Origin: Roseivirga thermotolerans
GTDB taxonomy: Bacteria; Bacteroidota; Bacteroidia; Cytophagales; Cyclobacteriaceae
Assembly: GCF_014653175.1 (NCBI RefSeq)
Contig: NZ_BNAG01000001.1
Location: 744,001-808,000 of the forward strand
Length of the DNA stretch: 64,000 nt
Reading direction: 5' to 3'
Part shown: piece by piece, positions 1 to 64,000 of the stretch
How the letters are laid out: the number at the start of each line of letters is the position of its first letter
Position numbering within the stretch: the first letter of the stretch is position 1
Made by a program: the position numbers and the translations under genes
Notes under the pieces: generated by a model
Seen by the model: the letters and a program-made list of their open reading frames with translations, nothing else
Told to the model about the DNA's origin: nothing
Database searches by the model: none

Positions 1-1
1 C

Positions 2-448
2 GACCTGAACATTCGGTTGCTTCAGTTGCGCATAGGTGTGGTTTTGAGCGAAAAAGGAGGAGCGTTGGTAGAAATCCTCAAGCCCCCTGTAGCGGCTCCA
101 TTGGGCAAGGGCAGCCAATACATGAGCTGGATTCATATGGAAGATCTTTGCAGAATGTTCGTCTTTGCCCTGGAAAATGAGGCACTCATAGGCACATACA
201 ATGCCGTGGCGCCCCGACCTGCCAGCAACAAAGAATTGACCCGGGCCGCAGCCAGAGTTTTTGGAAAAACCTTTGTACCCATTCCCGTACCCGGCCTTAT
301 TTTAAAGCTAATGTTGGGAGAAATGGCCGGTATGGTGTTGGGAGGTAACCGGGTGAGCTGTGAAAAAATCATGAAAGAAGGTTTCGATTTTAGTTTTCCA
401 AAACTAGAGCAAGCCCTGCAAAACCTGAGGAGTAAGGAGAAAGGTTAA
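2..448 (+). CDS. TIGR01777-type NAD(P)-dependent epimerase, C-terminal part
   Basis: This is the 3' part of a gene that enters from the left edge; the reading frame is already open at base 2. The visible 148 residues include the RIGVVLSEKGGAL stretch and the GSQYMSWIHMEDL stretch typical of the YfcH/TIGR01777 branch of extended SDR proteins, followed by a C-terminal domain of the DUF1731 type (VPIPVPGLILKLMLGEMA). Family members bind a nucleotide cofactor, but their substrate is generally unknown. The N-terminal Rossmann GxxGxxG motif lies outside the window. The next gene follows after about 110 bp on the same strand. Confidence 0.85.
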   Translation, partial: DLNIRLLQLRIGVVLSEKGGALVEILKPPVAAPLGKGSQYMSWIHMEDLCRMFVFALENEALIGTYNAVAPRPASNKELTRAAARVFGKTFVPIPVPGLILKLMLGEMAGMVLGGNRVSCEKIMKEGFDFSFPKLEQALQNLRSKEKG

Positions 449-561
449 AGCATTAAAAAGAGCCAATGCCAACTAATTTCAGCGTAAATTAAAAAAACCT
501 TGAGGGGTTGCCTTCGTTTATTGGGAGGCTTTCATCTATTTTTAACTAAAACAAGAACACA

Positions 562-1266
562 ATGACAAACGAAGATAAAATTAAGCAGGCCTTTAAAGAC
601 CGCGACTGGAACGAGATAAAAACCCACGATTCCTGGGTAATTTTTAAAGTAATGGCCGAAATGGTCGAAGGTTTCGAAAAACTGGCCAAAATTGGCCCCT
701 GTGTATCCATTTTCGGATCGGCCAGAACCAAATCAGACAACCCGTACTACAAAATGGCCGAGGAAATAGCCGCCAAGTTGGTGCGCCATGGCTACGGGGT
801 AATCACCGGTGGCGGACCCGGTATAATGGAAGCCGGAAACAAAGGAGCTAAAAGTGAGAAGGGTAAGTCAGTAGGGCTCAACATAGAACTGCCTCACGAA
901 CAAGGCAACAATATGTATATAGATCCGGACAAGCTGATTTCGTTCGATTACTTCTTTGTAAGAAAAGTCATGTTTGTAAAGTACTCCCAGGGTTTTATTG
1001 TAATGCCAGGAGGCTTTGGTACGCTCGATGAACTTTTCGAAGCCGTTACGCTGATACAAACCAATAAAATTGGGCGCTTTCCCATTGTTTTGGTGGGAGA
1101 AGAGTTTTGGGGAGGCTTGTTCGACTGGATTAAAGGCACCATGCTAAAAGCGGGAAACATTAGCCCTGAAGATCTCAATCTGATTAACATTGTGGAAACC
1201 CCAACAGATGCTGTGCGGGTAATCGATGAGTTCTATTCTAAGTACTTGCTGTCTCCAAATTTCTAA
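562..1266 (+). CDS. LOG-family protein (cytokinin riboside monophosphate phosphoribohydrolase-like)
   Basis: A 234-residue cytosolic protein of the TIGR00730 lysine-decarboxylase-like fold. Two family signatures are intact: GGGPGIMEAGNKGA at about residues 83-96 and PGGFGTLDE at residues 149-157, which form the nucleotide-binding and catalytic pocket. Characterised LOG proteins remove ribose 5-phosphate from nucleoside monophosphates; the older 'lysine decarboxylase' label is not supported by such motifs. The stop codon overlaps the start of the following HAD gene by one base (TAATG), so the two are probably co-translated. The bacterial substrate is not known. Confidence 0.9.
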   Translation: MTNEDKIKQAFKDRDWNEIKTHDSWVIFKVMAEMVEGFEKLAKIGPCVSIFGSARTKSDNPYYKMAEEIAAKLVRHGYGVITGGGPGIMEAGNKGAKSEKGKSVGLNIELPHEQGNNMYIDPDKLISFDYFFVRKVMFVKYSQGFIVMPGGFGTLDELFEAVTLIQTNKIGRFPIVLVGEEFWGGLFDWIKGTMLKAGNISPEDLNLINIVETPTDAVRVIDEFYSKYLLSPNF

Positions 1267-1919
1267 TGACCAAACACATTCTTTTCGATTGTGACGGTGT
1301 ACTCATTGACACGGAAATTGTAGCCGCAGAAGTAGTCACCCGATGGCTCAATCAGCAAGGTGTAGTCATAGATACCGAAACGTTTATCCATCAGTTTACC
1401 GGAAAAACGTTTAGCGATATTCTAGCACTTTTGGTGGACTCCGGTAAGCTAGCACCTCCGTTGGAAATTAAGAAAGCCGTGGCCGCCATGGACACCGAAA
1501 TAAGGGCTAACATGAGACCTATTTCAGGTGTCGAAGAAATGCTGGCCAGCGTTCCGCTTCAGGCAAGTATGGTTTCCAATAGTGCTACAGACTACGTGCT
1601 GGAAGCCATTGAAATGTTAGGTGCCGAAGCAGTATTCGGACAACGCGTGTTTTCGGCCGAGTTGGTAGCCAAAGGAAAACCAGACCCTGCCGTTTATTTA
1701 TTGGCCCTACAAAAGTTGGGGCTAAAGCCCAGCGAAGTGGTAGTGGTTGAAGATAGTGTGGCCGGAGTGAGTGCCTCGGTGGCAGCAGGCCTGCGCACAA
1801 TTGGTTTTTTGGGCGGCAGCCATGTGCGCAATGGCCATGGAGCAAAGCTAAAAGCCCTTGGGGCCGAACAGTTGGTATCAAACCACGAAGAACTGCAAAA
1901 GCTGCTACAACAAGTTTAA
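1266..1919 (+). CDS. HAD-superfamily hydrolase, beta-phosphoglucomutase-like
   Basis: A 217-residue HAD phosphatase of subfamily IA. Motif I is FDCDGVLIDTE with the nucleophile D8 and acid/base D10; motif II is the SNS of MVSNSATD; motif III lysine lies in KGKPDP; motif IV is VVEDSVAGV. The helical cap between motifs I and II is of the C1 type, as in phosphoglycolate phosphatase and beta-phosphoglucomutase. The substrate is probably a small sugar phosphate or nucleotide. It overlaps the LOG-family gene by one base, which suggests linked nucleotide salvage or house-cleaning. It meets the minus-strand STN gene tail to tail one base away. Confidence 0.9.
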   Translation: MTKHILFDCDGVLIDTEIVAAEVVTRWLNQQGVVIDTETFIHQFTGKTFSDILALLVDSGKLAPPLEIKKAVAAMDTEIRANMRPISGVEEMLASVPLQASMVSNSATDYVLEAIEMLGAEAVFGQRVFSAELVAKGKPDPAVYLLALQKLGLKPSEVVVVEDSVAGVSASVAAGLRTIGFLGGSHVRNGHGAKLKALGAEQLVSNHEELQKLLQQV

Positions 1920-1920
1920 A

Positions 1921-3150
1921 CTAAAACCAGCCAAACTTTAGTGCAATGCCATAGTTCATACCTTCCAGTGTAGTAGCGGAAGCAATAGGTTGCTGGTTGG
2001 TCGAATAGAAAAGCCCGGCACCAGACACATCTCTGTAGCTAGCTCCAATATTTATGCGCATAAAGGAAGTCACATTTATTTCGAGCTCCAGGCCGGGTTC
2101 GAACACAAAAAAAGCTTCGGCACTTTCTACATTGGCCACCGGGTTGGTAGTGCGAGAAGAATACTCATAACCCCCGGCACCAATCGTTAGAGGTATGTTG
2201 ATGTGTATGGGCTTGTGGGGAAAAAGAGCATACTCGAACACCAAACCACCATAGCCCCCGGTAAACATATAGTTTCCGCCCAACTGTGCATCGGGCTGCC
2301 GCACGGTTTGAAAACCATGGCCTGCCACGCCCATTCCAAAGTGGGGACTAAAAAAGTAAGAAACCCGGCCGCCTGTAAGTATACCTGCACGATCATCTAT
2401 TTCTGTATAACCCACATAAGAAGCCAGTGACATTCGGAACTTTCGTTCTTTAGGAAGAGCCTCCTCTTGTTTCTCTTTGGCTTTTGAGTTGCGCTTATTT
2501 TGTAATGCCATTTGATCCCAAACGGAGTTCTCCTCTGTATTGAAAACCTTTTGCTTCGGCACAAAAGGACTAAAATCCAGAACCTGAGGCCCGGCTACCA
2601 CAAACACAGCACTCTTGTAAGGTTTTGGATATTGGTAAGTGAAGTATTTAGTTGTTTGCACAAATAGCCTGCCCTGCTCGGGCAATACCGGTTGGCCGGT
2701 GCCAAGGCCATATATCACCGAATCGGGTTCTACGGGGTTTTTAGGTCTGTTTACGGAACTGTCTTGCAGGGCTTTAGGAAAATACTGCCGCTGACCAATT
2801 GCCGCAACCTTGCCGGTGTCTTTTATCACAGGCTCTCGGTTCGGCAACTTCTTACGCAAGAGAACCTGACCCTGCATAGTACGAGCCTCCATTTCTTGTC
2901 CCGTAAAAAGCGTTTGGAGTACTTCAAGAAGTGAGGTGTTCTGTTTATTAATGGAAACCCTCCTTTTTACATCAAAGATTTCCGGGGAATACACGAAAGA
3001 AAGGTCTTCTGTTTCCAGAGACTTCAGAATGTCTTCAATAGAGGTATTGGTATAGCGAACGCTAACCTTTCGCTGAAGTAGTGAGCCTGACTGAGCGGCT
3101 ATATCGTTCAACGATAATATGAGAAACAAAAAGAGGGCCGCGGATCGCAT
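1921..3150 (-). CDS. STN-domain outer-membrane beta-barrel protein
   Basis: About 409 residues if translation starts at MRSAALFLFLILSL, which gives a clean signal peptide ending near AAQ; a Met six codons upstream (3168) is also open. Residues about 30-95 form an STN (secretin/TonB short N-terminal) domain (VRYTNTSIEDILKSL, LEVLQTLFTG). A linker follows, then a C-terminal barrel of about 190 residues with alternating aromatic/glycine strands ending in LKFGWF. The barrel resembles the neighbouring 213-aa protein at several places (GYGGL-EYALFPHKPIH-LTIGAGG-Y), so the two are paralogues. In FecA-type signalling the STN domain talks to FecR, which is encoded two genes upstream. No TonB receptor plug or 22-strand barrel is present. 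Confidence 0.75.
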   Translation of the reverse strand: MRSAALFLFLILSLNDIAAQSGSLLQRKVSVRYTNTSIEDILKSLETEDLSFVYSPEIFDVKRRVSINKQNTSLLEVLQTLFTGQEMEARTMQGQVLLRKKLPNREPVIKDTGKVAAIGQRQYFPKALQDSSVNRPKNPVEPDSVIYGLGTGQPVLPEQGRLFVQTTKYFTYQYPKPYKSAVFVVAGPQVLDFSPFVPKQKVFNTEENSVWDQMALQNKRNSKAKEKQEEALPKERKFRMSLASYVGYTEIDDRAGILTGGRVSYFFSPHFGMGVAGHGFQTVRQPDAQLGGNYMFTGGYGGLVFEYALFPHKPIHINIPLTIGAGGYEYSSRTTNPVANVESAEAFFVFEPGLELEINVTSFMRINIGASYRDVSGAGLFYSTNQQPIASATTLEGMNYGIALKFGWF

Positions 3151-3181
3151 AAACAATGTATTGTGCAAAGCTAAGAGAAAT

Positions 3182-3217
3182 GAGCCTGTAATTCACTGAC
3201 AGTGAACTTACAGGCTC
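3182..3217. terminator. Intergenic hairpin between the two barrel genes
   Basis: GAGCCTGTAA (3182-3191) and TTACAGGCTC (3208-3217) pair perfectly, and the intervening TTCACT-GAC-AGTGAA extends the stem, leaving one bulged C. This gives a stem of about 16 bp with a 3-nt loop. It lies between the 213-aa barrel gene and the STN gene, both minus strand. A short T run (GCTTTT) follows on the plus strand only. It may partly terminate, or set different mRNA levels for, the two paralogues. Confidence 0.6.
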
Positions 3218-3237
3218 GCTTTTAAGGATTGCTAATG

Positions 3238-3879
3238 TTAAAATTTTCCAAACTTAAGGCTAAATGCAGTACTAAAGCCTGTAAGGGCATCACGGTCTAA
3301 AATGGCAGCACCACTATCTCTGTAGCTTAACTCAATGTCAGACGTCACACGATACTTGAGTCCTACACCCAAACGAATAAAAGGCAGCAGGTTAAATTCC
3401 ACATCTACACCGGGTTCAACCACAAAAAAGGCTTGCGAATCTTCAGAATCGTAAAAATCGAAGTCTCGTCTGGACTCTACATAAGTAAGCCCACCGGCAC
3501 CCACTACCAATGGAAAACTAAGGTGAATAGGGCTATGAGGCATAGCGATGAACTCTAGTAAAAGGCCACCATAGCCTCCGGTAGTCAGATAGCGATTATC
3601 TAGTGTGGCGTCAAATCTTCGTTCCGAAATAAAGCCTGTTCCGGCAAGACCAATACCAAACTGGTGGTTGATGAGCCAGGCCCCCTGCCCACCTACGGTT
3701 ATGGCATCGGCATTTTCTATTTGAGTATAACCCACTGTGACGCCTCCGTAACCACCATTGGAGCGAATGCCTCCGTTGTTAAAAAGGGTTCGGATTTTCT
3801 GATCTTCTTGAGCTTGGACACTCAACGCTACGAAGAATGTCGCGGCCATAAATATGGCCTTGGTTAATTTGTTGTTCAT
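3238..3879 (-). CDS. Outer-membrane beta-barrel protein (paralogue of the STN barrel)
   Basis: A 213-residue secreted protein with a signal peptide (MNNKLTKAIFMAATFFVALSVQAQ). The mature part is a small barrel with repeated GGYGG, GLAGTGF and GVGLKYRV strands and a terminal aromatic (SLKFGKF), as expected for outer-membrane insertion. It matches the C-terminal barrel of the downstream STN protein (shared SPIHLSFPLVVGAGGLTY versus KPIHINIPLTIGAGGYEY). It follows the FecR gene by 20 bp on the same strand and is probably in the sigma-fecR operon. The ligand or pore function is unknown. Confidence 0.75.
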   Translation of the reverse strand: MNNKLTKAIFMAATFFVALSVQAQEDQKIRTLFNNGGIRSNGGYGGVTVGYTQIENADAITVGGQGAWLINHQFGIGLAGTGFISERRFDATLDNRYLTTGGYGGLLLEFIAMPHSPIHLSFPLVVGAGGLTYVESRRDFDFYDSEDSQAFFVVEPGVDVEFNLLPFIRLGVGLKYRVTSDIELSYRDSGAAILDRDALTGFSTAFSLKFGKF

Positions 3880-3899
3880 GATATTTCGAGTTGTAAATG

Positions 3900-4892
3900 T
3901 TATTGGCAGCTTCCCCCACTGACCATGTAGGTTCCCTGCTTGTCTTCAAAGCTTAGGTTAAACAATATTTCCAATGTCCTGAGTATATTCTCCAGTCCTT
4001 CCTGATCGTAACGTGCGGTAAGTGTGCAGTTTCCGAAAGCTTCATTACTGAGCTCAAAACGGGTATTATACGCATTGGCTATGTCTTGGAATACCTTGCT
4101 CATGGGCGTGTTTTCGAAAACAAGCCTCCCTGTTTTCCAGGCTTGAAAGTTAGGATTGGTGTTGGTGGTTTTCTCCAACAAGCCCCCGGCACCTAAGGAC
4201 ACACGTTGGCCGGGTTCAAGAACTACTTTTTCAAGTGGACTGGTAAAGCTCACCTTGCCTTCTACCAACACCAGCTCAAGGCTGGAAAACTCTGCGGCTG
4301 TTCGAAGGTTAAAGGAAGTGCCCAGCACTCTTGTTTCTGTTTGGTCGGCCTCTACCACAAAAGGAGTCTCCTGGTTGTGTTCTACTTCAAAAAAGGCCTC
4401 TCCTTTAAGTTTTACCCGTCTTTCGTCACCGAACTGAGTAGGATAAACAAGCTGTGAGCCGGCTTTTAACGCTACAAGAGAACCATCGGGGAGAGTAAGG
4501 GTGGTTTGCTCGCTGGCTTCAAACTCCTGCCACTCCAAGGGCCTATATACAAAGGTTTTTATGAGAAAAGCAGCGGTCAAAAAGAATACAAGAGTGGCCG
4601 CAATCTTCCAGAAGAGCTGCTTTTTGTAGGTAGTTCTTTTGCCCAGTTTTGATTGTACCGCCTGCCAGTTTTCTTCAAGATCTATGCTATCTAGCAAAGA
4701 ATATGACTGGGCATTGGCCCATAAGCTCTGCAGATGATCAATATAATCGCGGTTTTCCGGGGCCAAAGACATCCATTCCCTAACCTCACGGTTCTCCTTC
4801 TCGGAGGCCGTTCCTGAAAGGTATTTGAGTAGCAATTCCTGCGATATGTCTTTTGGTTCTTTCATGCTTTTCATAGGTATGACGCGCGGCAT
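3900..4892 (-). CDS. FecR-family anti-sigma factor
   Basis: 330 residues. The N-terminal 85 residues are cytoplasmic (LLKYLSGTASEKENREVREWMSLAPENRDYI, the anti-sigma part). One transmembrane helix follows (LFWKIAATLVFFLTAAFLIKTFV, about 92-114). The periplasmic FecR domain contains the hallmark FEASEQTTLTLPDGSLVALKAGSQL-like and GEAFFEVEHN-TPFVVEADQTETRVLGTSFNL-like sequences, and a C-terminal STN-like DUF4974 segment ends the protein. It should hold the upstream ECF sigma factor inactive until signalled through the periplasm. Internal Met codons at 4874 and 4865 are alternative starts. Spacing to the sigma gene is 41 bp. Confidence 0.92.
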   Translation of the reverse strand: MPRVIPMKSMKEPKDISQELLLKYLSGTASEKENREVREWMSLAPENRDYIDHLQSLWANAQSYSLLDSIDLEENWQAVQSKLGKRTTYKKQLFWKIAATLVFFLTAAFLIKTFVYRPLEWQEFEASEQTTLTLPDGSLVALKAGSQLVYPTQFGDERRVKLKGEAFFEVEHNQETPFVVEADQTETRVLGTSFNLRTAAEFSSLELVLVEGKVSFTSPLEKVVLEPGQRVSLGAGGLLEKTTNTNPNFQAWKTGRLVFENTPMSKVFQDIANAYNTRFELSNEAFGNCTLTARYDQEGLENILRTLEILFNLSFEDKQGTYMVSGGSCQ

Positions 4893-4933
4893 TTACTCCA
4901 CACGTACGGACGATTCAAAATTTTTTTTATTAC

Positions 4934-5512
4934 TCAAAACCACCAGCATACAAGTACTATAATGGCCTTAAGATAGGGGTACACCTCTTCGCGTAGGCGT
5001 TTGAGCGCTTTGCTTATTTGTGTCTCTACGGTGCGTTTAGAAATATTAAGTTCATCGGCTATTTCCTGATTCTTCTTACCCTCAAAGCGATTCATCTTAA
5101 AAATAAGCTGGCACTGTTCGGGTAGTTGGCGTATGGCTTCAAAAACCTTTTCTTCCAGTTCGGTCTGGAGCATAAGCTCTTGGCTATCTAGGGTTTCCGG
5201 GTTGGTAGTAAGAAGTATTTCGCCATGATGTCGCTCCCTGACCTTGTGTGAGCGCCAGTAGTCGATGCAGCGATTGCGAACCGACTGGAAAAGGAAGGAC
5301 TTGAGAGAAGTATGGAACTGAATTTTACTCTTTTGTTCATACAACCTCACGAAGACATCCTGTACCAGATCTTCGGCCGCCTCTTTATCCACTGAATATT
5401 TGGTGGCAAAAAGCACCAGGCCTTTAAAGTATAAATCAAAAACCTCACGAAAGGCAGACTCATCGCCTTGGGCCAGGCGTTGCTGAAGGGCGGCATCTTG
5501 AGTGTTTGACAT
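4934..5512 (-). CDS. ECF RNA polymerase sigma factor (FecR-associated, Bacteroidetes family)
   Basis: 192 residues with sigma region 2 (FDLYFKGLVLFATKYSVDKEAAEDLVQDVFVRLYE, about 23-60), a region 2.4 tract ending near NRCIDYWRSHKVRER, and region 4 (LPEQCQLIFKMNRFEGKKNQEIADELNISKRTVETQISKALKRLRE, about 135-180). The C-terminal hydrophobic tail (IIVLVCWWF) is common in the Bacteroidetes TIGR02985 family. With the FecR gene and the STN-barrel gene downstream it forms a cell-surface signalling operon. It is transcribed divergently from the membrane-protein / regulator operon 85 bp away. Confidence 0.92.
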   Translation of the reverse strand: MSNTQDAALQQRLAQGDESAFREVFDLYFKGLVLFATKYSVDKEAAEDLVQDVFVRLYEQKSKIQFHTSLKSFLFQSVRNRCIDYWRSHKVRERHHGEILLTTNPETLDSQELMLQTELEEKVFEAIRQLPEQCQLIFKMNRFEGKKNQEIADELNISKRTVETQISKALKRLREEVYPYLKAIIVLVCWWF

Positions 5513-5570
5513 GATACAAAGAAGCGGAAAATTGATGAATGCCTATTGGAAAATTCAAAGCCTTTCTATT

Positions 5571-5587
5571 ACTTTGAAATTCAAAGT
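5571..5587. promoter_or_regulatory. Palindromic operator 1 upstream of the membrane-protein/regulator operon
   Basis: ACTTTGAAATTCAAAGT is a perfect inverted repeat (8 + 1 + 8). The same element with one changed base lies upstream of creD, and the similarity continues into the next bases (ACTTTT). It ends 9 bp before the ATG at 5597 and overlaps a TACTTTTG that resembles the Bacteroidetes -7 box. The winged-helix regulator encoded by the second gene is the obvious candidate binder, so autoregulation is inferred. Confidence 0.65.
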
Positions 5588-5596
5588 ACTTTTGAT

Positions 5597-6214
5597 ATGT
5601 CTAATAAGTATATAGAGGATATTGCCGAAATACGCCAGATGATGGAAAAATCATCACGCTTTATTTCGTTGAGCGGACTTTCAGGCATTTTGGCTGGCAT
5701 TTATGCCTTGATTGGTGCCTATATAGCCTACGAGCTGGCCTATACCAGTAACGACTTAATATACAAGCAACTGGTAGTAAGAGACGTTCGGGGCAATCTT
5801 ACCTGGCTTATGGTAGATGCTTTGGTAGTTCTCATACTGGCTGTTGCCACCGGTGTTTACCTTACCAATAAGAAGGCTAAAAAAGATGGGGTAAAGAGCT
5901 GGGACAAAACCACACAACGCCTACTGATTAATTTGTTCATTCCCCTGGCCACCGGAGGTATACTGGTGATTATTTTCTACTACCAAGGCCTTATTGGCCT
6001 TATTGCACCCACAACACTCATCTTCTATGGTCTGGGACTTATTAATGCAAGTCATTATACTTACCGCGATGTGCGATTTCTTGGCATTTCTGAAGTAGTT
6101 TTGGGGCTAATAGCAGCATCTGTAGTTGGCTATGGATTGCTCATTTGGGCTATTGGTTTTGGTGTGCTACATATTTTGTATGGAGCCATTATGTACTTTA
6201 AATACGAAAAATAG
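5597..6214 (+). CDS. Integral membrane protein, regulator-linked
   Basis: 205 residues from the ATG at 5597 (MSNKYIEDIAEIRQMMEKSSRF). I chose this start because the upstream TTG would place the start of the coding region inside the palindromic operator. Six hydrophobic helices are visible (for example FISLSGLSGILAGIYALIGAYIAY, ALVVLILAVATGVYL, LLINLFIPLATGGILVIIFYY, VVLGLIAASVVGYGLLIWAIGFG), with a charged loop (TNKKAKKDGVKSWDKTTQ). No enzymatic motif is seen. This type of protein is often found next to the same winged-helix regulator and CreD in Bacteroidetes, so a membrane-stress role is inferred. It abuts the regulator gene. Confidence 0.75.
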   Translation: MSNKYIEDIAEIRQMMEKSSRFISLSGLSGILAGIYALIGAYIAYELAYTSNDLIYKQLVVRDVRGNLTWLMVDALVVLILAVATGVYLTNKKAKKDGVKSWDKTTQRLLINLFIPLATGGILVIIFYYQGLIGLIAPTTLIFYGLGLINASHYTYRDVRFLGISEVVLGLIAASVVGYGLLIWAIGFGVLHILYGAIMYFKYEK

Positions 6215-6215
6215 G

Positions 6216-6509
6216 GTGGATATCCACAACCTGAATAAGGCTTTTGAAAGTAGGGTGCGACTGGGCATAATGTCGGCACTAATGACCAACGATGCGCTGG
6301 ACTTTAACCGATTGAAAGAACTCTTGGAAGTGACTGACGGGAATCTGGCCAGCCATTTAAAGGCCTTGGAAAAAGAACTGTATATAGAAGTGAATAAAAG
6401 TTTTGTGGGCAGAAAACCCAACACGCAATACATGGCAACCCGGGCAGGCAAAGAAGCCTTTAAGGCACACATCGATGCCCTGGAGCAATTGATAAGAAAC
6501 AGTATGTAA
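6216..6509 (+). CDS. Winged-helix transcriptional regulator (HTH_34 / MarR-like)
   Basis: About 97 residues if translation begins at the GTG one base after the upstream stop (MDIHNLNKAFESRVRLGIMSAL); an ATG at 6180 inside the previous gene is the alternative. The fold is a single winged helix: LMTNDALDFNRLKELLEVTDGNLASHLKALEKELYIEVNKSFVGRKPNTQYMATRAGKEAF-type order (recognition helix GNLASHLKALE, wing VGRKPNTQY). Such proteins carry no obvious ligand domain. The two 17-bp palindromes before the operon and before creD are its likely targets, giving a small regulon of this membrane protein, itself, and creD plus the EEP gene. Confidence 0.85.
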   Translation: MDIHNLNKAFESRVRLGIMSALMTNDALDFNRLKELLEVTDGNLASHLKALEKELYIEVNKSFVGRKPNTQYMATRAGKEAFKAHIDALEQLIRNSM

Positions 6510-6524
6510 AAAATTTATTCAATC

Positions 6525-6541
6525 ACTTTGTAATTCAAAGT
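6525..6541. promoter_or_regulatory. Palindromic operator 2 upstream of creD
   Basis: ACTTTGTAATTCAAAGT matches operator 1 at 16 of 17 positions, and the bases that follow (ACTTTT) also match. It lies 16 bp before the creD ATG. A promoter or operator inside a tandem gene series suggests that creD can be controlled separately but by the same protein. Confidence 0.65.
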
Positions 6542-6556
6542 ACTTTTAAATAAAAA

Positions 6557-7957
6557 ATGAAAAACAGCACAAACAGTACAGTATTTGATAAGATCAACTA
6601 CTCCTTTAAACACTCGGTGAGTATTAAGCTTCTATCAATTGGTTTTCTTATAGCCATTCTACTCATTCCCAACCATATGATTAAGTCGCTCATAAGTGAA
6701 AGAGAGATACGTCAAAAGGAGGCTATTCAAGAAATTTCCGAGAGCTGGGCTTCGCCCCAAGAAATAACAGGACCTATTCTAACCATACCCTATGAGTCGG
6801 TTGTAACGATTTCCAATAGCAAAGAAGCCGTCATTGTAAAGTATGCGCACTTCTTGCCTGAAGCCCTCAACATTGAGGGACAAATGGAACCTAAATCGAG
6901 GAAAAGAGGCATTTATAATGTGTCTCTTTACGCTTCACAACTCAAGATAGATGGATCGTTCAGTACTCCCGATTTTTCTAATTTCCTGGGCGATACCGAT
7001 AAAGTTTTATGGCACATGGCCACCATTAGCATGGGAATTCCGGACATGCGCGGAATACAAAATCATATTGTGCTTCAATTGGGCGATAAAGCTCTCACAA
7101 TGGAGCCGGGCATCCCCCAAAAAATCAATCTGGATATTGAACAATCTACCAACCCCAAAAAAACTGTTTCAAATGATTATCAGAATGGAGTATCTGCCAA
7201 TTTAACCTGGAACCCCGAGTGGAGAAGTATCTCCTTTTCTACAGAGCTCTCCCTGCATGGCACAAAAAGCCTCACCTTTAATCCTATAGGCAAAACTACG
7301 CTTGTCAAAATTCGTTCTACCTGGCCGCACCCAAGTTTTAACGGTCAGTTCTTACCAGACGCATATACAACTTCAGAAAATGGGTTCAATGCAGAGTGGT
7401 CTATTTTTGATCTCAACAGAAACTATCCTCAGCAGTGGGCTGACAAACAGCATCGCATTTACAACTCCGGTTTTGGGGTCATGTTGTTTCAGCCGGTAGA
7501 CAACTATCATCAAAATATGAGGTCGGCAAAATATGCTGTACTGATTCTCTTTCTCACCTTTCTTGCCTTCTTTTTTATAGAAACCCTAAATAAAACTAGA
7601 ATTCACCCCATTCACTATATCCTCGTAGGACTAGCGCTCACCATATTTTACACTTTACTACTTTCCATTTCGGAGCACCTTCAATTTGGTCTGGCCTATC
7701 GGATCTCGGCCGTTGTGGTCATTGGCATGACTTCCCTGTATTCCAAGTCTATACTTAAAAGCAAGCGATTGGCCGTAATTATTCTTCTATTCTTCAGCAT
7801 CATTTACACCTTTGTGTACATAGTGTTGCAATTGGAAGACTATGCTTTGCTGTTTGGCAGTATTGGCCTTCTATTGGTGCTTGGTGTTTGCATGTACATG
7901 TCAAGAAATATCGATTGGTACAACCTGAAACCTAAAGAAACCATAAATCATGCATGA
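6557..7957 (+). CDS. creD: Inner membrane protein CreD
   Basis: 466 residues with the CreD family layout: an N-terminal helix (SIKLLSIGFLIAILLIPNHMI), the conserved start of the periplasmic domain (LISEREIRQKEAIQEISESWASPQEITGPILTIPY), a large periplasmic region to about residue 320, then five to six C-terminal helices (YAVLILFLTFLAFFFIETL onwards). E. coli CreD is linked to the CreBC response and envelope integrity; in Bacteroidetes it usually pairs with a winged-helix regulator, as here. It overlaps the following EEP gene by 8 bp. Confidence 0.92.
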   Translation: MKNSTNSTVFDKINYSFKHSVSIKLLSIGFLIAILLIPNHMIKSLISEREIRQKEAIQEISESWASPQEITGPILTIPYESVVTISNSKEAVIVKYAHFLPEALNIEGQMEPKSRKRGIYNVSLYASQLKIDGSFSTPDFSNFLGDTDKVLWHMATISMGIPDMRGIQNHIVLQLGDKALTMEPGIPQKINLDIEQSTNPKKTVSNDYQNGVSANLTWNPEWRSISFSTELSLHGTKSLTFNPIGKTTLVKIRSTWPHPSFNGQFLPDAYTTSENGFNAEWSIFDLNRNYPQQWADKQHRIYNSGFGVMLFQPVDNYHQNMRSAKYAVLILFLTFLAFFFIETLNKTRIHPIHYILVGLALTIFYTLLLSISEHLQFGLAYRISAVVVIGMTSLYSKSILKSKRLAVIILLFFSIIYTFVYIVLQLEDYALLFGSIGLLLVLGVCMYMSRNIDWYNLKPKETINHA

Positions 7958-8945
7958 GCAAAAACTTAAATACCTATTGAAAACGCTGTTGATAGCTATT
8001 CGCATTTATTGCTGGTTCAGGCAAAAAAAGAATAAAGAAAGGCTCCTGGCAGCCTTTCTTCTAACGCCTGCCCTATTCATGCTTATTCCAAGCTATACTT
8101 TTGGGCTTACTCTGCTGCAGTCATTTCTATTTCAAGCCATGTTGGTCTATGGTTTATTGAGTGTCATCTGGATTATTAAGCACCATTATCGACTGGCAGG
8201 CATAAATTTCATCATCTACTTTCTGCTCTTGGTGAAAATCAGTGGTCCCATCAACAAAACATACAGAATTGATCAGGGTGAAGAAACTTTGAAAGTGCTA
8301 CAGTTCAATGTGCTTTCGGTGAATGACAAATACACAGAGACTATTGACCGGGTTATTGAACTGGCACCTGACTTTGTCTCTTTTCAGGAAGTAAGCCATC
8401 AATGGGCAGAAGTTCTAGTGACTTGCCTTGCTCAAGATTACCCCTATTACAAGGTGGTTGAACATGAAGATCAGGGACAGGGCATTGCGGTGTTCAGCAA
8501 GTATCCTTTGCAGGATGTTGAAGAAATTCATGTGACAGCCACTGCCAACATTACCGGCAAAATTCTGGTGGGCGATGAAGCCATCAACTTTCTGGCTTTA
8601 CATACCAAATCTCCTACCACCAAACTGAAATGGCATAACAGAAACAATCACCTCAAATGGGCGGAAGACTATGTGAAGGAGCAACCTGGGGAGTTTCTGG
8701 TATTGGGAGACTTTAACACGGTGCCATGGGATAACCGAATGTTGAGTTTTCAGTCTTCGACCGAGCTAACAGATAGCCGCAAAAAGCTTACGCCAACTTA
8801 CCCAACCTGGAATCCATTTGTAGCACAAATACCCATAGACTACATCCTCCACTCCAAGGGAATAGGCTGCGACTCGCTCGATGCGGTTAGAATCACTTCT
8901 GACCACAAAGCGATTATGGGGAGTTTTTTGGTGGCTGGTAGGTAA
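7950..8945 (+). CDS. Membrane-anchored endonuclease/exonuclease/phosphatase (EEP) family protein
   Basis: 331 residues. The N-terminal 100 residues carry two or three hydrophobic helices (LLAAFLLTPALFMLIPSYTFGLTL; LLSVIWIIKHHYRLAGINFIIYFLLL). The rest is an EEP fold: LKVLQFNVLSVNDKY with the metal-site Asn, PDFVSFQEVS with the Glu, VLGDFNTVPWD with the Asp/Asn pair, and the terminal SDHKAIMG with the catalytic His. Substrates of this branch range from DNA to phospholipids and cannot be chosen from sequence. The 8-bp overlap with creD indicates one transcript; the enzyme probably faces the periplasm. Confidence 0.85.
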   Translation: MHEQKLKYLLKTLLIAIRIYCWFRQKKNKERLLAAFLLTPALFMLIPSYTFGLTLLQSFLFQAMLVYGLLSVIWIIKHHYRLAGINFIIYFLLLVKISGPINKTYRIDQGEETLKVLQFNVLSVNDKYTETIDRVIELAPDFVSFQEVSHQWAEVLVTCLAQDYPYYKVVEHEDQGQGIAVFSKYPLQDVEEIHVTATANITGKILVGDEAINFLALHTKSPTTKLKWHNRNNHLKWAEDYVKEQPGEFLVLGDFNTVPWDNRMLSFQSSTELTDSRKKLTPTYPTWNPFVAQIPIDYILHSKGIGCDSLDAVRITSDHKAIMGSFLVAGR

Positions 8946-8947
8946 CG

Positions 8948-8980
8948 ATTCCAGGCTTCACTTCGAGTGAAGCCTGGAAT
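8948..8980. terminator. Strong hairpin after the creD-EEP genes
   Basis: ATTCCAGGCTTCACT (8948-8962) and AGTGAAGCCTGGAAT (8966-8980) form a perfect 15-bp stem with a TCG loop, two bases after the stop codon. The T run that follows is short (TTTC), so it may act as an RNA-stabilising 3' end as much as a terminator. Confidence 0.7.
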
Positions 8981-8996
8981 TTCACCGCCCAACAGA

Positions 8997-9082
8997 AAGG
9001 ATGGTAGCCCTTTCTTCATGATGCATACTACCATCCTTAAACTAATGCAGCGCCCTTTCCTATCCTGAGCTTGCCGAAGGAT
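8997..9082. repeat. Hairpin plus short REP-like element in the gap before uvrA
   Basis: AAGGATGGTAG (8997-9007) pairs with CTACCATCCTT (9028-9038), an 11-bp stem. Shortly after, 9062-9082 holds ATCCT-GAGCTTGCCGA-AGGAT, a hairpin with the same loop as the copy at 12413-12433, where the arms are ATGCT and AGCAT. The arms change together while pairing is kept, so the structure appears to be maintained. Confidence 0.55.
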
Positions 9083-9157
9083 CGGCCCAGCCTAAGGTGG
9101 CATCTCTATATTCATATTGCAAACAGGAGTGCTCTAAAACTTTGAGGGCAAATAATC

Positions 9158-9185
9158 ATCAGCGTCCTCTGCGAGAGATACTGAT
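9158..9185. repeat. 28-nt hairpin repeat, copy A
   Basis: The 28-nt element starts ATCAGCGTCCTCTGCG and ends GATACTGAT. It is homologous to 12659-12686, with the same length, a shared GTCCTCT core and a shared GAGAGA. Differences in the stem are mostly compensated (G5-C24 becomes A5-T24; a G-T pair becomes G-C). Beyond the hairpins, I see no gene in the 8946-9442 gap. Confidence 0.5.
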
Positions 9186-9442
9186 GGCGATACGAGCGGC
9201 TATTGCAGTCATTGTTTTAATATTCATCTGGCAATGCTTTTCTCCTTGAGTCTATCCTAAAAAATCAATTTTGATCAAGATTAAATAAGTGGTGTTCTAG
9301 CATCAATTTGTCATTGCATTCCTGTTTTCTAATTTCTGTTCAACTGATAACTACTTCTACGAAACTTTAATCATTCCACCTCAGTTGTAATTGCGTTGGT
9401 AAATCCAGACCTTTGTGGATTCTGCTCTGGCAGCCTGCTCTG

Positions 9443-12328
9443 ATGGAAAAATTCAAAGAAAATGCGACAATAGAACCTGCTCCTGTAGACATCTCAGGTC
9501 ATGAAAATATTGAGGTTTTTGGTGCCAGGGAGCACAACCTGAAAAACATTGATGTTACTATTCCGCGCAATAAGCTTGTAGTCATTACTGGTATTTCCGG
9601 ATCGGGCAAATCATCCCTGGCTTTCGATACCATCTATGCAGAGGGGCAACGCAGGTATATGGAAAGCTTTTCGGCCTATGCTCGTTCATTCATTGGCGAT
9701 ATGGAAAGGCCCGATGTTGACAAAATCAATGGTTTGAGCCCTGTAATTTCCATTGAGCAAAAAACTACCTCCAGAAACCCCCGCTCAACAGTTGGCACAC
9801 TGACCGAGATTTATGATTTTCTAAGGCTTTTGTATGCCCGTGCCGGAATAGCCTATTCTTACCTGACCGGTAAACCCATGATTCGCCAGTCGGAAGACCA
9901 GATTATCGATCACCTGATCAAGAATTTCGAGGGTAAGAAGTTGATCATTCTGGCCCCTGTGGTAAAAGGCCGAAAAGGCCACTACCGCGAGCTTTTCGTT
10001 CAAATCCGCAAAATGGGTTTCACCAAAGTGAGGGTGGATGGCGTGGTGATGGACATGGTGCCCAAAATGCAGGTAGACCGTTACAAAACACACGACATTG
10101 AAATTGTCATCGACCGTATAATTGCAGACCCAAAAGACCGCTTCCGCATTGCCCAAAGTGTGAAAACCGCCATGAGCCATGGCAATGGAGTGATGATGAT
10201 TCGCGATGAAGAAAACCAGATTCATCATTTTTCTAAATACCTCATGGACCCGGAAACGGGGTTGTCGTACGATGAACCTGCACCGAACAACTTTTCCTTC
10301 AACTCTCCATATGGTGCGTGCCCTACCTGTAATGGCTTAGGACAAATAGAAGAGATAAGTAAAGAGAGTGTGGTGCCAGACCCCAACTTAAGCATCAGCC
10401 GGGGCGGGCTGGCTCCGCTGGGCGACTATCGCGACATTTGGATATTCAAAAAGCTCGAAGCCATACTCAAGCGACACAAGGCCAACCTGAGCACTCCCAT
10501 AAAAGACTTACCCGAAGGGGTGCTGGAAACCATTTTATATGGAGACGATGTACCTGTTGCCGTTAGCTCCAAAAAATATCCGGGAACCAACTGGAACACC
10601 AAGTTTGAGGGAATAATTAAGTTTCTGGAAAAGCAAATGGAAGAAGGCACTGAAAAAACACGTCAGTGGATTGCCGACTTTATGACCGTGAAAACCTGCC
10701 CTGAATGCAACGGTGCAAGGCTAAAAAAAGAATCGCTTCACTTTAAAATTGCCGATAAGAACATTGCCGAATTAGCCGAAATGGACATTGAGTCCTTAGG
10801 CCACTGGCTGGTAGGCCTTGAAGAACGGCTCACCGAAAAGCAAAACCAAATTGCTCCGGAGGTATTAAAAGAAATAAGAAAGCGAACAGGCTTTCTGCTC
10901 GATGTTGGCCTGGACTATCTTACACTCAACCGTCCGCTTCGAACCCTTTCCGGTGGAGAAGCACAACGTATTCGTTTGGCCACACAAATAGGCACTCAGC
11001 TAGTGGGAGTACTCTACATTATGGACGAACCAAGTATTGGGCTGCACCAGCGAGACAATGTGAAACTTATTAATGCCCTAAAAAACCTACGCGACATTGG
11101 CAACACCATTATAGTAGTAGAACACGATAAGGACATGATGTTGGCCTCTGACTTTATTATAGATATAGGTCCGGGAGCCGGACGTCATGGAGGGCAAATA
11201 GTGGCAGCCAATGACCCCAAAACCTTTTTGAAAGAAGGAGGAACCACCGCCAAATACCTTAAGGGCGAAAAAGCAATTGAAATACCCTCGCAGAGAAGAA
11301 AAGGCCTGGGTAAAATGCTCACCCTGAAAGGAGCCAGCGGAAACAATCTCAAAAAAGTAGACCTGAAAATTCCTCTGGGTAAAATGGTGTGCATTACAGG
11401 GGTTTCCGGTAGCGGTAAATCTACCCTGATTCACGATACCCTCTTCCCTATCCTGAACCATCATTTCTATAAATCGCGTAAATCGCCCCTTCCTTACGAA
11501 GGTATTTCCGGGTTGAAAGATGTCGATAAGGTGATAGAAGTAGACCAGTCGCCTATAGGTCGAACCCCAAGGTCGAACCCAGCCACCTATACCGGAGTAT
11601 TCTCAGATATACGCACCCTGTTTACAGAACTTCCTGAAGCCAAAATCAGAGGCTACAAAGCAGGTCGGTTCTCTTTCAATGTGAAAGGTGGGCGCTGCGA
11701 AACCTGTGAAGGTGCCGGAATGAAGCTGATCGAAATGGATTTCCTACCGAACGTACATGTACCTTGCGAAACTTGTAAAGGAAAGCGTTATAACCGCGAA
11801 ACACTTGAGGTTCGATTCAAAGGAAAATCTATCTCGGATGTGCTGGATATGACCGTAGAACAAGCCGTTGAATTCTTCGAAAACCAACCCAAGATTTTGA
11901 GAAAAATTCAAACATTGAATGATGTAGGCTTAGGATATATCTCATTAGGTCAACACGCCACAACTCTTTCAGGTGGTGAAGCCCAGCGGGTAAAGTTAGC
12001 CACAGAACTTTCTAAAAAAGACACGGGCAAAACACTCTACATTCTGGATGAGCCCACAACCGGCCTCCACTTTCAAGACATTCAACATCTGCTCGATGTA
12101 CTCAACAGGCTTGTAGACAAAGGCAATACCGTTTTGGTAATTGAGCACAATTTAGATGTAATTAAAGTAGCTGATCACATTATAGACCTTGGCCCTGAGG
12201 GTGGCGACAAGGGAGGTCAAATCATAGCTCAAGGCACTCCTGAAGAGGTCGCCAAAAGCAAGAAAAGCTATACCGCTAAGTTTTTGAAAGAAGAACTAAC
12301 CGCCCAAACTAAAGCCGGCAAGGCTTAA
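9443..12328 (+). CDS. uvrA: Excinuclease ABC subunit UvrA
   Basis: 961 residues from the ATG at 9443; the TTG at 9413 would only add an unrelated decapeptide. UvrA is the damage-sensing ATPase dimer of nucleotide excision repair. Both ABC modules are complete: Walker [13 protein letters not shown] near residue 50 and [16 protein letters not shown] near residue 653, signatures [16 protein letters not shown] and [16 protein letters not shown], and Walker [14 protein letters not shown] and [13 protein letters not shown]. Zinc-binding cysteines are present (CPTCNGLG and [18 protein letters not shown] and CETCKGKRY). It is a solitary gene between two gene-free, hairpin-rich stretches. Confidence 0.98.
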
Positions 12329-12412
12329 CCCCCTTAAAACGGGAAGGAAATACTGGGGTAATCCTGAAACGCACTCCTCCAAGCTAAACGAAACCAGAGC
12401 GGCTCTCTTTCC

Positions 12413-12433
12413 ATGCTGAGCTTGCCGAAGCAT
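12413..12433. repeat. Short REP-like hairpin (ATGCT...AGCAT form)
   Basis: ATGCTGAGCTTGCCGAAGCA plus a final T forms 5-bp arms around the same GAGCTTGCCGA loop seen at 9062-9082. Related forms with a GAGCGAAGCCGAAG core are at 12572-12593 and 12841-12862. Elements of this kind are widely dispersed in Bacteroidetes intergenic DNA. Confidence 0.5.
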
Positions 12434-12602
12434 CTCTCTAATCTCATGCTAGCCTTGGTGTCCTCACCAAGACATTGACAGGCGAATCGGTGAGGACACC
12501 GATTCCGGCTAGAGTTTAGCGAGTAAAGTCATCTTTCTATGCCGAACAAAATCAAAAGCCGATCCCTTTCCATACTGAGCGAAGCCGAAGCACCTGTCCA
12601 AA
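12431..12602. repeat. 172-bp intergenic repeat, copy 1, with nested hairpins
   Basis: This block is repeated at 12701-12871 with about 85 percent identity by eye and one single-base length change. Copy 1 folds well: an outer stem CTAGCC (12449-12454) / GGCTAG (12507-12512) encloses hairpin A (CTTGGTG-TCCT-CACCAAG, 12454-12471) and hairpin B (GAATCGGTG-AGGA-CACCGATTC, 12484-12505). The two loops, TCCT and AGGA, are complementary, and 12457-12468 is the reverse complement of the core of hairpin B. No coding signal is seen. Confidence 0.7.
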
Positions 12603-12658
12603 CGTTCTAAGCTGACAGATACTTCTGCCATAGTCGGGATGGGAATGAAGCAGTGTCT

Positions 12659-12686
12659 ATCAAAGTCCTCTATGAGAGACTTTGAT
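12659..12686. repeat. 28-nt hairpin repeat, copy B
   Basis: Starts ATCAAAGTCCTCTATG and ends GACTTTGAT, with arms ATCAAAGTC / GACTTTGAT and an inner TCT-ATG-AGA. It is the better-paired partner of the element at 9158-9185, on the other side of uvrA. Confidence 0.5.
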
Positions 12687-12700
12687 GGGGGCACTAGAAG

Positions 12701-12871
12701 CATCTGTCTAACCTTACGCCAGTCTTGGTGTCCTCACCAAGGCATTAAAAGGTGAATCGGTGAGGACACTAATTCCGGCTAGAGTTTAGCGAGTAAAGTC
12801 ATCTTTCTATGCTGAACAAGGCCAAAACCGCTCCCTTTCCATACTGAGCGAAGCCGAAGCATCTGTCTAAC
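12701..12871. repeat. 172-bp intergenic repeat, copy 2
   Basis: Second copy of the block at 12431-12602. Hairpin A is intact (CTTGGTG-TCCT-CACCAAG, 12724-12741). Hairpin B has decayed on its right arm (CACTAATTC instead of CACCGATTC), and the outer stem is lost. This copy therefore looks older or unselected. Confidence 0.7.
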
Positions 12872-12935
12872 CTACTAACTTGGTAGATTCCTCCTCAAAG
12901 TCCGGATTAGAAATGGGAACGTAAGAAGTAGCTAC

Positions 12936-12969
12936 AAAAAAATAGTGCTGCCGCAACCGCGGACAGCAC
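12936..12969 (-). terminator. Orphan rho-independent terminator facing left
   Basis: GTGCTG-CCGC-AACC-GCGG-A-CAGCAC (12945-12969) is a 10-bp GC-rich stem with one bulge. On the minus strand it is followed closely by a run of seven T (plus-strand A at 12936-12942). No annotated minus-strand gene ends here. A small RNA, or a 26-codon hydrophobic reading frame at 12907-12987 that overlaps it, are possible reasons. The rest of 12872-13220 holds one more perfect hairpin, GTCAGGCT-CGTT-AGCCTGAC at 13018-13037, and no gene that I can support. Confidence 0.55.
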
Positions 12970-13220
12970 CATCTTCAACCAAAACATTAAAATCAACACT
13001 GTATCTAACACCTCAACGTCAGGCTCGTTAGCCTGACTTCAACCATCGATTTTAATTGCCTTTTTCTGACTTTATAACGGCAGCTAAGAACTGCTATTAT
13101 AACCGTCTTCTTATTATTTGCTCTTTTAACACTTTTTGACACACCAATGTTCCCACAAAAACTCACAAGTATGCGAACCGAAACATTTTGCCCTATGTTA
13201 TGCTTCCAAACCCACAGGCT

Positions 13221-14540
13221 ATGAGCAGCTTTGAACATCTCCACCTGGAGATTCCGAAGTCCGACAAGCAAAGAATCGTAATAATAGGCGGAGGCTTTGG
13301 CGGTATTCAACTGGTAAAAACTCTTCAAAAATCCAACTTCCAAATTGTACTTCTCGATCGGCACAACTACCATACATTTCAGCCCTTGTTGTATCAGGTA
13401 GCCACAGCCGGTTTAGAACCCGACTCTATTGCGGGAGCTTTGCGCCAGCTTTTTGCCCGGCACAAAGACTTTTACTTTCGTATGGCTCGCGTTACCGGGA
13501 TAGACTCGGAAAGAAAGGTAATTAAGACCCTGGTGGGGGAGTTAGAATATGACCTTCTGGTAATAGCCAACGGATCTAAAACCAACTATTTTGGCGATAA
13601 GGAAATGTACAATCGTACGTTTCCGATGAAGCAAATTCCACAGGCGTTGGATTTGCGCAGCCACATGCTTCAAAACTTTGAACAAACAGTGCTTTCTAAA
13701 GAAGATGAAGAAAAAGACCGTCTGACCAACTTTGTAATTGTGGGTGGAGGCCCTACCGGTGTGGAAGTAGCGGGGGCATTGGGCGAGCTCAAAAAGCATG
13801 TGTTGCCAAACGACTATCCTGATATTGACTTCGACATAATGAAACTGCACCTGGTAGACGCAGGCCCAAGACTGCTGGCGGGCATGTCTGAAAAATCGAG
13901 CGCCAAGGCCGAGTTATACCTCAAAGATTTTGATGTTGACGTTAGGCTTAACACTCGCCTGGTCTCTTATGATGGTAGAGATGTGGTGCTAACCGATGGC
14001 ACCGTTATTCCGGCCAAAACTGTCATATGGGCTGCCGGGGTTACGGGCAATATTATGGACGGTTTGCCAAAAGAAAGCATTGGCGGTGGACGAATAATTG
14101 TGAACGAGTTCAATGAAGTAAAGGGTCTGCAAGATGTATTCGCCCTGGGAGATATTGCTGGTATGTATACTGCGCAAACTCCTAAAGGACACCCCATGGT
14201 GGCTCCCGTGGCCATTCAGCAAGCCACTAACCTCGGCAAAAACCTTATGCGGGCACAAAAAGGCAAATCGCTAAAACCGTTTGTATATAAAGACAAGGGC
14301 TCAATGGCCACCATTGGCCGTAACCGCGCAGTGGTAGACCTCCCTAAGTTTCATTTTGGTGGCTTGTTTGCCTGGATGGTCTGGATGTTCATTCACCTAA
14401 TGTCTATTGTGGGTTTTCGAAACCGATTGGTCATTTTGGCCAACTGGGTGTGGAATTACCTGACCTACGACCGCGGCACCAGGCTCATCATTCGTACCTT
14501 TGTTAGAAACAAAGACTACAAGCCGGGAGATACGCTCTGA
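13221..14540 (+). CDS. Type II NADH dehydrogenase-like FAD/NAD(P) oxidoreductase
   Basis: 440 residues from the ATG at 13221 (MSSFEHLHLEIPKSD); ATG 13200 and TTG 13188 are alternatives. The FAD-binding Rossmann motif is VIIGGGFGGIQLVKTL near residue 20, and the NADH-binding motif is FVIVGGGPTGVEVAGALGEL near residue 175. The FAD-ribityl motif is ALGDIAGM, and the C-terminal hydrophobic amphipathic region (FAWMVWMFIHLMSIVGFRNRL) is typical of membrane-attached NDH-2. It should pass electrons from NADH to menaquinone without pumping protons. Transcribed alone, with a sensor kinase gene after an 82-bp gap. Confidence 0.92.
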   Translation: MSSFEHLHLEIPKSDKQRIVIIGGGFGGIQLVKTLQKSNFQIVLLDRHNYHTFQPLLYQVATAGLEPDSIAGALRQLFARHKDFYFRMARVTGIDSERKVIKTLVGELEYDLLVIANGSKTNYFGDKEMYNRTFPMKQIPQALDLRSHMLQNFEQTVLSKEDEEKDRLTNFVIVGGGPTGVEVAGALGELKKHVLPNDYPDIDFDIMKLHLVDAGPRLLAGMSEKSSAKAELYLKDFDVDVRLNTRLVSYDGRDVVLTDGTVIPAKTVIWAAGVTGNIMDGLPKESIGGGRIIVNEFNEVKGLQDVFALGDIAGMYTAQTPKGHPMVAPVAIQQATNLGKNLMRAQKGKSLKPFVYKDKGSMATIGRNRAVVDLPKFHFGGLFAWMVWMFIHLMSIVGFRNRLVILANWVWNYLTYDRGTRLIIRTFVRNKDYKPGDTL

Positions 14541-14622
14541 TTTCCAGCCATATTGGTTGTTTACCTCTTGCAACAATGCTTTGTTTTGATTGGGCAGGTT
14601 TGCTTATTTTTCGGGTTCTACC

Positions 14623-15675
14623 ATGGGCAAGAAAAGACTATACTGGATTCTCCAAATACTCGGCTGGGGGCTCTACTTTGGCTCCAACTTTATCTCTCAG
14701 GGCTTAGATCCCTTTGAGCTGGGAGAAAAGGCCGTACAAAACCAGCGCACCGAGTTGGCCATTCATAGCCTATTCTTTTTTCTTACTACCCACGTCTTCA
14801 TCAGAAACATAATTATTAAGCGCAAGTGGGTACAAATCAACATTGCGCGGGTAATTCCCAGAATTTTAGGTGTCATTCTTTTGGCTTCTATACTGGCCAA
14901 CCTGCTCACCTTTCTCATGTACTATGTGTTTGGCACCCGATCGTTCAACGACCCAAGCCTGGTTACCGAGGTACTCCTACTCTTTGCCACCTCCATTGTG
15001 CTTTTCATTCTATGGTCTACCGTATACTTTCTCTATCACTACCTGGAAAGTAACAACCGTTCGCTCAAGTATGAGGCGGCCATGAACGAAATGCACCTCA
15101 ACCAACTCAAAGCACAACTCAACCCGCATTTTATTTTCAATGCCCTTAACAGCATGCGGGCGCTGGTAGACGAGGAGCCCGCTAAGGCCAAAATTGCCAT
15201 CACTCAACTTTCTAACATATTGCGCAACTCGCTCATTACCGATAAAAAACGAGTAGTAAATTTTAGAAATGAGCTGAACACCGTAAAAGACTACCTCGCT
15301 CTTGAGGGTATTCGGTTCGAAGAGCGTCTGAAAGTAAGGTATCGCATAGACCCCAGCTCCGACCGATTCGATGTACCCCCCATGATGCTACAAACCCTGG
15401 TGGAGAATGCTATCAAACACGGGGTTTCTAACCTGATGGAGGGTGGGCTTATTGAAATTCAGTCGGCAGTACATGATAGCATACTGGTTATAAAAATCAG
15501 AAATAGCGGCCAATTGCTTCCGAACAGAAAAAAAACCAGCACCAGAAGCGGTGTAGGTTTGGTGAACACCAAAGAAAGGCTGAAATTGATTTATGGCGAT
15601 GCCGCCACATTTAATATTTATAACGAAAATGATAAGTTTGTTGTGACTGAAGTGAAAATACCTCAGCGCATTTAA
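14623..15675 (+). CDS. LytS/YehU-type sensor histidine kinase
   Basis: 350 residues from the ATG at 14623 (MGKKRLYWILQILGWG). Four transmembrane helices make up the first 140 residues. The His_kinase (PF06580) box follows: QLKAQLNPHFIFNALNSMRALV contains the phosphorylated His, and LVENAIKHGV plus GVGLVNTKERL form the ATP-binding N and G boxes. There is no extracellular sensor domain, so a membrane-embedded or intracellular signal is likely. The partner response regulator starts 11 bp downstream. Confidence 0.94.
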   Translation: MGKKRLYWILQILGWGLYFGSNFISQGLDPFELGEKAVQNQRTELAIHSLFFFLTTHVFIRNIIIKRKWVQINIARVIPRILGVILLASILANLLTFLMYYVFGTRSFNDPSLVTEVLLLFATSIVLFILWSTVYFLYHYLESNNRSLKYEAAMNEMHLNQLKAQLNPHFIFNALNSMRALVDEEPAKAKIAITQLSNILRNSLITDKKRVVNFRNELNTVKDYLALEGIRFEERLKVRYRIDPSSDRFDVPPMMLQTLVENAIKHGVSNLMEGGLIEIQSAVHDSILVIKIRNSGQLLPNRKKTSTRSGVGLVNTKERLKLIYGDAATFNIYNENDKFVVTEVKIPQRI

Positions 15676-15686
15676 ATATAAATTCT

Positions 15687-16409
15687 ATGAGAGCACTTAT
15701 TGTAGATGATGAAAGACTGGCTCGTAAGGAGCTTACCAATCTTTTGCAGGAATTTCAGGAAATAGAAATTGTGGGCGAAGCCGTGAATGCTGAGGACGCG
15801 GAAGAAAAAATTAATGCCTTAAAGCCCGACCTGCTGTTTTTAGACATTCAAATGCCCGGTAAAACAGGTTTTGAACTGTTGGAATCGCTCGACTCTGTCC
15901 CGGATGTTGTATTTACCACCGCATACGATGAGTATGCCCTAAAGGCATTCGACTACAATGCCATGGACTATCTGCTTAAACCAATTGAGCCAGACAGACT
16001 CAAAGAAACGGTTCAAAAACTGATTAACCGCAACAGCAAACCCAAGGCCACTACCGAAAACAACCCTCAGAAGCTGGGACCAAGCGATAGGGTGTTTGTA
16101 AAAGACGGAGACAAATGCTGGTTTGTAAAGCTGGAGAACATCCGCCTGTTCGAGTCAGATGGTAATTACATTAAAATATACTTCGACAACTATAAACCCA
16201 TGATCCACAAGTCGCTCAATGCACTGGACGAAAAGCTGGACGACCGTTCGTTTTTCCGTGCCAGCCGCAAACACATTATTAACCTTACCTGGGTAGAAAG
16301 CATAGAATCTTGGTTCAATGGTGGGTTAATGGTTGTGCTGCGTGGAGGCGATAAAGTAGAAGTGAGCCGAAGACAAGCCGCCCGCTTTAAAGAAATGATG
16401 AGCCTTTAG
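15687..16409 (+). CDS. LytTR-family response regulator
   Basis: 240 residues. The receiver domain (1-118) has the acidic pair in IVDDERLARKEL, the phospho-acceptor Asp in DLLFLDIQMPGKTG, the Thr/Ser in VVFTTAYDEYALKAF and the Lys in YLLKPIE. The LytTR DNA-binding domain (about 138-238) has FVKDGDKCWFVKLENIRLFESDGNYIKIYF-type sequence and the RASRKHIINLTWVESI core. It pairs with the kinase directly upstream and ends at a good terminator. Confidence 0.95.
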   Translation: MRALIVDDERLARKELTNLLQEFQEIEIVGEAVNAEDAEEKINALKPDLLFLDIQMPGKTGFELLESLDSVPDVVFTTAYDEYALKAFDYNAMDYLLKPIEPDRLKETVQKLINRNSKPKATTENNPQKLGPSDRVFVKDGDKCWFVKLENIRLFESDGNYIKIYFDNYKPMIHKSLNALDEKLDDRSFFRASRKHIINLTWVESIESWFNGGLMVVLRGGDKVEVSRRQAARFKEMMSL

Positions 16410-16439
16410 TGCTCCAATAATCGTGTGGAATGGAACCTG

Positions 16440-16468
16440 ACCCTGGCGGAAACGTCAGGGTTTTTTTT
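16440..16468 (+). terminator. Rho-independent terminator after the LytTR operon
   Basis: A-CCCTGGCG-GAAA-CGTCAGGG-T (16440-16461) has an 8-9 bp stem with one G-T pair and a stable GAAA tetraloop, followed by eight T (16461-16468). It separates the two-component operon from the CRISPR locus. Confidence 0.9.
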
Positions 16469-16595
16469 GTGGAAAATCAAGTTCCGGAAACCCTGAAACC
16501 TGAATCCCCAAACTTGTTGAATTTTAGGCGCACTTTGATAGTTTATATTTTTTAGCGAAATTATTTCACCTAAATACCCGAAGACTCTCAAAGAC

Positions 16596-16696
16596 TAAAA
16601 AAGAAAGCGACCCGTAAAGGCCGCTTTAAATGTTTTCACAACGGAATAATCCTTATTGTGACTAGTATTCAAATTGTATTTGAAGCTACACTTAAT
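16596..16696 (-). ncRNA. tracrRNA of the type II-C CRISPR system
   Basis: Read on the minus strand, the segment starts with an anti-repeat (plus 16655-16680) that is complementary to the first 25 nt of the crRNA repeat except for about three positions. Next comes the stretch CACAATAAGGATTATTCC then GTTGTGAAAAC, which gives the usual nexus-like fold. It ends with a terminator: AAAGCGACC (16604-16612) pairs with GGCCGCTTT (16619-16627) with one G-U in RNA, then CTTTTTT on the minus strand (plus A run at 16597-16602). A -7-like TATATTTA on the minus strand at 16708-16701 would start the RNA near 16696, giving about 100 nt. It is divergent from cas9. Confidence 0.88.
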
Positions 16697-16708
16697 TTTT
16701 TAAATATA
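16674..16708. promoter_or_regulatory. Overlapping divergent promoters for tracrRNA and cas9 (candidate)
   Basis: Minus strand: TATATTTA (16708-16701) is one base from the TAnnTTTG consensus and is correctly placed for tracrRNA. Plus strand: TTG (16674-16676) and TAATTTTT (16693-16700) are 16 bp apart and would start cas9 mRNA around 16705, just before the ATG at 16721. The boxes overlap, so the two transcripts may compete. This is motif matching only. Confidence 0.35.
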
Positions 16709-16720
16709 AAATAGCACACG

Positions 16721-19700
16721 ATGAAAAGAATATTAGGACTGGATCTGGGTACCAACTCAATTGGTTGGAGTTTAGTAAGACTTGATTATCAAACTAAAAA
16801 AGATACCTATTTAGGGTCTGGTGAAATCTTAGGAATGGGTAGTCGCATTATCCCTATGAATGAAGCTGCACTCTCAGATTTTGGTAAAGGGAAAACCGTT
16901 TCTCAAACTGCCGAAAGAACAAAGTATAGAGGGATAAGAAGACTGCGACAAAGACATCTACTAAGACGGGAAAGATTACATAGAATACTGAATATACTAG
17001 GTTTTTTGCCAAAACATTACGCACAAGAGATAGATTTTGACAATCGCTTAGGTCAATTCCTTGACCACAGAGAACCCAAAGTTGCCTATCGAAAAAATAA
17101 AAATCAAAAGTACGAGTTTCTCTTTAAGAGCTCTTTTGATGAAATGATACAGGATTTCAAGAAAAGCCAACCTTCATTGTTCTATAAAAAAGACAGTGGT
17201 GAGGAAACCAAGATCCCGTATGATTGGACCATTTATTACTTGAGAAAAAAAGGGCTTTCTGAAAAACTAACCAAAGAAGAACTTGCCTGGGTTATTCTGA
17301 ATTTTAACCAGAAGAGAGGCTATTATCAGCTGCGTGGGGATGAAATAGACACTGAAAAAACAAAACAAACAAGACAATACTTTATCACTGAAACAATAAC
17401 GTCCATTGTTGATACTGAACAAATCTATAAGGGGCTGAGTATTTTTCAGATTTCCCTGTCAAATGGAGAGGTAGGCAAATATTACTCAAAGAAAAGACCT
17501 AGTTGGATTGGAGAGGAAAAGAATATCATTGTAACCGTTGAACTTGACAAAGACGGAAAAGATAGATTGAACGATCACGGTGAAGTAAAAAGAAAATTCA
17601 CTATTCCTTCAGAAGAAGATTGGGATAAAAAATGGCCATTAATCAAAGCTAAAACAGAAGATGATTTAAAAACTAGTGGCAAAACCGTTGGATGTTATAT
17701 ATACGATAAACTACTTCAGAAACCCAATCAGAAAATTAGAGGCAAACTGGTCAGAACCATAGAACGAGACTTTTACAAGTATGAATTCTCCTCAATATTG
17801 AAAAAACAAGTAGGCCTGCAACCTGAGTTGTTTACGGATGAATTGTTTGAAGCATGTGTAAAGCACCTTTACCCTAATAACATCCCCCATCAAACAGATT
17901 TATTGAAGAGGGGCTTTGTACATCTATTTACCGAAGACATCATTTTTTATCAACGTCCACTAAAAACGAAGAGATCTCTAATTGCTGAATGTAAGTACGA
18001 GAACCGGGTTTATAAAGACAAAGAAACCGGAGAAGAGAAGAAGCAATGGTTGAAATGTATTGCAACGAGCCACCCATTGTATCAGGAGTTTAGATTATGG
18101 CAATTCGTTCAAAACCTAAAAATCTATGAAAGAGAAAAACGAGTAAACGGGCTTTTACATGCTGATGAGCATGTAACAAATGAGTTTATTTCTTCCATTG
18201 AAGATAAAGTAAAACTCTTTGAGCAACTCAATGACCGAAAAAACATTAAGCAGAGCACTTTCCTCGGGTTTTTTAAAAAAGACGGAAAGAAATTAACAGA
18301 GAAAACCCATCGCTGGAATTACGTAGAAGATAAGGAATATCCATGCAATGAAACGCGCGCAGGTTTCATCACTGTTTTAAAGAAAAACAAAGAATTTAAC
18401 TGGCAAGAATTTCTGACTCAGAAAGTAGAGGTTGAATTATGGCATACCTTGTACTCAATTAATAAAAAAAATGAGTTAAAGAGTGCATTGGAAAAATTAG
18501 CTAAGCGACTGAATGTTGAGGATGATATCCTTAAACCGTTTCTTGATTTCCCTCCTTTTAAGAAAGAATATGGAGCCTTCTCTTTCAAAGCACTTAATAA
18601 ACTGTTACCACTTCTACGCTCTGGGAATCATTGGAGTGAAGAGCAAATTCACGAAAAGGTAAAAGACAGAATTGATAAAATACTCACTGGTGAGGAGGAC
18701 GATTCTGTTGATAATAAAATAAGAGAGCGTTTACAAAGCTTCAATTCGATTGAAGATTTTCAAGGATTGCCAATTTGGCTTGCTTCCTATGTGGCTTATG
18801 GGAGACACTCAGAAGTTGGCGAGAGAATATACTGGAAAAAGCCAAGCGATATTGAACGACTAGCACAACACTCGCTTCGCAACCCAATAGTGGAACAGGT
18901 CATTAACGAAACTTTACAGGTAGTAAAAGACATTTGGAATCACTACGGAAATGGTGAAGAAAAATTCTTTGACGAAATCCATGTTGAGCTTGGCCGGGAC
19001 ATAAAAAACACCAAAAAGGAAAGGGAACGATTGACAAAACAAATAACTGAAAATCAGAACACTAATCTTAGAATCCGAGCAATATTAAAAGAGTTAATGG
19101 ATGATCCAAAGGTTGAGGGCGATGTAAAGGATTACTCCCCAAGCCAACAGGAGCTACTCAAAATATATGAAGAAGGCGTGTTAACAGCCTCTGCAAAACT
19201 ACCTGACGATATCGAAAAAATCAGCCGAAAAGCTGAGCCCACCAAAACAGAAATTCAAAAATACCGCTTGTGGATGGATCAAAAATATCGTTCCCCTTAT
19301 ACGGGAGAAATGATTCCATTGAACAAACTATTTACCCCTGCTTATGAAATTGAACACATTTTGCCACAATCAAGGTATTTCGATGACTCGCTAAATAATA
19401 AGGTGATCTGTGAGGCTGTCGTCAATGGCAATCCTTATAAAGACAATCAAACTGGATACGAATTTATCTCGAAAAATGAGGGGCGAATCGTACACGAACT
19501 ATCCACGACTCAAAAAACGGTGAAGATTTTCACGAAACTGGAATATGAAAGCTTTGTAAGCAGATATTTCACAGGAAAGAAAAAAGCCATTCTTCTAATG
19601 CCGGATATTCCTGAATCATTTACCAATAGGCAATTGAATGACTCCCGTTACATCAGCAAAGTTGTCATGAAACTCATGAGTAACCTGGTTCGAGAGGAAA

Positions 19701-21499
19701 ATGAAGAAGAAGCCACTTCAAAACATGTAATACCTGTTACTGGAAAAGTGACTGCGCAACTTAGGAAGGATTGGGGATTTAATGATGTCTGGAACGAATT
19801 AATAGCCCCACGTTTCCAACGAATGAATGAACTGACCGGAACCAACGATTTTGGGTATTGGGATGAAAAAGGTGGGAATAAATTTTTCCGAAATAACGTA
19901 CCTGACGAGCTGAAGAAGAATTTTGACCCTAAACGGATCGACCATCGCCACCATGCTCTAGATGCTCTTGTGGTTGCTCTAGCCGATAGAAGACATGTGA
20001 ATTACCTGAACAACAAACATGCTCAAGAAAGGGGAAAAGAAAGGAAAGATTACCGTGCCAATTTATGCTTTAGGAAATATGATGATTCAGGCAAAAACTA
20101 CAATTGGACCTTTTACAAACCTTGGGAAAGCATTACCAAAGAACTTAAAGACAAGCTGGCCACAACAGTTGTAAGTGTGAAGCAGAATAAAAGAATCCTT
20201 ACTAAGACCAGTAATTACTATGAATCCTTTAAAGATGAAATGGGGAGTTTAAGAAGAGATAAATCAGGTCTACCCAAAAAAGGACTAACAAAACAACTTG
20301 ATGGAAAACAGGGGAGTGATAACAAGCGAAACATTTCACTCAGGAAGGATTATCATGACCCAATGCCTTATGGAAAAATAGAATTAGCCTTTGATGTTTT
20401 AAATATTTATGACGCCCTCAACAAAAGAGATTATATAATTGATGAAGCAATACGTAATCAAGTAATCAGACTGATTTCGTATTATGATGGAAAAGAAACC
20501 TTAGCATCAAAAGAATCTAAAAAGCATTTCAAGCAGTACAAGAAGGCAAAAGCTGACTTAGATAAGTTTCAATCAAAAATAGACAAGCTAAATCTTGAAG
20601 AAGAACCTGATCAAAAAGAAATATCCTCGTTAACCAAAAGAATAGTCGAAAAGGAAGAGGAAGTTCTCCATATAAAAGAAACACTCATTATTGATAAAAC
20701 AGGAAATGCAATAGATAAAACTCATTATCAAATAAAAACGGAAAAATATGGGAAGAGACAGCCGTTGGCAAAAGCATTATCAGGGGAAACCTACGATGCT
20801 GTTGTAAAGTCAATTTTTAAAGTAGCTGATTATCAGTTACAACTTGATTTAATTGATCACTTGAACAGCTATTATAGTGAAGGGAATTTAGATTTTGCAT
20901 TTTCACCGGATGGAATTGATAGGTTTAATAGAAATAGAAAAACGCCTATTTACTCTGTACGACTAGCAGAGTCAGGAAGTAGTAGATTTGAACTTGGCGA
21001 AAAAAAAGGGAACAATCATAAATATGTTGAAGCTACAACAGGGAATAACATATATTTTGCTGTTTACAAAAACAGAGAAAGTGGTGAAAGAAAGTTTGAA
21101 ACTATCCCACTAAGAGAATCCTTTGAAAGGTTAAAGCAAGGAGAAAAAACACCAGCCCCTAGGCTTAATAAAGATGGCTACAAACTATTATTTACTTTGA
21201 GTCCAGGAGAAGTTGTATTTGTCCCGGATGAAGAAGAAAAGGAAAACATAGAGCGTGTTGATTTTTCAAACTTGACAAAAAGTCAAATTGGCCGCTTGTT
21301 TACTGTTAATGATTTTTCAGGATACACGATTTATTTTACACCAACCTCATTTGCTAGAGCTATTGGACCAAAGGAATTGGATACTAGTTATGATCATAAG
21401 TTGTCAAAAGTGGTGTTGGGAGATCAATCTGTCCCGATTAAAGACCATTGTTGGAAACTAGAAGTCGATCGTTTAGGTAACTTGAAAAGAGCAAGATAG
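16721..21499 (+). CDS. cas9: CRISPR-associated endonuclease Cas9, type II-C
   Basis: 1592 residues, at the long end for Cas9. RuvC-I is RILGLDLGTNSIGWSLV (D8). The Arg-rich bridge helix is GIRRLRQRHLLRRERLHRIL (about 70-90). RuvC-II is EIHVELGRD (E756). HNH is YEIEHILPQSRYFDDSLNNKV (H879). RuvC-III is DHRHHALDALVVALADRRH (H1077, D1081). All nuclease residues are present, so it should cut both DNA strands using crRNA-tracrRNA. A lysine/glutamate-rich, probably coiled-coil segment lies at about 1263-1327, before the C-terminal PAM-interacting part. No csn2 or cas4 is present, which fits II-C. A 30%-GC-looking upstream region holds the tracrRNA; the RAYT genes separate cas9 from cas1. Confidence 0.98.
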   Translation: MKRILGLDLGTNSIGWSLVRLDYQTKKDTYLGSGEILGMGSRIIPMNEAALSDFGKGKTVSQTAERTKYRGIRRLRQRHLLRRERLHRILNILGFLPKHYAQEIDFDNRLGQFLDHREPKVAYRKNKNQKYEFLFKSSFDEMIQDFKKSQPSLFYKKDSGEETKIPYDWTIYYLRKKGLSEKLTKEELAWVILNFNQKRGYYQLRGDEIDTEKTKQTRQYFITETITSIVDTEQIYKGLSIFQISLSNGEVGKYYSKKRPSWIGEEKNIIVTVELDKDGKDRLNDHGEVKRKFTIPSEEDWDKKWPLIKAKTEDDLKTSGKTVGCYIYDKLLQKPNQKIRGKLVRTIERDFYKYEFSSILKKQVGLQPELFTDELFEACVKHLYPNNIPHQTDLLKRGFVHLFTEDIIFYQRPLKTKRSLIAECKYENRVYKDKETGEEKKQWLKCIATSHPLYQEFRLWQFVQNLKIYEREKRVNGLLHADEHVTNEFISSIEDKVKLFEQLNDRKNIKQSTFLGFFKKDGKKLTEKTHRWNYVEDKEYPCNETRAGFITVLKKNKEFNWQEFLTQKVEVELWHTLYSINKKNELKSALEKLAKRLNVEDDILKPFLDFPPFKKEYGAFSFKALNKLLPLLRSGNHWSEEQIHEKVKDRIDKILTGEEDDSVDNKIRERLQSFNSIEDFQGLPIWLASYVAYGRHSEVGERIYWKKPSDIERLAQHSLRNPIVEQVINETLQVVKDIWNHYGNGEEKFFDEIHVELGRDIKNTKKERERLTKQITENQNTNLRIRAILKELMDDPKVEGDVKDYSPSQQELLKIYEEGVLTASAKLPDDIEKISRKAEPTKTEIQKYRLWMDQKYRSPYTGEMIPLNKLFTPAYEIEHILPQSRYFDDSLNNKVICEAVVNGNPYKDNQTGYEFISKNEGRIVHELSTTQKTVKIFTKLEYESFVSRYFTGKKKAILLMPDIPESFTNRQLNDSRYISKVVMKLMSNLVREENEEEATSKHVIPVTGKVTAQLRKDWGFNDVWNELIAPRFQRMNELTGTNDFGYWDEKGGNKFFRNNVPDELKKNFDPKRIDHRHHALDALVVALADRRHVNYLNNKHAQERGKERKDYRANLCFRKYDDSGKNYNWTFYKPWESITKELKDKLATTVVSVKQNKRILTKTSNYYESFKDEMGSLRRDKSGLPKKGLTKQLDGKQGSDNKRNISLRKDYHDPMPYGKIELAFDVLNIYDALNKRDYIIDEAIRNQVIRLISYYDGKETLASKESKKHFKQYKKAKADLDKFQSKIDKLNLEEEPDQKEISSLTKRIVEKEEEVLHIKETLIIDKTGNAIDKTHYQIKTEKYGKRQPLAKALSGETYDAVVKSIFKVADYQLQLDLIDHLNSYYSEGNLDFAFSPDGIDRFNRNRKTPIYSVRLAESGSSRFELGEKKGNNHKYVEATTGNNIYFAVYKNRESGERKFETIPLRESFERLKQGEKTPAPRLNKDGYKLLFTLSPGEVVFVPDEEEKENIERVDFSNLTKSQIGRLFTVNDFSGYTIYFTPTSFARAIGPKELDTSYDHKLSKVVLGDQSVPIKDHCWKLEVDRLGNLKRAR

Positions 21500-21598
21500 A
21501 GTCCAATAGAACATTTATCTCTACACATAACCTTGAAGATCTTAAGCAAACGTCTAGGCCCCTGCTTAACTAGCCTATGAATTTATACACAATAATCC

Positions 21599-21853
21599 AT
21601 GCAACCAGAGAAGCTATACCACATTTACAACCATGCCAATGGCAACGAAAACCTCTTTAAGGAAACAGAGAACTATAATTACTTCTTAGGGCAATGGTCT
21701 AAATATATCGAACCTATTGCCAACACCTTGGCCTACTGCTTAATGCCCAATCATTTTCATGCTTTGGTTTTAATGAAGAGGCAGGAGGAGGTAGAAGCAA
21801 CTTTTGGAAAGTTTAGAACTTTTCAAAAGTTCAAGGTTCTTAACCATAATTAA
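21599..21853 (+). pseudogene. Truncated REP-associated tyrosine transposase (RAYT) fragment
   Basis: 84 residues closely matching the first 78 residues of the intact RAYT that follows (LYHIYNHANGNENLF versus YYHIYNHANGRDNLF; NTLAYCLMPNHFH in both). The HUH motif (HFH) is kept, but the reading frame ends with KFKVLNHN before the catalytic Tyr region. The point of loss lies in a palindrome: sequence to the left matches the internal palindrome of the intact gene, and sequence to the right resembles the hairpin found after the intact gene. A deletion between those two similar palindromes explains the remnant. It is 99 bp after cas9. Confidence 0.85.
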
Positions 21854-21866
21854 AAAGACACGGCAC

Positions 21867-22457
21867 ATGCAAACAGAAAAGTACTATCACATTTACAACC
21901 ATGCCAATGGAAGAGACAACCTTTTTATCTCCGTAGAAAACTATGAATACTTTCTTAGGCAGTGGACCAAATACATTAATCCGATTGCCAACACCCTGGC
22001 TTACTGCCTAATGCCCAACCATTTTCATTGTTTGGTTCTGATAAAGGATCAAGACGAGATAGAAGCATCTTTTGGAAAGTTTGAAACTTTCCAAAAGCTA
22101 GAGTACCGCCTAAGTAAGCAGTTTGCAAGTCTATTCAGCAGTTATACACAGGCTTTTAACAAACGGCATAACCGAAAAGGAAGCCTCTTTAGCCCCAACT
22201 TTAAAAAGAAGGAGATTACTTCGAATGACTACACCTCCAAAGTAATTGCCTATATACACACCAACCCTATTCACCATAGGTTTGTACAAAACATAAAAGA
22301 CTGGAGGTTTTCAAGTTATCAGAGCATTCTATCGGATAAACCTACACAAGTCAACCGACAAGAAGTGCTTAATTGGTTTGGTGGCAAAAACGCATTCGAA
22401 GACTTTCATCAGTCATATATAAACACATTACCAAGTGAAATAGATATGAATATTTAG
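21867..22457 (+). CDS. REP-associated tyrosine transposase (IS200/IS605-like Y1 HUH protein)
   Basis: 196 residues from the ATG at 21867 (MQTEKYYHIYNHANGRDN); upstream in-frame codons belong to the fragment's tail. It has the HUH metal motif MPNHFHCLVLI at about 53-63, the helix with FSSYTQAFNKRHNRKGSLF, and the region VIAYIHTNPIHH that carries the likely catalytic Tyr. RAYTs are single-copy HUH nucleases that act on REP hairpins. It lies between cas9 and cas1 on the same strand. Its gene contains a perfect 29-bp palindrome (22069-22097) and is followed by a 12-bp-arm hairpin. Either an intruder or a recruited protein; passive insertion is the simpler view. Confidence 0.9.
   Translation: MQTEKYYHIYNHANGRDNLFISVENYEYFLRQWTKYINPIANTLAYCLMPNHFHCLVLIKDQDEIEASFGKFETFQKLEYRLSKQFASLFSSYTQAFNKRHNRKGSLFSPNFKKKEITSNDYTSKVIAYIHTNPIHHRFVQNIKDWRFSSYQSILSDKPTQVNRQEVLNWFGGKNAFEDFHQSYINTLPSEIDMNI
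22069..22097. repeat. Perfect 29-bp palindrome inside the RAYT gene
   Basis: CTTTTGGAAAGTTT, a central G, and AAACTTTCCAAAAG: 14-bp arms without mismatch, encoding residues SFGKFETFQK of the transposase. The truncated copy has a related but imperfect version at 21801-21829. The arm core (CTTTCCAAAA) resembles the arm of the hairpin after the gene. Confidence 0.8.
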
Positions 22458-22462
22458 ACGCT

Positions 22463-22495
22463 AACCTTCCAAAAGTTTAGGGTTTTTGGAAGGTT
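22463..22495. repeat. REP-like hairpin between the RAYT gene and cas1
   Basis: AACCTTCCAAAA (22463-22474) and TTTTGGAAGGTT (22484-22495) pair perfectly around a 9-nt loop. It begins 6 bp after the RAYT stop and ends 14 bp before the cas1 ATG, so it would lie in the leader of cas1 mRNA. It may be the RAYT's own REP target and may affect cas1 expression. Confidence 0.7.
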
Positions 22496-22509
22496 CAAAC
22501 GAACCGCAT

Positions 22510-23406
22510 ATGATAAAACGCACACTCTTATTTGGCAACCCGGCTCACCTTTCTACCAGCAAAAACCAATTGGTTGTCAAATATCCGAATGACGACCAAA
22601 AGAAAACTATGCCCATTGAAGATATAGGTGTGGTTTTATTGGAACATCCTCAAATCACCATTAGTCATACATTGATAAGCAAGCTTTTGGGCAACCAGGC
22701 GGCCATTATCACCTGTGATGCTCATCATTTACCTCAAGGTTTAATGTTGAATTTGAATACGCACCACAAGCAAGTTGCACAAATGAGCAGTCAGCTAGCC
22801 GCTACAGACTCCTTAAAGGGCAAGTTGTGGAAACAAACCATTAAGGCAAAAATCCGGAACCAGGCGGCATTGCTCAAAGCCAATGGTATTCCGGCAGAAA
22901 ACATGGAACACTGGGCAAGAAAAGTGCAGAGCGGTGACCCAGATAACCTTGAAGGAAGGGCTGCAGCATATTACTGGAAAAGCCTTTTCACTGACCTTAT
23001 AAAAAACTTTAAAAGAGGCCGTTTTGAAGGAGAGCCCAACAATCTTTTAAATTATGGCTACGCTATTCTGAGGGCCTCCGTTTCACGCTCACTGATGGTC
23101 TCGGGTCTTTTGCCCACCATTGGCTATCATCATCATAACCAGTACAATAGTTACTGCCTAGCGGATGATGTAATGGAACCATACAGGCCTTTTGTGGATC
23201 AACTGGTATTGGAATTAGTAAGAACCGAAGACAACTATGCTGAACTCACCCCAGCTCTGAAGCAAAAGCTCTTACAAATTCCTGTTCTTGATGTGAAGAT
23301 AAATGGCTTAACCAGTCCATTAATGATAGCGCTGCAACAAACTACATCTAGTTTGCAAAAGTGTTATTCCAAGGAATTGAAGGAAATCAAATTCCCCAGC
23401 TTTTGA
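22510..23406 (+). CDS. cas1: CRISPR-associated integrase Cas1, type II
   Basis: 298 residues starting [23 protein letters not shown], a typical type II-C Cas1 start; the start codon 24 bases upstream is not needed. The metal-binding residues lie in [13 protein letters not shown] (Glu, about residue 150), [28 protein letters not shown] (His and Asp/Glu, about 205-230). With Cas2 it inserts new spacers at the leader end. The 3' end overlaps the Cas2 gene. Its leader carries the RAYT hairpin. Confidence 0.97.
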
Positions 23407-23741
23407 GTTTTGACAGGCTTAATCAATATAGAGTCATGTGGGTAATGGTTCTCTTCGATCTACCGACAGAAACTAAAACCGACACCCGCAATTATCGGAA
23501 GTTTGTGGATATGCTGGAAAAAGATGGCTTCACTCGTTTTCAGTTCTCCATTTTTCTCAGGCATTGCTTAAGTATGGACAATGCAAAAGTTCATATGAAA
23601 AGGGTGAAAATGAACCTTCCACCCAAAGGACATGTGGGTATTTTTCATATTACGGATAAACAGTTTGGCATGATGGAAGTATTTATCTCGGCCAAAAAAG
23701 AAGAATTGCCCCAGCCAACCCAGCAATTAGAGCTTTTCTAA
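23403..23741 (+). CDS. cas2: CRISPR-associated protein Cas2, type II
   Basis: 112 residues if it starts at the TTG at 23403, overlapping the cas1 stop as TTGA. I prefer this to the ATG at 23436 because family members have residues like [12 protein letters not shown] before the first strand. The ferredoxin-like fold shows [21 protein letters not shown] with the conserved Asp, [15 protein letters not shown], and the end [19 protein letters not shown]. It is the structural partner of Cas1 in spacer acquisition. The CRISPR array begins 54 bp downstream. Confidence 0.95.
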
Positions 23742-23750
23742 AAGCGAGAA

Positions 23751-23792
23751 CCCCCTAGCTAAGTCTCTGAAAATATGAGGCTTAACTTGGGG
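23751..23792. terminator. Imperfect hairpin between cas2 and the array
   Basis: CCCCTAGCTAAG and CTTAACTTGGGG pair at 10 of 12 positions around a loop of about 17 nt. There is no T run on the plus strand. It lies between the ends of two convergent transcripts (cas operon rightward, array leftward) and may help end one or both. Confidence 0.4.
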
Positions 23793-23795
23793 TAT

Positions 23796-25150
23796 CCTCA
23801 GCTAAGATACAATTTGAATGCTAGTCACAACCAAGCGGACACGGACTAGCAACAGCACCAGCCTCAGCTAAGATACAATTTGAATGCTAGTCACAACAAC
23901 AGGTTGGGGATAACCTTTAAGGCGGAACCTCAGCTAAGATACAATTTGAATGCTAGTCACAACACTACTCTAGCCGAACCAACCAGTCCACAACCTCAGC
24001 TAAGATACAATTTGAATGCTAGTCACAACGGCCGGCCAGCCGGGCATTCAATATAGCCACCTCAGCTAAGATACAATTTGAATGCTAGTCACAACGAGTA
24101 GATACACAATTGCTCGATGATCAGCCTCAGCTAAGATACAATTTGAATGCTAGTCACAACGCTCCGATCATGGTTTAAAACCAATAAATCCCTCAGCTAA
24201 GATACAATTTGAATGCTAGTCACAACTGGTATATGTTCTATGCCACTGGGCAAGAACCTCAGCTAAGATACAATTTGAATGCTAGTCACAACGCGGTTCG
24301 GATCCGAGAGTCGAAAAAGATTCCTCAGCTAAGATACAATTTGAATGCTAGTCACAACATGAGAGTCTATTGGGTCTAAGAGAGGCTTCCTCAGCTAAGA
24401 TACAATTTGAATGCTAGTCACAACAGGTTGTCTCGAACGAAAACCAAATTGCCTCCTCAGCTAAGATACAATTTGAATGCTAGTCACAACCGGCCATGCC
24501 ACCTTTAGAAGCAACAAGTTCCTCAGCTAAGATACAATTTGAATGCTAGTCACAACCGTCCCCTGGAGAATAGTCTGGGACGAATGCCTCAGCTAAGATA
24601 CAATTTGAATGCTAGTCACAACCAGTTATAACGCATGGATTATCAGCCTGAACCTCAGCTAAGATACAATTTGAATGCTAGTCACAACTCAACAAACCTT
24701 CAGACCTGGGCTATTCAGCCTCAGCTAAGATACAATTTGAATGCTAGTCACAACTGCTTGGTGGTTTATGGCTTGGTTTGCCCACCTCAGCTAAGATACA
24801 ATTTGAATGCTAGTCACAACCCAGTAGGCTAGAGTATTCATTCACCACACCCTCAGCTAAGATACAATTTGAATGCTAGTCACAACGCCCCTCAATCAAT
24901 AGACTATGACGGAGGTCCTCAGCTAAGATACAATTTGAATGCTAGTCACAACCAGCCTTGCTTGTTTGCTAAGGTCTTCATTCCTCAGCTAAGATACAAT
25001 TTGAATGCTAGTCACAACCACCAGGTGGTTAGGCTGCACAAAAATGCTCCTCAGCTAAGATACAATTTGAATGCTAGTCACAACAGGCAGAACCGTTGAT
25101 CATTTTGAAAAGCACCTCAGCTAAGATACAATTTGAATGCTAGTCACAAC
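23796..25150 (-). CRISPR. Type II-C CRISPR array, 21 repeats and 20 spacers
   Basis: The 36-bp repeat reads CCTCAGCTAAGATACAATTT at its start and ends CTAGTCACAAC on the plus strand; all 21 copies are identical by eye (first 23796-23831, last 25115-25150). Spacers are 30 bp, except the fifth (24096-24124), which is 29 bp. Read on the minus strand the repeat begins GTTGTGACTAGC, the usual 5' end of type II repeats, and that strand pairs with the tracrRNA anti-repeat, so crRNAs are minus-strand. No repeat is degenerate at either end. The short reading frames that span repeats here are not genes. Confidence 0.98.
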
Positions 25151-25281
25151 TATTACTGGATTAGATTCTACCCAGTTAAGTCCATAGGCTCCCTCACCCC
25201 AAACCCAAACAATATTTGGATTGCGTAGATAATCTTCCAACTTTATTGAGCAAACTTGCAAATGCTTTATATTGAAGAGTA
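25151..25281 (-). promoter_or_regulatory. Probable CRISPR leader and divergent mscS promoter region
   Basis: With crRNA transcription on the minus strand, the leader is the 131 bp to the right of the last repeat. It is moderately AT-rich and has no exact TAnnTTTG box; TATTGTTTG (minus, near 25210) is the nearest form. The same stretch must also hold the start of the rightward mscS transcript. Confidence 0.5.
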
Positions 25282-26910
25282 ATGAAAACGCTGCTTCTCC
25301 TTGTCAGTTTCTTTTGGCAAACGGCACAGCAACCGATGGTTGTTGATAGTGCGGTACAACAAAAGACCATTCACCCTATGGTTGAAAAGGGTGGGTTTCC
25401 GGTAGATGCCGATTCTACCATCTTTCTGTTTAAAGGTATTGGCCCATACTCTCTGGAAGAACGGGCAGCCCGCGTACGCGAGAAGCTCACCGCACTGGAA
25501 AACGTAAACCTGGATATTACTCCGCTTAAAGTGGAGTATAATCAGGAGGTTAACGACATTCTGTGCCAAGACCAAATTATACTTAGTATAAACGATGCCG
25601 ATGCGCAGGCCCTGGGCCTTAGCCGCAGAGCTACCACAGAGTATTACAAAGACTTATTGAAGAATGCCCTTACTCAGGAAGAAGAAGGCTTTAGTAACCT
25701 GCTATTTGTAAATATTGGTATAGCCCTGCTCATTATAGGGCTGTTTATTTTTGGTTTAAAGTACTATAACCGCCTGTTCAGACTGCTGGCTTTTAAGCTA
25801 CAGGCACAAAAAGGCAAGGTTTTTAAAGGCTTTAAGGTAAAGCAATATGAATTGCTCACTGTAGAGAAGCAACTGCTTATAGCCGGTTGGCTGCTCACTG
25901 TGGCGAAATATGCCCTACTCCTTTTTATTATTTATCTGCTGCTGCCGGCACTTTTTGCTCTTTTCCCATGGACCCAGGGCCTGGCCAATAAGCTTATACA
26001 CTATGTGGTAGACCCGCTGGTTGCCTTAGGCCACAAAATAGTGGGATATATCCCTAACCTGCTGTTTATCATAGTTATAGTGGTTATTTTAAAATACTTC
26101 CTCAAGTTGCTTAGCTTCTTTAAAAAAGAGGTAGCCACAGGCAGACTGGAAATTAAGGGCTTTTACCCGGAGTGGGCGAGCCCCACTTTTAATATTGTGA
26201 GGGCTATCTTTATTGCTCTTGCTTTTATTGGTATTTGGCCCCTGTTGCCCATGAGCAACTCAGAGATATTCAAAGGGGTTTCTACCTTTTTTGGTTTGTT
26301 AGTAGCATTGGGTGGTGCCGGAGCATTCTCTAATATTATTGCCGGGTTGGTGATTACTTATATGCGGTCGTTTAAAATTGGCGACCGTGTAAAAATTGGT
26401 GAGGTAATTGGCGATGTGAAGGAAAAGGCTTTACTCAACACTAAAATAAAAACCATTAAAAACGAGATCATCACCATTCCCAATTCGCAGATGATCAACA
26501 GCCACACCATAAACTACACCACCGCCAATGAAGAAGAAGGCCTTATATTGCATACCACAGTAACTATTGGCTACGATGTGCCGTGGCGCGAAGTACACAA
26601 GCTGCTGGTAGAGGCCGCTCTGGCTACTGAGCATATAAAGAAAAAGCCACATCCGTTTGTGCTGCAAACCAGCCTGGACGATTTCTATGTGAGCTACCAG
26701 CTCAATGCCCGTACGCGTGAGATTCAGAAAATGGCACTAATTTATTCGGAGCTGCACAAAAATATTCAGGACAAGTTTAATGAGGCTGGGGTAGAAATTA
26801 TGTCGCCACATTATGGCGCGCATAGAGATGGTAATCAAAGCACCATTCCGCAAAGCTATTTGCCGGAAGATTATAGAGCCCCTAGTTTCAGGATCAAAAC
26901 TGAAGAATGA
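25282..26910 (+). CDS. MscS-family mechanosensitive ion channel
   Basis: 542 residues. A signal-peptide-like start (MKTLLLLVSFFWQTAQQ) leads to a periplasmic region of about 130 residues. Hydrophobic helices follow at about 145-165, 205-235, 250-275 and 310-330. The pore helix and beta domain are recognisable: FGLLVALGGAGAFSNIIAGLVITYMRSFKIGDRVKIGEVIGDV, then IPNSQMINSHTINY. It should open under membrane tension during osmotic downshock. It overlaps the following channel gene by 4 bp (ATGA), forming an operon of three membrane proteins. Confidence 0.93.
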   Translation: MKTLLLLVSFFWQTAQQPMVVDSAVQQKTIHPMVEKGGFPVDADSTIFLFKGIGPYSLEERAARVREKLTALENVNLDITPLKVEYNQEVNDILCQDQIILSINDADAQALGLSRRATTEYYKDLLKNALTQEEEGFSNLLFVNIGIALLIIGLFIFGLKYYNRLFRLLAFKLQAQKGKVFKGFKVKQYELLTVEKQLLIAGWLLTVAKYALLLFIIYLLLPALFALFPWTQGLANKLIHYVVDPLVALGHKIVGYIPNLLFIIVIVVILKYFLKLLSFFKKEVATGRLEIKGFYPEWASPTFNIVRAIFIALAFIGIWPLLPMSNSEIFKGVSTFFGLLVALGGAGAFSNIIAGLVITYMRSFKIGDRVKIGEVIGDVKEKALLNTKIKTIKNEIITIPNSQMINSHTINYTTANEEEGLILHTTVTIGYDVPWREVHKLLVEAALATEHIKKKPHPFVLQTSLDDFYVSYQLNARTREIQKMALIYSELHKNIQDKFNEAGVEIMSPHYGAHRDGNQSTIPQSYLPEDYRAPSFRIKTEE

Positions 26911-27707
26911 GTTTTAGAAAGAAGCTTTATATAATCATATTCGGTACAGATACACCAGCAGGTAAGGCTTTCGATGTCGGCCTGCTGATTGCTATTCTCA
27001 TTAGCGTATTGGCCGTAATGCTGGAAAGTGTTTACAGCATTAACCAGCGGTATGGCATATTTTTTAAGTATCTGGAGTGGTTTTTTACGGTAATTTTTAG
27101 CTTGGAGTACATTGTGAGAATCTACGTAACCGACAAAAGAAGAAGGTACATCTTCAGCTTTTACGGACTCATAGACTTACTGTCTCTACTGCCCACTTAC
27201 CTTAGTTTCTTTTTTGCCGGAACACAATATCTGCTCATTATCCGGGCTATGCGATTGCTGCGTGTATTCCGAATTTTAAAACTTGGGCGCTTTGTTGGTG
27301 AGGGAGAACAACTGGGTAGGGCAATCAAAGCCAGTAGACACAAGATTACGGTATTTATGGGTACTGTGCTTATGCTGGTAATCATGCTGGGCACGGTAAT
27401 GTATCTGGTGGAAGGTAGAGAGAATGGTTTTAGCAGTATTCCGCTGAGCATTTACTGGGCCATTGTTACGCTCACCACTGTGGGTTATGGAGACATTGCT
27501 CCGCAAACCATTCTCGGCCAAACCATAGCTTCTTTTGTAATGATTTTGGGCTATGCCATTATTGCTGTTCCCACAGGAATTGTTACCGTAGAGCTTCAGA
27601 AAGACCAAAACAAACAGAAAGAAAAAGCATGCCTGAAGTGCGCCTCGAAAGGCCATGACAGTGAGGCGCTATTTTGTAAATTTTGTGGAGAAAAGCTGCC
27701 GGTATGA
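26907..27707 (+). CDS. Voltage-gated potassium channel-like protein with C-terminal zinc ribbon
   Basis: 266 residues with six transmembrane helices. S4 carries spaced arginines (IIRAMRLLRVFRILKLGRF), the selectivity filter is TLTTVGYGDIAP, and S6 is IASFVMILGYAIIAVPTGIV. This is the Kv/KCNQ-type bacterial layout. The C-terminal tail has two CxxC pairs (CLKCASKGHDSEALFCKFCG, residues about 243-262), a zinc ribbon that may control gating or assembly. It overlaps mscS upstream (ATGA) and the hemolysin III gene downstream (ATGA). Confidence 0.92.
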   Translation: MSFRKKLYIIIFGTDTPAGKAFDVGLLIAILISVLAVMLESVYSINQRYGIFFKYLEWFFTVIFSLEYIVRIYVTDKRRRYIFSFYGLIDLLSLLPTYLSFFFAGTQYLLIIRAMRLLRVFRILKLGRFVGEGEQLGRAIKASRHKITVFMGTVLMLVIMLGTVMYLVEGRENGFSSIPLSIYWAIVTLTTVGYGDIAPQTILGQTIASFVMILGYAIIAVPTGIVTVELQKDQNKQKEKACLKCASKGHDSEALFCKFCGEKLPV

Positions 27708-28354
27708 AAAAGCCTGCAACTACAGAAGCCTATAGCCCAAAAGAGGAACTTGCCAATGCCCTTTCGCATGGTTTAGGCATATTGGCCGGCATTGGTGGAA
27801 TGATTTACCTGTTTACTAAGCATCAGGAGATTGATTCCTCGGTGTTTTGGAGTTGTCTGGTTTTTCTGCTCTCCGTGGTCACGCTTTATCTGGCTTCAAC
27901 ACTCTACCACAGTGTGAAGAGTAAGAAACAGAAACTTCTGTTCAAAAAACTCGATCATATTTCTATTTACCTGCTAATTGCCGGCACCTTTACTCCCTTT
28001 TGTTGGGGGGTGCTGGGCCACACAGCACTGGGCAAAAACCTGCTTTGGGCCATTTGGCTAATTGCGCTTGCGGGTATTGTTTTTAAAGTTTTTTACACGG
28101 GTAAACTAGAAAAGCTCTCGTTGGCCTCTTACTTGGGTATGGGATGGCTGGGCTTCGTGATGTTCGATGAGCTGGCCACCGTGCTTAATGCTCAGGTGGT
28201 AAACCTTATGCTTTGTGGTGGGCTGTCGTATACGACAGGAGTCATTTTTTATGTCATGAAAAAGCTCCCCTTCCACCATGCCATATGGCATCTATTTGTG
28301 TTGGGGGGAACAGGGTTTCATCTGTATGCCATTCTTACCTACGTGGTGGGTTAG
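27704..28354 (+). CDS. Hemolysin III / PAQR-family membrane protein
   Basis: 216 residues from the ATG at 27704 that overlaps the upstream stop as ATGA. Seven hydrophobic helices are visible. Family residues include EELANALSHGLGILAGI near the start (Glu, His), LYLASTLYHS with Ser/His, KKLDHISIYLLIAGTFTPF, and a C-terminal H-x3-H (FHHAIWHLFVLGGTGFH), which form the metal site of the CREST superfamily. Despite the name, a hydrolase or membrane-lipid role is more likely than haemolysis. Last gene of the channel operon. Confidence 0.9.
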   Translation: MKKPATTEAYSPKEELANALSHGLGILAGIGGMIYLFTKHQEIDSSVFWSCLVFLLSVVTLYLASTLYHSVKSKKQKLLFKKLDHISIYLLIAGTFTPFCWGVLGHTALGKNLLWAIWLIALAGIVFKVFYTGKLEKLSLASYLGMGWLGFVMFDELATVLNAQVVNLMLCGGLSYTTGVIFYVMKKLPFHHAIWHLFVLGGTGFHLYAILTYVVG

Positions 28355-28359
28355 TAGCC

Positions 28360-29367
28360 CTATTCGTATTGTACATAGTTTTCCCACTTTTCAATTACCG
28401 CCCTGAAATCGTCCGGTAGCTCTGAGTCGAACTGCACAAACTTACCCGATACCGGATGCTTAAAGCCTAGCGATTTGGCATGGAGGGCTTGTCTCGGCAT
28501 GAGCTTAAAGGCATTTTCTACAAATGCCTTATACTTAGAGAATTGAGTTCCTTTTAGCACTTTATCGCCTCCATAGGTAGCATCGTTAAACAACGGATGG
28601 CCAATGTGCTTCATATGTGCCCTAATTTGGTGTGTTCTGCCCGTTTCCAGATTACACTGAATGAGGGATACGTACCGAAGATCTTTCAGTACTTTATAGT
28701 GTGTAATGGCATTTCTTCCGCGAGAACCATCTTCAATGGCCACTGTTACTCGTCTGTCTTTTTCGCTTCTGCCCAAATGCACATCTATGGTTCCTTTCTC
28801 TTGTGCTGGCACACCCCAAACCAGCGCATAGTAGGTTCTTTCTATGCTATGATCGAAAAACTGTTTGGCCAGGCTATTCATAGCCTTATCGGTTTTAGCA
28901 ATTACCAGAAGGCCCGAGGTGTCTTTGTCTATCCTATGCACCAGTCCGGGGCGTCCATCATTACCTTCCATGGTGGGCAACTGCTGAAAGTGGTAAGCCA
29001 ATGCATTCACCAAAGTGCCTGTCCAGTTATTATAGGCCGGGTGCACCACCATACCCGCTTCCTTATTTACGACCAGTATATGATCGTCTTCGTAGGCAAT
29101 ATTGAGCGGAATATTTTCAGGAACTACATCGGTGTCACGCGGTGGCTCCGGCAGTTCCACCACAATTTCATCGCCCGGATGTACCTTGTAATTGGGTTTT
29201 ACCTCTTTACCATTTACCTTGACAAAACCATCTTTAATGCCCTGTTGCACCTTATTGCGGGTTACGTTGGGTAGTCGGTCCATCAAAAACTTATCGATAC
29301 GATACGGCTCCTGGCCTGGGTCGCACACCAGTCTGTGATGCTCAAAAAGCTCTTCCTGTTCTTCCAT
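28360..29367 (-). CDS. RluA-family pseudouridine synthase (RluD-like)
   Basis: 335 residues. An S4 RNA-binding domain (YRIDKFLMDRLPNVTRNKVQQGIKDGFVKVNGKEVK-type) occupies about 20-75. The catalytic domain has GLVHRIDKDTSGLLVIAKT, with the nucleophilic Asp of HRIDKDTSG, and LETGRTHQIRAHMKHIGHPLFNDATYGG. RluD converts uridines in helix 69 of 23S rRNA to pseudouridine. It is convergent with the hemolysin III gene (5-bp gap) and divergent from the PLP enzyme. Confidence 0.95.
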   Translation of the reverse strand: MEEQEELFEHHRLVCDPGQEPYRIDKFLMDRLPNVTRNKVQQGIKDGFVKVNGKEVKPNYKVHPGDEIVVELPEPPRDTDVVPENIPLNIAYEDDHILVVNKEAGMVVHPAYNNWTGTLVNALAYHFQQLPTMEGNDGRPGLVHRIDKDTSGLLVIAKTDKAMNSLAKQFFDHSIERTYYALVWGVPAQEKGTIDVHLGRSEKDRRVTVAIEDGSRGRNAITHYKVLKDLRYVSLIQCNLETGRTHQIRAHMKHIGHPLFNDATYGGDKVLKGTQFSKYKAFVENAFKLMPRQALHAKSLGFKHPVSGKFVQFDSELPDDFRAVIEKWENYVQYE

Positions 29368-29498
29368 TCAGCTACAAATTTAGGTCAATAATTGACAATC
29401 GCATTTGAGAAAATTCTATTCACCTCTCTTCTCGCTTGTTTATATGGGTGCCCAACTCAGAAAGATTAACCAATTGGCGTATTTTGTATGTTTGCCTC

Positions 29499-30398
29499 AT
29501 GAACTTTTCAGTGATCAACGAACGGCTTCCGATAGAAAAATTACTTCACCCGATTGCTGAAGAGAACCAGGTAGACTTGCGAATTCTACGGTTGGATAAA
29601 ACCCACCCCAAAATTTCGGGAAACAAGTGGTTTAAGCTGAAGCATAATTTAATGCAGGCCAATAAAGAGGGCTTCACCTCCCTTCTAACTTTTGGAGGAG
29701 CTTATTCGAATCATATTTATGCCGTTGCTGCAGCAGCTAACCTCTTCGGGTTTAGGAGCATTGGCCTAATTCGCGGAGAAGCTCAGCAGTCTCTCAACCC
29801 TACCTTACAATTTGCCCAAGAACAGGGTATGCAACTGAGGTATGTAGATAGAACCAGCTACAGGGCTAAGGACACGCCTGAGTTTCTAGAGAGGCTCAGA
29901 GATGAGTTTGGCTATTTCTACCTTATTCCTGAAGGGGGAACCAATACGCAGGCCATCAGAGGCTCACAAGAGATAGCCGCACACATTCCCGAAAGCTTCG
30001 ATTATTATTGCTTGCCTGTTGGTACCGGAGGCACTATGGCGGGCTTAATAACGGGCTTGCAAAATAGGGGGCAGGTTGTAGGTTTCAGTGCCTTGAAAGG
30101 TTCTTTTTTGGCCGGTGAAGTCAATCGTCTGTTAGAATACTGTGGAGCTAAGCACCACCACAATTGGTTTGTACAGAACAATTACCATTTTGGAGGCTAT
30201 GCCAAAGTAAAGCCAGAGTTGATGCAGTTTATAAAAACCATGGAGGCCGAATTTGACCTTTTACTCGACCCTGTGTATACCGGAAAAATGCTTTATGGTA
30301 TGCTGGATATGATTCACAAAGGAGAAATTAAGAAGGGCTCTAAGGTGCTGGCCATCCACACCGGGGGGCTTCAGGGTAGAGCTGGTTTTGGACTCTAA
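29499..30398 (+). CDS. ACC deaminase / D-cysteine desulfhydrase-like PLP enzyme
   Basis: 299 residues from the ATG at 29499 (MNFSVINERLPIEKLL). It is a fold-type II PLP protein: KISGNKWFKLKHNL carries the PLP Lys, LLTFGGAYSNHIYAVAAAA the phosphate-near loop, and LPVGTGGTMAGLITGL the glycine-rich phosphate cup. Substrate cannot be decided between D-cysteine and 1-aminocyclopropane-1-carboxylate. A perfect -7-like TATGTTTG lies at 29487-29494, so close that the mRNA may be nearly leaderless. Its stop overlaps that of radA on the other strand (CTAA). Confidence 0.88.
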   Translation: MNFSVINERLPIEKLLHPIAEENQVDLRILRLDKTHPKISGNKWFKLKHNLMQANKEGFTSLLTFGGAYSNHIYAVAAAANLFGFRSIGLIRGEAQQSLNPTLQFAQEQGMQLRYVDRTSYRAKDTPEFLERLRDEFGYFYLIPEGGTNTQAIRGSQEIAAHIPESFDYYCLPVGTGGTMAGLITGLQNRGQVVGFSALKGSFLAGEVNRLLEYCGAKHHHNWFVQNNYHFGGYAKVKPELMQFIKTMEAEFDLLLDPVYTGKMLYGMLDMIHKGEIKKGSKVLAIHTGGLQGRAGFGL

Positions 30399-31768
30399 CC
30401 CATTAGGTCTTCAAATACCTCCTTGAGTTTCGAAAACGGCTTTATGTTTACCTTTTTGCCCTTTAGGTCTAGCCCTTTGGTGTTGAACTTTGAAATATAG
30501 ATTTCTTTAAAACCCAGCTTTTCTGCCTCGGCAATTCTACTCTCAATACGATTCACGGCTCTAATCTCCCCTCCCAGGCCAACTTCTGCGGCAAAGGCCA
30601 CTTTATCGGAGATGGCTATGTCGTGATATGCGCTTACCAGAGAAGCACAAACGGCCAGGTCGAGGGCAGGCTCATCTATACGTATACCCCCGGCAACGTT
30701 CAGAAATACATCCTGTGCACCAAACCGAAGGCCTCCACGTTTTTCAAGCACAGCCAATAGCATGTTGAGCCTCTTGGCATCAAAGCCCGTTGAACTGCGT
30801 TGTGGCGTGCCGTATGTAGCTGAGCTTACCAACGATTGTATTTCTATAAGCAATGGCCTGTTACCTTCAATGGTGGCACCAATAGCTATGCCGGTCAGGT
30901 CATCAGCCTTCTGAGAAATAAGAATTTCCGATGGATTCGAAACCTGACGCAATCCATTGGTTTGCATTTCGTAAATACCCAACTCAGATGTAGAGCCAAA
31001 CCGGTTCTTCACAGTCCGCAAAATGCGGTACGAGAGGTGCCTGTCTCCTTCGAATTGCAACACCGTATCTACCATGTGCTCCAACACCTTTGGCCCGGCT
31101 ATGCTTCCTTCTTTTGTAATGTGACCTATTAGAAAAACAGGTGTTTGGGTTTCCTTGGCAAACTTCATTAACTCTCCGGTGCACTCCCTGACTTGCGACA
31201 CAGAGCCGGCTGCACTTTCTATTCTTTCAGTATGTAAAGTCTGGATAGAGTCTATAATAAGTAAATCAGGCTTTATATTTTTGATCTGATAGAAGATGTT
31301 TTGTGTATTAGTTTCGGAAAGTACAAAACATTGGTCTGTTTGAATGCCTATGCGCTCTGCCCTCATCTTAATCTGTTGCTGGCTTTCTTCTCCACTTACA
31401 TAGAGTACTTTCTTCTTGCGTGCGGCCAAGGCCAACTGAAGCATGAGTGTAGATTTACCAATGCCTGGTTCGCCACCAATGAGCACCAATGAGCCGGCCA
31501 CAATACCTCCTCCCAACGCCCTGTTCAGCTCGTTATCGTAGGTAATGAGTCGCTCTTCCGAGCTTTTTTCTACTTCCCGAATATTCACTGGTTTTTGATG
31601 CACGCGTGCGCCCGAATCTTCGCGCCACGAGGTTTCAGCTGTTTTGGTTTTGGAAATAACTTCTTCGGAGTAGGTGTTCCACTCGTTGCAAGAGGGACAT
31701 TTGCCTATCCACTTGGCGGAAGAGGCACCACAATTTTGGCAGATGTATACCGACTTTGCTTTAGCCAT
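30395..31768 (-). CDS. radA: DNA repair protein RadA
   Basis: 457 residues. The C4 zinc finger is C10-x2-C13 and C24-x2-C27. Walker A is GGEPGIGKSTL near residue 98-107. The RadA-specific KNRFG motif (VKNRFGSTSELG) lies near residue 254, and the C-terminal Lon-like domain contains DVFLNVAGGIRIDEPALDLAV. RadA promotes branch migration of recombination intermediates. It is downstream of the SNF2 helicase gene on the same strand, with a 33-bp gap. Confidence 0.97.
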   Translation of the reverse strand: MAKAKSVYICQNCGASSAKWIGKCPSCNEWNTYSEEVISKTKTAETSWREDSGARVHQKPVNIREVEKSSEERLITYDNELNRALGGGIVAGSLVLIGGEPGIGKSTLMLQLALAARKKKVLYVSGEESQQQIKMRAERIGIQTDQCFVLSETNTQNIFYQIKNIKPDLLIIDSIQTLHTERIESAAGSVSQVRECTGELMKFAKETQTPVFLIGHITKEGSIAGPKVLEHMVDTVLQFEGDRHLSYRILRTVKNRFGSTSELGIYEMQTNGLRQVSNPSEILISQKADDLTGIAIGATIEGNRPLLIEIQSLVSSATYGTPQRSSTGFDAKRLNMLLAVLEKRGGLRFGAQDVFLNVAGGIRIDEPALDLAVCASLVSAYHDIAISDKVAFAAEVGLGGEIRAVNRIESRIAEAEKLGFKEIYISKFNTKGLDLKGKKVNIKPFSKLKEVFEDLMG

Positions 31769-31801
31769 AAGTATTCAATATAGTGCATCTGAACTGGAGC
31801 A

Positions 31802-34738
31802 TTACTGCAATAGCTCGGAAATGTCTTCGGCTGTCAACTTCTTAATAAAGCTCTCTTCGGTGGTTATCAACTCGTTGGCAAGCTTGAGTTTGTTTTTCTG
31901 CAAAGCCAGAATTTTTTCTTCTACCGAATTGCGGGTTATGAACTTATAGGTAAATACCGTTTTCTTTTGTCCAATTCGATGAGCTCTGTCAACCGCCTGC
32001 TCTTCAATGGCAGGGTTCCACCAGGGGTCTAGTAAAAACACATAGTCGGCCTTGGTCAAATTAAGACCCAACCCTCCGGCCTTTAGTGAAATAAGAAAAA
32101 CCTTTATATGGTCATTCTCCTGAAACTTTTCTACCTGCCCCTGCCTGTCCTTGGTTGACCCATCCAAATAAGCAAATTCTATCTGCTTGTCCTCAAGATA
32201 CTCGCGTATAAGTCCCAGGTGCTTAACAAACTGACTAAATATGAGAATCTTGTGGCCTTCGCTAATAGCCGACTCAATCATATAAGTAATGTCTTCCAGC
32301 TTGCCAGAGTCTCCGGTATAGTCTGGCTCTACCATTTTGGGATGATTGGCAATTTGCCTGAGTTTGGTAAGTCCCTGTAGCAAAAGCAATTGGGACTTTT
32401 TGATACCACTTTTTTCAATAGTATCGAGTATTTGGTTGCGATAGTGCGATTTTACCTCCTCGTATCTTTCTTCCTGCTCCGGGGTCATTTGACTATACTT
32501 CACACTCTCAAACTTTTCAGGCAAATCTTTGGCTACCTGCGACTTTTGTCTGCGGAGTATAAAGGGCTTAATAATGACATTGAGTTTGCGCGTTTTTTCC
32601 ACATCGGCCTTCTTCTCAATGGGTAGTTGAAACTCGTTTTTAAAATATTTGGCCGTACCGAGCAGGCCTGGGTTGATGAAGCTCATCTGAGACCACAGAT
32701 CAAAGGTGCTATTTTCTAAAGGTGTACCGGTAAGAATAAGCCTGTGTCTGGACTTGAGTTTGTTTACTGATTTGGCAATAAGCGAATCGGGGTTTTTTAT
32801 GGCCTGCGACTCATCGAGAATAACGTAGTTGAAGTAATAACTGGAAAGAATGTCTATATCGATACGGGTGATGCCGTATGAGGTAACCACCAAGTCGTAA
32901 TTGGCAAATTGTTCGGCATTTTTGTCTCTTCCGGTACCGGTATACACCAACACTTTGAGTTCGGGGGTAAACTTAGATGCTTCAATTTGCCAGTTGTAAA
33001 TAAGTGATGTCGGCATGATTAGCAGCGATGCCTGCTGCGAGATTAGCTCTTTTTGAGCTTGCAATAGGGCCAGTGTCTGAACGGTTTTACCCAAACCCAT
33101 ATCATCGGCAAGGCAACCTCCAAAGTTATACTCTGAAAGAAAGCGCATCCAGTTATAGCCCGCCTTCTGGTAGGGCCTTAACGTACCGGCAAAACCCTTT
33201 GGCACTTCATAATCTTCTATTTCTTCAAACCCTTGCAGCTTATGAAGCTTTCTATTCATGCTCACTTGAGCTAAGTTGCCATTGTGCAGGTCTTGAACCA
33301 GTGAGAGGTGGTGTTTTCTGAGCTTTAGCACCTTGCTGTCTCCTGTTTCTTCCATAAAGGCAAACAGTTCTGCATAGTCTTTAATCCATGCTTCCGGAAT
33401 TACAGCAACTTCACCATTGGGGAGTTTTATCTCTCTTTTTTGCCGGTTAATGAGTTTGCGCAGTTCCTGAAAGGAGATTTCGAACTGACCAAAGCGCACA
33501 ATGGCCTTAATATCGAACCAGTCGATTCCCTCTTCTACCTTAATTTCCAATACCGATTCTCCAACAAAGTATTTCTTTCGCTCGGTATCGGTTTGTTTGA
33601 GCAAAATTCCGCGCTCACTCAAAAACTCGCTATGCTCATTGAGCCAGTTAAAGGCCTGAGATCTCGACATTGTTGCCCTTCCGTTCTGGATTTTAAGACC
33701 TCTCTTTTGTAATTCGTTAACGGTTTCAGTCTCCAGGGCTGCATTGCGACTCACTTTGTGGAAAATGTAAGAACCGTTTTGCTTTTCCAGTTTTACTGAA
33801 GCCGTTGGTTGCTTCTCGTAAGAGAATTGGTATGGCCCGTAGTTGAATCCCAGTTTGAATAGGATCTTTGAATCTTCCTGGTCTTGAACAGCCGAATGGC
33901 CCGAGGGTTTATCGAAAAGAGTTCCATTACTTGCCTGAACAAGTTCTGAAAAATTAATGACCGGCTGAGTCTCATACTTTACTGAGTTGATCTCAAAACC
34001 TTTGGCATACACATCGAAGCTAGCCACCAATTGGGTCACGAATTTTTGATAATAGGTTTCTTCTACCTTTTGAGGAATTACAATGAATTTCTTGTTGAGA
34101 AATGGCTTGAGTTTGTTGCCATCAATGTTTTTTTCGAAGCTAATGAGTTTGTCCTCTACCACCATCCAGCCCGGTTCTGAACAAACCAGGTAGGCTCCTT
34201 TATATTGCCAGTCCAGTTTTTCGCCATACAGCTTAATGGTCGGAAAATAATGGGTATTGTCTTCGTTTCTTCTAAAATGAAAAAGTACCGAGGCCTTTTC
34301 TTCTATCCAGTGAATTTGCTTCCAGGCCGGCTCACCATCACGGCCCATTTCAAAAATCATTTTTCCTCCCAGCAACTCCAGAATTTTGGCCCTTCTTATT
34401 TCCAGATACTGCTCAATTGTTTCCTGCAGTACTTTGTCTCCACGCTCTTTATCATATACTTTCAGAAAGAAGTCTTCCGGTTTGGTCTTTTTCTTATAGA
34501 ACTTAAGTACCACGGCCTCCTGCTGTATTTCATCCATTAGCTTTATGAGCTTGTAATCGTTCTCATCAAGTCCGGAAGCAAACTCCGGTGCATTTTTGGA
34601 CGATATGTTCTGATGTTGCAGGGTGAGCCTTCCCTTATCATCGAGCTGTATAACAAAAGACTCGAACAAGTACCCTAAATACTCGTGCTGATAAAGGGAG
34701 TATATTAACTGGAAAGGTTGAGCTGTAGATACCTTCAT
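31802..34738 (-). CDS. SNF2-family DEAD/DEAH-box helicase
   Basis: 978 residues. The N-terminal 480 residues are a family-specific region with little motif content. The SWI2/SNF2 ATPase is in the second half: LADDMGLGKTVQTLALL (Walker A, about 560), VILDESQAIKN (motif II), LTGTPLENSTFDLWSQMSFINPG (motif III), and the helicase C part LDGSTKDRQGQVEKF, SLKAGGLGLNLTKADYVFLLDPWWNPAIEEQAVDRAHRIGQ (motifs V-VI). It probably moves proteins on DNA or RNA polymerase, as RapA-like enzymes do. Upstream of radA, consistent with a DNA-maintenance role. Confidence 0.93.
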   Translation of the reverse strand: MKVSTAQPFQLIYSLYQHEYLGYLFESFVIQLDDKGRLTLQHQNISSKNAPEFASGLDENDYKLIKLMDEIQQEAVVLKFYKKKTKPEDFFLKVYDKERGDKVLQETIEQYLEIRRAKILELLGGKMIFEMGRDGEPAWKQIHWIEEKASVLFHFRRNEDNTHYFPTIKLYGEKLDWQYKGAYLVCSEPGWMVVEDKLISFEKNIDGNKLKPFLNKKFIVIPQKVEETYYQKFVTQLVASFDVYAKGFEINSVKYETQPVINFSELVQASNGTLFDKPSGHSAVQDQEDSKILFKLGFNYGPYQFSYEKQPTASVKLEKQNGSYIFHKVSRNAALETETVNELQKRGLKIQNGRATMSRSQAFNWLNEHSEFLSERGILLKQTDTERKKYFVGESVLEIKVEEGIDWFDIKAIVRFGQFEISFQELRKLINRQKREIKLPNGEVAVIPEAWIKDYAELFAFMEETGDSKVLKLRKHHLSLVQDLHNGNLAQVSMNRKLHKLQGFEEIEDYEVPKGFAGTLRPYQKAGYNWMRFLSEYNFGGCLADDMGLGKTVQTLALLQAQKELISQQASLLIMPTSLIYNWQIEASKFTPELKVLVYTGTGRDKNAEQFANYDLVVTSYGITRIDIDILSSYYFNYVILDESQAIKNPDSLIAKSVNKLKSRHRLILTGTPLENSTFDLWSQMSFINPGLLGTAKYFKNEFQLPIEKKADVEKTRKLNVIIKPFILRRQKSQVAKDLPEKFESVKYSQMTPEQEERYEEVKSHYRNQILDTIEKSGIKKSQLLLLQGLTKLRQIANHPKMVEPDYTGDSGKLEDITYMIESAISEGHKILIFSQFVKHLGLIREYLEDKQIEFAYLDGSTKDRQGQVEKFQENDHIKVFLISLKAGGLGLNLTKADYVFLLDPWWNPAIEEQAVDRAHRIGQKKTVFTYKFITRNSVEEKILALQKNKLKLANELITTEESFIKKLTAEDISELLQ

Positions 34739-34812
34739 TTTTTGTTTAGACCGATTCGCAAAATAATGCTTTTAGGCCTTTCTTAAAAAACGAATTGTGA
34801 CGATAGTAGAAA

Positions 34813-36039
34813 TTAATCGAGGAACTCTATGGGGTTCAGCCTACTGGCCAAAATGGCTGGCCTGTAAGCGGTAGCCATAGTTATTAGGGTAATACTAAAC
34901 GTAACCAGCAAAACATCCGTCCAAACCACTTTTACGGGATAGGCCGAAACCACTGCATTGGCCATACCTAAGCCTACCAGCCCGTAGCGGTCTTGCAAAT
35001 AACAAAGCGAAAGCCCAAGCACGAGCCCAAAAATGGCTCCTACAAAAGCTATAATTATGCCCTGCTTTAAAAATATTTGTCGAATGATTTTATGAGTGGC
35101 TCCTACGGCAAAAAGAATGGCCATGTCTCGTCTCTTTTCAATGGCCAACATGGAAAGAGAGAAGAAGATATTGAAAGAGGCAATGAGTGTAATGAATGAA
35201 AGAGCTATGTAGGCAAAAAGCTTCTCTATTTTGACCGCTCTCATAAGATCACCGTGTTGCTCATCACTGTCAAGTATGGAGTACTCTTCACCAATTATTG
35301 ACGCTACTTGCTGTTCTATTCTGCTGGTATTGGCCTCCGGTTTCAGGTAAAGCTCAAGGGCGGTGTACCGGTTGTCGTAGTCGAGTAATCGCGATGCTAC
35401 CGGATAGGAAACAACCATTAGCCGCTCATCTATGGCCGCATCGATACTCACTATGCCGGAGGGTTTCACGCGTAACCTTCTCACCGAATTGGTAGAAGGT
35501 AAAGCTCCGGGTCTTAGGTTTCTGGGGTAAATGAGCTCAATGCGGTAAAAATCACTTTCTATTAATATGCCCAGCTCGGCCGAAAGACCAGCACCTAAAA
35601 CGGCATATTCCTGATCTTGCTCTCTAAGCATTGTCTTGCCCCGCCAAAGAAAGGAGTCTAGCTTGCCGGTTTCCATAAAACTTTCTTCTACACCCCTTAT
35701 CTGAACCACAGCTTGTTTGTCTCGATAAACGGCTACGGCATTATCTTCTATAATTCTGGAAAGTGATGATACCCCGTTAAGCTCACGGATTTGTTTGAGC
35801 TGCTCCTCGCTCAAAGAAAAAGACTTGCCGGTCTTGGGCACCACCTTCAGGTCGGCATCATAAGTATGGTACACGGACCGAAGTACATCGCCCAATCCAT
35901 TAAAAACGGAAAGCACCACAATAAGAGCCATGGTGCCTATGGCTACACCAATCATAGATATCCAGGAAAGAACCTGAATAAAGTTCTTTTTTTTGGAAGT
36001 GGTAAAGTACCGCTTGGCTATGAAGGTAGATACATTCAA
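34813..36039 (-). CDS. FtsX/LolE-type ABC transporter permease
   Basis: 408 residues with the MacB/FtsX layout: an N-terminal helix (VLSWISMIGVAIGTMALIVVLSVFNGL), a periplasmic domain of about 210 residues, then three helices (ALSFITLIASFNIFFSLSMLAIE, GIIIAFVGAIFGLVLGLSLCYL, VVWTDVLLVTFSITLITMATAY). The start MNVSTFIAKRYFTTSKKKNFIQVLSWIS is typical of Bacteroidetes LolC/E-like permeases, which release lipoproteins for outer-membrane transport. The ATPase is not adjacent. It overlaps rbfA by 4 bp. Confidence 0.88.
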   Translation of the reverse strand: MNVSTFIAKRYFTTSKKKNFIQVLSWISMIGVAIGTMALIVVLSVFNGLGDVLRSVYHTYDADLKVVPKTGKSFSLSEEQLKQIRELNGVSSLSRIIEDNAVAVYRDKQAVVQIRGVEESFMETGKLDSFLWRGKTMLREQDQEYAVLGAGLSAELGILIESDFYRIELIYPRNLRPGALPSTNSVRRLRVKPSGIVSIDAAIDERLMVVSYPVASRLLDYDNRYTALELYLKPEANTSRIEQQVASIIGEEYSILDSDEQHGDLMRAVKIEKLFAYIALSFITLIASFNIFFSLSMLAIEKRRDMAILFAVGATHKIIRQIFLKQGIIIAFVGAIFGLVLGLSLCYLQDRYGLVGLGMANAVVSAYPVKVVWTDVLLVTFSITLITMATAYRPAILASRLNPIEFLD

Positions 36040-36413
36040 TCTTCTTCGTCTGTAGGGTCTGTTTCCGGAATATCGAGCGAATCAATGAGTGAATCCATTC
36101 TGGAGGCATACTCGGCCGTACTATCAAGGAAAAAGGCTAATTCGGGAATCACCCTAACCTGTTTACCAATGGTGCGACCAAGTGCTCCTCGTACTTTGCT
36201 TTTATTTTCTTCGATATGATCCAGAATCTGATCGGAATGAATTATAGGAAACACACTCACAAATATTTTGGCAAAGCCAAGGTCGGGGCTCATTTCCACA
36301 TCGGTAATGGTCACCAGCTTGCCGGAAAAGGCTCCTGAAAATTGGTGCTGAAATATTTTACTGATTTCCTCTTTGATTAATTTGGAAAACTTCTGCTGTC
36401 TTTTTGTAGCCAT
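36036..36413 (-). CDS. rbfA: Ribosome-binding factor A
   Basis: 125 residues with the RbfA KH-like fold: RQQKFSKLIKEEISKIFQH at the start, VTITDVEMSPDLGFAKIFVSVFP in the middle, and LGRTIGKQVRVIPELAFFLDSTAEYASRMDSLI at the end (AxG-type kink region replaced as in other Bacteroidetes). It matures the 5' end of 16S rRNA in the 30S subunit. It is the first gene of a minus-strand pair with the permease, overlapping it by 4 bp. Confidence 0.93.
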   Translation of the reverse strand: MATKRQQKFSKLIKEEISKIFQHQFSGAFSGKLVTITDVEMSPDLGFAKIFVSVFPIIHSDQILDHIEENKSKVRGALGRTIGKQVRVIPELAFFLDSTAEYASRMDSLIDSLDIPETDPTDEED

Positions 36414-36490
36414 TGTGCAAATATCTGATTTATTGATTGATTTTCCTTCAAGTGCTTTTTTTACCTTAGCCTTTTCAAAAAAAGAATCGG

Positions 36491-37519
36491 TTGTTACGCT
36501 ACTTCAGACAGAACGATCCTTTCAGGGTTATAGGTATTGTATTATTTATACTAGCCTCTCGGGCAATAGCTTTAGTTGGTCTAAAAGCCGTTCCTGACCC
36601 TGTAGCACTAACGGTGGCTTTCCCCTCCGACCTGTTTGTAGGAGCCGCGGGGCCGCTTTATGGATTACTGCAGTGGGGGTTGGCATTTGTGTTCAACAGC
36701 CCTTTGCTCAATATGTTTCTGGCATCAGCATTTGTATTGGTAAATGCCACCACCCTAAACGCTTTGCTTATCCGCAATTCGGCCTTCGAAGAAAACACTT
36801 ACGTACCGGCAGCCCTCTCCACCATACTTTTTAGCTTTCATCCATCAGTGCTTTGGCTAAGTGCAGAACTAATAGCCTCCACGTTTTTCTTACTGGCTCT
36901 TGTTTATTTGCAGCGGCACCTCCGCTATAGAAACAGTGACGAGACCGTACTAACGGCCGGTATTTTTCTGGGACTAAGTAGTCTGTTCTACATTCCTTTT
37001 GCCTGGTATGTTGTCCTGGCCTTGCTGTTGTTCCTATTCTACTCCGGCACTTTGGGCAGGCGGTATCTTCTTCTTTTTTGGGGCTTTGGCCTTACCTTAA
37101 TTGGTACATGGATGGTTTTTCTTTTTCAGGAAGAGGGGGCTAATTTTTGGCTGCTCTATGCACCTGTCTTAGTGGACTTTGACTTTAATCAGCCTCTTGT
37201 TCTCAATGCTCTTATGGGACTCTGCCTGCCGGTGGCCTTTAGTTTTGTTGCGAGCACGAGCAACTTAGCGGGTATGGGTATGACTAACCTGCAAATAACA
37301 CTCAAGCGTGTTTTTACCTGGATAGGGATTTTCGGAATTCTTACTTTTTGCTTTCTATCGAGAGGTCAAATAGCAGGAATAGTAACCCTTACACTGGCTC
37401 TAGCTTATTTTTGTACGGAGTTCTTGCTGCACATTCAGCGCAAATGGCTTGCAGAACTCTTTTTTCTGAGCCTAATAGCCCTCTCGGTCATCATGCTGTT
37501 TTTACAGCCTTTTTATTGA
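36491..37519 (+). CDS. Multi-pass membrane protein, DUF6427-like
   Basis: 342 residues starting at a TTG (MLRYFRQNDPFRVIGIVLFILAS); no ATG is suitably placed. About nine hydrophobic helices are spread across the length and there is no soluble domain. The start RxNDPxR and the overall layout resemble a Cytophagales membrane family annotated as DUF6427, but I am not certain of the match. TACCTTAG at about 36472 resembles a -7 box. Its last 7 bp overlap the end of rpiB on the other strand. Confidence 0.7.
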   Translation: MLRYFRQNDPFRVIGIVLFILASRAIALVGLKAVPDPVALTVAFPSDLFVGAAGPLYGLLQWGLAFVFNSPLLNMFLASAFVLVNATTLNALLIRNSAFEENTYVPAALSTILFSFHPSVLWLSAELIASTFFLLALVYLQRHLRYRNSDETVLTAGIFLGLSSLFYIPFAWYVVLALLLFLFYSGTLGRRYLLLFWGFGLTLIGTWMVFLFQEEGANFWLLYAPVLVDFDFNQPLVLNALMGLCLPVAFSFVASTSNLAGMGMTNLQITLKRVFTWIGIFGILTFCFLSRGQIAGIVTLTLALAYFCTEFLLHIQRKWLAELFFLSLIALSVIMLFLQPFY

Positions 37520-37944
37520 CAGGCAATTTTATCAACTCTACGCTGGTGCCTTCCGCCTTCAAAATTGGTTTCGATAAAGGTGTTCACTATACTTTTGGCC
37601 AAATCCAGATCTATGAAACGCGCGGGAATACACACAACATTGGCATTGTTGTGCTGGCGAGCCAGTGCAGCAAGCTCGGTGTTCCAAACTAAAGCACCTC
37701 TAATGTTTTGGTGTTTGTTTACCGTCATGCACACTCCATTGCCGCTTCCGCAAATGGCAATACCCAACTGAAACTCTCCACTTTCAATGGCCGAAGCTAG
37801 TGGGTGCACATAGTCAGGATAGTCAGTAGACTCTTCGCTATTCGGACCGAAATCTCTCACCTCGTGGCCCTGCTCTTCTAACATCTGTTTTACTTGCTGC
37901 TTATAAGCAAATCCGGCATGATCGCCACCTATTCCTATTTTCAT
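37513..37944 (-). CDS. rpiB: Ribose-5-phosphate isomerase B
   Basis: 143 residues of the RpiB/LacAB fold. MKIGIGGDHAGFAYKQQV supplies the Asp-His pair, LGIAICGSGNGVCMTVNK the catalytic Cys and the anion hole, and the later NNANVVCIPARFI stretch the phosphate-site region. It interconverts ribose 5-phosphate and ribulose 5-phosphate in the pentose phosphate pathway. Its ATG overlaps the tatC stop by one base (TAATG), so glyA, tatC and rpiB form one operon. Confidence 0.95.
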   Translation of the reverse strand: MKIGIGGDHAGFAYKQQVKQMLEEQGHEVRDFGPNSEESTDYPDYVHPLASAIESGEFQLGIAICGSGNGVCMTVNKHQNIRGALVWNTELAALARQHNNANVVCIPARFIDLDLAKSIVNTFIETNFEGGRHQRRVDKIACQ

Positions 37945-38774
37945 TATGATTCGTAAAGTTCTCGTTCCCGTTTTTTGTTAATCCTTTTAGATATAACAAT
38001 GCTTATTTCATATAAGAGGCTCAATGGAAGAGCTATAAGTATCTGGCTCATTACATCGGGCGGGGTTATAATAGCCGAAAGCAAAAGAATAACCACTATA
38101 GAATGCCTTCTGTAGCGCTTCATTAGATCAGGCGTTACAATGCCTGCCTTAGACAGAATATAGGTAGCCATGGGTAGCTGAAACATAAACCCGCAAGCCA
38201 ATACTAGTGTGGCTATAGTATTGAGAATTGAGGTTATATCAATGTTGTTGTCGATGCTATCTACCAAAGAGTAGTTGCCCAGAAAGTTTAAACTGAGTGG
38301 GGTAACAATGTAGTAACCGAACAAAACACCTGTTATGAATAGAAAAGAAACAGCTAAAACCACACCTCTTGAAGCACTACGCTCGCTGTGCCGTAAACCG
38401 GGCTTCACAAACCTCCAAATTTCCCAAAAAGCGTAGGGAAAGGCTAAAACCAGACCTATTACCAACGAGGACTTAATGTGCATGGTAAACTGCCCCGTAA
38501 TGGTTCTGTTTTGGATATCGATGGGAATATCTCCCAAGCATAACACCGGAGTTTTAAAGAGCTCTGCTAAATAGCACAGTTGTTTGTATGTCCAGAAATC
38601 AGAATATATAGGAGCCAATATTACTCCTTTCCAAACAAAGTCTTTCGCCAAAAAAGCAGCAACGGAAAAAACCACAATGGCCACCACCGAACGAACCAGG
38701 TGCCACCTTAGTTCCTCCAGGTGATCAAGGAAACCCATTTCCTTGTCATCATCGTGAAGTTGATCTAGTGCCAA
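37944..38774 (-). CDS. tatC: Twin-arginine translocase subunit TatC
   Basis: 276 residues from a TTG that directly follows the glyA stop; an ATG 36 bases downstream (MGFLDHLEELRWHL) is an equally possible start. Six helices are visible, and the TatC signatures are FLDHLEELRWHLVRS near the start, ALVFAFPYAFWEIWRFVKPGL-type sequence (here VLAFPYAFWEIWRFVKPGL) and the terminal IITPPDVMSQILIALPLSLLYEISI. It is the Tat signal receptor in the inner membrane. The glycosylasparaginase at the right end of the window carries a Tat signal and is a likely client. Confidence 0.96.
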   Translation of the reverse strand: MALDQLHDDDKEMGFLDHLEELRWHLVRSVVAIVVFSVAAFLAKDFVWKGVILAPIYSDFWTYKQLCYLAELFKTPVLCLGDIPIDIQNRTITGQFTMHIKSSLVIGLVLAFPYAFWEIWRFVKPGLRHSERSASRGVVLAVSFLFITGVLFGYYIVTPLSLNFLGNYSLVDSIDNNIDITSILNTIATLVLACGFMFQLPMATYILSKAGIVTPDLMKRYRRHSIVVILLLSAIITPPDVMSQILIALPLSLLYEISIVISKRINKKRERELYES

Positions 38775-40049
38775 TTATGCTTTGAATAACGGATACGAAC
38801 TCATCCAGTGGTTAACTTCTTTTTTCACCGAAGATAAATTCTCTTCGTTTTCTGGGTTCATTAAAACCGCATCAATCAACTCAACTATTCTCAGCATATC
38901 GTCTTCAACAAGGCCTCTGCTGGTAATAGCCGCTGTACCAACCCTCATTCCCGATGTTACAAAAGGCGATCGGTCGTCAAACGGAACCATATTCTTGTTG
39001 ATTGTTATATCGGCATGACCAAGTGCTGCCTCTGCCAGCTTACCGGTTAGCCCTTTGGATCTAAGGTCTATCAGCATTAGGTGATTGTCTGTTCCACCCG
39101 AAATAAGGTTATAGCCTTTTTTCACAAAGGCAGAAGCCATAGCTGCTGCATTCTTCTTTACCTGAACTATGTAGTTCATGTAATCGTCAGAAAGGGCTTC
39201 TCCAAAGGCGACCGCTTTGGCTGCTATTACATGCTCCAGTGGTCCTCCCTGAGTACCGGGAAACACCCCTCCGTCTAAAAGCTGAGACATCATTTTGGTC
39301 TCACCTTTTGGTGTTTTAAGCCCCCAAGGGTTTTCAAAGTCCTGCCCCATCATAATCAATCCACCACGAGGCCCTCTCAAGGTTTTATGAGTAGTGGTGG
39401 TTACAATATGGCAATGTTCTATAGGGTCATTCAAAAGACCTCTGGCGATTAATCCGGAAGGATGGGAAATATCGGCCAATAAAAGTGCTCCAACTGCATC
39501 GGCAATTTCTCTAAGCTTAGCGTAATCCCAATCGCGGCTATAGGCCGAAGCACCACAAATAATCATTTTGGGCCTTTCTTTTTTGGCCGTATCCTCAACT
39601 TTATTCCAGTCTATTAGACCGGTTTCTTTTTCTACACCGTAGAACGATGGCTGATATAGCTTTCCGGAAAAATTTACCGTTGAACCATGTGTAAGGTGTC
39701 CGCCATGAGAAAGATCAAACCCGAGAATCTTATCTCCCGGTTTCAAACAGGCCAGCATCACTGCGGCATTGGCCTGTGCTCCTGAGTGAGGCTGCACATT
39801 GGCCCAGGTGGCACCAAATAGTTCTTTGATTCTGTCGATAGCTATGTTCTCAACTTCATCTACCACTTCACAACCGCCATAGTACCGCTTACCAGGTAGC
39901 CCTTCAGCATATTTATTGGTGAGCACGGAGCCCATGGCCTCCATCACCTGATTAGAAACAAAATTCTCTGATGCAATAAGTTCGATGCCTTTGGTTTGGC
40001 GTTCTTTCTCCTTGCTAATTAAATCGAAGATGATGTTGTCTTTGGCCAT
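38775..40049 (-). CDS. glyA: Serine hydroxymethyltransferase
   Basis: 424 residues from the ATG at 40049 ([30 protein letters not shown]); the TTG at 40067 is less likely. The PLP lysine is K222 in [14 protein letters not shown]. Other family features are [27 protein letters not shown], and [11 protein letters not shown]. It interconverts serine and glycine and feeds one-carbon units into tetrahydrofolate. It is the first gene of the glyA-tatC-rpiB series. Confidence 0.97.
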
Positions 40050-40132
40050 GCGTTCTTTTTGTGCCAAAAATAGTCTATGGGTATTGAATTAACAATTTAG
40101 AAGAGCAGTAAGAATAGGGGCTTAAAAATTAG

Positions 40133-40639
40133 CTAGGCCTGCTTATACTTTTGCTGTCTCAGGCTAAGCACCTCAAAGATAGAGCCTATGACCTGAGCTT
40201 GAGTAAATGGTTTGCCAATGTAGCCATCAAGCTTGTGCTTTTTTATACCCTCCATTACCTCATCGTGTGAAAAAGTGGTATAAGCCATAATGGGAACAGG
40301 GTGAGCTTGAAACTTTTCTGTTTCTCTTATTAGGTCGGTACCTTTGAATCCATCTATAACAGGCATGTGCAAATCCATAAGCACAAGGTCTATTTTTTCT
40401 TCATGGAAAACCTTTAGACCTTCTTTTGCAGAAATTGCCCTGAAACATTTGGCACCAAATTTTGATAGAGTCTTTTCAGCTACTATTAGGTTGATGGGAC
40501 TGTCATCGATAACCAGCACTTGTTGGTCGGCCAATAAGGTGGCTGATTTTGATTTGTTCATTTTTGACAAAGCGGCAACCTCCGGTTCTTCCAGCGATTG
40601 AATCTTGTTGTCAATTAAGTAGTACGATCTCATTCCCAT
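40133..40639 (-). CDS. Single-domain response regulator (receiver) protein
   Basis: 168 residues. A 38-residue lead of unknown role is followed by a CheY-like receiver: QVLVIDDSPINLIVAEKTL (acidic pair), IDLVLMDLHMPVIDG (phospho-Asp), PIMAYTTFS (Thr) and GYIGKPFTQ (Lys). There is no output domain, so it probably acts by protein-protein contact or in a phosphorelay. The kinase is not nearby. It is divergent from the ECF sigma gene, and an inverted pair of 8-bp motifs lies between them. Confidence 0.9.
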   Translation of the reverse strand: MGMRSYYLIDNKIQSLEEPEVAALSKMNKSKSATLLADQQVLVIDDSPINLIVAEKTLSKFGAKCFRAISAKEGLKVFHEEKIDLVLMDLHMPVIDGFKGTDLIRETEKFQAHPVPIMAYTTFSHDEVMEGIKKHKLDGYIGKPFTQAQVIGSIFEVLSLRQQKYKQA

Positions 40640-40680
40640 AACATCTCCCTTGTATATTATTAGTGATCGAAAACCGAAAT

Positions 40681-40823
40681 TGTCACCCTTTAGACAGAAG
40701 TTTTTCTGAAATTTTTTTTCAAATAAGATATAAATAACAATTAGTTTTTATAAATCGAGAATTTTCAGAGAAATGGCAGGTCTGAAAAAAAAAATGAAAA
40801 AAAACTCCCTGATTTGGGTGACA
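40681..40823. promoter_or_regulatory. Inverted TGTCACCC / GGGTGACA motif pair in a divergent promoter region
   Basis: TGTCACCC (40681-40688) and its reverse complement GGGTGACA (40816-40823) sit near the two ends of the 216-bp AT-rich gap. Each points away from the centre, the right one 33 bp before the sigma ATG. They could be a shared -35-like element read in both directions by the ECF sigma factor, or binding sites for a dimer. Only the symmetry is seen. Confidence 0.4.
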
Positions 40824-40855
40824 TTTTACAATTCTAATCACTAAAGAATGAGAGC

Positions 40856-41395
40856 ATGAGTGAAAACTCGTTGATCTTGCGGCTTCGAAGAGGTGATAGG
40901 GACGCATTAGAAGAGATTTATCGGTCGTACCGAGTAAGTTTCATCAAATGGATCACCTATTCACACAAGTGTACAAAAGAGCAGGCGGTCGACATTTTTC
41001 AATACGCTATTCTCTCCTTCTATGAAAACGTTCTAGAAGACACTGTTGAGGAAATCAATGATGCAGGTATAAAAACTTATCTGTATTCCATCGGCAAAAA
41101 CAAGTTGTTGTCAGATTCCAGAAGAGACTCACGGCTATCTTTCAACGAAGAGCTTGAAGACAATTTGCTGCTAGAAGAAATTGACGATCAAACGCAAGAC
41201 CGAGAAGGTAAGCTTGAGAAAGTCAGGAGCATCATCGAAACTCTGCAAAACCCCTGTGCTGACATTTTGAAATTGTTCTACTTCAACAATTTATCCAACG
41301 ATGAAATCGCTGAAGTACTGGGCTATAAGAATGGCAACACAGTGAAAAATTTGAAATACAAGTGTATTCAAAGAATTAAAAGACTGTTAGAATAA
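40856..41395 (+). CDS. ECF-type sigma factor
   Basis: 179 residues (MSENSLILRLRRGDRDALEEIYRSYRVSFIKWITYSHKCTKEQAVDIFQYAILSFYENV...). Region 2 is at about 10-55, with DIFQYAILSFYEN replacing the usual DLVQDVF. Region 4 is IIETLQNPCADILKLFYFNNLSNDEIAEVLGYKNGNTVKNLKYKCIQRIK at about 120-175. The GYKNGNTVKN recognition helix is typical of a Bacteroidetes branch linked with CHAT/TPR genes. The downstream gene, 6 bp later, has an anti-sigma-like start. Confidence 0.9.
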   Translation: MSENSLILRLRRGDRDALEEIYRSYRVSFIKWITYSHKCTKEQAVDIFQYAILSFYENVLEDTVEEINDAGIKTYLYSIGKNKLLSDSRRDSRLSFNEELEDNLLLEEIDDQTQDREGKLEKVRSIIETLQNPCADILKLFYFNNLSNDEIAEVLGYKNGNTVKNLKYKCIQRIKRLLE

Positions 41396-41401
41396 AATTT
41401 T

Positions 41402-42427
41402 ATGAGTGATTTTGAATTGATTGAGAAGTACCTCTCCGGGAAACTCTCAGCGGAAGAAAAAAAGGCTTTCAGGAATAGGCTCCTCAACGATCCCGCCTTC
41501 AATCAAGAATTTCAAGAGCTCAAAGACATTCGTCTGAGCGTAAAGCAAAAAGCACGTCAGGACGTAAAAGACCTTTTCAATGAGTTTGAAATGCGCATTG
41601 AAAAAGAAGAAACAACCAAAGATCAGACTGTTATGAAAAAAGTAATTTCAATCGCTGCGAGCATAGTGCTCATAGCAGCAATCACCTATGTTGGGTTAAC
41701 CAACAGTTCCTCCCTCAACAACCAAGAATTATACGACAAGCACTACACAACTTACAACAACTTGGCTGGACAAGTGAGGGGTGCGGCTACTGAGGCGCTG
41801 ACGCTAGAGCAGCAAGCCATGGTAGCATACGATGCAGGAAATTTTGAAGCTGCGACTGAAGCACTCTCACAAGTTGTAACCATGCAGCCAAGTGCCATGA
41901 ACTATTTCTACCTCGGTGTGAGCCAAATGGAAATTGGCGAGTCTGAGGAGGCTATCAAAAGCTTAAACTCTGTTGTGAATAACTTCTCAACATTCAAAGA
42001 GCAGGCCAGATGGTACTTAGCTCTGGCTCACCTAAAAAACAACGATGAGAAAGCTGCCTTAGGGAACCTTGCTCATATTTTGGTGAACAAAAGCGAGTAC
42101 AAAGAAAAAGCTGAAGCTATTTTGGAAGACATGGGCTTAAGCTTTGACGAAACTGAAATGGACAACGGTCCGGTAGTTCAGGTAGAACAAAGACCAAGAG
42201 AAAGAAACACTCCTGATGGCTCAGATGTTGACAATACTCTAGGTCAAAGAAGATATCAGTTCGGTGTTGTTACCAATTTGGCTGGCGACAAAGAATTTCA
42301 GTTCATGACTGATGACCCAATTGAAGATCTAACCGAGGGTGACTTGGCGGTCTTCATGGTGTTCGAAAAGTCAAGAGGAAAAGGTCGCTCTAAAATGGGA
42401 TGGGCATTCGTTCTTGACAAAATGTAA
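41402..42427 (+). CDS. Membrane-anchored TPR protein with anti-sigma-like N-terminus
   Basis: 341 residues. The N-terminus (LIEKYLSGKLSAEEKKAFRNRLLNDPAFNQEFQELKDIR, 5-45) resembles the cytoplasmic zinc-less anti-sigma start seen in FecR proteins. One transmembrane helix lies at about 80-100 (VISIAASIVLIAAITYVG). TPR units follow at about 138-235 (QAMVAYDAGNFEAATEALSQVVTMQPSAMNYFYLGVSQMEIGESEEAIKSL-type). The last 60 residues contain a compact unknown domain (QFGVVTNLAGDKEFQFM). It probably restrains the upstream sigma factor and senses the periplasm through its TPRs. Confidence 0.8.
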   Translation: MSDFELIEKYLSGKLSAEEKKAFRNRLLNDPAFNQEFQELKDIRLSVKQKARQDVKDLFNEFEMRIEKEETTKDQTVMKKVISIAASIVLIAAITYVGLTNSSSLNNQELYDKHYTTYNNLAGQVRGAATEALTLEQQAMVAYDAGNFEAATEALSQVVTMQPSAMNYFYLGVSQMEIGESEEAIKSLNSVVNNFSTFKEQARWYLALAHLKNNDEKAALGNLAHILVNKSEYKEKAEAILEDMGLSFDETEMDNGPVVQVEQRPRERNTPDGSDVDNTLGQRRYQFGVVTNLAGDKEFQFMTDDPIEDLTEGDLAVFMVFEKSRGKGRSKMGWAFVLDKM

Positions 42428-42461
42428 AATACTCTCTAATCACACACATATGCACGCGAGG

Positions 42462-42485
42462 AAAAGGGCTTAATAAGCCCTTTTT
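42462..42485. terminator. Bidirectional terminator between the TPR and CHAT genes
   Basis: AAAAGGGCTT-AAT-AAGCCCTTTT is a 10-bp stem with an A run on one side and TTTTT on the other, so it can end transcripts from both directions. It includes the last codon and stop of the CHAT gene. Confidence 0.85.
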
Positions 42486-45400
42486 CTATTTCTATACCAT
42501 ATGAGCAAGATTAGAACGGCTACAATCACAAAGCCCAGAAGCCAATACATGATATTCTTACTTGCTCCACCATCATCGAAATACATATTGCTACCCAGGT
42601 GAATAAAGCTAGCCCAATAATAGGGATGGCAGGAATAAGAATCGTTAGCCTCAAGATATCCCAGCTTCATGTTTCTCAAACTCGTATTTAAGTCGTTGCG
42701 TTGCTCAAGAAACCCATTGTAGAAACTAACCATTTGTTCTGAGGTAATTTTGTCGTTAACCTCCCACAGACTCATTACAATATTGTCAACTCCCACTATT
42801 GCGAAGCCCCTCGCAATACTAAAAGTACCTTCTCCTTTTTCGCTGGTACCTGTTCCGCTTTCACAAGCACTTAAAACCGCAAGACGAGCATTCAGGTTGG
42901 CCAGATAAAGCTGACTAGTACTTAATAAGCTATCTTGACCATTAAAAATTAAGCTGGATTGAAACCGGCTAATACTATCGGCCTTACCATGAATAGCCAG
43001 GTGAATTATATCATAGTCTGAGGCTTCTTCTAAAAACTTGCTCTTGGATCCTTCCATACCAAGGTAGTAGGTGCCATCAAACCGTGCCCGAAGAAACTTA
43101 ATCTCCGTATCGGTACCTGGCAGCGCTGCAAATTGTGACCTTAAGGGCTGACTACTACTTTGTACACCACTATAACCCATGCCCAAAATGTTTTTGGTAG
43201 CCTTCTTTTCAAAAGACCCTAACTTAAGGTTGTTAGAAGACAGAGCGTACCTGACCTTATAGTCTCTTACCAAATATCTGTATGTTTTATAGCTGTCGTT
43301 TTGCGGAGCACGGGTTATAAGAGCTTCAAAAGGTATTCTTGTCAGCAGCTCATCAGGTATAAGTAATATTTCTTCCGCTTTGAATTGGTTCAGAACAGGA
43401 CTTACAAGCTTCTTAAACAGAAAATAGGAAGACGCCTCAAAGTCTTTCATTTGAGCAGTGATATCGCCACCATTAAGGTTAGGTGGCCGCGAAACGATGG
43501 CTATCATAGTTTCAAGATGGGAAGTCAGCTCTGAGTCGTAGGGGCTTCGTCTAAAGACCACCTTGCCCGATGCGTCAAAACCAAAAACATAAATATTTTC
43601 TTTACCCACAAAGTACTCCATAAGTAACTGGCCTTTAATAAGGGCCGGAGCGCTGGGTTCAGACTCGTACTGAAGCAACCCACTCACATAGTTGTTCTCA
43701 ATACTATCTTTTATCCTCAAAAGGCGCTCCTGTAGAACTAATATCTGATCGTTCACTTTAATAACCGAGTCACTCGTTACAGAATTATCCAGCGACTCAT
43801 ACAATTGGTTCTTTAGCTCTTGAAGTTCATTACTAATCAGGAAGTACTCCTCCTTGAGGTCGTAAGGAACATTGGAGCCAACCAGGCTTTGGTAGTTTTT
43901 TGATTGTTCGAGAAACAGATTGGCCTTGCTCAATTGTGCATAGTAAAAACCTTTGTGGGTATAACGGTCATCTTTCGTAACCATGTACAACTGGTAAGCT
44001 GCACTAATTCCCGCTTCGTACAAGTCTTTAAAAAATTGGCTTAGGTATAATTTTCCTTCGGCCTGATATAAATCATTTCGGTTCTTCTGAAGTTTAAAGT
44101 GAGTGTTATCTACATAATCCAACGCAGCCTCAAGGTAGTCTACAGAATCTTGTCTACTCATAGAAGACAATGCCTGAGCCTTTTTGGTAAGTACAGTTAA
44201 GGTCTGAAATGAAAACTTACTGGCCGAATCTGTCTTAGGAAAGGCGAGAATATCGTCCGGATAATTAAGCTCTGTATTTCTCAAGGCCGAATCATAGTTG
44301 AGTAGGGCTGAGTTCCAATTGTTCTGAGAAGCGTAAAAGTCTCCAATGTAACGGTAGTGTTGAAACATGTCGGAACTGGGAAAGTTTACCAAAGCCTTAA
44401 CCCTTTCGAGCGACTCTAACATGAGCTTACGGGCCTCGTCTACTTTTCCCATGGCTATCATATTTAAGCCAACCGAAAGCAGCGCGTTCGCCTTAAATAT
44501 ACCTCTTTGAGCCCCTAGTCGGGCATCAATGTTCGCATCGAGTACTTTTTGAAAGTATTTGTTAGACTCTACCGGCTGATCTAGGCCATTATACAACAAA
44601 CCCATCAAATAGGTAAGGTCCAGATAGGCCGTGTAGTTAACATCTTTAGGAATAGTGGTATAGGATTCCATGGCAATATCCAGAGCCTTTTGAAATTCCC
44701 TTTTCTGATACAGCACCCAGGCCAGATCGTATAAAATACTATGCTTTGTGCCATCATATATTTTTCGGCTGTTTTCTTCCAGATACTTATAATTGCTTAT
44801 GGCGTAAGCCAAAGCCATGTCATACTCACCTTTTGCCAGATAGATACGAGGATAGTCCTGCCGTATGTATAGTATTTCATCTGGATTGAAATTGTCTTTC
44901 TGAACCGCTTCCTCAAAATCTATTCTTACTTTAATATACTTGAGTAGAGTATCTACATTGGACTTGGAGTACCAATAGGCGTAGAACTTATAGTCTAAAA
45001 TATCCTGATAAATAGCACTATCATATTCCGCTGCCTTTTCATAAAGTAACTGAGCAGAATCGAGAAAGTCGATGGCCCTGTAATAGTCATTCCAGCGGTG
45101 CTCAATAACTCCGGCATTCAGGTAGGTTTCGCTCCATAGAATGCTACTTACCGGAATGTGGTTTATTAGGATTTGTTTGGCACGCTTTAAAGTTTCCAAA
45201 GACTTTTCCTTGGCCAGATACCTTCTTTGTGTGTCGGCCAGATTGTTTAGCGCAACCACCGCAAGCTCATAATCCTCATTCACAATGGCTCTCTCATAAA
45301 TAGATTCGAATGAGGCTGCCGCCTGCTTATACAGCTTTACTGCCTCCGACTCACTCACATCGCGAGCGCGCTGAAGCAGTGGCTTCACCCGCTCTATTTC

Positions 45401-45529
45401 ATTGTTTTTGTAATCATGCTTTTTCTGGAACTTAAAGTCTTGCCCATGTAGGCCTGAGGCTGCAAGAATAATTAACAGCAGCATCGGTATAAACAGACAT
45501 AACCATCTTATGAAAAGATTGGCGCGCAT
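42470..45529 (-). CDS. TPR-CHAT domain protein (caspase-like protease) with signal sequence and C-terminal membrane helix
   Basis: 1019 residues from the ATG at 45529, which begins a signal peptide (MRANLFIRWLCLFIPMLLLIILAASGLHGQ); an upstream Met at 45616 is open but gives no signal. TPR-like helical pairs fill about 40-560. The CHAT domain (about 690-985) has the catalytic dyad H847 (LAIHGKA) and C889 (LSACESGTG), plus GFAIVGVDNIVMSLWEVND. A transmembrane helix ends the protein (MYWLLGFVIVAVLILLIWYRNRK). The active site probably faces the periplasm. It is convergent with the sigma/TPR pair and shares its terminator; a functional link is inferred. Confidence 0.92.
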   Translation of the reverse strand: MRANLFIRWLCLFIPMLLLIILAASGLHGQDFKFQKKHDYKNNEIERVKPLLQRARDVSESEAVKLYKQAAASFESIYERAIVNEDYELAVVALNNLADTQRRYLAKEKSLETLKRAKQILINHIPVSSILWSETYLNAGVIEHRWNDYYRAIDFLDSAQLLYEKAAEYDSAIYQDILDYKFYAYWYSKSNVDTLLKYIKVRIDFEEAVQKDNFNPDEILYIRQDYPRIYLAKGEYDMALAYAISNYKYLEENSRKIYDGTKHSILYDLAWVLYQKREFQKALDIAMESYTTIPKDVNYTAYLDLTYLMGLLYNGLDQPVESNKYFQKVLDANIDARLGAQRGIFKANALLSVGLNMIAMGKVDEARKLMLESLERVKALVNFPSSDMFQHYRYIGDFYASQNNWNSALLNYDSALRNTELNYPDDILAFPKTDSASKFSFQTLTVLTKKAQALSSMSRQDSVDYLEAALDYVDNTHFKLQKNRNDLYQAEGKLYLSQFFKDLYEAGISAAYQLYMVTKDDRYTHKGFYYAQLSKANLFLEQSKNYQSLVGSNVPYDLKEEYFLISNELQELKNQLYESLDNSVTSDSVIKVNDQILVLQERLLRIKDSIENNYVSGLLQYESEPSAPALIKGQLLMEYFVGKENIYVFGFDASGKVVFRRSPYDSELTSHLETMIAIVSRPPNLNGGDITAQMKDFEASSYFLFKKLVSPVLNQFKAEEILLIPDELLTRIPFEALITRAPQNDSYKTYRYLVRDYKVRYALSSNNLKLGSFEKKATKNILGMGYSGVQSSSQPLRSQFAALPGTDTEIKFLRARFDGTYYLGMEGSKSKFLEEASDYDIIHLAIHGKADSISRFQSSLIFNGQDSLLSTSQLYLANLNARLAVLSACESGTGTSEKGEGTFSIARGFAIVGVDNIVMSLWEVNDKITSEQMVSFYNGFLEQRNDLNTSLRNMKLGYLEANDSYSCHPYYWASFIHLGSNMYFDDGGASKNIMYWLLGFVIVAVLILLIWYRNRKRAY

Positions 45530-45636
45530 TTCGTTGTGAATAGGTGAATTATAATGAAGATAGTTACTTTCGAACCAATCAACAAAACGGAAACATGCTA
45601 AGCCAACATTATTCAATTATGTTAGTTTTAGCTTAA

Positions 45637-46077
45637 ATGAGAATCCGTTTGTCTACACCGGTACAAAAGCCACTTGATCAAGTAGTTCAAGGGTTTAACG
45701 AAGATCTTTTCAAAAGACTCAGTCCTCCGTTTCCTAAAGTAAAGGTAATTCAGTTCGATGGCTGTCGCAAAGGCCATATTGTAGCTCTCAGGCTAGATTT
45801 CTTGCTTTTTAAACAGTGGTGGACAAGTACAATCACTGAAGATCAGGAAGATAGTGGGCAGTTTTACTTCATTGATGAAGGCACAAAAATTCCTGCCCCC
45901 TTAAAACATTGGAGACATAAACACTTACTCGAGAAAAATGGTGAGGGAACCATAATCACTGATGATGTTTATTACACGACCGGTTTATGGTTTTTGGATA
46001 TTCTGCTTTATCCCCTATTGGCAATACAGTTTATTTATAGAAAACCAATATACAAGAATATATTCGGCAAAAACTAA
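45637..46077 (+). CDS. SRPBCC-like ligand-binding protein
   Basis: 146 residues (MRIRLSTPVQKPLDQVVQGFNEDLF). The strand pattern, the central FIDEGTKIPAPLKHWRHKHLLEKNGEGTIITDDVYYTTG-type sequence and the C-terminal long helix (LLYPLLAIQFIYRKPIYKNIF) fit the SRPBCC/START-like fold used to hold hydrophobic ligands. No catalytic residues are clear. It is divergent from the CHAT gene and followed by the aspartyl protease gene. Confidence 0.75.
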   Translation: MRIRLSTPVQKPLDQVVQGFNEDLFKRLSPPFPKVKVIQFDGCRKGHIVALRLDFLLFKQWWTSTITEDQEDSGQFYFIDEGTKIPAPLKHWRHKHLLEKNGEGTIITDDVYYTTGLWFLDILLYPLLAIQFIYRKPIYKNIFGKN

Positions 46078-46127
46078 GGGTGAACATATTTCGTATCTGT
46101 TTAATAGGTAACTCAAACACAAAGGGT

Positions 46128-47366
46128 ATGAAAGGTTGGATACTGTTTCTTCTTCTTTTTATTTCAATTCACCTCAATGCCCAAAACCCTCTTGGCTTCT
46201 ATCTGTCGGACAATAAAGATTTTGTTGAACTTAGCTTTAAAGAGGAAAGTAATCTAATCGTTATTCCCATTCTTGTTAACGGAAACGGCCCATACAACTT
46301 TATTCTCGATACCGGTTCAGAGTCTGGCCTAATATTCGATCGTTGGGTAATCGCTGAAAACAATCTGGTGAACGCCAGAAAAATACCCATTTATGCTTCC
46401 AACGGGAACAAAGTCACAGATCTGCTAGTGGCCAACGACCTTAAAATACAAATGACAGGCGTAGAAGCTTCTCAGCAAACCATGTTGGTTTTGAAAGAGA
46501 ACAACCTGGACATTAAGGGTATGTTGGGTATAAATGCTCACGGGGTGCTGGGTTCAGAGCTCTTCAATCGCTTTGTGGTAGAAATAGACTATCAGAACGA
46601 AAAAATCCGCTTGTACAAACACGATAATTTCAAAGCGCCAAAAGGTTATAAACGAATGGATATTGAGGTTAAAAGCTTTAGACCCTACATAACCGTAGAC
46701 ATCAAACAAAAAGGAAAAAAAAGGCAAAAGTTCAACCTGCTGATTGATTCTGGTGCTAGCAGTGCTCTTTTTCTCGATGAACAGCGACATGAACAAATTG
46801 ATCTTCCAAAGAAAACCTTAGATCATACGATAGGAAGCGGAATTACAGGCTTGTTGTCAGGAAAAATAGGCCGAGTAAAGAAAGTCTGGCTAGGCAAGCA
46901 TTTCAAATTTAAAAACGTAATCACCTCTTACCCTCAACAATGGAAAATACAAACAGAAGTGAGCGATAGAGACGGAACCATTATTCGGCATGGTACTCTG
47001 GGTTCTGATATGCTTTCCAGATTTAATGTTATTTATGATTACCTGAACGGAGCAGTCTATTTTAAGAAGACCAAAGAGTATAAGGAGGAGTTTAAGTTTA
47101 ATCGCGCAGGCTTCACCTTTACCGCTTTAGGCAAAGAACTCAATCAATATTTTATAGCCGATATAATTCCAGATTCTCCTGCAGAAAAAATTGGTCTCCA
47201 ACCAAATGATGAAATCATAGCTATTGGCAATAAACCGGTGTTTTTCTATACTTTCTCTGAAATAAATGGTTTTCTAAGGGGCGATACAGGCACCAGCTTC
47301 GATATCATAATCCGTAGAAACGGAGAGCTGTTTAAAAAGACCCTTCGGTTAAGAAAGCTCATTTAA
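46128..47366 (+). CDS. Secreted retropepsin-like aspartyl protease with PDZ domain
   Basis: 412 residues from the ATG at 46128, which starts a signal peptide (MKGWILFLLLFISIHLNAQ); the TTG-like upstream start at 46080 does not. Two aspartyl-protease half motifs are present: FILDTGSESGLIFD (about 65-78) and LLIDSGASSALFLD (about 205-218), so a single chain may form the whole active site. A PDZ domain closes the protein (IADIIPDSPAEKIGLQPNDEIIAIGNKPV). It probably cleaves envelope proteins in the periplasm. It follows the SRPBCC-like gene by 50 bp. Confidence 0.88.
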   Translation: MKGWILFLLLFISIHLNAQNPLGFYLSDNKDFVELSFKEESNLIVIPILVNGNGPYNFILDTGSESGLIFDRWVIAENNLVNARKIPIYASNGNKVTDLLVANDLKIQMTGVEASQQTMLVLKENNLDIKGMLGINAHGVLGSELFNRFVVEIDYQNEKIRLYKHDNFKAPKGYKRMDIEVKSFRPYITVDIKQKGKKRQKFNLLIDSGASSALFLDEQRHEQIDLPKKTLDHTIGSGITGLLSGKIGRVKKVWLGKHFKFKNVITSYPQQWKIQTEVSDRDGTIIRHGTLGSDMLSRFNVIYDYLNGAVYFKKTKEYKEEFKFNRAGFTFTALGKELNQYFIADIIPDSPAEKIGLQPNDEIIAIGNKPVFFYTFSEINGFLRGDTGTSFDIIIRRNGELFKKTLRLRKLI

Positions 47367-47376
47367 TGAAAACACG

Positions 47377-47494
47377 AAGGCCTTTCCGATGGTCATATTC
47401 TTTCTCTACTCCTTGCTGTTGATTTTGCATTAGAAAGAAACAGCAAGCAGCACGAATGCGCTGCCTACTGTTTTACCATGATCAGAAAGGCCTT
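47377..47494. ncRNA. Branched stem structure between convergent protease genes (candidate)
   Basis: An outer stem of 10 perfect pairs, AAGGCCTTTC (47377-47386) with GAAAGGCCTT (47485-47494), encloses two hairpins: CTTGCTGTT (47412-47420) with AACAGCAAG (47439-47447), and GCAGC-A-C-GAAT-G-C-GCTGC (47447-47464). This makes a three-way junction. It may be a terminator for both flanking genes, a small RNA, or a remnant of a mobile element. No reading frame is supported. Confidence 0.4.
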
Positions 47495-47545
47495 TCATAT
47501 AAAAGACCGGGTCGTCATAGACGAACACCAGTCTTCCAACTAATT

Positions 47546-50044
47546 TTATTTAGGGTCGAGTATATTATTTACTCTTACCAGTGCATCTTCCAGATGCAGT
47601 TTAGACATGCTGTCTGACGTTCTTGGAATGGCTGCTCTAATAGCCGATTGAAGTGCTTTCAATTCACCTCTGGCTACTGCTCTAATGTCTGACTGCGAAG
47701 CGTCTATGCTTGGAGCAAAGCGCGAAGACTGTGCTTCTTCTGTAAGCAATGTCTCCAAACGCTCAATGTGAGCCCTCTGCAAGTTTCTTCTATAAGTATC
47801 TATTGCGCTACCTCTTCTTAGTTCAGACCAAATGCCGTTGCGAACATCGCTGAAGAGCTCGGTAATAGTGTAAGCATCAGAGCCATTGAGGGCAGCATTC
47901 TCTATTACCCGGCCAAGCTTTCTCCACTCAAGAAGGCTGTAGAGTGTATTTACCTGCAAAGACCTCATGCTTTCTACAGCACCATAGTCCTGCAATCTGC
48001 CCAGAATCTCATTGTCCAACATCCACTTAGGTGTATTGAATAGCTGGTTGTTTAAGAACTCTACCGCTTCCTTCTGCTTAGCTTTAGGAGCATGAGTATA
48101 CACCATTCCATCCTGATCGGCAGTCTTATAATCTTCTTTTACACCACCCACATAGCGGCCCACATGGCCCATATAGCGATTAAACTGAGACCTAACCTCA
48201 CCATACATTTCTTCTAGTTCAGAGTAATCCGAACCCTCTACATAGGTCCAGTCTCTGAGGTTTTTCATAATACGCTTGAGGTTCTCTATACCATAGTTGC
48301 TAGCTCTCATTGCATCGTCACCCAAGTCTTCACTCTGAGCCGTGTAATCGTTCGGATTGCCCTGACGCCCATAGCGATAAAGCGGATCTCCGTTCTTCTC
48401 TTCAATCCATCTTCTCAGGGTTGGCAATTCATCTTCAGGGGTTTTAGCATCTAAAATAGGCCTGTAACCCCAGGCAATGGCATACTTATCGTAAATACCA
48501 ATATTTGGCATTAAGGCCACCCCTTTATCTTCAGGCTGAGCTATGTAATTGAAGCGGGCATAATCCATAATTGATGGTGCAGTACCCATTTTGGATGTAA
48601 ATGAAGCCGACCTGAGCGAATCTACCGGATAGGCATAGCTGGAGGCAAAGTTGTGTGGCAAGCCCAGGGTATGTCCTACTTCATGAGAAGACACAAAACG
48701 AATGAGTCTACCCATTACTTCATCATCGAACTCAGGCGATTGTGCCATTGGGTTAATGGCTGCGGTTTGCACAAAGAACCACCTTCTTAGCAGGGTCATT
48801 ACATTGTGATACCAGTTGATATCGCTTTCCAGAATTTCGCCTGATCGTGGGTCAGAAACGTGCGGACCGTTGGCATTAGGAATTGGTGAAGCCAGGTAAC
48901 GCACGGTAGAATAACGAACATCTTCCGGGCTCCAATCCGGATCTTCTTCCGGAGATGGGGCCTCTTTGGCAATAATGGCATTTTTAAAACCAGCGGCTTC
49001 AAAAGCTACTTGCCAGTCTTCCACCCCTTGCTTTATATACTTTACCCACTTTTTAGGTGTGGCTCTGTCTATGTAATAAACTATTTGCTTTTTAGGCTCT
49101 ACCAGCTCGCCTCTTTTAAACTTCTCTATGTCTTCCTCTTTAACTTCCAGTCTCCATCGATCCAGGTATCGGATAGTTTTCGATTGCTGAACGTCCAAAC
49201 CATAGTCGGTTGTACCCCTGGCAAACCATCCTACTCTTCTGTCATAGAGCCTTCTTTTCATTGGTTCTTTAGGCAACAGAATCATAGAGTTGCTCATCTC
49301 AACCGTAATGGAACCATCGTCATCGGCCGAAGGCGAGTTGCCGGCCAGATAGGTTTTTACATGTCTCAACTCAATATTTTCCGGGTAGCTGCTTACCCGA
49401 GTTATGTACGACCGATCGTTATCAAGTCGGGTAACTCTGTATTGCGTTCTGTAAAAGTTGGGTAAGCCCATTGTTTTGTTATCCCCGGTAAGCAGGGAGG
49501 TTACATCAATCACACTTCCGGCAGAGTCTTTAGCATGAGCTTTAATAGGAAATGACGCCAGTATTGGGGCAAAATTGGAGTTCAAAACTGCTTCGGCAAT
49601 GGGCAGTGAATCTGCTGCCGTAATGGTAGTAGAAATAATTCTTACCTGAATTCTGTCTTGTACTTTCTCCCATCGCAACATTTGAGTGTTGGTTTTTCCT
49701 CCACCAAAACCAATGCCTGAGGCTGTTTTGGCAATTCGGGTAACCATGAGCATATCTCTGCCCAATAAGGCATCGGGTATTTCGAAGTAGTACTTATCGT
49801 CTAACTTGTGTACGTTGAACAGTCCTTCATCGGACTCAGCGTCTTTCGTAATTACTTTTTCAAAAGGTTGAATCCCTCCTTTTTTGGGTGGTGCCTTTTG
49901 CTCTGGTGGAGGGGTGCTGGCTTTTTGCTCCTCCTGTTTCTTTTTGTTCCTCCTCTGAGCATTGGCATCATTCAATGAGAATATCATCGCTGCGGCCAAC
50001 AACAAAGTGAACAAACTCTTTGTAGTTGTTTTTAAAGGTCTCAT
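47546..50044 (-). CDS. Secreted zinc-dependent metalloprotease (DUF5117/DUF5118 type)
   Basis: 832 residues from the ATG at 50044, giving a signal peptide (MRPLKTTTKSLFTLLLAAAMIFSLNDANAQ). A charged proline-rich linker follows, then domains of unknown function to about residue 350. The zinc site is SSHEVGHTLGLPHNFASS, with H454, E455 and H458 and the third ligand H464. Such proteins are abundant in Bacteroidetes and belong to the metzincin-like group. The substrate is unknown. It is convergent with the aspartyl protease gene. Confidence 0.9.
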   Translation of the reverse strand: MRPLKTTTKSLFTLLLAAAMIFSLNDANAQRRNKKKQEEQKASTPPPEQKAPPKKGGIQPFEKVITKDAESDEGLFNVHKLDDKYYFEIPDALLGRDMLMVTRIAKTASGIGFGGGKTNTQMLRWEKVQDRIQVRIISTTITAADSLPIAEAVLNSNFAPILASFPIKAHAKDSAGSVIDVTSLLTGDNKTMGLPNFYRTQYRVTRLDNDRSYITRVSSYPENIELRHVKTYLAGNSPSADDDGSITVEMSNSMILLPKEPMKRRLYDRRVGWFARGTTDYGLDVQQSKTIRYLDRWRLEVKEEDIEKFKRGELVEPKKQIVYYIDRATPKKWVKYIKQGVEDWQVAFEAAGFKNAIIAKEAPSPEEDPDWSPEDVRYSTVRYLASPIPNANGPHVSDPRSGEILESDINWYHNVMTLLRRWFFVQTAAINPMAQSPEFDDEVMGRLIRFVSSHEVGHTLGLPHNFASSYAYPVDSLRSASFTSKMGTAPSIMDYARFNYIAQPEDKGVALMPNIGIYDKYAIAWGYRPILDAKTPEDELPTLRRWIEEKNGDPLYRYGRQGNPNDYTAQSEDLGDDAMRASNYGIENLKRIMKNLRDWTYVEGSDYSELEEMYGEVRSQFNRYMGHVGRYVGGVKEDYKTADQDGMVYTHAPKAKQKEAVEFLNNQLFNTPKWMLDNEILGRLQDYGAVESMRSLQVNTLYSLLEWRKLGRVIENAALNGSDAYTITELFSDVRNGIWSELRRGSAIDTYRRNLQRAHIERLETLLTEEAQSSRFAPSIDASQSDIRAVARGELKALQSAIRAAIPRTSDSMSKLHLEDALVRVNNILDPK

Positions 50045-50160
50045 GTTAACAATAGTTATCTTCACTGATATCAATATTGAACATTAAACTTAAGCCAAAA
50101 AGCAACAGGTATTTTTCATTTTATTTAAGTGGTCGATACAACAGGGGAACAGATAGAGTA

Positions 50161-51276
50161 TTGAAAGAAATAGTCATAATAGGAGGGGGTCTATCAGGGC
50201 TCATATCGGCCATTGAACTTAACAGAGCAGGCTTTTCAGTTCGCTTATTCGAAAAAAAGAAGTATCCCTTTCACAGGGTTTGTGGGGAGTACATATCCAA
50301 CGAAGTATTACCTTATATGAAACGTTCGGGTTTACTTCCAAAATCTGTAGAACCTGCTCAGATCAATCGTTTTGAATTTACCTCCATTAAAGGCAAAAGC
50401 CTCAGGCTCCCTCTCGATTTAGGTGGTTTTGGACTTAGCAGGTACACGTTGGATCAACACCTGGCTCATTTGGCCATAGAGGAAGGCGTACAACTTATTC
50501 AGCAGGTGGGTGTTGTTTCCTGTGAATTCGAAGAAGAACAATTCCGTCTTCAGACCTCTGATGGCCAGGAGCTCACTGCTCCATTAGTTATTGGGGCTTA
50601 TGGCAAACGATCGCTGCTCGATACACGTCTGCAACGATCTTTTATTCACCAAAAAACCGATTTTCTGGGAGTGAAGTATCACATTCGAACTGACTTTCCC
50701 AGAGATCAGATTAGCCTACACAATTTTGAGGGTGGTTATTGCGGAATAAGTGCCATAGAAAACGGCACCTATAATCTATGTTATATGGGCAGCCGCGATA
50801 GGCTGAAAAAGTATGGGAGCATAGAGGCCATGGAGCAAGCTGTTCTCTTTAAAAACCCTTTTCTCCGTTCTATTTTTCTCTATTCAGATTTTGTTTTGGA
50901 AAAACCCGAAGTCATCAATGCCTTTAGCTTTGCTCCCAAAAAGCCAATAGAAAAACACATACTAATGGCAGGAGATGCGGCCGGGCTTATAACCCCGCTT
51001 TGCGGAAATGGTATGGCCATGGCTATTCATAGCGGAAAAATATTGTCTGATTTGGTCGCAAAGCACTGGCCACACAGCACCTTGCAACGGCCTTTGCTAG
51101 AACGGGAATATACCCATGTGTGGAGTGCGCTTTTCCGCAAGCGTCTTTGGGTGGGCCGGAAAACTCAGCAACTCTTTGGTTCTACCTGGAGTTCAGAGTT
51201 GGCTGTTAATGCAATGAAACACCTTCCGTTTTTGGCCAAAGCGATAATGAGAAATACCCACGGTAAGCCTTTCTAG
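50161..51276 (+). CDS. FAD-dependent oxidoreductase (geranylgeranyl-reductase/monooxygenase-like)
   Basis: About 371 residues if it begins at the TTG at 50161 (MKEIVIIGGGLSGLISAIELNRAG); earlier in-frame codons add a non-conserved lead. The FAD Rossmann motif is IIGGGLSGL at about 5-13, followed by FEKKKYPFHRVCGEYIS, and the second FAD motif is ILMAGDAAGLITPLCGNGMAMAI. The protein belongs to the FixC/geranylgeranyl reductase or aromatic hydroxylase branch. Next to UbiA, type III PKS and methyltransferase genes, oxidation of a phenolic lipid is likely. Its stop overlaps that of the UbiA gene (CTAG). Confidence 0.87.
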   Translation: MKEIVIIGGGLSGLISAIELNRAGFSVRLFEKKKYPFHRVCGEYISNEVLPYMKRSGLLPKSVEPAQINRFEFTSIKGKSLRLPLDLGGFGLSRYTLDQHLAHLAIEEGVQLIQQVGVVSCEFEEEQFRLQTSDGQELTAPLVIGAYGKRSLLDTRLQRSFIHQKTDFLGVKYHIRTDFPRDQISLHNFEGGYCGISAIENGTYNLCYMGSRDRLKKYGSIEAMEQAVLFKNPFLRSIFLYSDFVLEKPEVINAFSFAPKKPIEKHILMAGDAAGLITPLCGNGMAMAIHSGKILSDLVAKHWPHSTLQRPLLEREYTHVWSALFRKRLWVGRKTQQLFGSTWSSELAVNAMKHLPFLAKAIMRNTHGKPF

Positions 51277-52199
51277 TACAGCCCTACTACGTTGAGAACA
51301 TGAGAGCTGTGTAAAAAGAAATAGAGAAAGAAGCCTCCCAGGCAGGTAGCACTTATGAAGTTGAGTCTCATGGTATTTGTAAAATTAGCCATGGAACTAT
51401 CCTTTAGCACCTTCAAATACCACCAACCAAAAAACAGGAGTACAGGAAGCATAGCCAGCAAAAAATGCCAGGCATAGAAGAGTTGCCAATAGGCCTGAAA
51501 ATACAGGCAAAAGGCCAGTGTGGCAACAGCAAAGCAAATGGCCGTAAAGTGAAAGGTACCTAAAATGCCTAATCGTATGGAAAGCGTGTAGTCGCCTCTT
51601 TTACTATCCTCCCGGTGCTGATATACCTGTGTCATGGGGTAAGAACCCCACAGAATAGCCGATGCCAGCAAACCCGGTATTAATACGGGTGCCTTAAACA
51701 GACTGGAAAAAGCAAAGTCGTTAAGGCCTATGTAAACCGTCCACACCACCCACGCCCCTTGAAAGAACCCCGCAATGAACCAACTTAAAAAAGCGAACTT
51801 TTTAAGCCTAATCATCGGGTGGCTATAGGCTCTTGAGACACCGATGTACACCACAAGCATAGCCGCCAAAACCCAATTTCCCCAAAAAAACCAAAGCGTC
51901 AGAGCCAGGCCGAGAGTATCGAACAAGTTGGCCATGTACAGCACGTTCCTGTCTACCTTTGGTGGGTTTTTAAGCCCCCCAATACTCCCCTCGTCCTTAT
52001 CGAAATAGCTATTGAAGGCATTACTGGCCGGATAAATGAATATGTGAAGGATAATAAAAAGCCAGAGTATAGCTTCTTCGGAAAGGTTGTGGCTTATAGA
52101 AAGGGCCAACAGGAAAATAGGCAGCAAAAAGTAAGAGAATGGAAGGCGTAAATGAAGCCAGGTAGCCTTTTTGAACATATTAATCTTTTGTCTGAACAA
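51273..52199 (-). CDS. UbiA-family prenyltransferase
   Basis: 308 residues, or 301 from the second Met (MFKKATWLHLRLPFSYFLLPIF). About eight helices. The first Asp-rich site is SNAFNSYFDKDEG (about 59-71) and the second is REDSKRGDYTLSIRLG (about 196-211), which bind the magnesium-diphosphate of a prenyl donor. The surrounding genes suggest that the acceptor is a polyketide-derived phenol rather than menaquinone or haem precursors. It overlaps the FAD gene at its 3' end and lies divergent to the type III PKS gene (27-bp gap), so the promoters overlap. Confidence 0.9.
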   Translation of the reverse strand: MFRQKINMFKKATWLHLRLPFSYFLLPIFLLALSISHNLSEEAILWLFIILHIFIYPASNAFNSYFDKDEGSIGGLKNPPKVDRNVLYMANLFDTLGLALTLWFFWGNWVLAAMLVVYIGVSRAYSHPMIRLKKFAFLSWFIAGFFQGAWVVWTVYIGLNDFAFSSLFKAPVLIPGLLASAILWGSYPMTQVYQHREDSKRGDYTLSIRLGILGTFHFTAICFAVATLAFCLYFQAYWQLFYAWHFLLAMLPVLLFFGWWYLKVLKDSSMANFTNTMRLNFISATCLGGFFLYFFLHSSHVLNVVGLY

Positions 52200-52226
52200 T
52201 TTAGCATAAAACGACTATTATAGAAT

Positions 52227-53333
52227 GTGGGCAGTAAGATTATCTCCATTGGCGTTGCCAACCCGGCACATTGCATAGAACAACAGCAGGTATACCAATT
52301 TATGGGGAAAGCCCATGGATTTACCGGTTCGGCATTAAACAGGCTTCAGGCACTCTATAGAGCCACCGGCATAAGACAGCGCTACTCGGTAATAAGCGAC
52401 TATCAACAGGCCGACTCCAGAAAGTGGAACTTTTATCCAAACTCTGAGCAACTGGAGCCTTTTCCTACCACAAGTCACAGGGCCGACCTTTATCGGAAAA
52501 ATGCTGCCCGGCTTTCGGTTCGGGCCACTCAAGAGGCCCTGCAACAAACGCATTTGGTTGCCTCAGACTTCACACACCTCATCACAGTAAGCTGCACCGG
52601 CATGTATGCTCCCGGCCTGGATATCGACTTGGTACACGAGTTGGGACTCAATACCTCCATTCAACGGAGCTGCATCAACTTTATGGGCTGCTATGCGGCC
52701 TTCACGGCCATTAAACTGGGAGACCAAATTTGCAAAGCCAATGAAAACGCCAAGGTACTTATTGTAGCTACGGAACTGTGTACCATTCATTTTCAGAAAT
52801 CGGGCGATGACGATAACCTTTTGGCCAATGCCATTTTTGGCGATGGATCGGCCGCATTGGTTATGTCGTCTCAAAGAGCCGACAGTCTCCAACCTACGGT
52901 GCTGAGCCCGGAAGCATTTTTAAACGATATTTATCCGGAAGGTGCCGATGAGATGGCCTGGGGCATTGGCAATTTTGGTTTCGAAATGAAGTTGAGTGCC
53001 TATGTGCCCACGCTTATTGAAAAAGGAATAGGGCATCTGGTAACCCGCCTTCTGGCAAGCACCTCTAACCAACGGATTGACCACTATGCGCTTCATCCGG
53101 GTGGGAAAAAAATTCTCGAGGTTATAGAAAAGGCTTTAGGCATAGAAAAGCATGCCGACTGGGCCGGTAGAAAAGTGCTGGCCGAATATGGCAACATGTC
53201 TTCCCCCACCATACTATTTGTTTTGAAAATGCTTTGGGAAAGTCTCGACTCCAACCACAAAGACCACCGGGTGCTGGCTCTGGCCTTCGGCCCGGGACTC
53301 ACCATGGAATCAATGCTTTTGCGACTTGTTTAA
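52227..53333 (+). CDS. Type III polyketide synthase (chalcone/alkylresorcinol synthase-like)
   Basis: 368 residues starting at a GTG (MGSKIISIGVANPAH). The thiolase-fold triad is complete: C155 in INFMGCYAAFTAIKLG, H290 in YALHPGGKKILEVI and N323 in LAEYGNMSSPTILFVLKML. GFGPGLT-type loop near the C-terminus is AFGPGLTMESMLL. Such enzymes extend an acyl-CoA starter with malonyl units to alkylpyrones or alkylresorcinols. It sits between UbiA and methyltransferase genes. Its last 24 bp overlap the minus-strand gene that follows. Confidence 0.94.
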   Translation: MGSKIISIGVANPAHCIEQQQVYQFMGKAHGFTGSALNRLQALYRATGIRQRYSVISDYQQADSRKWNFYPNSEQLEPFPTTSHRADLYRKNAARLSVRATQEALQQTHLVASDFTHLITVSCTGMYAPGLDIDLVHELGLNTSIQRSCINFMGCYAAFTAIKLGDQICKANENAKVLIVATELCTIHFQKSGDDDNLLANAIFGDGSAALVMSSQRADSLQPTVLSPEAFLNDIYPEGADEMAWGIGNFGFEMKLSAYVPTLIEKGIGHLVTRLLASTSNQRIDHYALHPGGKKILEVIEKALGIEKHADWAGRKVLAEYGNMSSPTILFVLKMLWESLDSNHKDHRVLALAFGPGLTMESMLLRLV

Positions 53334-53786
53334 TTTTCGGAACTCCTGATTGTACAATAAAAACCGACCTGCGTTAGGGTTACTTTTCAATAAAACCCGC
53401 TGACGCCTCAGCGCATAGTCGTAGCCACTCGGTAAGTTGGTTTTGAGGTTCAACAATCCTTGCGGAAACAGAGGCCTGCCCGTAGCGTCCACAAAACTTT
53501 CTCGCTTTAACGAATCGCCATAAACAAACAAGAAAGGAGAACGACCCCGCACATAAGGCGATCGCTGAAAAGCCCGATCGAGTGAGTCCAACTCTTGCTG
53601 TGAAGGCAGAAAAATGTCTCTGTTAAAAGGATAATAGGCCAAAGGGTTCTTATAGTCAGACATTACCTTAAGTATAAAGGCCTGAGTAGCCTCTTCGGTG
53701 CTTTGCCCTTTGGCCAAAAAGCCGGTGCAAAACCACAGAACAAAACAAATCGGTAAGGCCCTAACCATAGCCATTAATTTAATCAT
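53310..53786 (-). CDS. Small secreted protein of unknown function
   Basis: 158 residues if started at 53786 (MIKLMAMVRALPICFVLWFCTGFLAKGQ, a signal peptide); the reading frame is open back to 53843. The mature part is polar with no repeats or known motif (STEEATQAFILKVMSDYKNPLAYYPFNRDIFLPSQQELDSL at the start). It overlaps the PKS gene by 24 bp at the 3' ends and lies divergent from the methyltransferase. I do not recognise the family; it might belong to the same biosynthetic set only by position. Confidence 0.65.
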   Translation of the reverse strand: MIKLMAMVRALPICFVLWFCTGFLAKGQSTEEATQAFILKVMSDYKNPLAYYPFNRDIFLPSQQELDSLDRAFQRSPYVRGRSPFLFVYGDSLKRESFVDATGRPLFPQGLLNLKTNLPSGYDYALRRQRVLLKSNPNAGRFLLYNQEFRKLNKSQKH

Positions 53787-53825
53787 TATGTTTAATCCAA
53801 AGAAGAAGACGCCCCGAAAAGCCAC

Positions 53826-54524
53826 ATGAACAGGTATAAACACCGCGCTTACAATGAAGAGCTTATGGATGACCTCACGGCAGGAGGTCCTTCAATGGAT
53901 CAAACGCTTCGCGAACTAGAGACCATTAACAGGTGGTTAGGAGGTAACTTTGTGACCATCGATGGCCTGGTAAAACTGCTGAAGAAATCACCTTCTCGTC
54001 CTTTAGTCATTGCCGACTTAGGTTGCGGTGGTGGAGACATTCTCAAACTCGTGGCCAGGTGGGCTTCCAAAAAGAAGCTCGAAGTTGAGTTGGTGGGCTT
54101 TGATGCGAACCCTCACATTATCGAATATGCCAAAGAAAACTGTAAGGAGTTTAAGAACATTCGGTTCGAAGTGCAGGATATCTTCTCTGAAGAATTCAAA
54201 CAGCGGGAATTTGATATCATTCTATGCACGCTTTTTACACACCATTTTACGGAAAAACAGCTAACAGGTATTTTCAGGCAGTTTAAGTCTCAAGCGAAAA
54301 TTGGGGTTGTCATTAACGACTTGCACAGACACCCGCTGGCCTATCATTCCATTAAGCTGCTGGTGAACCTATTTTCTAAATCAGAAATGGTGAAGAATGA
54401 TGGGCCACTCTCAGTGCTTCGAGCTTTCAAAAGAAAAGAGCTGGTTCAGCTAATGAACGATGCAGAAATTGACCGCTTCACCCTCCAATGGATGTGGGCT
54501 TTTAGATGGCAGTTGGTTTTTTGA
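53826..54524 (+). CDS. Class I SAM-dependent methyltransferase
   Basis: 232 residues (MNRYKHRAYNEELMDDLTAGGPSMDQTLRELETINRWLGG). The SAM motif I is VIADLGCGGGDIL at about 59-71, motif II region ELVGFDANPHIIEYAKEN, and a later DIILCTLFTHHFTEKQL. The lead (DDLTAGGPSMDQTLRELETINRWLGG) is typical of methyltransferases found beside bacterial type III PKS genes. It probably methylates a phenol or the polyketide ring. Starts 40 bp from the divergent small secreted gene. Confidence 0.9.
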   Translation: MNRYKHRAYNEELMDDLTAGGPSMDQTLRELETINRWLGGNFVTIDGLVKLLKKSPSRPLVIADLGCGGGDILKLVARWASKKKLEVELVGFDANPHIIEYAKENCKEFKNIRFEVQDIFSEEFKQREFDIILCTLFTHHFTEKQLTGIFRQFKSQAKIGVVINDLHRHPLAYHSIKLLVNLFSKSEMVKNDGPLSVLRAFKRKELVQLMNDAEIDRFTLQWMWAFRWQLVF

Positions 54525-54587
54525 TGCAGTGATAAGATATTTCTATTCAACATGCGGTATCTAATATTCTTCCGTTTTCTATAACAT

Positions 54588-55244
54588 ATGAAGTGGGTAG
54601 TAGTTTTTCTTTTATTTTTTCCTCTCGCCATCATAGGACAAACTGAGAGTGTTTTTGTCAAAGAAAAGCTTCTCACTCTAAAAGAGATTAAAAACGGAGT
54701 TCTAAGAATAAGAACAGAATTAAAGGCATCCTCTCAGGACACGGTCTTGATTTACTTAGAAAAAGTTGAGAGGGGGAATGTCACAAACCTTCAAACAATT
54801 GAGTCTGCATATTCTTTTCCATTGGAAATCACTCAAAACTTAATTAATGACCAAGTAGGCATTCTCGTTAAGTATGACTTAGCGGTAAGAAATGGAAATC
54901 AGTTTCTTTTTCAGCTGAACGAGGAAACAGATAGACTTGAATCCATTAATGGTTTTTGGAATCTCGGTACAGTTCAAACGGTAGAATACGAAGGAAAAAT
55001 TTTCAATTACTCTTACGCCTCTTGTGGTTGCGCTGATAATTGTTGGAAGTCCATACTTTTTGAAATCAAGGACTTCAGTTTGAAGTCCATATCATCTCTA
55101 GCATGCGATTGTCAAAATTTAATCAAGACAAATGGTGCTGAGGATATTGAGACTTTAGCTAAGTGTAAAGAGTTCAATACTCCTGAAAAATTTGAAAGAA
55201 TTCAGGAGTATTGGAAGTCATACATAGTCGAAATTCAACGTTAA
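54588..55244 (+). CDS. Secreted protein of unknown function with a Cys-rich patch
   Basis: 218 residues with a signal peptide (MKWVVVFLLFFPLAIIGQ). The mature part has beta-strand-like alternation and one cysteine cluster near residue 145 (YASCGCADNCWKSIL) with further Cys at ACDCQNL and LAKCKEF. Base use is more AT-rich than the neighbouring biosynthetic genes, which may indicate a different origin. No family recognised. It is convergent with the nitroreductase gene. Confidence 0.65.
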   Translation: MKWVVVFLLFFPLAIIGQTESVFVKEKLLTLKEIKNGVLRIRTELKASSQDTVLIYLEKVERGNVTNLQTIESAYSFPLEITQNLINDQVGILVKYDLAVRNGNQFLFQLNEETDRLESINGFWNLGTVQTVEYEGKIFNYSYASCGCADNCWKSILFEIKDFSLKSISSLACDCQNLIKTNGAEDIETLAKCKEFNTPEKFERIQEYWKSYIVEIQR

Positions 55245-55260
55245 AGTTGGCCAGTAAACC

Positions 55261-55854
55261 TTATCCCACCCAACTCACTTTATCTTCAATGGGGTTTCTT
55301 CTGCCTTGAGGGGCGAATCCTTCTTTTACCGTTCCAACATAGAGAAAGCCCAAAAGCCTGTCTTTAGCTTCTAACCCAAAAAATGCCTTAGCCTCCTCGT
55401 AATAAGTAATGCCGCCAGAGCCCCAATAACAACCAATACCATGGGCGGTGGCTGTCAGATACATGTTCTGCACGGCCATAGCCACAGCAGAAATTTCTTC
55501 TTCCAAAGGCAGTACTTCTTTAGCATCGCGGCTCATGCCAATGGCAATAATATGCGAGGCCAATAGGGGTTTAGTGGCTAGTTTCTCTCGCGTAGTTTCA
55601 TTGAATGTGCCTCTTGCCATGCTTACGCGTTCATATAGCTCGGCCTGAAAGGTAGCCAGCTTTTGTAATCCTTCACCCTTAAAAACTACAAACCGCCAAG
55701 GCTCGGTAAGCTTGTGCGTTGGAGCCCAATTGGCATTCTCCAGCATCTCTTTAATGATGGCATCGTCAACCGGCTCATCAGTATATTGCGCAGGGTAAAT
55801 AGAACGTCTGTTTCTTATTAAATCGTTAACCGATTGGGTATCGAACTTTGTCAT
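55261..55854 (-). CDS. Nitroreductase-family FMN oxidoreductase
   Basis: 197 residues. The FMN-binding start is VNDLIRNRRSIYPAQYTDEPV, followed by LENANWAPTHKLTEPWRFVVF and the C-terminal GIGCYWGSGG region. It is close to the YdjA-like single-domain branch, which works as a dimer with NAD(P)H. Substrate is not known. It is 1 bp downstream of the TonB-receptor gene on the same strand (55856), so the two may be co-transcribed. Confidence 0.92.
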   Translation of the reverse strand: MTKFDTQSVNDLIRNRRSIYPAQYTDEPVDDAIIKEMLENANWAPTHKLTEPWRFVVFKGEGLQKLATFQAELYERVSMARGTFNETTREKLATKPLLASHIIAIGMSRDAKEVLPLEEEISAVAMAVQNMYLTATAHGIGCYWGSGGITYYEEAKAFFGLEAKDRLLGFLYVGTVKEGFAPQGRRNPIEDKVSWVG

Positions 55855-55855
55855 A

Positions 55856-58126
55856 TCAATGTTTGAATTTCAGGTTTAGGCCCACATAAAAACTTCTTTC
55901 CGGGGCAGGTTGAAAATATCGTTGTCCAAAAGCATTCAAGTCGTTGCCCAAGCTGTATTCCTCATTGAACAAGTTGTTCACTCCTACAAAAAACTCATAA
56001 TCAGTATTTGGGTTTGCTCTTTTATAGCCAACTCTGGTATGAAACACCTGATAGGCACCGGAGTAAACTGTGTTCTCATCATTTAAAGGAATTTCATCCG
56101 AATACTGATAAGTTAAATTGGCGTAAAAACCACTTATCAGGCTGAAATCGGTCATCAGCGAAAGTACATTCGGTGCCGTTCCGGTCAGGGCATTTCCGCT
56201 CAGATCGTCACCACCATCTACATATTCTTTGAACTCAAAATCGTGATACGTATAGGCCAATCGGCTATTGAAGCTTGTAAATCTGGTGGAAGGCTGAGTC
56301 AGCCAATTCCATTGCAACGCAGCCTCCAAACCTTTTTGGTCTATCTGACCTGAGTTTTGAAATAGCACCACTCCATTGCCGTCAGTTCCTGTCGTTATGG
56401 ATTCGTCCAGGTTGAACATGAACAGCGCCACATCATAAGAAAGCCTTCTGTATACCGCAGCACCCCGAATATTCAGCTCATAGTTAATGCCAATCTCTGG
56501 CTGTAAGGCTGTGTTAATGCTGCCTTCATTGGTGCGTACCTCCGTAGTAGTTGGTGGAGAATAGCCATGCGATACCGACAAGTGTGTGCTAAAGTTTTCT
56601 GCCCAAGTCTTACTCAAAGCCACTCTTGGACTAAACACCCGATCGAATTCCTTTTTGAATTGGCCGGGCGAATTATTGATTTTGTCCTCCACCCGATTGA
56701 TATCATAATCAATGTGGTTTAAACTTGCGCCAACCGTGAGCTTCAGGCTTTCAGTCAGATTGAGCTTCACATCGGCAAACCAGAAAGAAAGCTTGTTGGT
56801 GAGTTCATCTCTAAAACGAATGGTGTCCGCTTCGCCCCCCACATTCCCGAAATTGCTGCCATCGAAGCAGGCTACTTGAAACTCGTTTCCATAGGTAACG
56901 GAAGACCTTCGGCCTAAAAAGCTAAAATCATTCTCTAGCTGAACACGAAACCCAACACTGTTTTCCTGGTCTCGCTTATAATCCAGGTTGAAGGGGTTCT
57001 CAAAGTTGCGGTTGTAGAAGTAGGCATTTACATCGCTGCGGAAGTTTTCTGAAAACTCATATTCCTGCCCTCCACGGATAATGAAATACTGATGATCTAT
57101 GGAAGCATTGAAAGCCTCGCTGCCCGGTCTGGCTTGTCTTCTGTTTTCAGCGAGTTGAGTTGGGTTTAGGCCTCCGGGAATTTCATAAAATAGGTCGGAA
57201 TAAAGGATTGACGCTGAATACGCCTTGCGCTCGTTGGCGAAATGCAGCAAATCTACTTCGGCCACATGCCTTTGCATTGCGTTGTGATCGCGGTAACCAT
57301 CGCTGGTTTGAAAAGCATATTTGCCGGTGATGCTCGTTTTTTCGCCCAGCCAGTTTGATTGAACACTGGAACGGAAGCTTCCGAAAGAACCAGCCGTTAA
57401 CCCCACTTCCGTAGCATTGGAAAGCTGAGACAAGTTGGTGCTTTGCAGTTTGATCACTCCGCCATTTCCGGCACCATAAGCACTAGCCGCAGGCCCTTTA
57501 ATGATTTCCATGTTGCCCACATTCGCCAAATCAAGCAGATTCAGAAATGTGTTTCCCCCTGGTTCGGTAAATGGAATGCCATTCCAATAGACTTTCACAT
57601 TCCTCACTCCAAATGGAGAACGAATGGAGCTTCCTCGAATGGATATCCGATAACTGGCACCAGCTCTTTCTTCGAACCGCACTCCGGGAAGCGTATTCAC
57701 TGCCGAAACTAACGAGAAGTTATCGAATCGATTCAAATCCTTAGCGTCAAGCCGAGCAATGCCTCCGGCCATTTTGGAAAGCCTTTCACTATCGGTGAAG
57801 CCCTCCACAAACACATCGTTCAACAGAGTGGTTTGCACCTCAAGCACCACCGTAAGACTCTGCTTAGGCTTTAGCAAGATTTCTTTAGTCTCTAAACCAA
57901 CATACTGAACCGTCAAGCGCATAGGCTCGGCCAGCGGAATGTTTGCCCTACCCTCCTTATCGGTTAGCCATAACTGGCCGGTGTTAGTGCTTATCATGGC
58001 TGCTTCCACCGGTTTCAGGGCTTCCGTTAAAATAAACAGCTGGCTTTGTGCCCAGATTACCGATGGTGTAAAAGCCATCAGATAAACCAAGAGCATTAGG
58101 CCATATCTTCTTAAATTCATGGGCAT
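55856..58126 (-). CDS. TonB-dependent outer-membrane receptor
   Basis: 756 residues from the ATG at 58126 (MPMNLRRYGLMLLVYLMAFTPSVIWAQ, signal peptide); 58147 and 58120 are other starts. A CarboxypepD-regulatory-like domain (about 25-105) is followed by the plug (DAKDLNRFDNFSLVSAVNTLPGVRFEERAGASYRISIRG, about 130-170; IEIIKGPAASAYGAGNGGVI-type sequence) and a 22-strand barrel ending SFYVGLNLKFKH. It imports an iron complex or similar ligand. There is no SusD partner, so it resembles a siderophore receptor more than a glycan one. Confidence 0.93.
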   Translation of the reverse strand: MPMNLRRYGLMLLVYLMAFTPSVIWAQSQLFILTEALKPVEAAMISTNTGQLWLTDKEGRANIPLAEPMRLTVQYVGLETKEILLKPKQSLTVVLEVQTTLLNDVFVEGFTDSERLSKMAGGIARLDAKDLNRFDNFSLVSAVNTLPGVRFEERAGASYRISIRGSSIRSPFGVRNVKVYWNGIPFTEPGGNTFLNLLDLANVGNMEIIKGPAASAYGAGNGGVIKLQSTNLSQLSNATEVGLTAGSFGSFRSSVQSNWLGEKTSITGKYAFQTSDGYRDHNAMQRHVAEVDLLHFANERKAYSASILYSDLFYEIPGGLNPTQLAENRRQARPGSEAFNASIDHQYFIIRGGQEYEFSENFRSDVNAYFYNRNFENPFNLDYKRDQENSVGFRVQLENDFSFLGRRSSVTYGNEFQVACFDGSNFGNVGGEADTIRFRDELTNKLSFWFADVKLNLTESLKLTVGASLNHIDYDINRVEDKINNSPGQFKKEFDRVFSPRVALSKTWAENFSTHLSVSHGYSPPTTTEVRTNEGSINTALQPEIGINYELNIRGAAVYRRLSYDVALFMFNLDESITTGTDGNGVVLFQNSGQIDQKGLEAALQWNWLTQPSTRFTSFNSRLAYTYHDFEFKEYVDGGDDLSGNALTGTAPNVLSLMTDFSLISGFYANLTYQYSDEIPLNDENTVYSGAYQVFHTRVGYKRANPNTDYEFFVGVNNLFNEEYSLGNDLNAFGQRYFQPAPERSFYVGLNLKFKH

Positions 58127-58226
58127 ACTTTTCAGACTAGTCGGCAATAAAGGTTTAAGGCACTAAACAAGTGGCTTTTGCTCACTTTACAAACGGCTAT
58201 TTCATTAATCGGTAAATGCTAACATT

Positions 58227-61200
58227 ATGATTAAATCAACACTATTCAGCTTATGCCTGCTGATTGCTTTTTCTATTCAGGCTCAACAGGATGTTTATTT
58301 TGCCTCTACCCCTGCCTTAACACCAGACGGTAGCCAAATAGTTTTCTCTTACGAAAGTGACCTGTGGAAAGTGAGCAGCAGCGGTGGAACAGCCACTCGC
58401 CTCACAGGCATGGATGGTGTGGAAGAATACCCCAGAATAAGCCCGGATGGCCGATGGATTGCCTTTTCTTCTAACCAATATGGCAATGCCGATATTTATC
58501 TGATGCCGATTGATGGAGGAGAAATCCGACAACTTACTTATAACTCTGCCAACGATGAAGTAGAAACCTGGTCGTGGGATAGTCAAACCATTTATTTCCG
58601 GTCGGGGCGATATAACCGAACGGCTGCCTACACAGTAAGTGTGCAGGGCGGAACTCCAAAACGTCTTTTTGAACACTACTTCAACTGGCCTCACAATTTG
58701 GCCATACACCCCGATGGGCGAGTTTTCTTTAATGAGAGTTGGGAAAGCAGCAATCAGGTACATCGTAAGCGCTACAAAGGCACCTTTAATCCGGATATTA
58801 AAACCTACAACACCAAAACCGGGACCTATGAGGAGCTAACCGACTACGAAGGCAAGGACATGTGGTCTACCATAGACAAAAATGGCAACATCTACTTTGC
58901 ATCGGATGAATCGAACGGACAATACAACCTGTATGGCTTTGTGAATGGCACCAAAACCCGACTAACCAACTTCAACACCTCCATTAAAAACCCCCAGGTA
59001 AATGCCAACGGTGGGTTTGTGGTTTTTGAAAAAGACTATCAGATTCATGTATATGATGTGTCCCGAAAGAGAAGCCAAAAAGTAGATATTTCTGTTTTCA
59101 AGAATAACACGCTGGCTCAGGAGCAGGAGTTTTCTACCGATGGGAATATTTCAGAGTTCGATGTTTCTCAAGACGAAAAAAAGCTGGCCTTTGTGAGTCG
59201 CGGAGAGCTCTTTGTCTCTGACATCTCCGGCAAGTTTGTGAAGCAACTAAAGACCAAACCTGAAGAGCGGGTGGTTGAAGTAAAATGGCTGAAAGACAAC
59301 AAAACTCTATTATATACCCAAACGGTGGGCGGATATACCAACTTATTCACCATAGATGCTGCCACTGGTACAGGTGAAAAACAGCTTACGTTTGATAAGG
59401 GCTCTAACCGCAACCTGGAACTTAACCCCGACCTTACCAAAGCAGCCTACTACAGTGGTATTCGGGAGGTTAGGCTGTTGGACCTGGAGACATTGAAAAG
59501 TGAAACGGTGGCCAACGAAGAGCTATGGGGCCTATACAACCCCCAGCCACGCTTTTCTCCTGATGGCCGATACCTCACCTTTACTGTTCGCAACGATTTT
59601 GAAGAAGACATTTATATATACAGTCTCGAAACCCAAACCACACACAATTACACCAAAACAGGGGTGCCAGAAACCAGCCCTTTTTGGGGGCCTGAGGGCA
59701 AGTACATTTATTTTGTGAGTAACCGCACAGAGCCAAGCTACCCGTTTGGAATGAGAGACGCCCGTATATATCGTGTTCCTTTAGTTAGGCATGAAAGAGA
59801 CTTTAAATCGGATGAGCTAGCCAAGGTTTTTGAGGAAAAGAAAGAAGAAAAAACCACTGACAATGACGATTCTAAACCCCAAACGGCCATTGATTTCGAA
59901 GCCAATGTGCTAAGAGAAATGGAGCAAATTGGCCCCTACTTCGGAAGTCAAAGCTCTCCTTATGTTGTTAAGTCTGGCAATAAAACGCATATTATATACC
60001 GGTCTAATCACGATGAAGCCCGGAATGCGCTTTGGGTAACCACCTTGGAGCCTTTTGAACGACCGAACACAGAAAAAATCAATGGTTCGGCAAGCGCAGG
60101 CGGAATTATTCAGGTAAAGAAGAACCTTTATTTAAACAATGGGGGCCAAATAGCTAAACTGAACCTGAGCAACCAGAAAATCACCCCTATCGATATAAAG
60201 TTCGATTTCCGGAGATCCTTGCAAAGCGAGTTCAAACAAATGTATTACGAAACATGGGCAGGCATTGAGCAGAACTTTTACAATGAAACCTTTCACGGAG
60301 AAGATTGGAGCAAGTTAAAAGATCAGTACGCCCGGTTTTTACCGCACCTAAATAGTCGTACCGAATTGCGCACCTTGCTCAACGATTTGCTGGGCGAGCT
60401 TAATTCTTCGCACATGGGTTTCAACTCTTTTGGCAGAGATGAGAGAACTTATTACCGAACCTCAAGCCTGAACCTCGGGCTGCTGTTCTCGAACGATAAT
60501 CCTTATGAAGTTGCCCACATAGTGTCCGAAGGGCCAGCCGACTTTCCCGATAAAAACATCAGACCCGGAGACCTGATTACGGCCATCAACGGTGAAACCA
60601 TAGACCCGGGCATGAACCGAGAATACTACCTGGCCAAACCCTCTATAGATGAGGAGGTACATTTAACGCTCAACCGAAACGGCAATACGATTGAAGTTAA
60701 AATTCACCCCAACAGTACGGGCAGTCTTCGCGCCAACCTATACGATGAATGGATTGCCGGTAACCAAAAGGTGGTAGACTCCAAAACTGATAAGAAAGTG
60801 GCCTATGTGCACATGAAGAATATGAGCGGAGGTTCACTGCAGGAGTTTCTCATTGAAATGACATCCGAAGCCTATAACCGAGATGCACTCATACTGGATT
60901 TGCGATACAACACCGGAGGAAACGTGCACGATGAGGTACTAAAATTCCTTTCGCAAAAGCCTTATCTGCAATGGAAGTTTAGAGAGGGTAAGCTGACTCC
61001 CCAAGGCAACTTTGGTGCAGGAGCAAAACCCATGGTTTTACTCATTAATGAGCAAAGTCTCAGCGATGCAGAAATGACCGCCACAGGATTTAAGGAACTG
61101 GGGCTGGGCACTATAATTGGCACAGAAACCTACCGTTGGATTATTTTCACCAGCGGGGCAGGTCTGGTAGATGGTTCTTCGTATCGACTGCCAAGCTGGG

Positions 61201-61349
61201 GTTGTTATACTCTCGATGGCAAAAACATAGAACAAGTTGGAGTACAGCCCGATATTTATGTGCGCACCACTTTCGAAGATCGGGTAAAAGGTCGAGACCC
61301 TCAGCTGGAAAAGGCCATTGAGGAAGTACTCAAACAGCTTAAAAATTAA
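58227..61349 (+). CDS. Tricorn-like S41 protease with beta-propeller
   Basis: 1040 residues with a signal peptide (MIKSTLFSLCLLIAFSIQAQ). Two propeller regions of WD40-like Pd repeats come first (LTPDGSQIVFSYESDLWKV, ISPDGRWIAFSSNQYGNADIYLM, and so on). A PDZ domain (LITAINGETIDPG) and an S41 peptidase core follow (LDLRYNTGGNVHDEVL; LINEQSLSDAEMTATGFKELGLGTIIGT with the likely nucleophilic Ser). It probably degrades peptides in the periplasm. The stop overlaps the Rieske gene start (TAATG). Confidence 0.92.
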   Translation: MIKSTLFSLCLLIAFSIQAQQDVYFASTPALTPDGSQIVFSYESDLWKVSSSGGTATRLTGMDGVEEYPRISPDGRWIAFSSNQYGNADIYLMPIDGGEIRQLTYNSANDEVETWSWDSQTIYFRSGRYNRTAAYTVSVQGGTPKRLFEHYFNWPHNLAIHPDGRVFFNESWESSNQVHRKRYKGTFNPDIKTYNTKTGTYEELTDYEGKDMWSTIDKNGNIYFASDESNGQYNLYGFVNGTKTRLTNFNTSIKNPQVNANGGFVVFEKDYQIHVYDVSRKRSQKVDISVFKNNTLAQEQEFSTDGNISEFDVSQDEKKLAFVSRGELFVSDISGKFVKQLKTKPEERVVEVKWLKDNKTLLYTQTVGGYTNLFTIDAATGTGEKQLTFDKGSNRNLELNPDLTKAAYYSGIREVRLLDLETLKSETVANEELWGLYNPQPRFSPDGRYLTFTVRNDFEEDIYIYSLETQTTHNYTKTGVPETSPFWGPEGKYIYFVSNRTEPSYPFGMRDARIYRVPLVRHERDFKSDELAKVFEEKKEEKTTDNDDSKPQTAIDFEANVLREMEQIGPYFGSQSSPYVVKSGNKTHIIYRSNHDEARNALWVTTLEPFERPNTEKINGSASAGGIIQVKKNLYLNNGGQIAKLNLSNQKITPIDIKFDFRRSLQSEFKQMYYETWAGIEQNFYNETFHGEDWSKLKDQYARFLPHLNSRTELRTLLNDLLGELNSSHMGFNSFGRDERTYYRTSSLNLGLLFSNDNPYEVAHIVSEGPADFPDKNIRPGDLITAINGETIDPGMNREYYLAKPSIDEEVHLTLNRNGNTIEVKIHPNSTGSLRANLYDEWIAGNQKVVDSKTDKKVAYVHMKNMSGGSLQEFLIEMTSEAYNRDALILDLRYNTGGNVHDEVLKFLSQKPYLQWKFREGKLTPQGNFGAGAKPMVLLINEQSLSDAEMTATGFKELGLGTIIGTETYRWIIFTSGAGLVDGSSYRLPSWGCYTLDGKNIEQVGVQPDIYVRTTFEDRVKGRDPQLEKAIEEVLKQLKN

Positions 61350-61672
61350 TGCCCTCCATCAGGGTTTTTGAAAATACCGCTCAGCTCCATCAGGCTTTTG
61401 CACATAAAAGTATACGGTTGCTGCGCATAGGCGAAAAGAAGGTTTGCCTGGCCAGGCACGGGCAGGCTTTCTTTGCCTTTGAACACCTGTGTCCGCACCA
61501 AATGCACCCTCTCTCCGAAGCACAAATTACCGCATTTGGAGAAGTTGTATGCCCGCTTCATGCCTACCGCTTCCACTTGCAAACCGGCAGCGAAGCCAAC
61601 CAAAAGTGCAGAGATTTAAAAACCTTCGAAGTGGAAATAAGACAGGAAGGTGTGTTTATCAACCTGTATTAA
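61349..61672 (+). CDS. Rieske [2Fe-2S] protein
   Basis: 107 residues. The cluster ligands are HLCPHQMHP (C-x-H) and, after about 17 residues, VVCPLHAYRFHLQTG (C-x2-H), the standard Rieske pattern. There is no membrane helix or export signal, so it is probably a soluble ferredoxin, or the small subunit of a reductase or dioxygenase. It is joined to the tricorn gene by a one-base overlap, an odd pairing that may only reflect packing. Confidence 0.9.
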   Translation: MPSIRVFENTAQLHQAFAHKSIRLLRIGEKKVCLARHGQAFFAFEHLCPHQMHPLSEAQITAFGEVVCPLHAYRFHLQTGSEANQKCRDLKTFEVEIRQEGVFINLY

Positions 61673-61713
61673 GTTCTTTTCCGTTTCAATTCAATTGTAT
61701 ATTTTTCGTTTTC

Positions 61714-62949
61714 GTGGCAAACGCAGCATATATCTTATCACCAACAACGCCCCAAAACAGGTATGCCTCTATCGACATTCTTCGTGGAGTAGCCGTACTG
61801 GGCATGCTCACTATGAGCATTCAGAGTTTTGCTATGCCTATGGCGGCATACATTAACCCCAGTATTTACGAGAGCTTACAAAACAACGATTTGTATGTGT
61901 GGATTGCCAGCTATGTGTTTGCCAACCAAAAGTTTCAGGCCATTTTCGCCATGCTTTTTGGAGCCAGTATGGTTATGCTTTCCCAAAAAGCTCAACGTGA
62001 AAACTTAAGGTCTACCGATCTGCAAAACAGGCGTTTCATTTACCTTGGTGTATTGGGTCTATTGCATGCTTACCTGCTCTGGTATGGAGACATTCTGTTT
62101 ACACTGGCCATTTGCGGCCTGCTCATGTTTATTTTTCGAAGGAAAAAATCGGCCACACAATTGAGGGCAGGTGTTATCTTTCTGGTTATTGGCTCAGTTA
62201 TTAGCCTAATTATTGGCTACTCCGTACCCGTGTGGGAACCCGGAGAATATGAAGCAGCCAAAGAAGAAATATGGGAGCCATCGGCCACGACTATTTCAGA
62301 AGAGATAGACTATTATACCAGCCCTTGGGAACGCCAAATTCTTTATCGTGCACCTCAGGCTTTTAAGGTGCAAACTTCTCGGTTTGTGTTCCGCGATTTT
62401 TGGAAATATAGCGGCATGATTCTATTGGGCATGGCCCTCTACCGAAGAAAAGTGTTCAAGGCCAAGCAATCTTCGAGCTATTATTACAAACTTATTGGTT
62501 ATGGCTTTGGCCTGGGTCTACCTCTGGTTGTGGTAGGAGCCATGTTTCACTTCAACTTCGACTGGGATTTTAGGCTTAGCTACTTCTTCATTTCTCAGCT
62601 CAACTACTGGGGCAGCATACTGATGGCATTGGGTTACATTGGGCTCATTATGCTGCTGTGCAAATCTTCTACCCGGGGTTTTATAGCCCGCAGACTCGCA
62701 GAAGTTGGCCGCATGTCTTTAACCAACTACATATTAATGTCCATCATTTGCTCATTTATCTTTTATGGGCACGGCCTCTCTTTGTTTGGAGACATAGATC
62801 GCTCATTGCTGGCCGTGCTTGTTCTGGGCATATGGGTAATTATTCTATTTTTCTCTGCCATTTGGCTCAGCTACTTCCGCTTTGGCCCACTTGAATGGCT
62901 CTGGCGCTCGCTTACATATGGCAAAGTTCAACCCATGATAAAAACCTAG
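61714..62949 (+). CDS. DUF418-family membrane protein
   Basis: 411 residues starting at a GTG at 61714 (MANAAYILSPTTPQNRYASIDILRGVAVLGML); the longer open frame overlaps the Rieske gene and is not needed. Ten or so helices, with the family start RYASIDILRGVAVLGMLTMSIQSF and the C-terminal DUF418 domain (RLAEVGRMSLTNYILMSIICSFIFYGHGLSLFG, FGPLEWLWRSLTYGK). Function unknown, often near envelope genes. It shares its stop (CTAG) with the glycosylasparaginase on the other strand. Confidence 0.92.
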   Translation: MANAAYILSPTTPQNRYASIDILRGVAVLGMLTMSIQSFAMPMAAYINPSIYESLQNNDLYVWIASYVFANQKFQAIFAMLFGASMVMLSQKAQRENLRSTDLQNRRFIYLGVLGLLHAYLLWYGDILFTLAICGLLMFIFRRKKSATQLRAGVIFLVIGSVISLIIGYSVPVWEPGEYEAAKEEIWEPSATTISEEIDYYTSPWERQILYRAPQAFKVQTSRFVFRDFWKYSGMILLGMALYRRKVFKAKQSSSYYYKLIGYGFGLGLPLVVVGAMFHFNFDWDFRLSYFFISQLNYWGSILMALGYIGLIMLLCKSSTRGFIARRLAEVGRMSLTNYILMSIICSFIFYGHGLSLFGDIDRSLLAVLVLGIWVIILFFSAIWLSYFRFGPLEWLWRSLTYGKVQPMIKT

Positions 62950-63920
62950 CCGCTGTAATGGCCAGCATCAATGAGGTCGTCTTGATCATGAGCCCTAACG
63001 GCAAAGTTGAAGCCTTTGTGAATTGAATAAGCACCGTACTCTCCATTCTTATTAAGCGCTAGAAACCCAACCTGAAGGTTTTTGTAGTCGTTAGGGTATT
63101 TTTTTACAATTCGGTTTACCGCCTGCTCACAGGCTTCTTGTGGTGAATATCCTTGCCGCATGAGCTCTACAATCATATGTGCTCCACATATTTTTATAAC
63201 AAACTCACCGAGTCCGGTAGCAGTGGCAGCGCCCACCTCATTATCTACAAAAAGCCCTGCTCCAATAATTGGCGAGTCTCCCACCCGGCCATGCATTTTC
63301 CAGGCGGCTCCACTGGTAGTACAAGCTCCGGAAAGATGGCCGTTTTCATCTAGTGCTACCATGCCAATGGTATCATGGTTTTCGATATTAATTTCTGGCT
63401 GATACTCCTGGTTTTCCAACCACTTCTTCCAGGCGGCCTCGGCTTTGGGTGTTAAGAGGTTTTCTTCTTCAAAGCCCTGAGATAGTGCAAAACGCTTGGC
63501 ACCTTCTCCCACCAGCATAACATGGGGCGTTTCTTCCATTACTTTTCGAGCTACCGATATTGGGTGCTTAAAGTTCTGCAGAAACGCTACCGAACCACAA
63601 TTATCGTTTTCATCCATAATGCAGGCATCTAATGTCACATTGCCGTCTCTATCAGGAAAGCCACCAATTCCTACAGTTGCATTATCCGGGTCGGCCTCGG
63701 TTACCATAACTCCTTTTTCCACGGCATCCAGCGCCCTCCCCTTATTGCTCAATACTTCCCAGGCAGCCGCATTGGCTTCTTTGCCGTGGTTCCAGGTAGA
63801 AATTACAATTGGCTTTTTGGGGCTTGGTTTAGTGCTACAGGCCAACCCTGAAACACTGGAGGTACTTACGGCTAAACCACCAAAAATGGTCGATTTTAGA
63901 AATTTGCGTCTGTCAGTCAT
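62946..63920 (-). CDS. Tat-exported glycosylasparaginase / isoaspartyl peptidase (Ntn hydrolase)
   Basis: 324 residues from the ATG at 63920 (MTDRRKFLKSTIFGGLAVSTSSVSGLACS), a twin-arginine signal and possible lipobox Cys. The autocatalytic site is NHDTIGMVALD with T184, where self-cleavage makes alpha and beta chains. The GACTTSGAAWKMHGRVGDSPIIGAGLF region is typical of aspartylglucosaminidases, which split GlcNAc from asparagine. A tatC gene in this window supplies its exporter. The longer frame back to 63986 adds no signal. Confidence 0.94.
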   Translation of the reverse strand: MTDRRKFLKSTIFGGLAVSTSSVSGLACSTKPSPKKPIVISTWNHGKEANAAAWEVLSNKGRALDAVEKGVMVTEADPDNATVGIGGFPDRDGNVTLDACIMDENDNCGSVAFLQNFKHPISVARKVMEETPHVMLVGEGAKRFALSQGFEEENLLTPKAEAAWKKWLENQEYQPEINIENHDTIGMVALDENGHLSGACTTSGAAWKMHGRVGDSPIIGAGLFVDNEVGAATATGLGEFVIKICGAHMIVELMRQGYSPQEACEQAVNRIVKKYPNDYKNLQVGFLALNKNGEYGAYSIHKGFNFAVRAHDQDDLIDAGHYSG

Positions 63921-64000
63921 GGAAAAAATTTTTGTCAATTTATTAAAACCTTCCTTTTCCCGGCCACCAATTGTCAAACGTTTCATTTATTCCGGCTTCT

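Follow-up and report, generated by a model that had tools for sequence, protein, structure and literature searches.

Upstream of cas9 in Roseivirga thermotolerans, a feature on the minus strand is, judging by its sequence, almost certainly the gene for the tracrRNA of a type II-C CRISPR-Cas9 locus. The feature lies in a stretch of 64,000 nucleotides, called here the window. In type II systems the repeat of the crRNA pairs with tracrRNA, and Cas9 binds the pair and cuts. A Cas9-type immune system needs such a small helper RNA. This tracrRNA beside cas9 is genuine but ordinary, of a highly conserved type common to many related bacteria. A RAYT-like gene at the same locus is more interesting and is the part most worth follow-up.

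The cas9 locus and its array

The features of the locus, in window positions, are these:

16597..16693, minus strand: tracrRNA gene, from the covariance model match and the core in relatives; 5' end uncertain (about 16693 or about 16674)
16597..16627, minus strand: rho-independent terminator, 10-pair stem (5 G-C) and T-rich tail
16637..16661, minus strand: conserved core TCACAATAAGGATTATTCCGTTGTG, with the anti-repeat end, the nexus hairpin GGA-UUAU-UCC and GUUGUG
16656..16679, minus strand: anti-repeat ATACAATTTGAATACTAGTCACAA, from letter pattern and duplex energy
16681..16688, minus strand: candidate -7 box TAGCTTCA, 4 of 6 to TAnnTTTG, at the commonest box place of relatives
16701..16708, minus strand: candidate -7 box TATATTTA, 5 of 6, also in same-genus locus L043
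16721..21499, plus strand: cas9, 1592 aa (TIGR01865, E 9.7e-118; HNH_4, RuvC_III and bridge-helix Pfam models)
21599..21835, plus strand: truncated tandem RAYT-like copy, 75% identical over 79 aa
21867..22457, plus strand: RAYT-like HUH transposase gene, 196 aa (NF047646, 68.6 bits; NHFH and YIHTNP motifs)
22510..23406, plus strand: cas1, type II, NMENI type (TIGR03639, E 4.8e-90)
23361..23741, plus strand: cas2 (TIGR01573, PF09827), ORF as listed, whose true start may be further in
23796..25150, minus strand: CRISPR array with 20 spacers of 29-30 nt between 21 identical 36-nt repeats

With cas9, cas1, cas2 and an array all present and the genes uninterrupted, the locus fits type II-C. The cas1 start was taken at an internal ATG of an ORF that itself begins at 22486. 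As to csn2 and cas4, which type II-C operons lack, the ORFs of at least 90 aa within 16721-23741 comprise cas9, cas1, cas2 and the RAYT-like gene only. On the minus strand, the strand fixed by the anti-repeat, the crRNA repeat reads GTTGTGACTAGCATTCAAATTGTATCTTAGCTGAGG. A point against the tracrRNA reading is that no protospacer turned up: the array had no match in phages or plasmids, the 22-nt seeds of 4 of the 20 spacers had none among IMG/VR viral contigs, and, with up to 5 mismatches allowed, no spacer matched the rest of the window. Elsewhere in the window, at 12427-12870, there are two apparently non-coding copies of about 175 nt, 88-91% alike and about 270 nt apart from start to start.

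Parts of the tracrRNA gene and its predicted action

The preliminary description of this DNA had listed an anti-repeat, a nexus-like sequence and a terminator with a T run, and all were found on the minus strand. The anti-repeat is complementary to the repeat of the local array, and a nexus and a 3' terminator hairpin lie downstream of it, as in type II-C tracrRNAs. Directly after the anti-repeat comes TAAGGATTATTCCGTTGTGAAAACATTTAA, then the terminator hairpin with its T-rich tail; the stem spans 16604-16627 and CTTTTTT follows. Terminator-like sites number three on both strands of a 601-base region, against 0.5 expected from shuffles. Folding with the crRNA repeat, proposed earlier as a check, gave the duplex: against the minus-strand repeat (GTTGTGACTAGCATTCAAATTGTAT...) the anti-repeat pairs over 24 nt with one C.A mismatch, at -36.1 kcal/mol with upstream bases and -30.9 kcal/mol without them. 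The gene does stand head-to-head with cas9, as had been claimed; its TCACAA core and the start of cas9 are 59 nt apart.

Sequence and comparison show the anti-repeat, the core, the terminator, the orientation and, across loci, the matching of each anti-repeat to its own repeat. Transcription of the tracrRNA would run leftwards, away from cas9, from a putative start site upstream of the anti-repeat or near its beginning, and would end at the rho-independent terminator near 16597. In crRNAs read from the minus strand of the array, the repeat portion is the predicted partner of the anti-repeat. By analogy with type II systems, Cas9 would bind this duplex as well as the nexus and the 3' hairpins and, once loaded, would presumably cut matching DNA.

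Uniqueness of the site in the genome

A covariance model was trained on 12 relatives, with the window and same-genus locus L043 left out. Against the 64 kb it returned a single match, at 16600-16681 on the minus strand (E 3.5e-16), and so recovered the tracrRNA where it had been placed. On the opposite side, the Rfam tracrRNA model RF02348 gave the site only 16.8 bits against a gathering threshold of 70 (E 5, search of 601 bases), and because of this score the site is not filed under that family; across the whole window nothing in Rfam reached gathering, and near the site there were sub-threshold matches only. A model built from 12 relatives therefore recognises a tracrRNA that is missed by Rfam's.

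Leaving the array aside, no place in the window forms a stronger duplex with the repeat than the site does, at -36.1 kcal/mol, but energy alone does not single it out, because a runner-up at 41900 reaches -33.0 kcal/mol. Uniqueness rests instead on letter identity of the anti-repeat. Searched through the genome at up to 3 mismatches, the 22-nt anti-repeat pattern (16656-16677) matched the 21 array copies and, on the other strand, the site, with no further matches and none for reversed controls. The 23-nt core piece AAGGATTATTCCGTTGTGAAAAC occurs once in the genome at the same tolerance.

These searches bear on the idea that the true tracrRNA lies elsewhere and that the site is a second, minor copy. 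Some relatives do have two tracrRNA-like genes (L056, L057 and L139), but this genome, 99.99% complete, holds neither another anti-repeat outside the array nor a second core piece at up to 3 mismatches, and we give the idea next to no credence. The better anti-repeat elsewhere in the genome that the preliminary description had named as counter-evidence did not turn up at that tolerance.

Anti-repeat and repeat change together

In a swap test over 54 distinct loci, duplexes of each anti-repeat with its own repeat averaged -31.4, against -23.0 (sd 0.49) for permuted pairings, and none of 2000 permutations was as low as the own pairing. The anti-repeat thus changes together with the repeat across loci, as a type II-C tracrRNA should. 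Locus by locus, the own repeat was best or tied in only 19 of the 54; in 52 it paired more strongly than the other repeats did on average, and in two it did no better than that average. For the window anti-repeat, its own repeat is the best of the 54. A compensated change is visible within the genus: L043 pairs repeat CTAGCTTTC with anti-repeat GAAAACTAG, and the window pairs CTAGCATTC with GAATACTAG.

Because the anti-repeat matches its own repeat, the crRNA is read from the minus strand. The strand of the tracrRNA is also that of the GTTGT-starting repeat in 58 of 59 loci with a detectable repeat, which bears out the earlier claim that the gene fixes crRNA orientation. The 59th, L046, has repeats that start GTTGT on both strands, and its strand was set by hand for the swap test. 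The guide strand of the array is thereby fixed as minus, as any protospacer or PAM analysis needs.

Carrying the pairing on upstream, beyond 16680, gains 5.2 kcal/mol for the window and 4.6 for L043; shuffles do as well in 6.1% and 4.5% of cases, respectively. Ten other loci showed no such effect, with at least 19% of shuffles as good. An extended anti-repeat upstream of 16680 is suggestive only.

A self-sequestering hairpin in free tracrRNA (CACAAU with GUUGUG), picked by RNAalifold, was dropped for want of convincing covariation. Among the 82 Cas9-found loci in which it was checked, a loosely defined core pattern picks out 48, probably with some chance matches, and these represent 13 sequence types. 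All pairs survive in 36 of the 48 loci but in no more than 2 of the 13 types; where the sequence varies, then, it mostly disrupts pairing in the fixed register.

Promoters and start site

Of 62 distinct loci, 52 have on the tracrRNA strand a box resembling TAnnTTTG (at least 5 of 6) that precedes the core by 14-34 nt, where mononucleotide shuffles give a mean of 25 and a maximum of 34; exact boxes occur in 17 loci, against a shuffled mean of 1.5 and maximum of 5. The loci are related, so these counts are not independent. With the commonest distance from box to core, 19-21 nt, the usual start falls close to where the anti-repeat begins.

In the window the box at that place, TAGCTTCA, is weak and would give a start at about 16674. 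The better box, TATATTTA, 20 bases farther up, would give a start at about 16693. A 5-of-6 box at its distance (39 nt) is present in 8 of 62 loci; the best box of each locus had been sought only at 12-36 nt before the core. The longer repeat duplex would favour the upstream start, but shuffles reach it at the 6.1% and 4.5% rates given above. The 5' end near 16696 of the preliminary description is accordingly plausible, with the TATATTTA start close by, but not established, about 16674 being the alternative. A sigma-70 scan found one site, against 1.4 expected, no more than chance would give.

The weak box is one of two points for reading the locus as a dead remnant, a recognisable tracrRNA whose transcription was lost through promoter decay: the box at the usual place has 4 of 6, and decayed relatives exist, in genomes G309 (stops in two cas9 matches) and G246 (an orphan tracrRNA). 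Against this, the 1592-aa Cas9 frame is uninterrupted, cas1, cas2 and 21 identical repeats are present, core and terminator are complete, and the 5-of-6 box 20 bases farther up recurs in L043. We regard decay as very improbable, and a tracrRNA gene that could still be transcribed as the preferred reading.

The gene had also been described as having promoter boxes that overlap those of cas9. The cas9-facing half of that claim is unsupported, since such boxes occur in 26 of 63 loci, against 31.9 expected from shuffles, with no enrichment. The same count weighs against taking the site for an inverted stray repeat that encodes no RNA and serves only as a promoter or regulatory site of cas9. On its plus strand the anti-repeat does keep TTG-N18-TATTTGAA, a weak echo of a possible repeat promoter, but core and terminator are conserved together among relatives. 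We consider a stray repeat exceedingly unlikely, and retain the tracrRNA gene.

The window repeat has TTG, 18 nt and then TATCTTAG. By analogy with Flavobacterium II-C arrays, each repeat may carry its own promoter of this form. Of 49 distinct repeats, which are related to one another, 10 have a -7 box of at least 4 of 6 at position 23 and 37 have one at position 24. Boxes of 5 of 6 anywhere in the repeat occur in 23 of the 49 (15 of 49 on the other strand), no excess over shuffles with a mean of 14.8 and a maximum of 27, and the in-repeat -7 box is not proven.

Distribution among relatives

Relatives by Cas9 protein came from 23 of 99 genomes, plus L009; a related-locus search using Cas9 gave one relative only, L009. 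The core pattern at up to 3 mismatches occurs in 4 of 19 genus genomes, and the 25-nt core at up to 2 mismatches in 71 of 390 family genomes, the own genome being included in both counts; a reversed control of the latter gave 0. In the phylum, 67 of 392 genomes score above the cut-off of the Cas9 family model. From among the matches listed, 20 stretches were taken for comparison in the Cas9 set, 65 in the core set and 60 in the phylum set.

Core and cas9 were compared in 87 loci, of which 22 were found by Cas9 and 65 chosen by the core itself. The core (up to 3 mismatches) is present in 82 of the 87 and in 17 of the 22 Cas9-found loci. The 17 include L056 and L057, where it lies well away from cas9, and the five without it include L048, which is cut by a contig end. 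The Cas9 N-terminus motif is on the strand opposite the core in 76 of the 82 core loci, within 100 nt in 68 of these; in the other six it was not in reach. In the phylum set, joined by eight loci from the earlier sets, 58 loci had both a candidate anti-repeat and a known start of cas9, and 45 of these counted as head-to-head. The count is loose and takes in same-strand candidates within 300 nt, because the energy search can choose the complementary strand; the other 13 were only listed.

Some relatives depart from the common arrangement. In L056, L057 and L139 a single cas9 has two tracrRNA-like genes upstream, each of a different class: a GGCTATAAGCC or GGCTTTAAGCC type adjoins cas9 and a GGATTATTCC type lies farther up. 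The genomes of L056 (G079) and L057 (G094) yielded a single cas9 each, and that of L139 (G266) two. In L057 the distal gene pairs better with the array repeat (-24.8 vs -19.7). L116, in G246, has an orphan core at about 1559-1583 on the minus strand, which follows immediately on a partial CRISPR repeat of that strand and adjoins a RAYT-like gene; the best Cas9-family match of that genome is 32.7 bits over 89 positions. This arrangement looks like a natural single guide RNA, or else like what is left of a decayed locus. G309 has the same tracrRNA core and array repeat in three copies (L131, L132 and L133), and two accompanying cas9 genes have stop codons inside the match.

Comparison with described systems

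Type II-C of Neisseria meningitidis, like the window, has GTTGT repeats and ACAATAAGG at the end of the anti-repeat. Its nexus sequence is different from that of the window, and its Cas9 is much smaller. It also shares with the window the subtype and, as far as the available portions of the sources tell, promoters inside repeats, which in the window are a possibility.

Within Bacteroidota, a putative tracrRNA upstream of cas9 in II-C loci is already in print (PMC5006608, PMC10309648, in the portions available). The preliminary description had called the position unpredicted, yet with these precedents from Riemerella anatipestifer and Flavobacterium psychrophilum it is not unexpected. The available text of PMC5006608 gives R. 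anatipestifer CRISPR1 (II-C) a putative tracrRNA with a 16-nt anti-repeat, TGAAAGCAATTCACAA, upstream of cas9, describes the locus as having cas1, cas2 and cas9 only, and reports no promoters found in the repeats. Going by that text, the anti-repeat ends TTCACAA, as in many relatives of the window, but has 16 nt against 24 in the window, and the repeat 47 nt against 36. In F. psychrophilum, cas9 lies between tracrRNA and cas1 (PMC10309648, accessible part). Promoters encoded in the repeats, TTG (-33), have been proposed for F. psychrophilum and F. columnare on the basis of a TTG motif upstream of each spacer (PMC10309648, PMC8092290, accessible parts). According to the excerpted PMC8092290, F. 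columnare likewise has 36-bp repeats starting GTTGT; it differs in having parDE between cas9 and the array, where the window has the RAYT-like gene between cas9 and cas1. The string AAGGATTATTCCGTTGTG found no match in the literature text searched, which does not mean that it is unpublished.

A RAYT-like gene between cas9 and cas1

The RAYT-like protein scores 68.6 bits with NF047646, below the cut-off of 80, and has no Pfam match at 0.001. No relative of it was found outside the locus in the genome of the window at E 0.001 or better. It was counted in 76 cas9 loci of relatives, mostly chosen by the tracrRNA core. Downstream of cas9, 71 of the 76 have cas1 on the same strand, and 41 of these 71 have a RAYT-like gene in between on the cas strand (e.g. 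L040, L043, L047 and L101; also L105-L110, L144, L149 and L155). The remaining 30 have none there, and one of the 76 loci has a relative of the gene on the opposite strand. The proteins are mostly of 190-215 aa, and in 16 of the 41 the gene starts within 20 nt of the cas9 stop. In the phylum-wide set 1 of 40 loci has such a gene between cas9 and cas1. The HUH motif is present in 37 of 38 loci with a protein of at least 180 aa (37 loci of the relatives set, plus L203). Distances of the RAYT-like protein and Cas1 correlate with r 0.79, those of Cas9 and Cas1 with 0.25 and of Cas9 and the RAYT-like protein with 0.21, shared species history not being separated out. Relatives of the protein occur in 64 of 148 family genomes, many of them, by coordinates, outside CRISPR loci.

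The RAYT-like gene has the look of an established part of the operon, not of a stray insertion. Much more tentatively, and with the odds against it, the family could have a II-C variant with an operon of cas9, RAYT-like HUH endonuclease, cas1 and cas2, in which a domesticated REP-type transposase would work with Cas1-Cas2 on single-stranded DNA ends in spacer acquisition. On that reading the tracrRNA would be a conserved component of a module that has one protein more than usual, and type II-C adaptation would have a new accessory if the RAYT-like gene belonged to the system. In the main text of a survey of these proteins (PMC6006769), as far as it was available, the word CRISPR is absent.

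Just behind the RAYT-like gene, at 22463-22498, is an imperfect palindrome, AACCTTCCAAAAG...TTTTTGGAAGGTT, that could be a REP-like element. Both RAYT copies contain a sequence similar to it, at 21799 and 22067.
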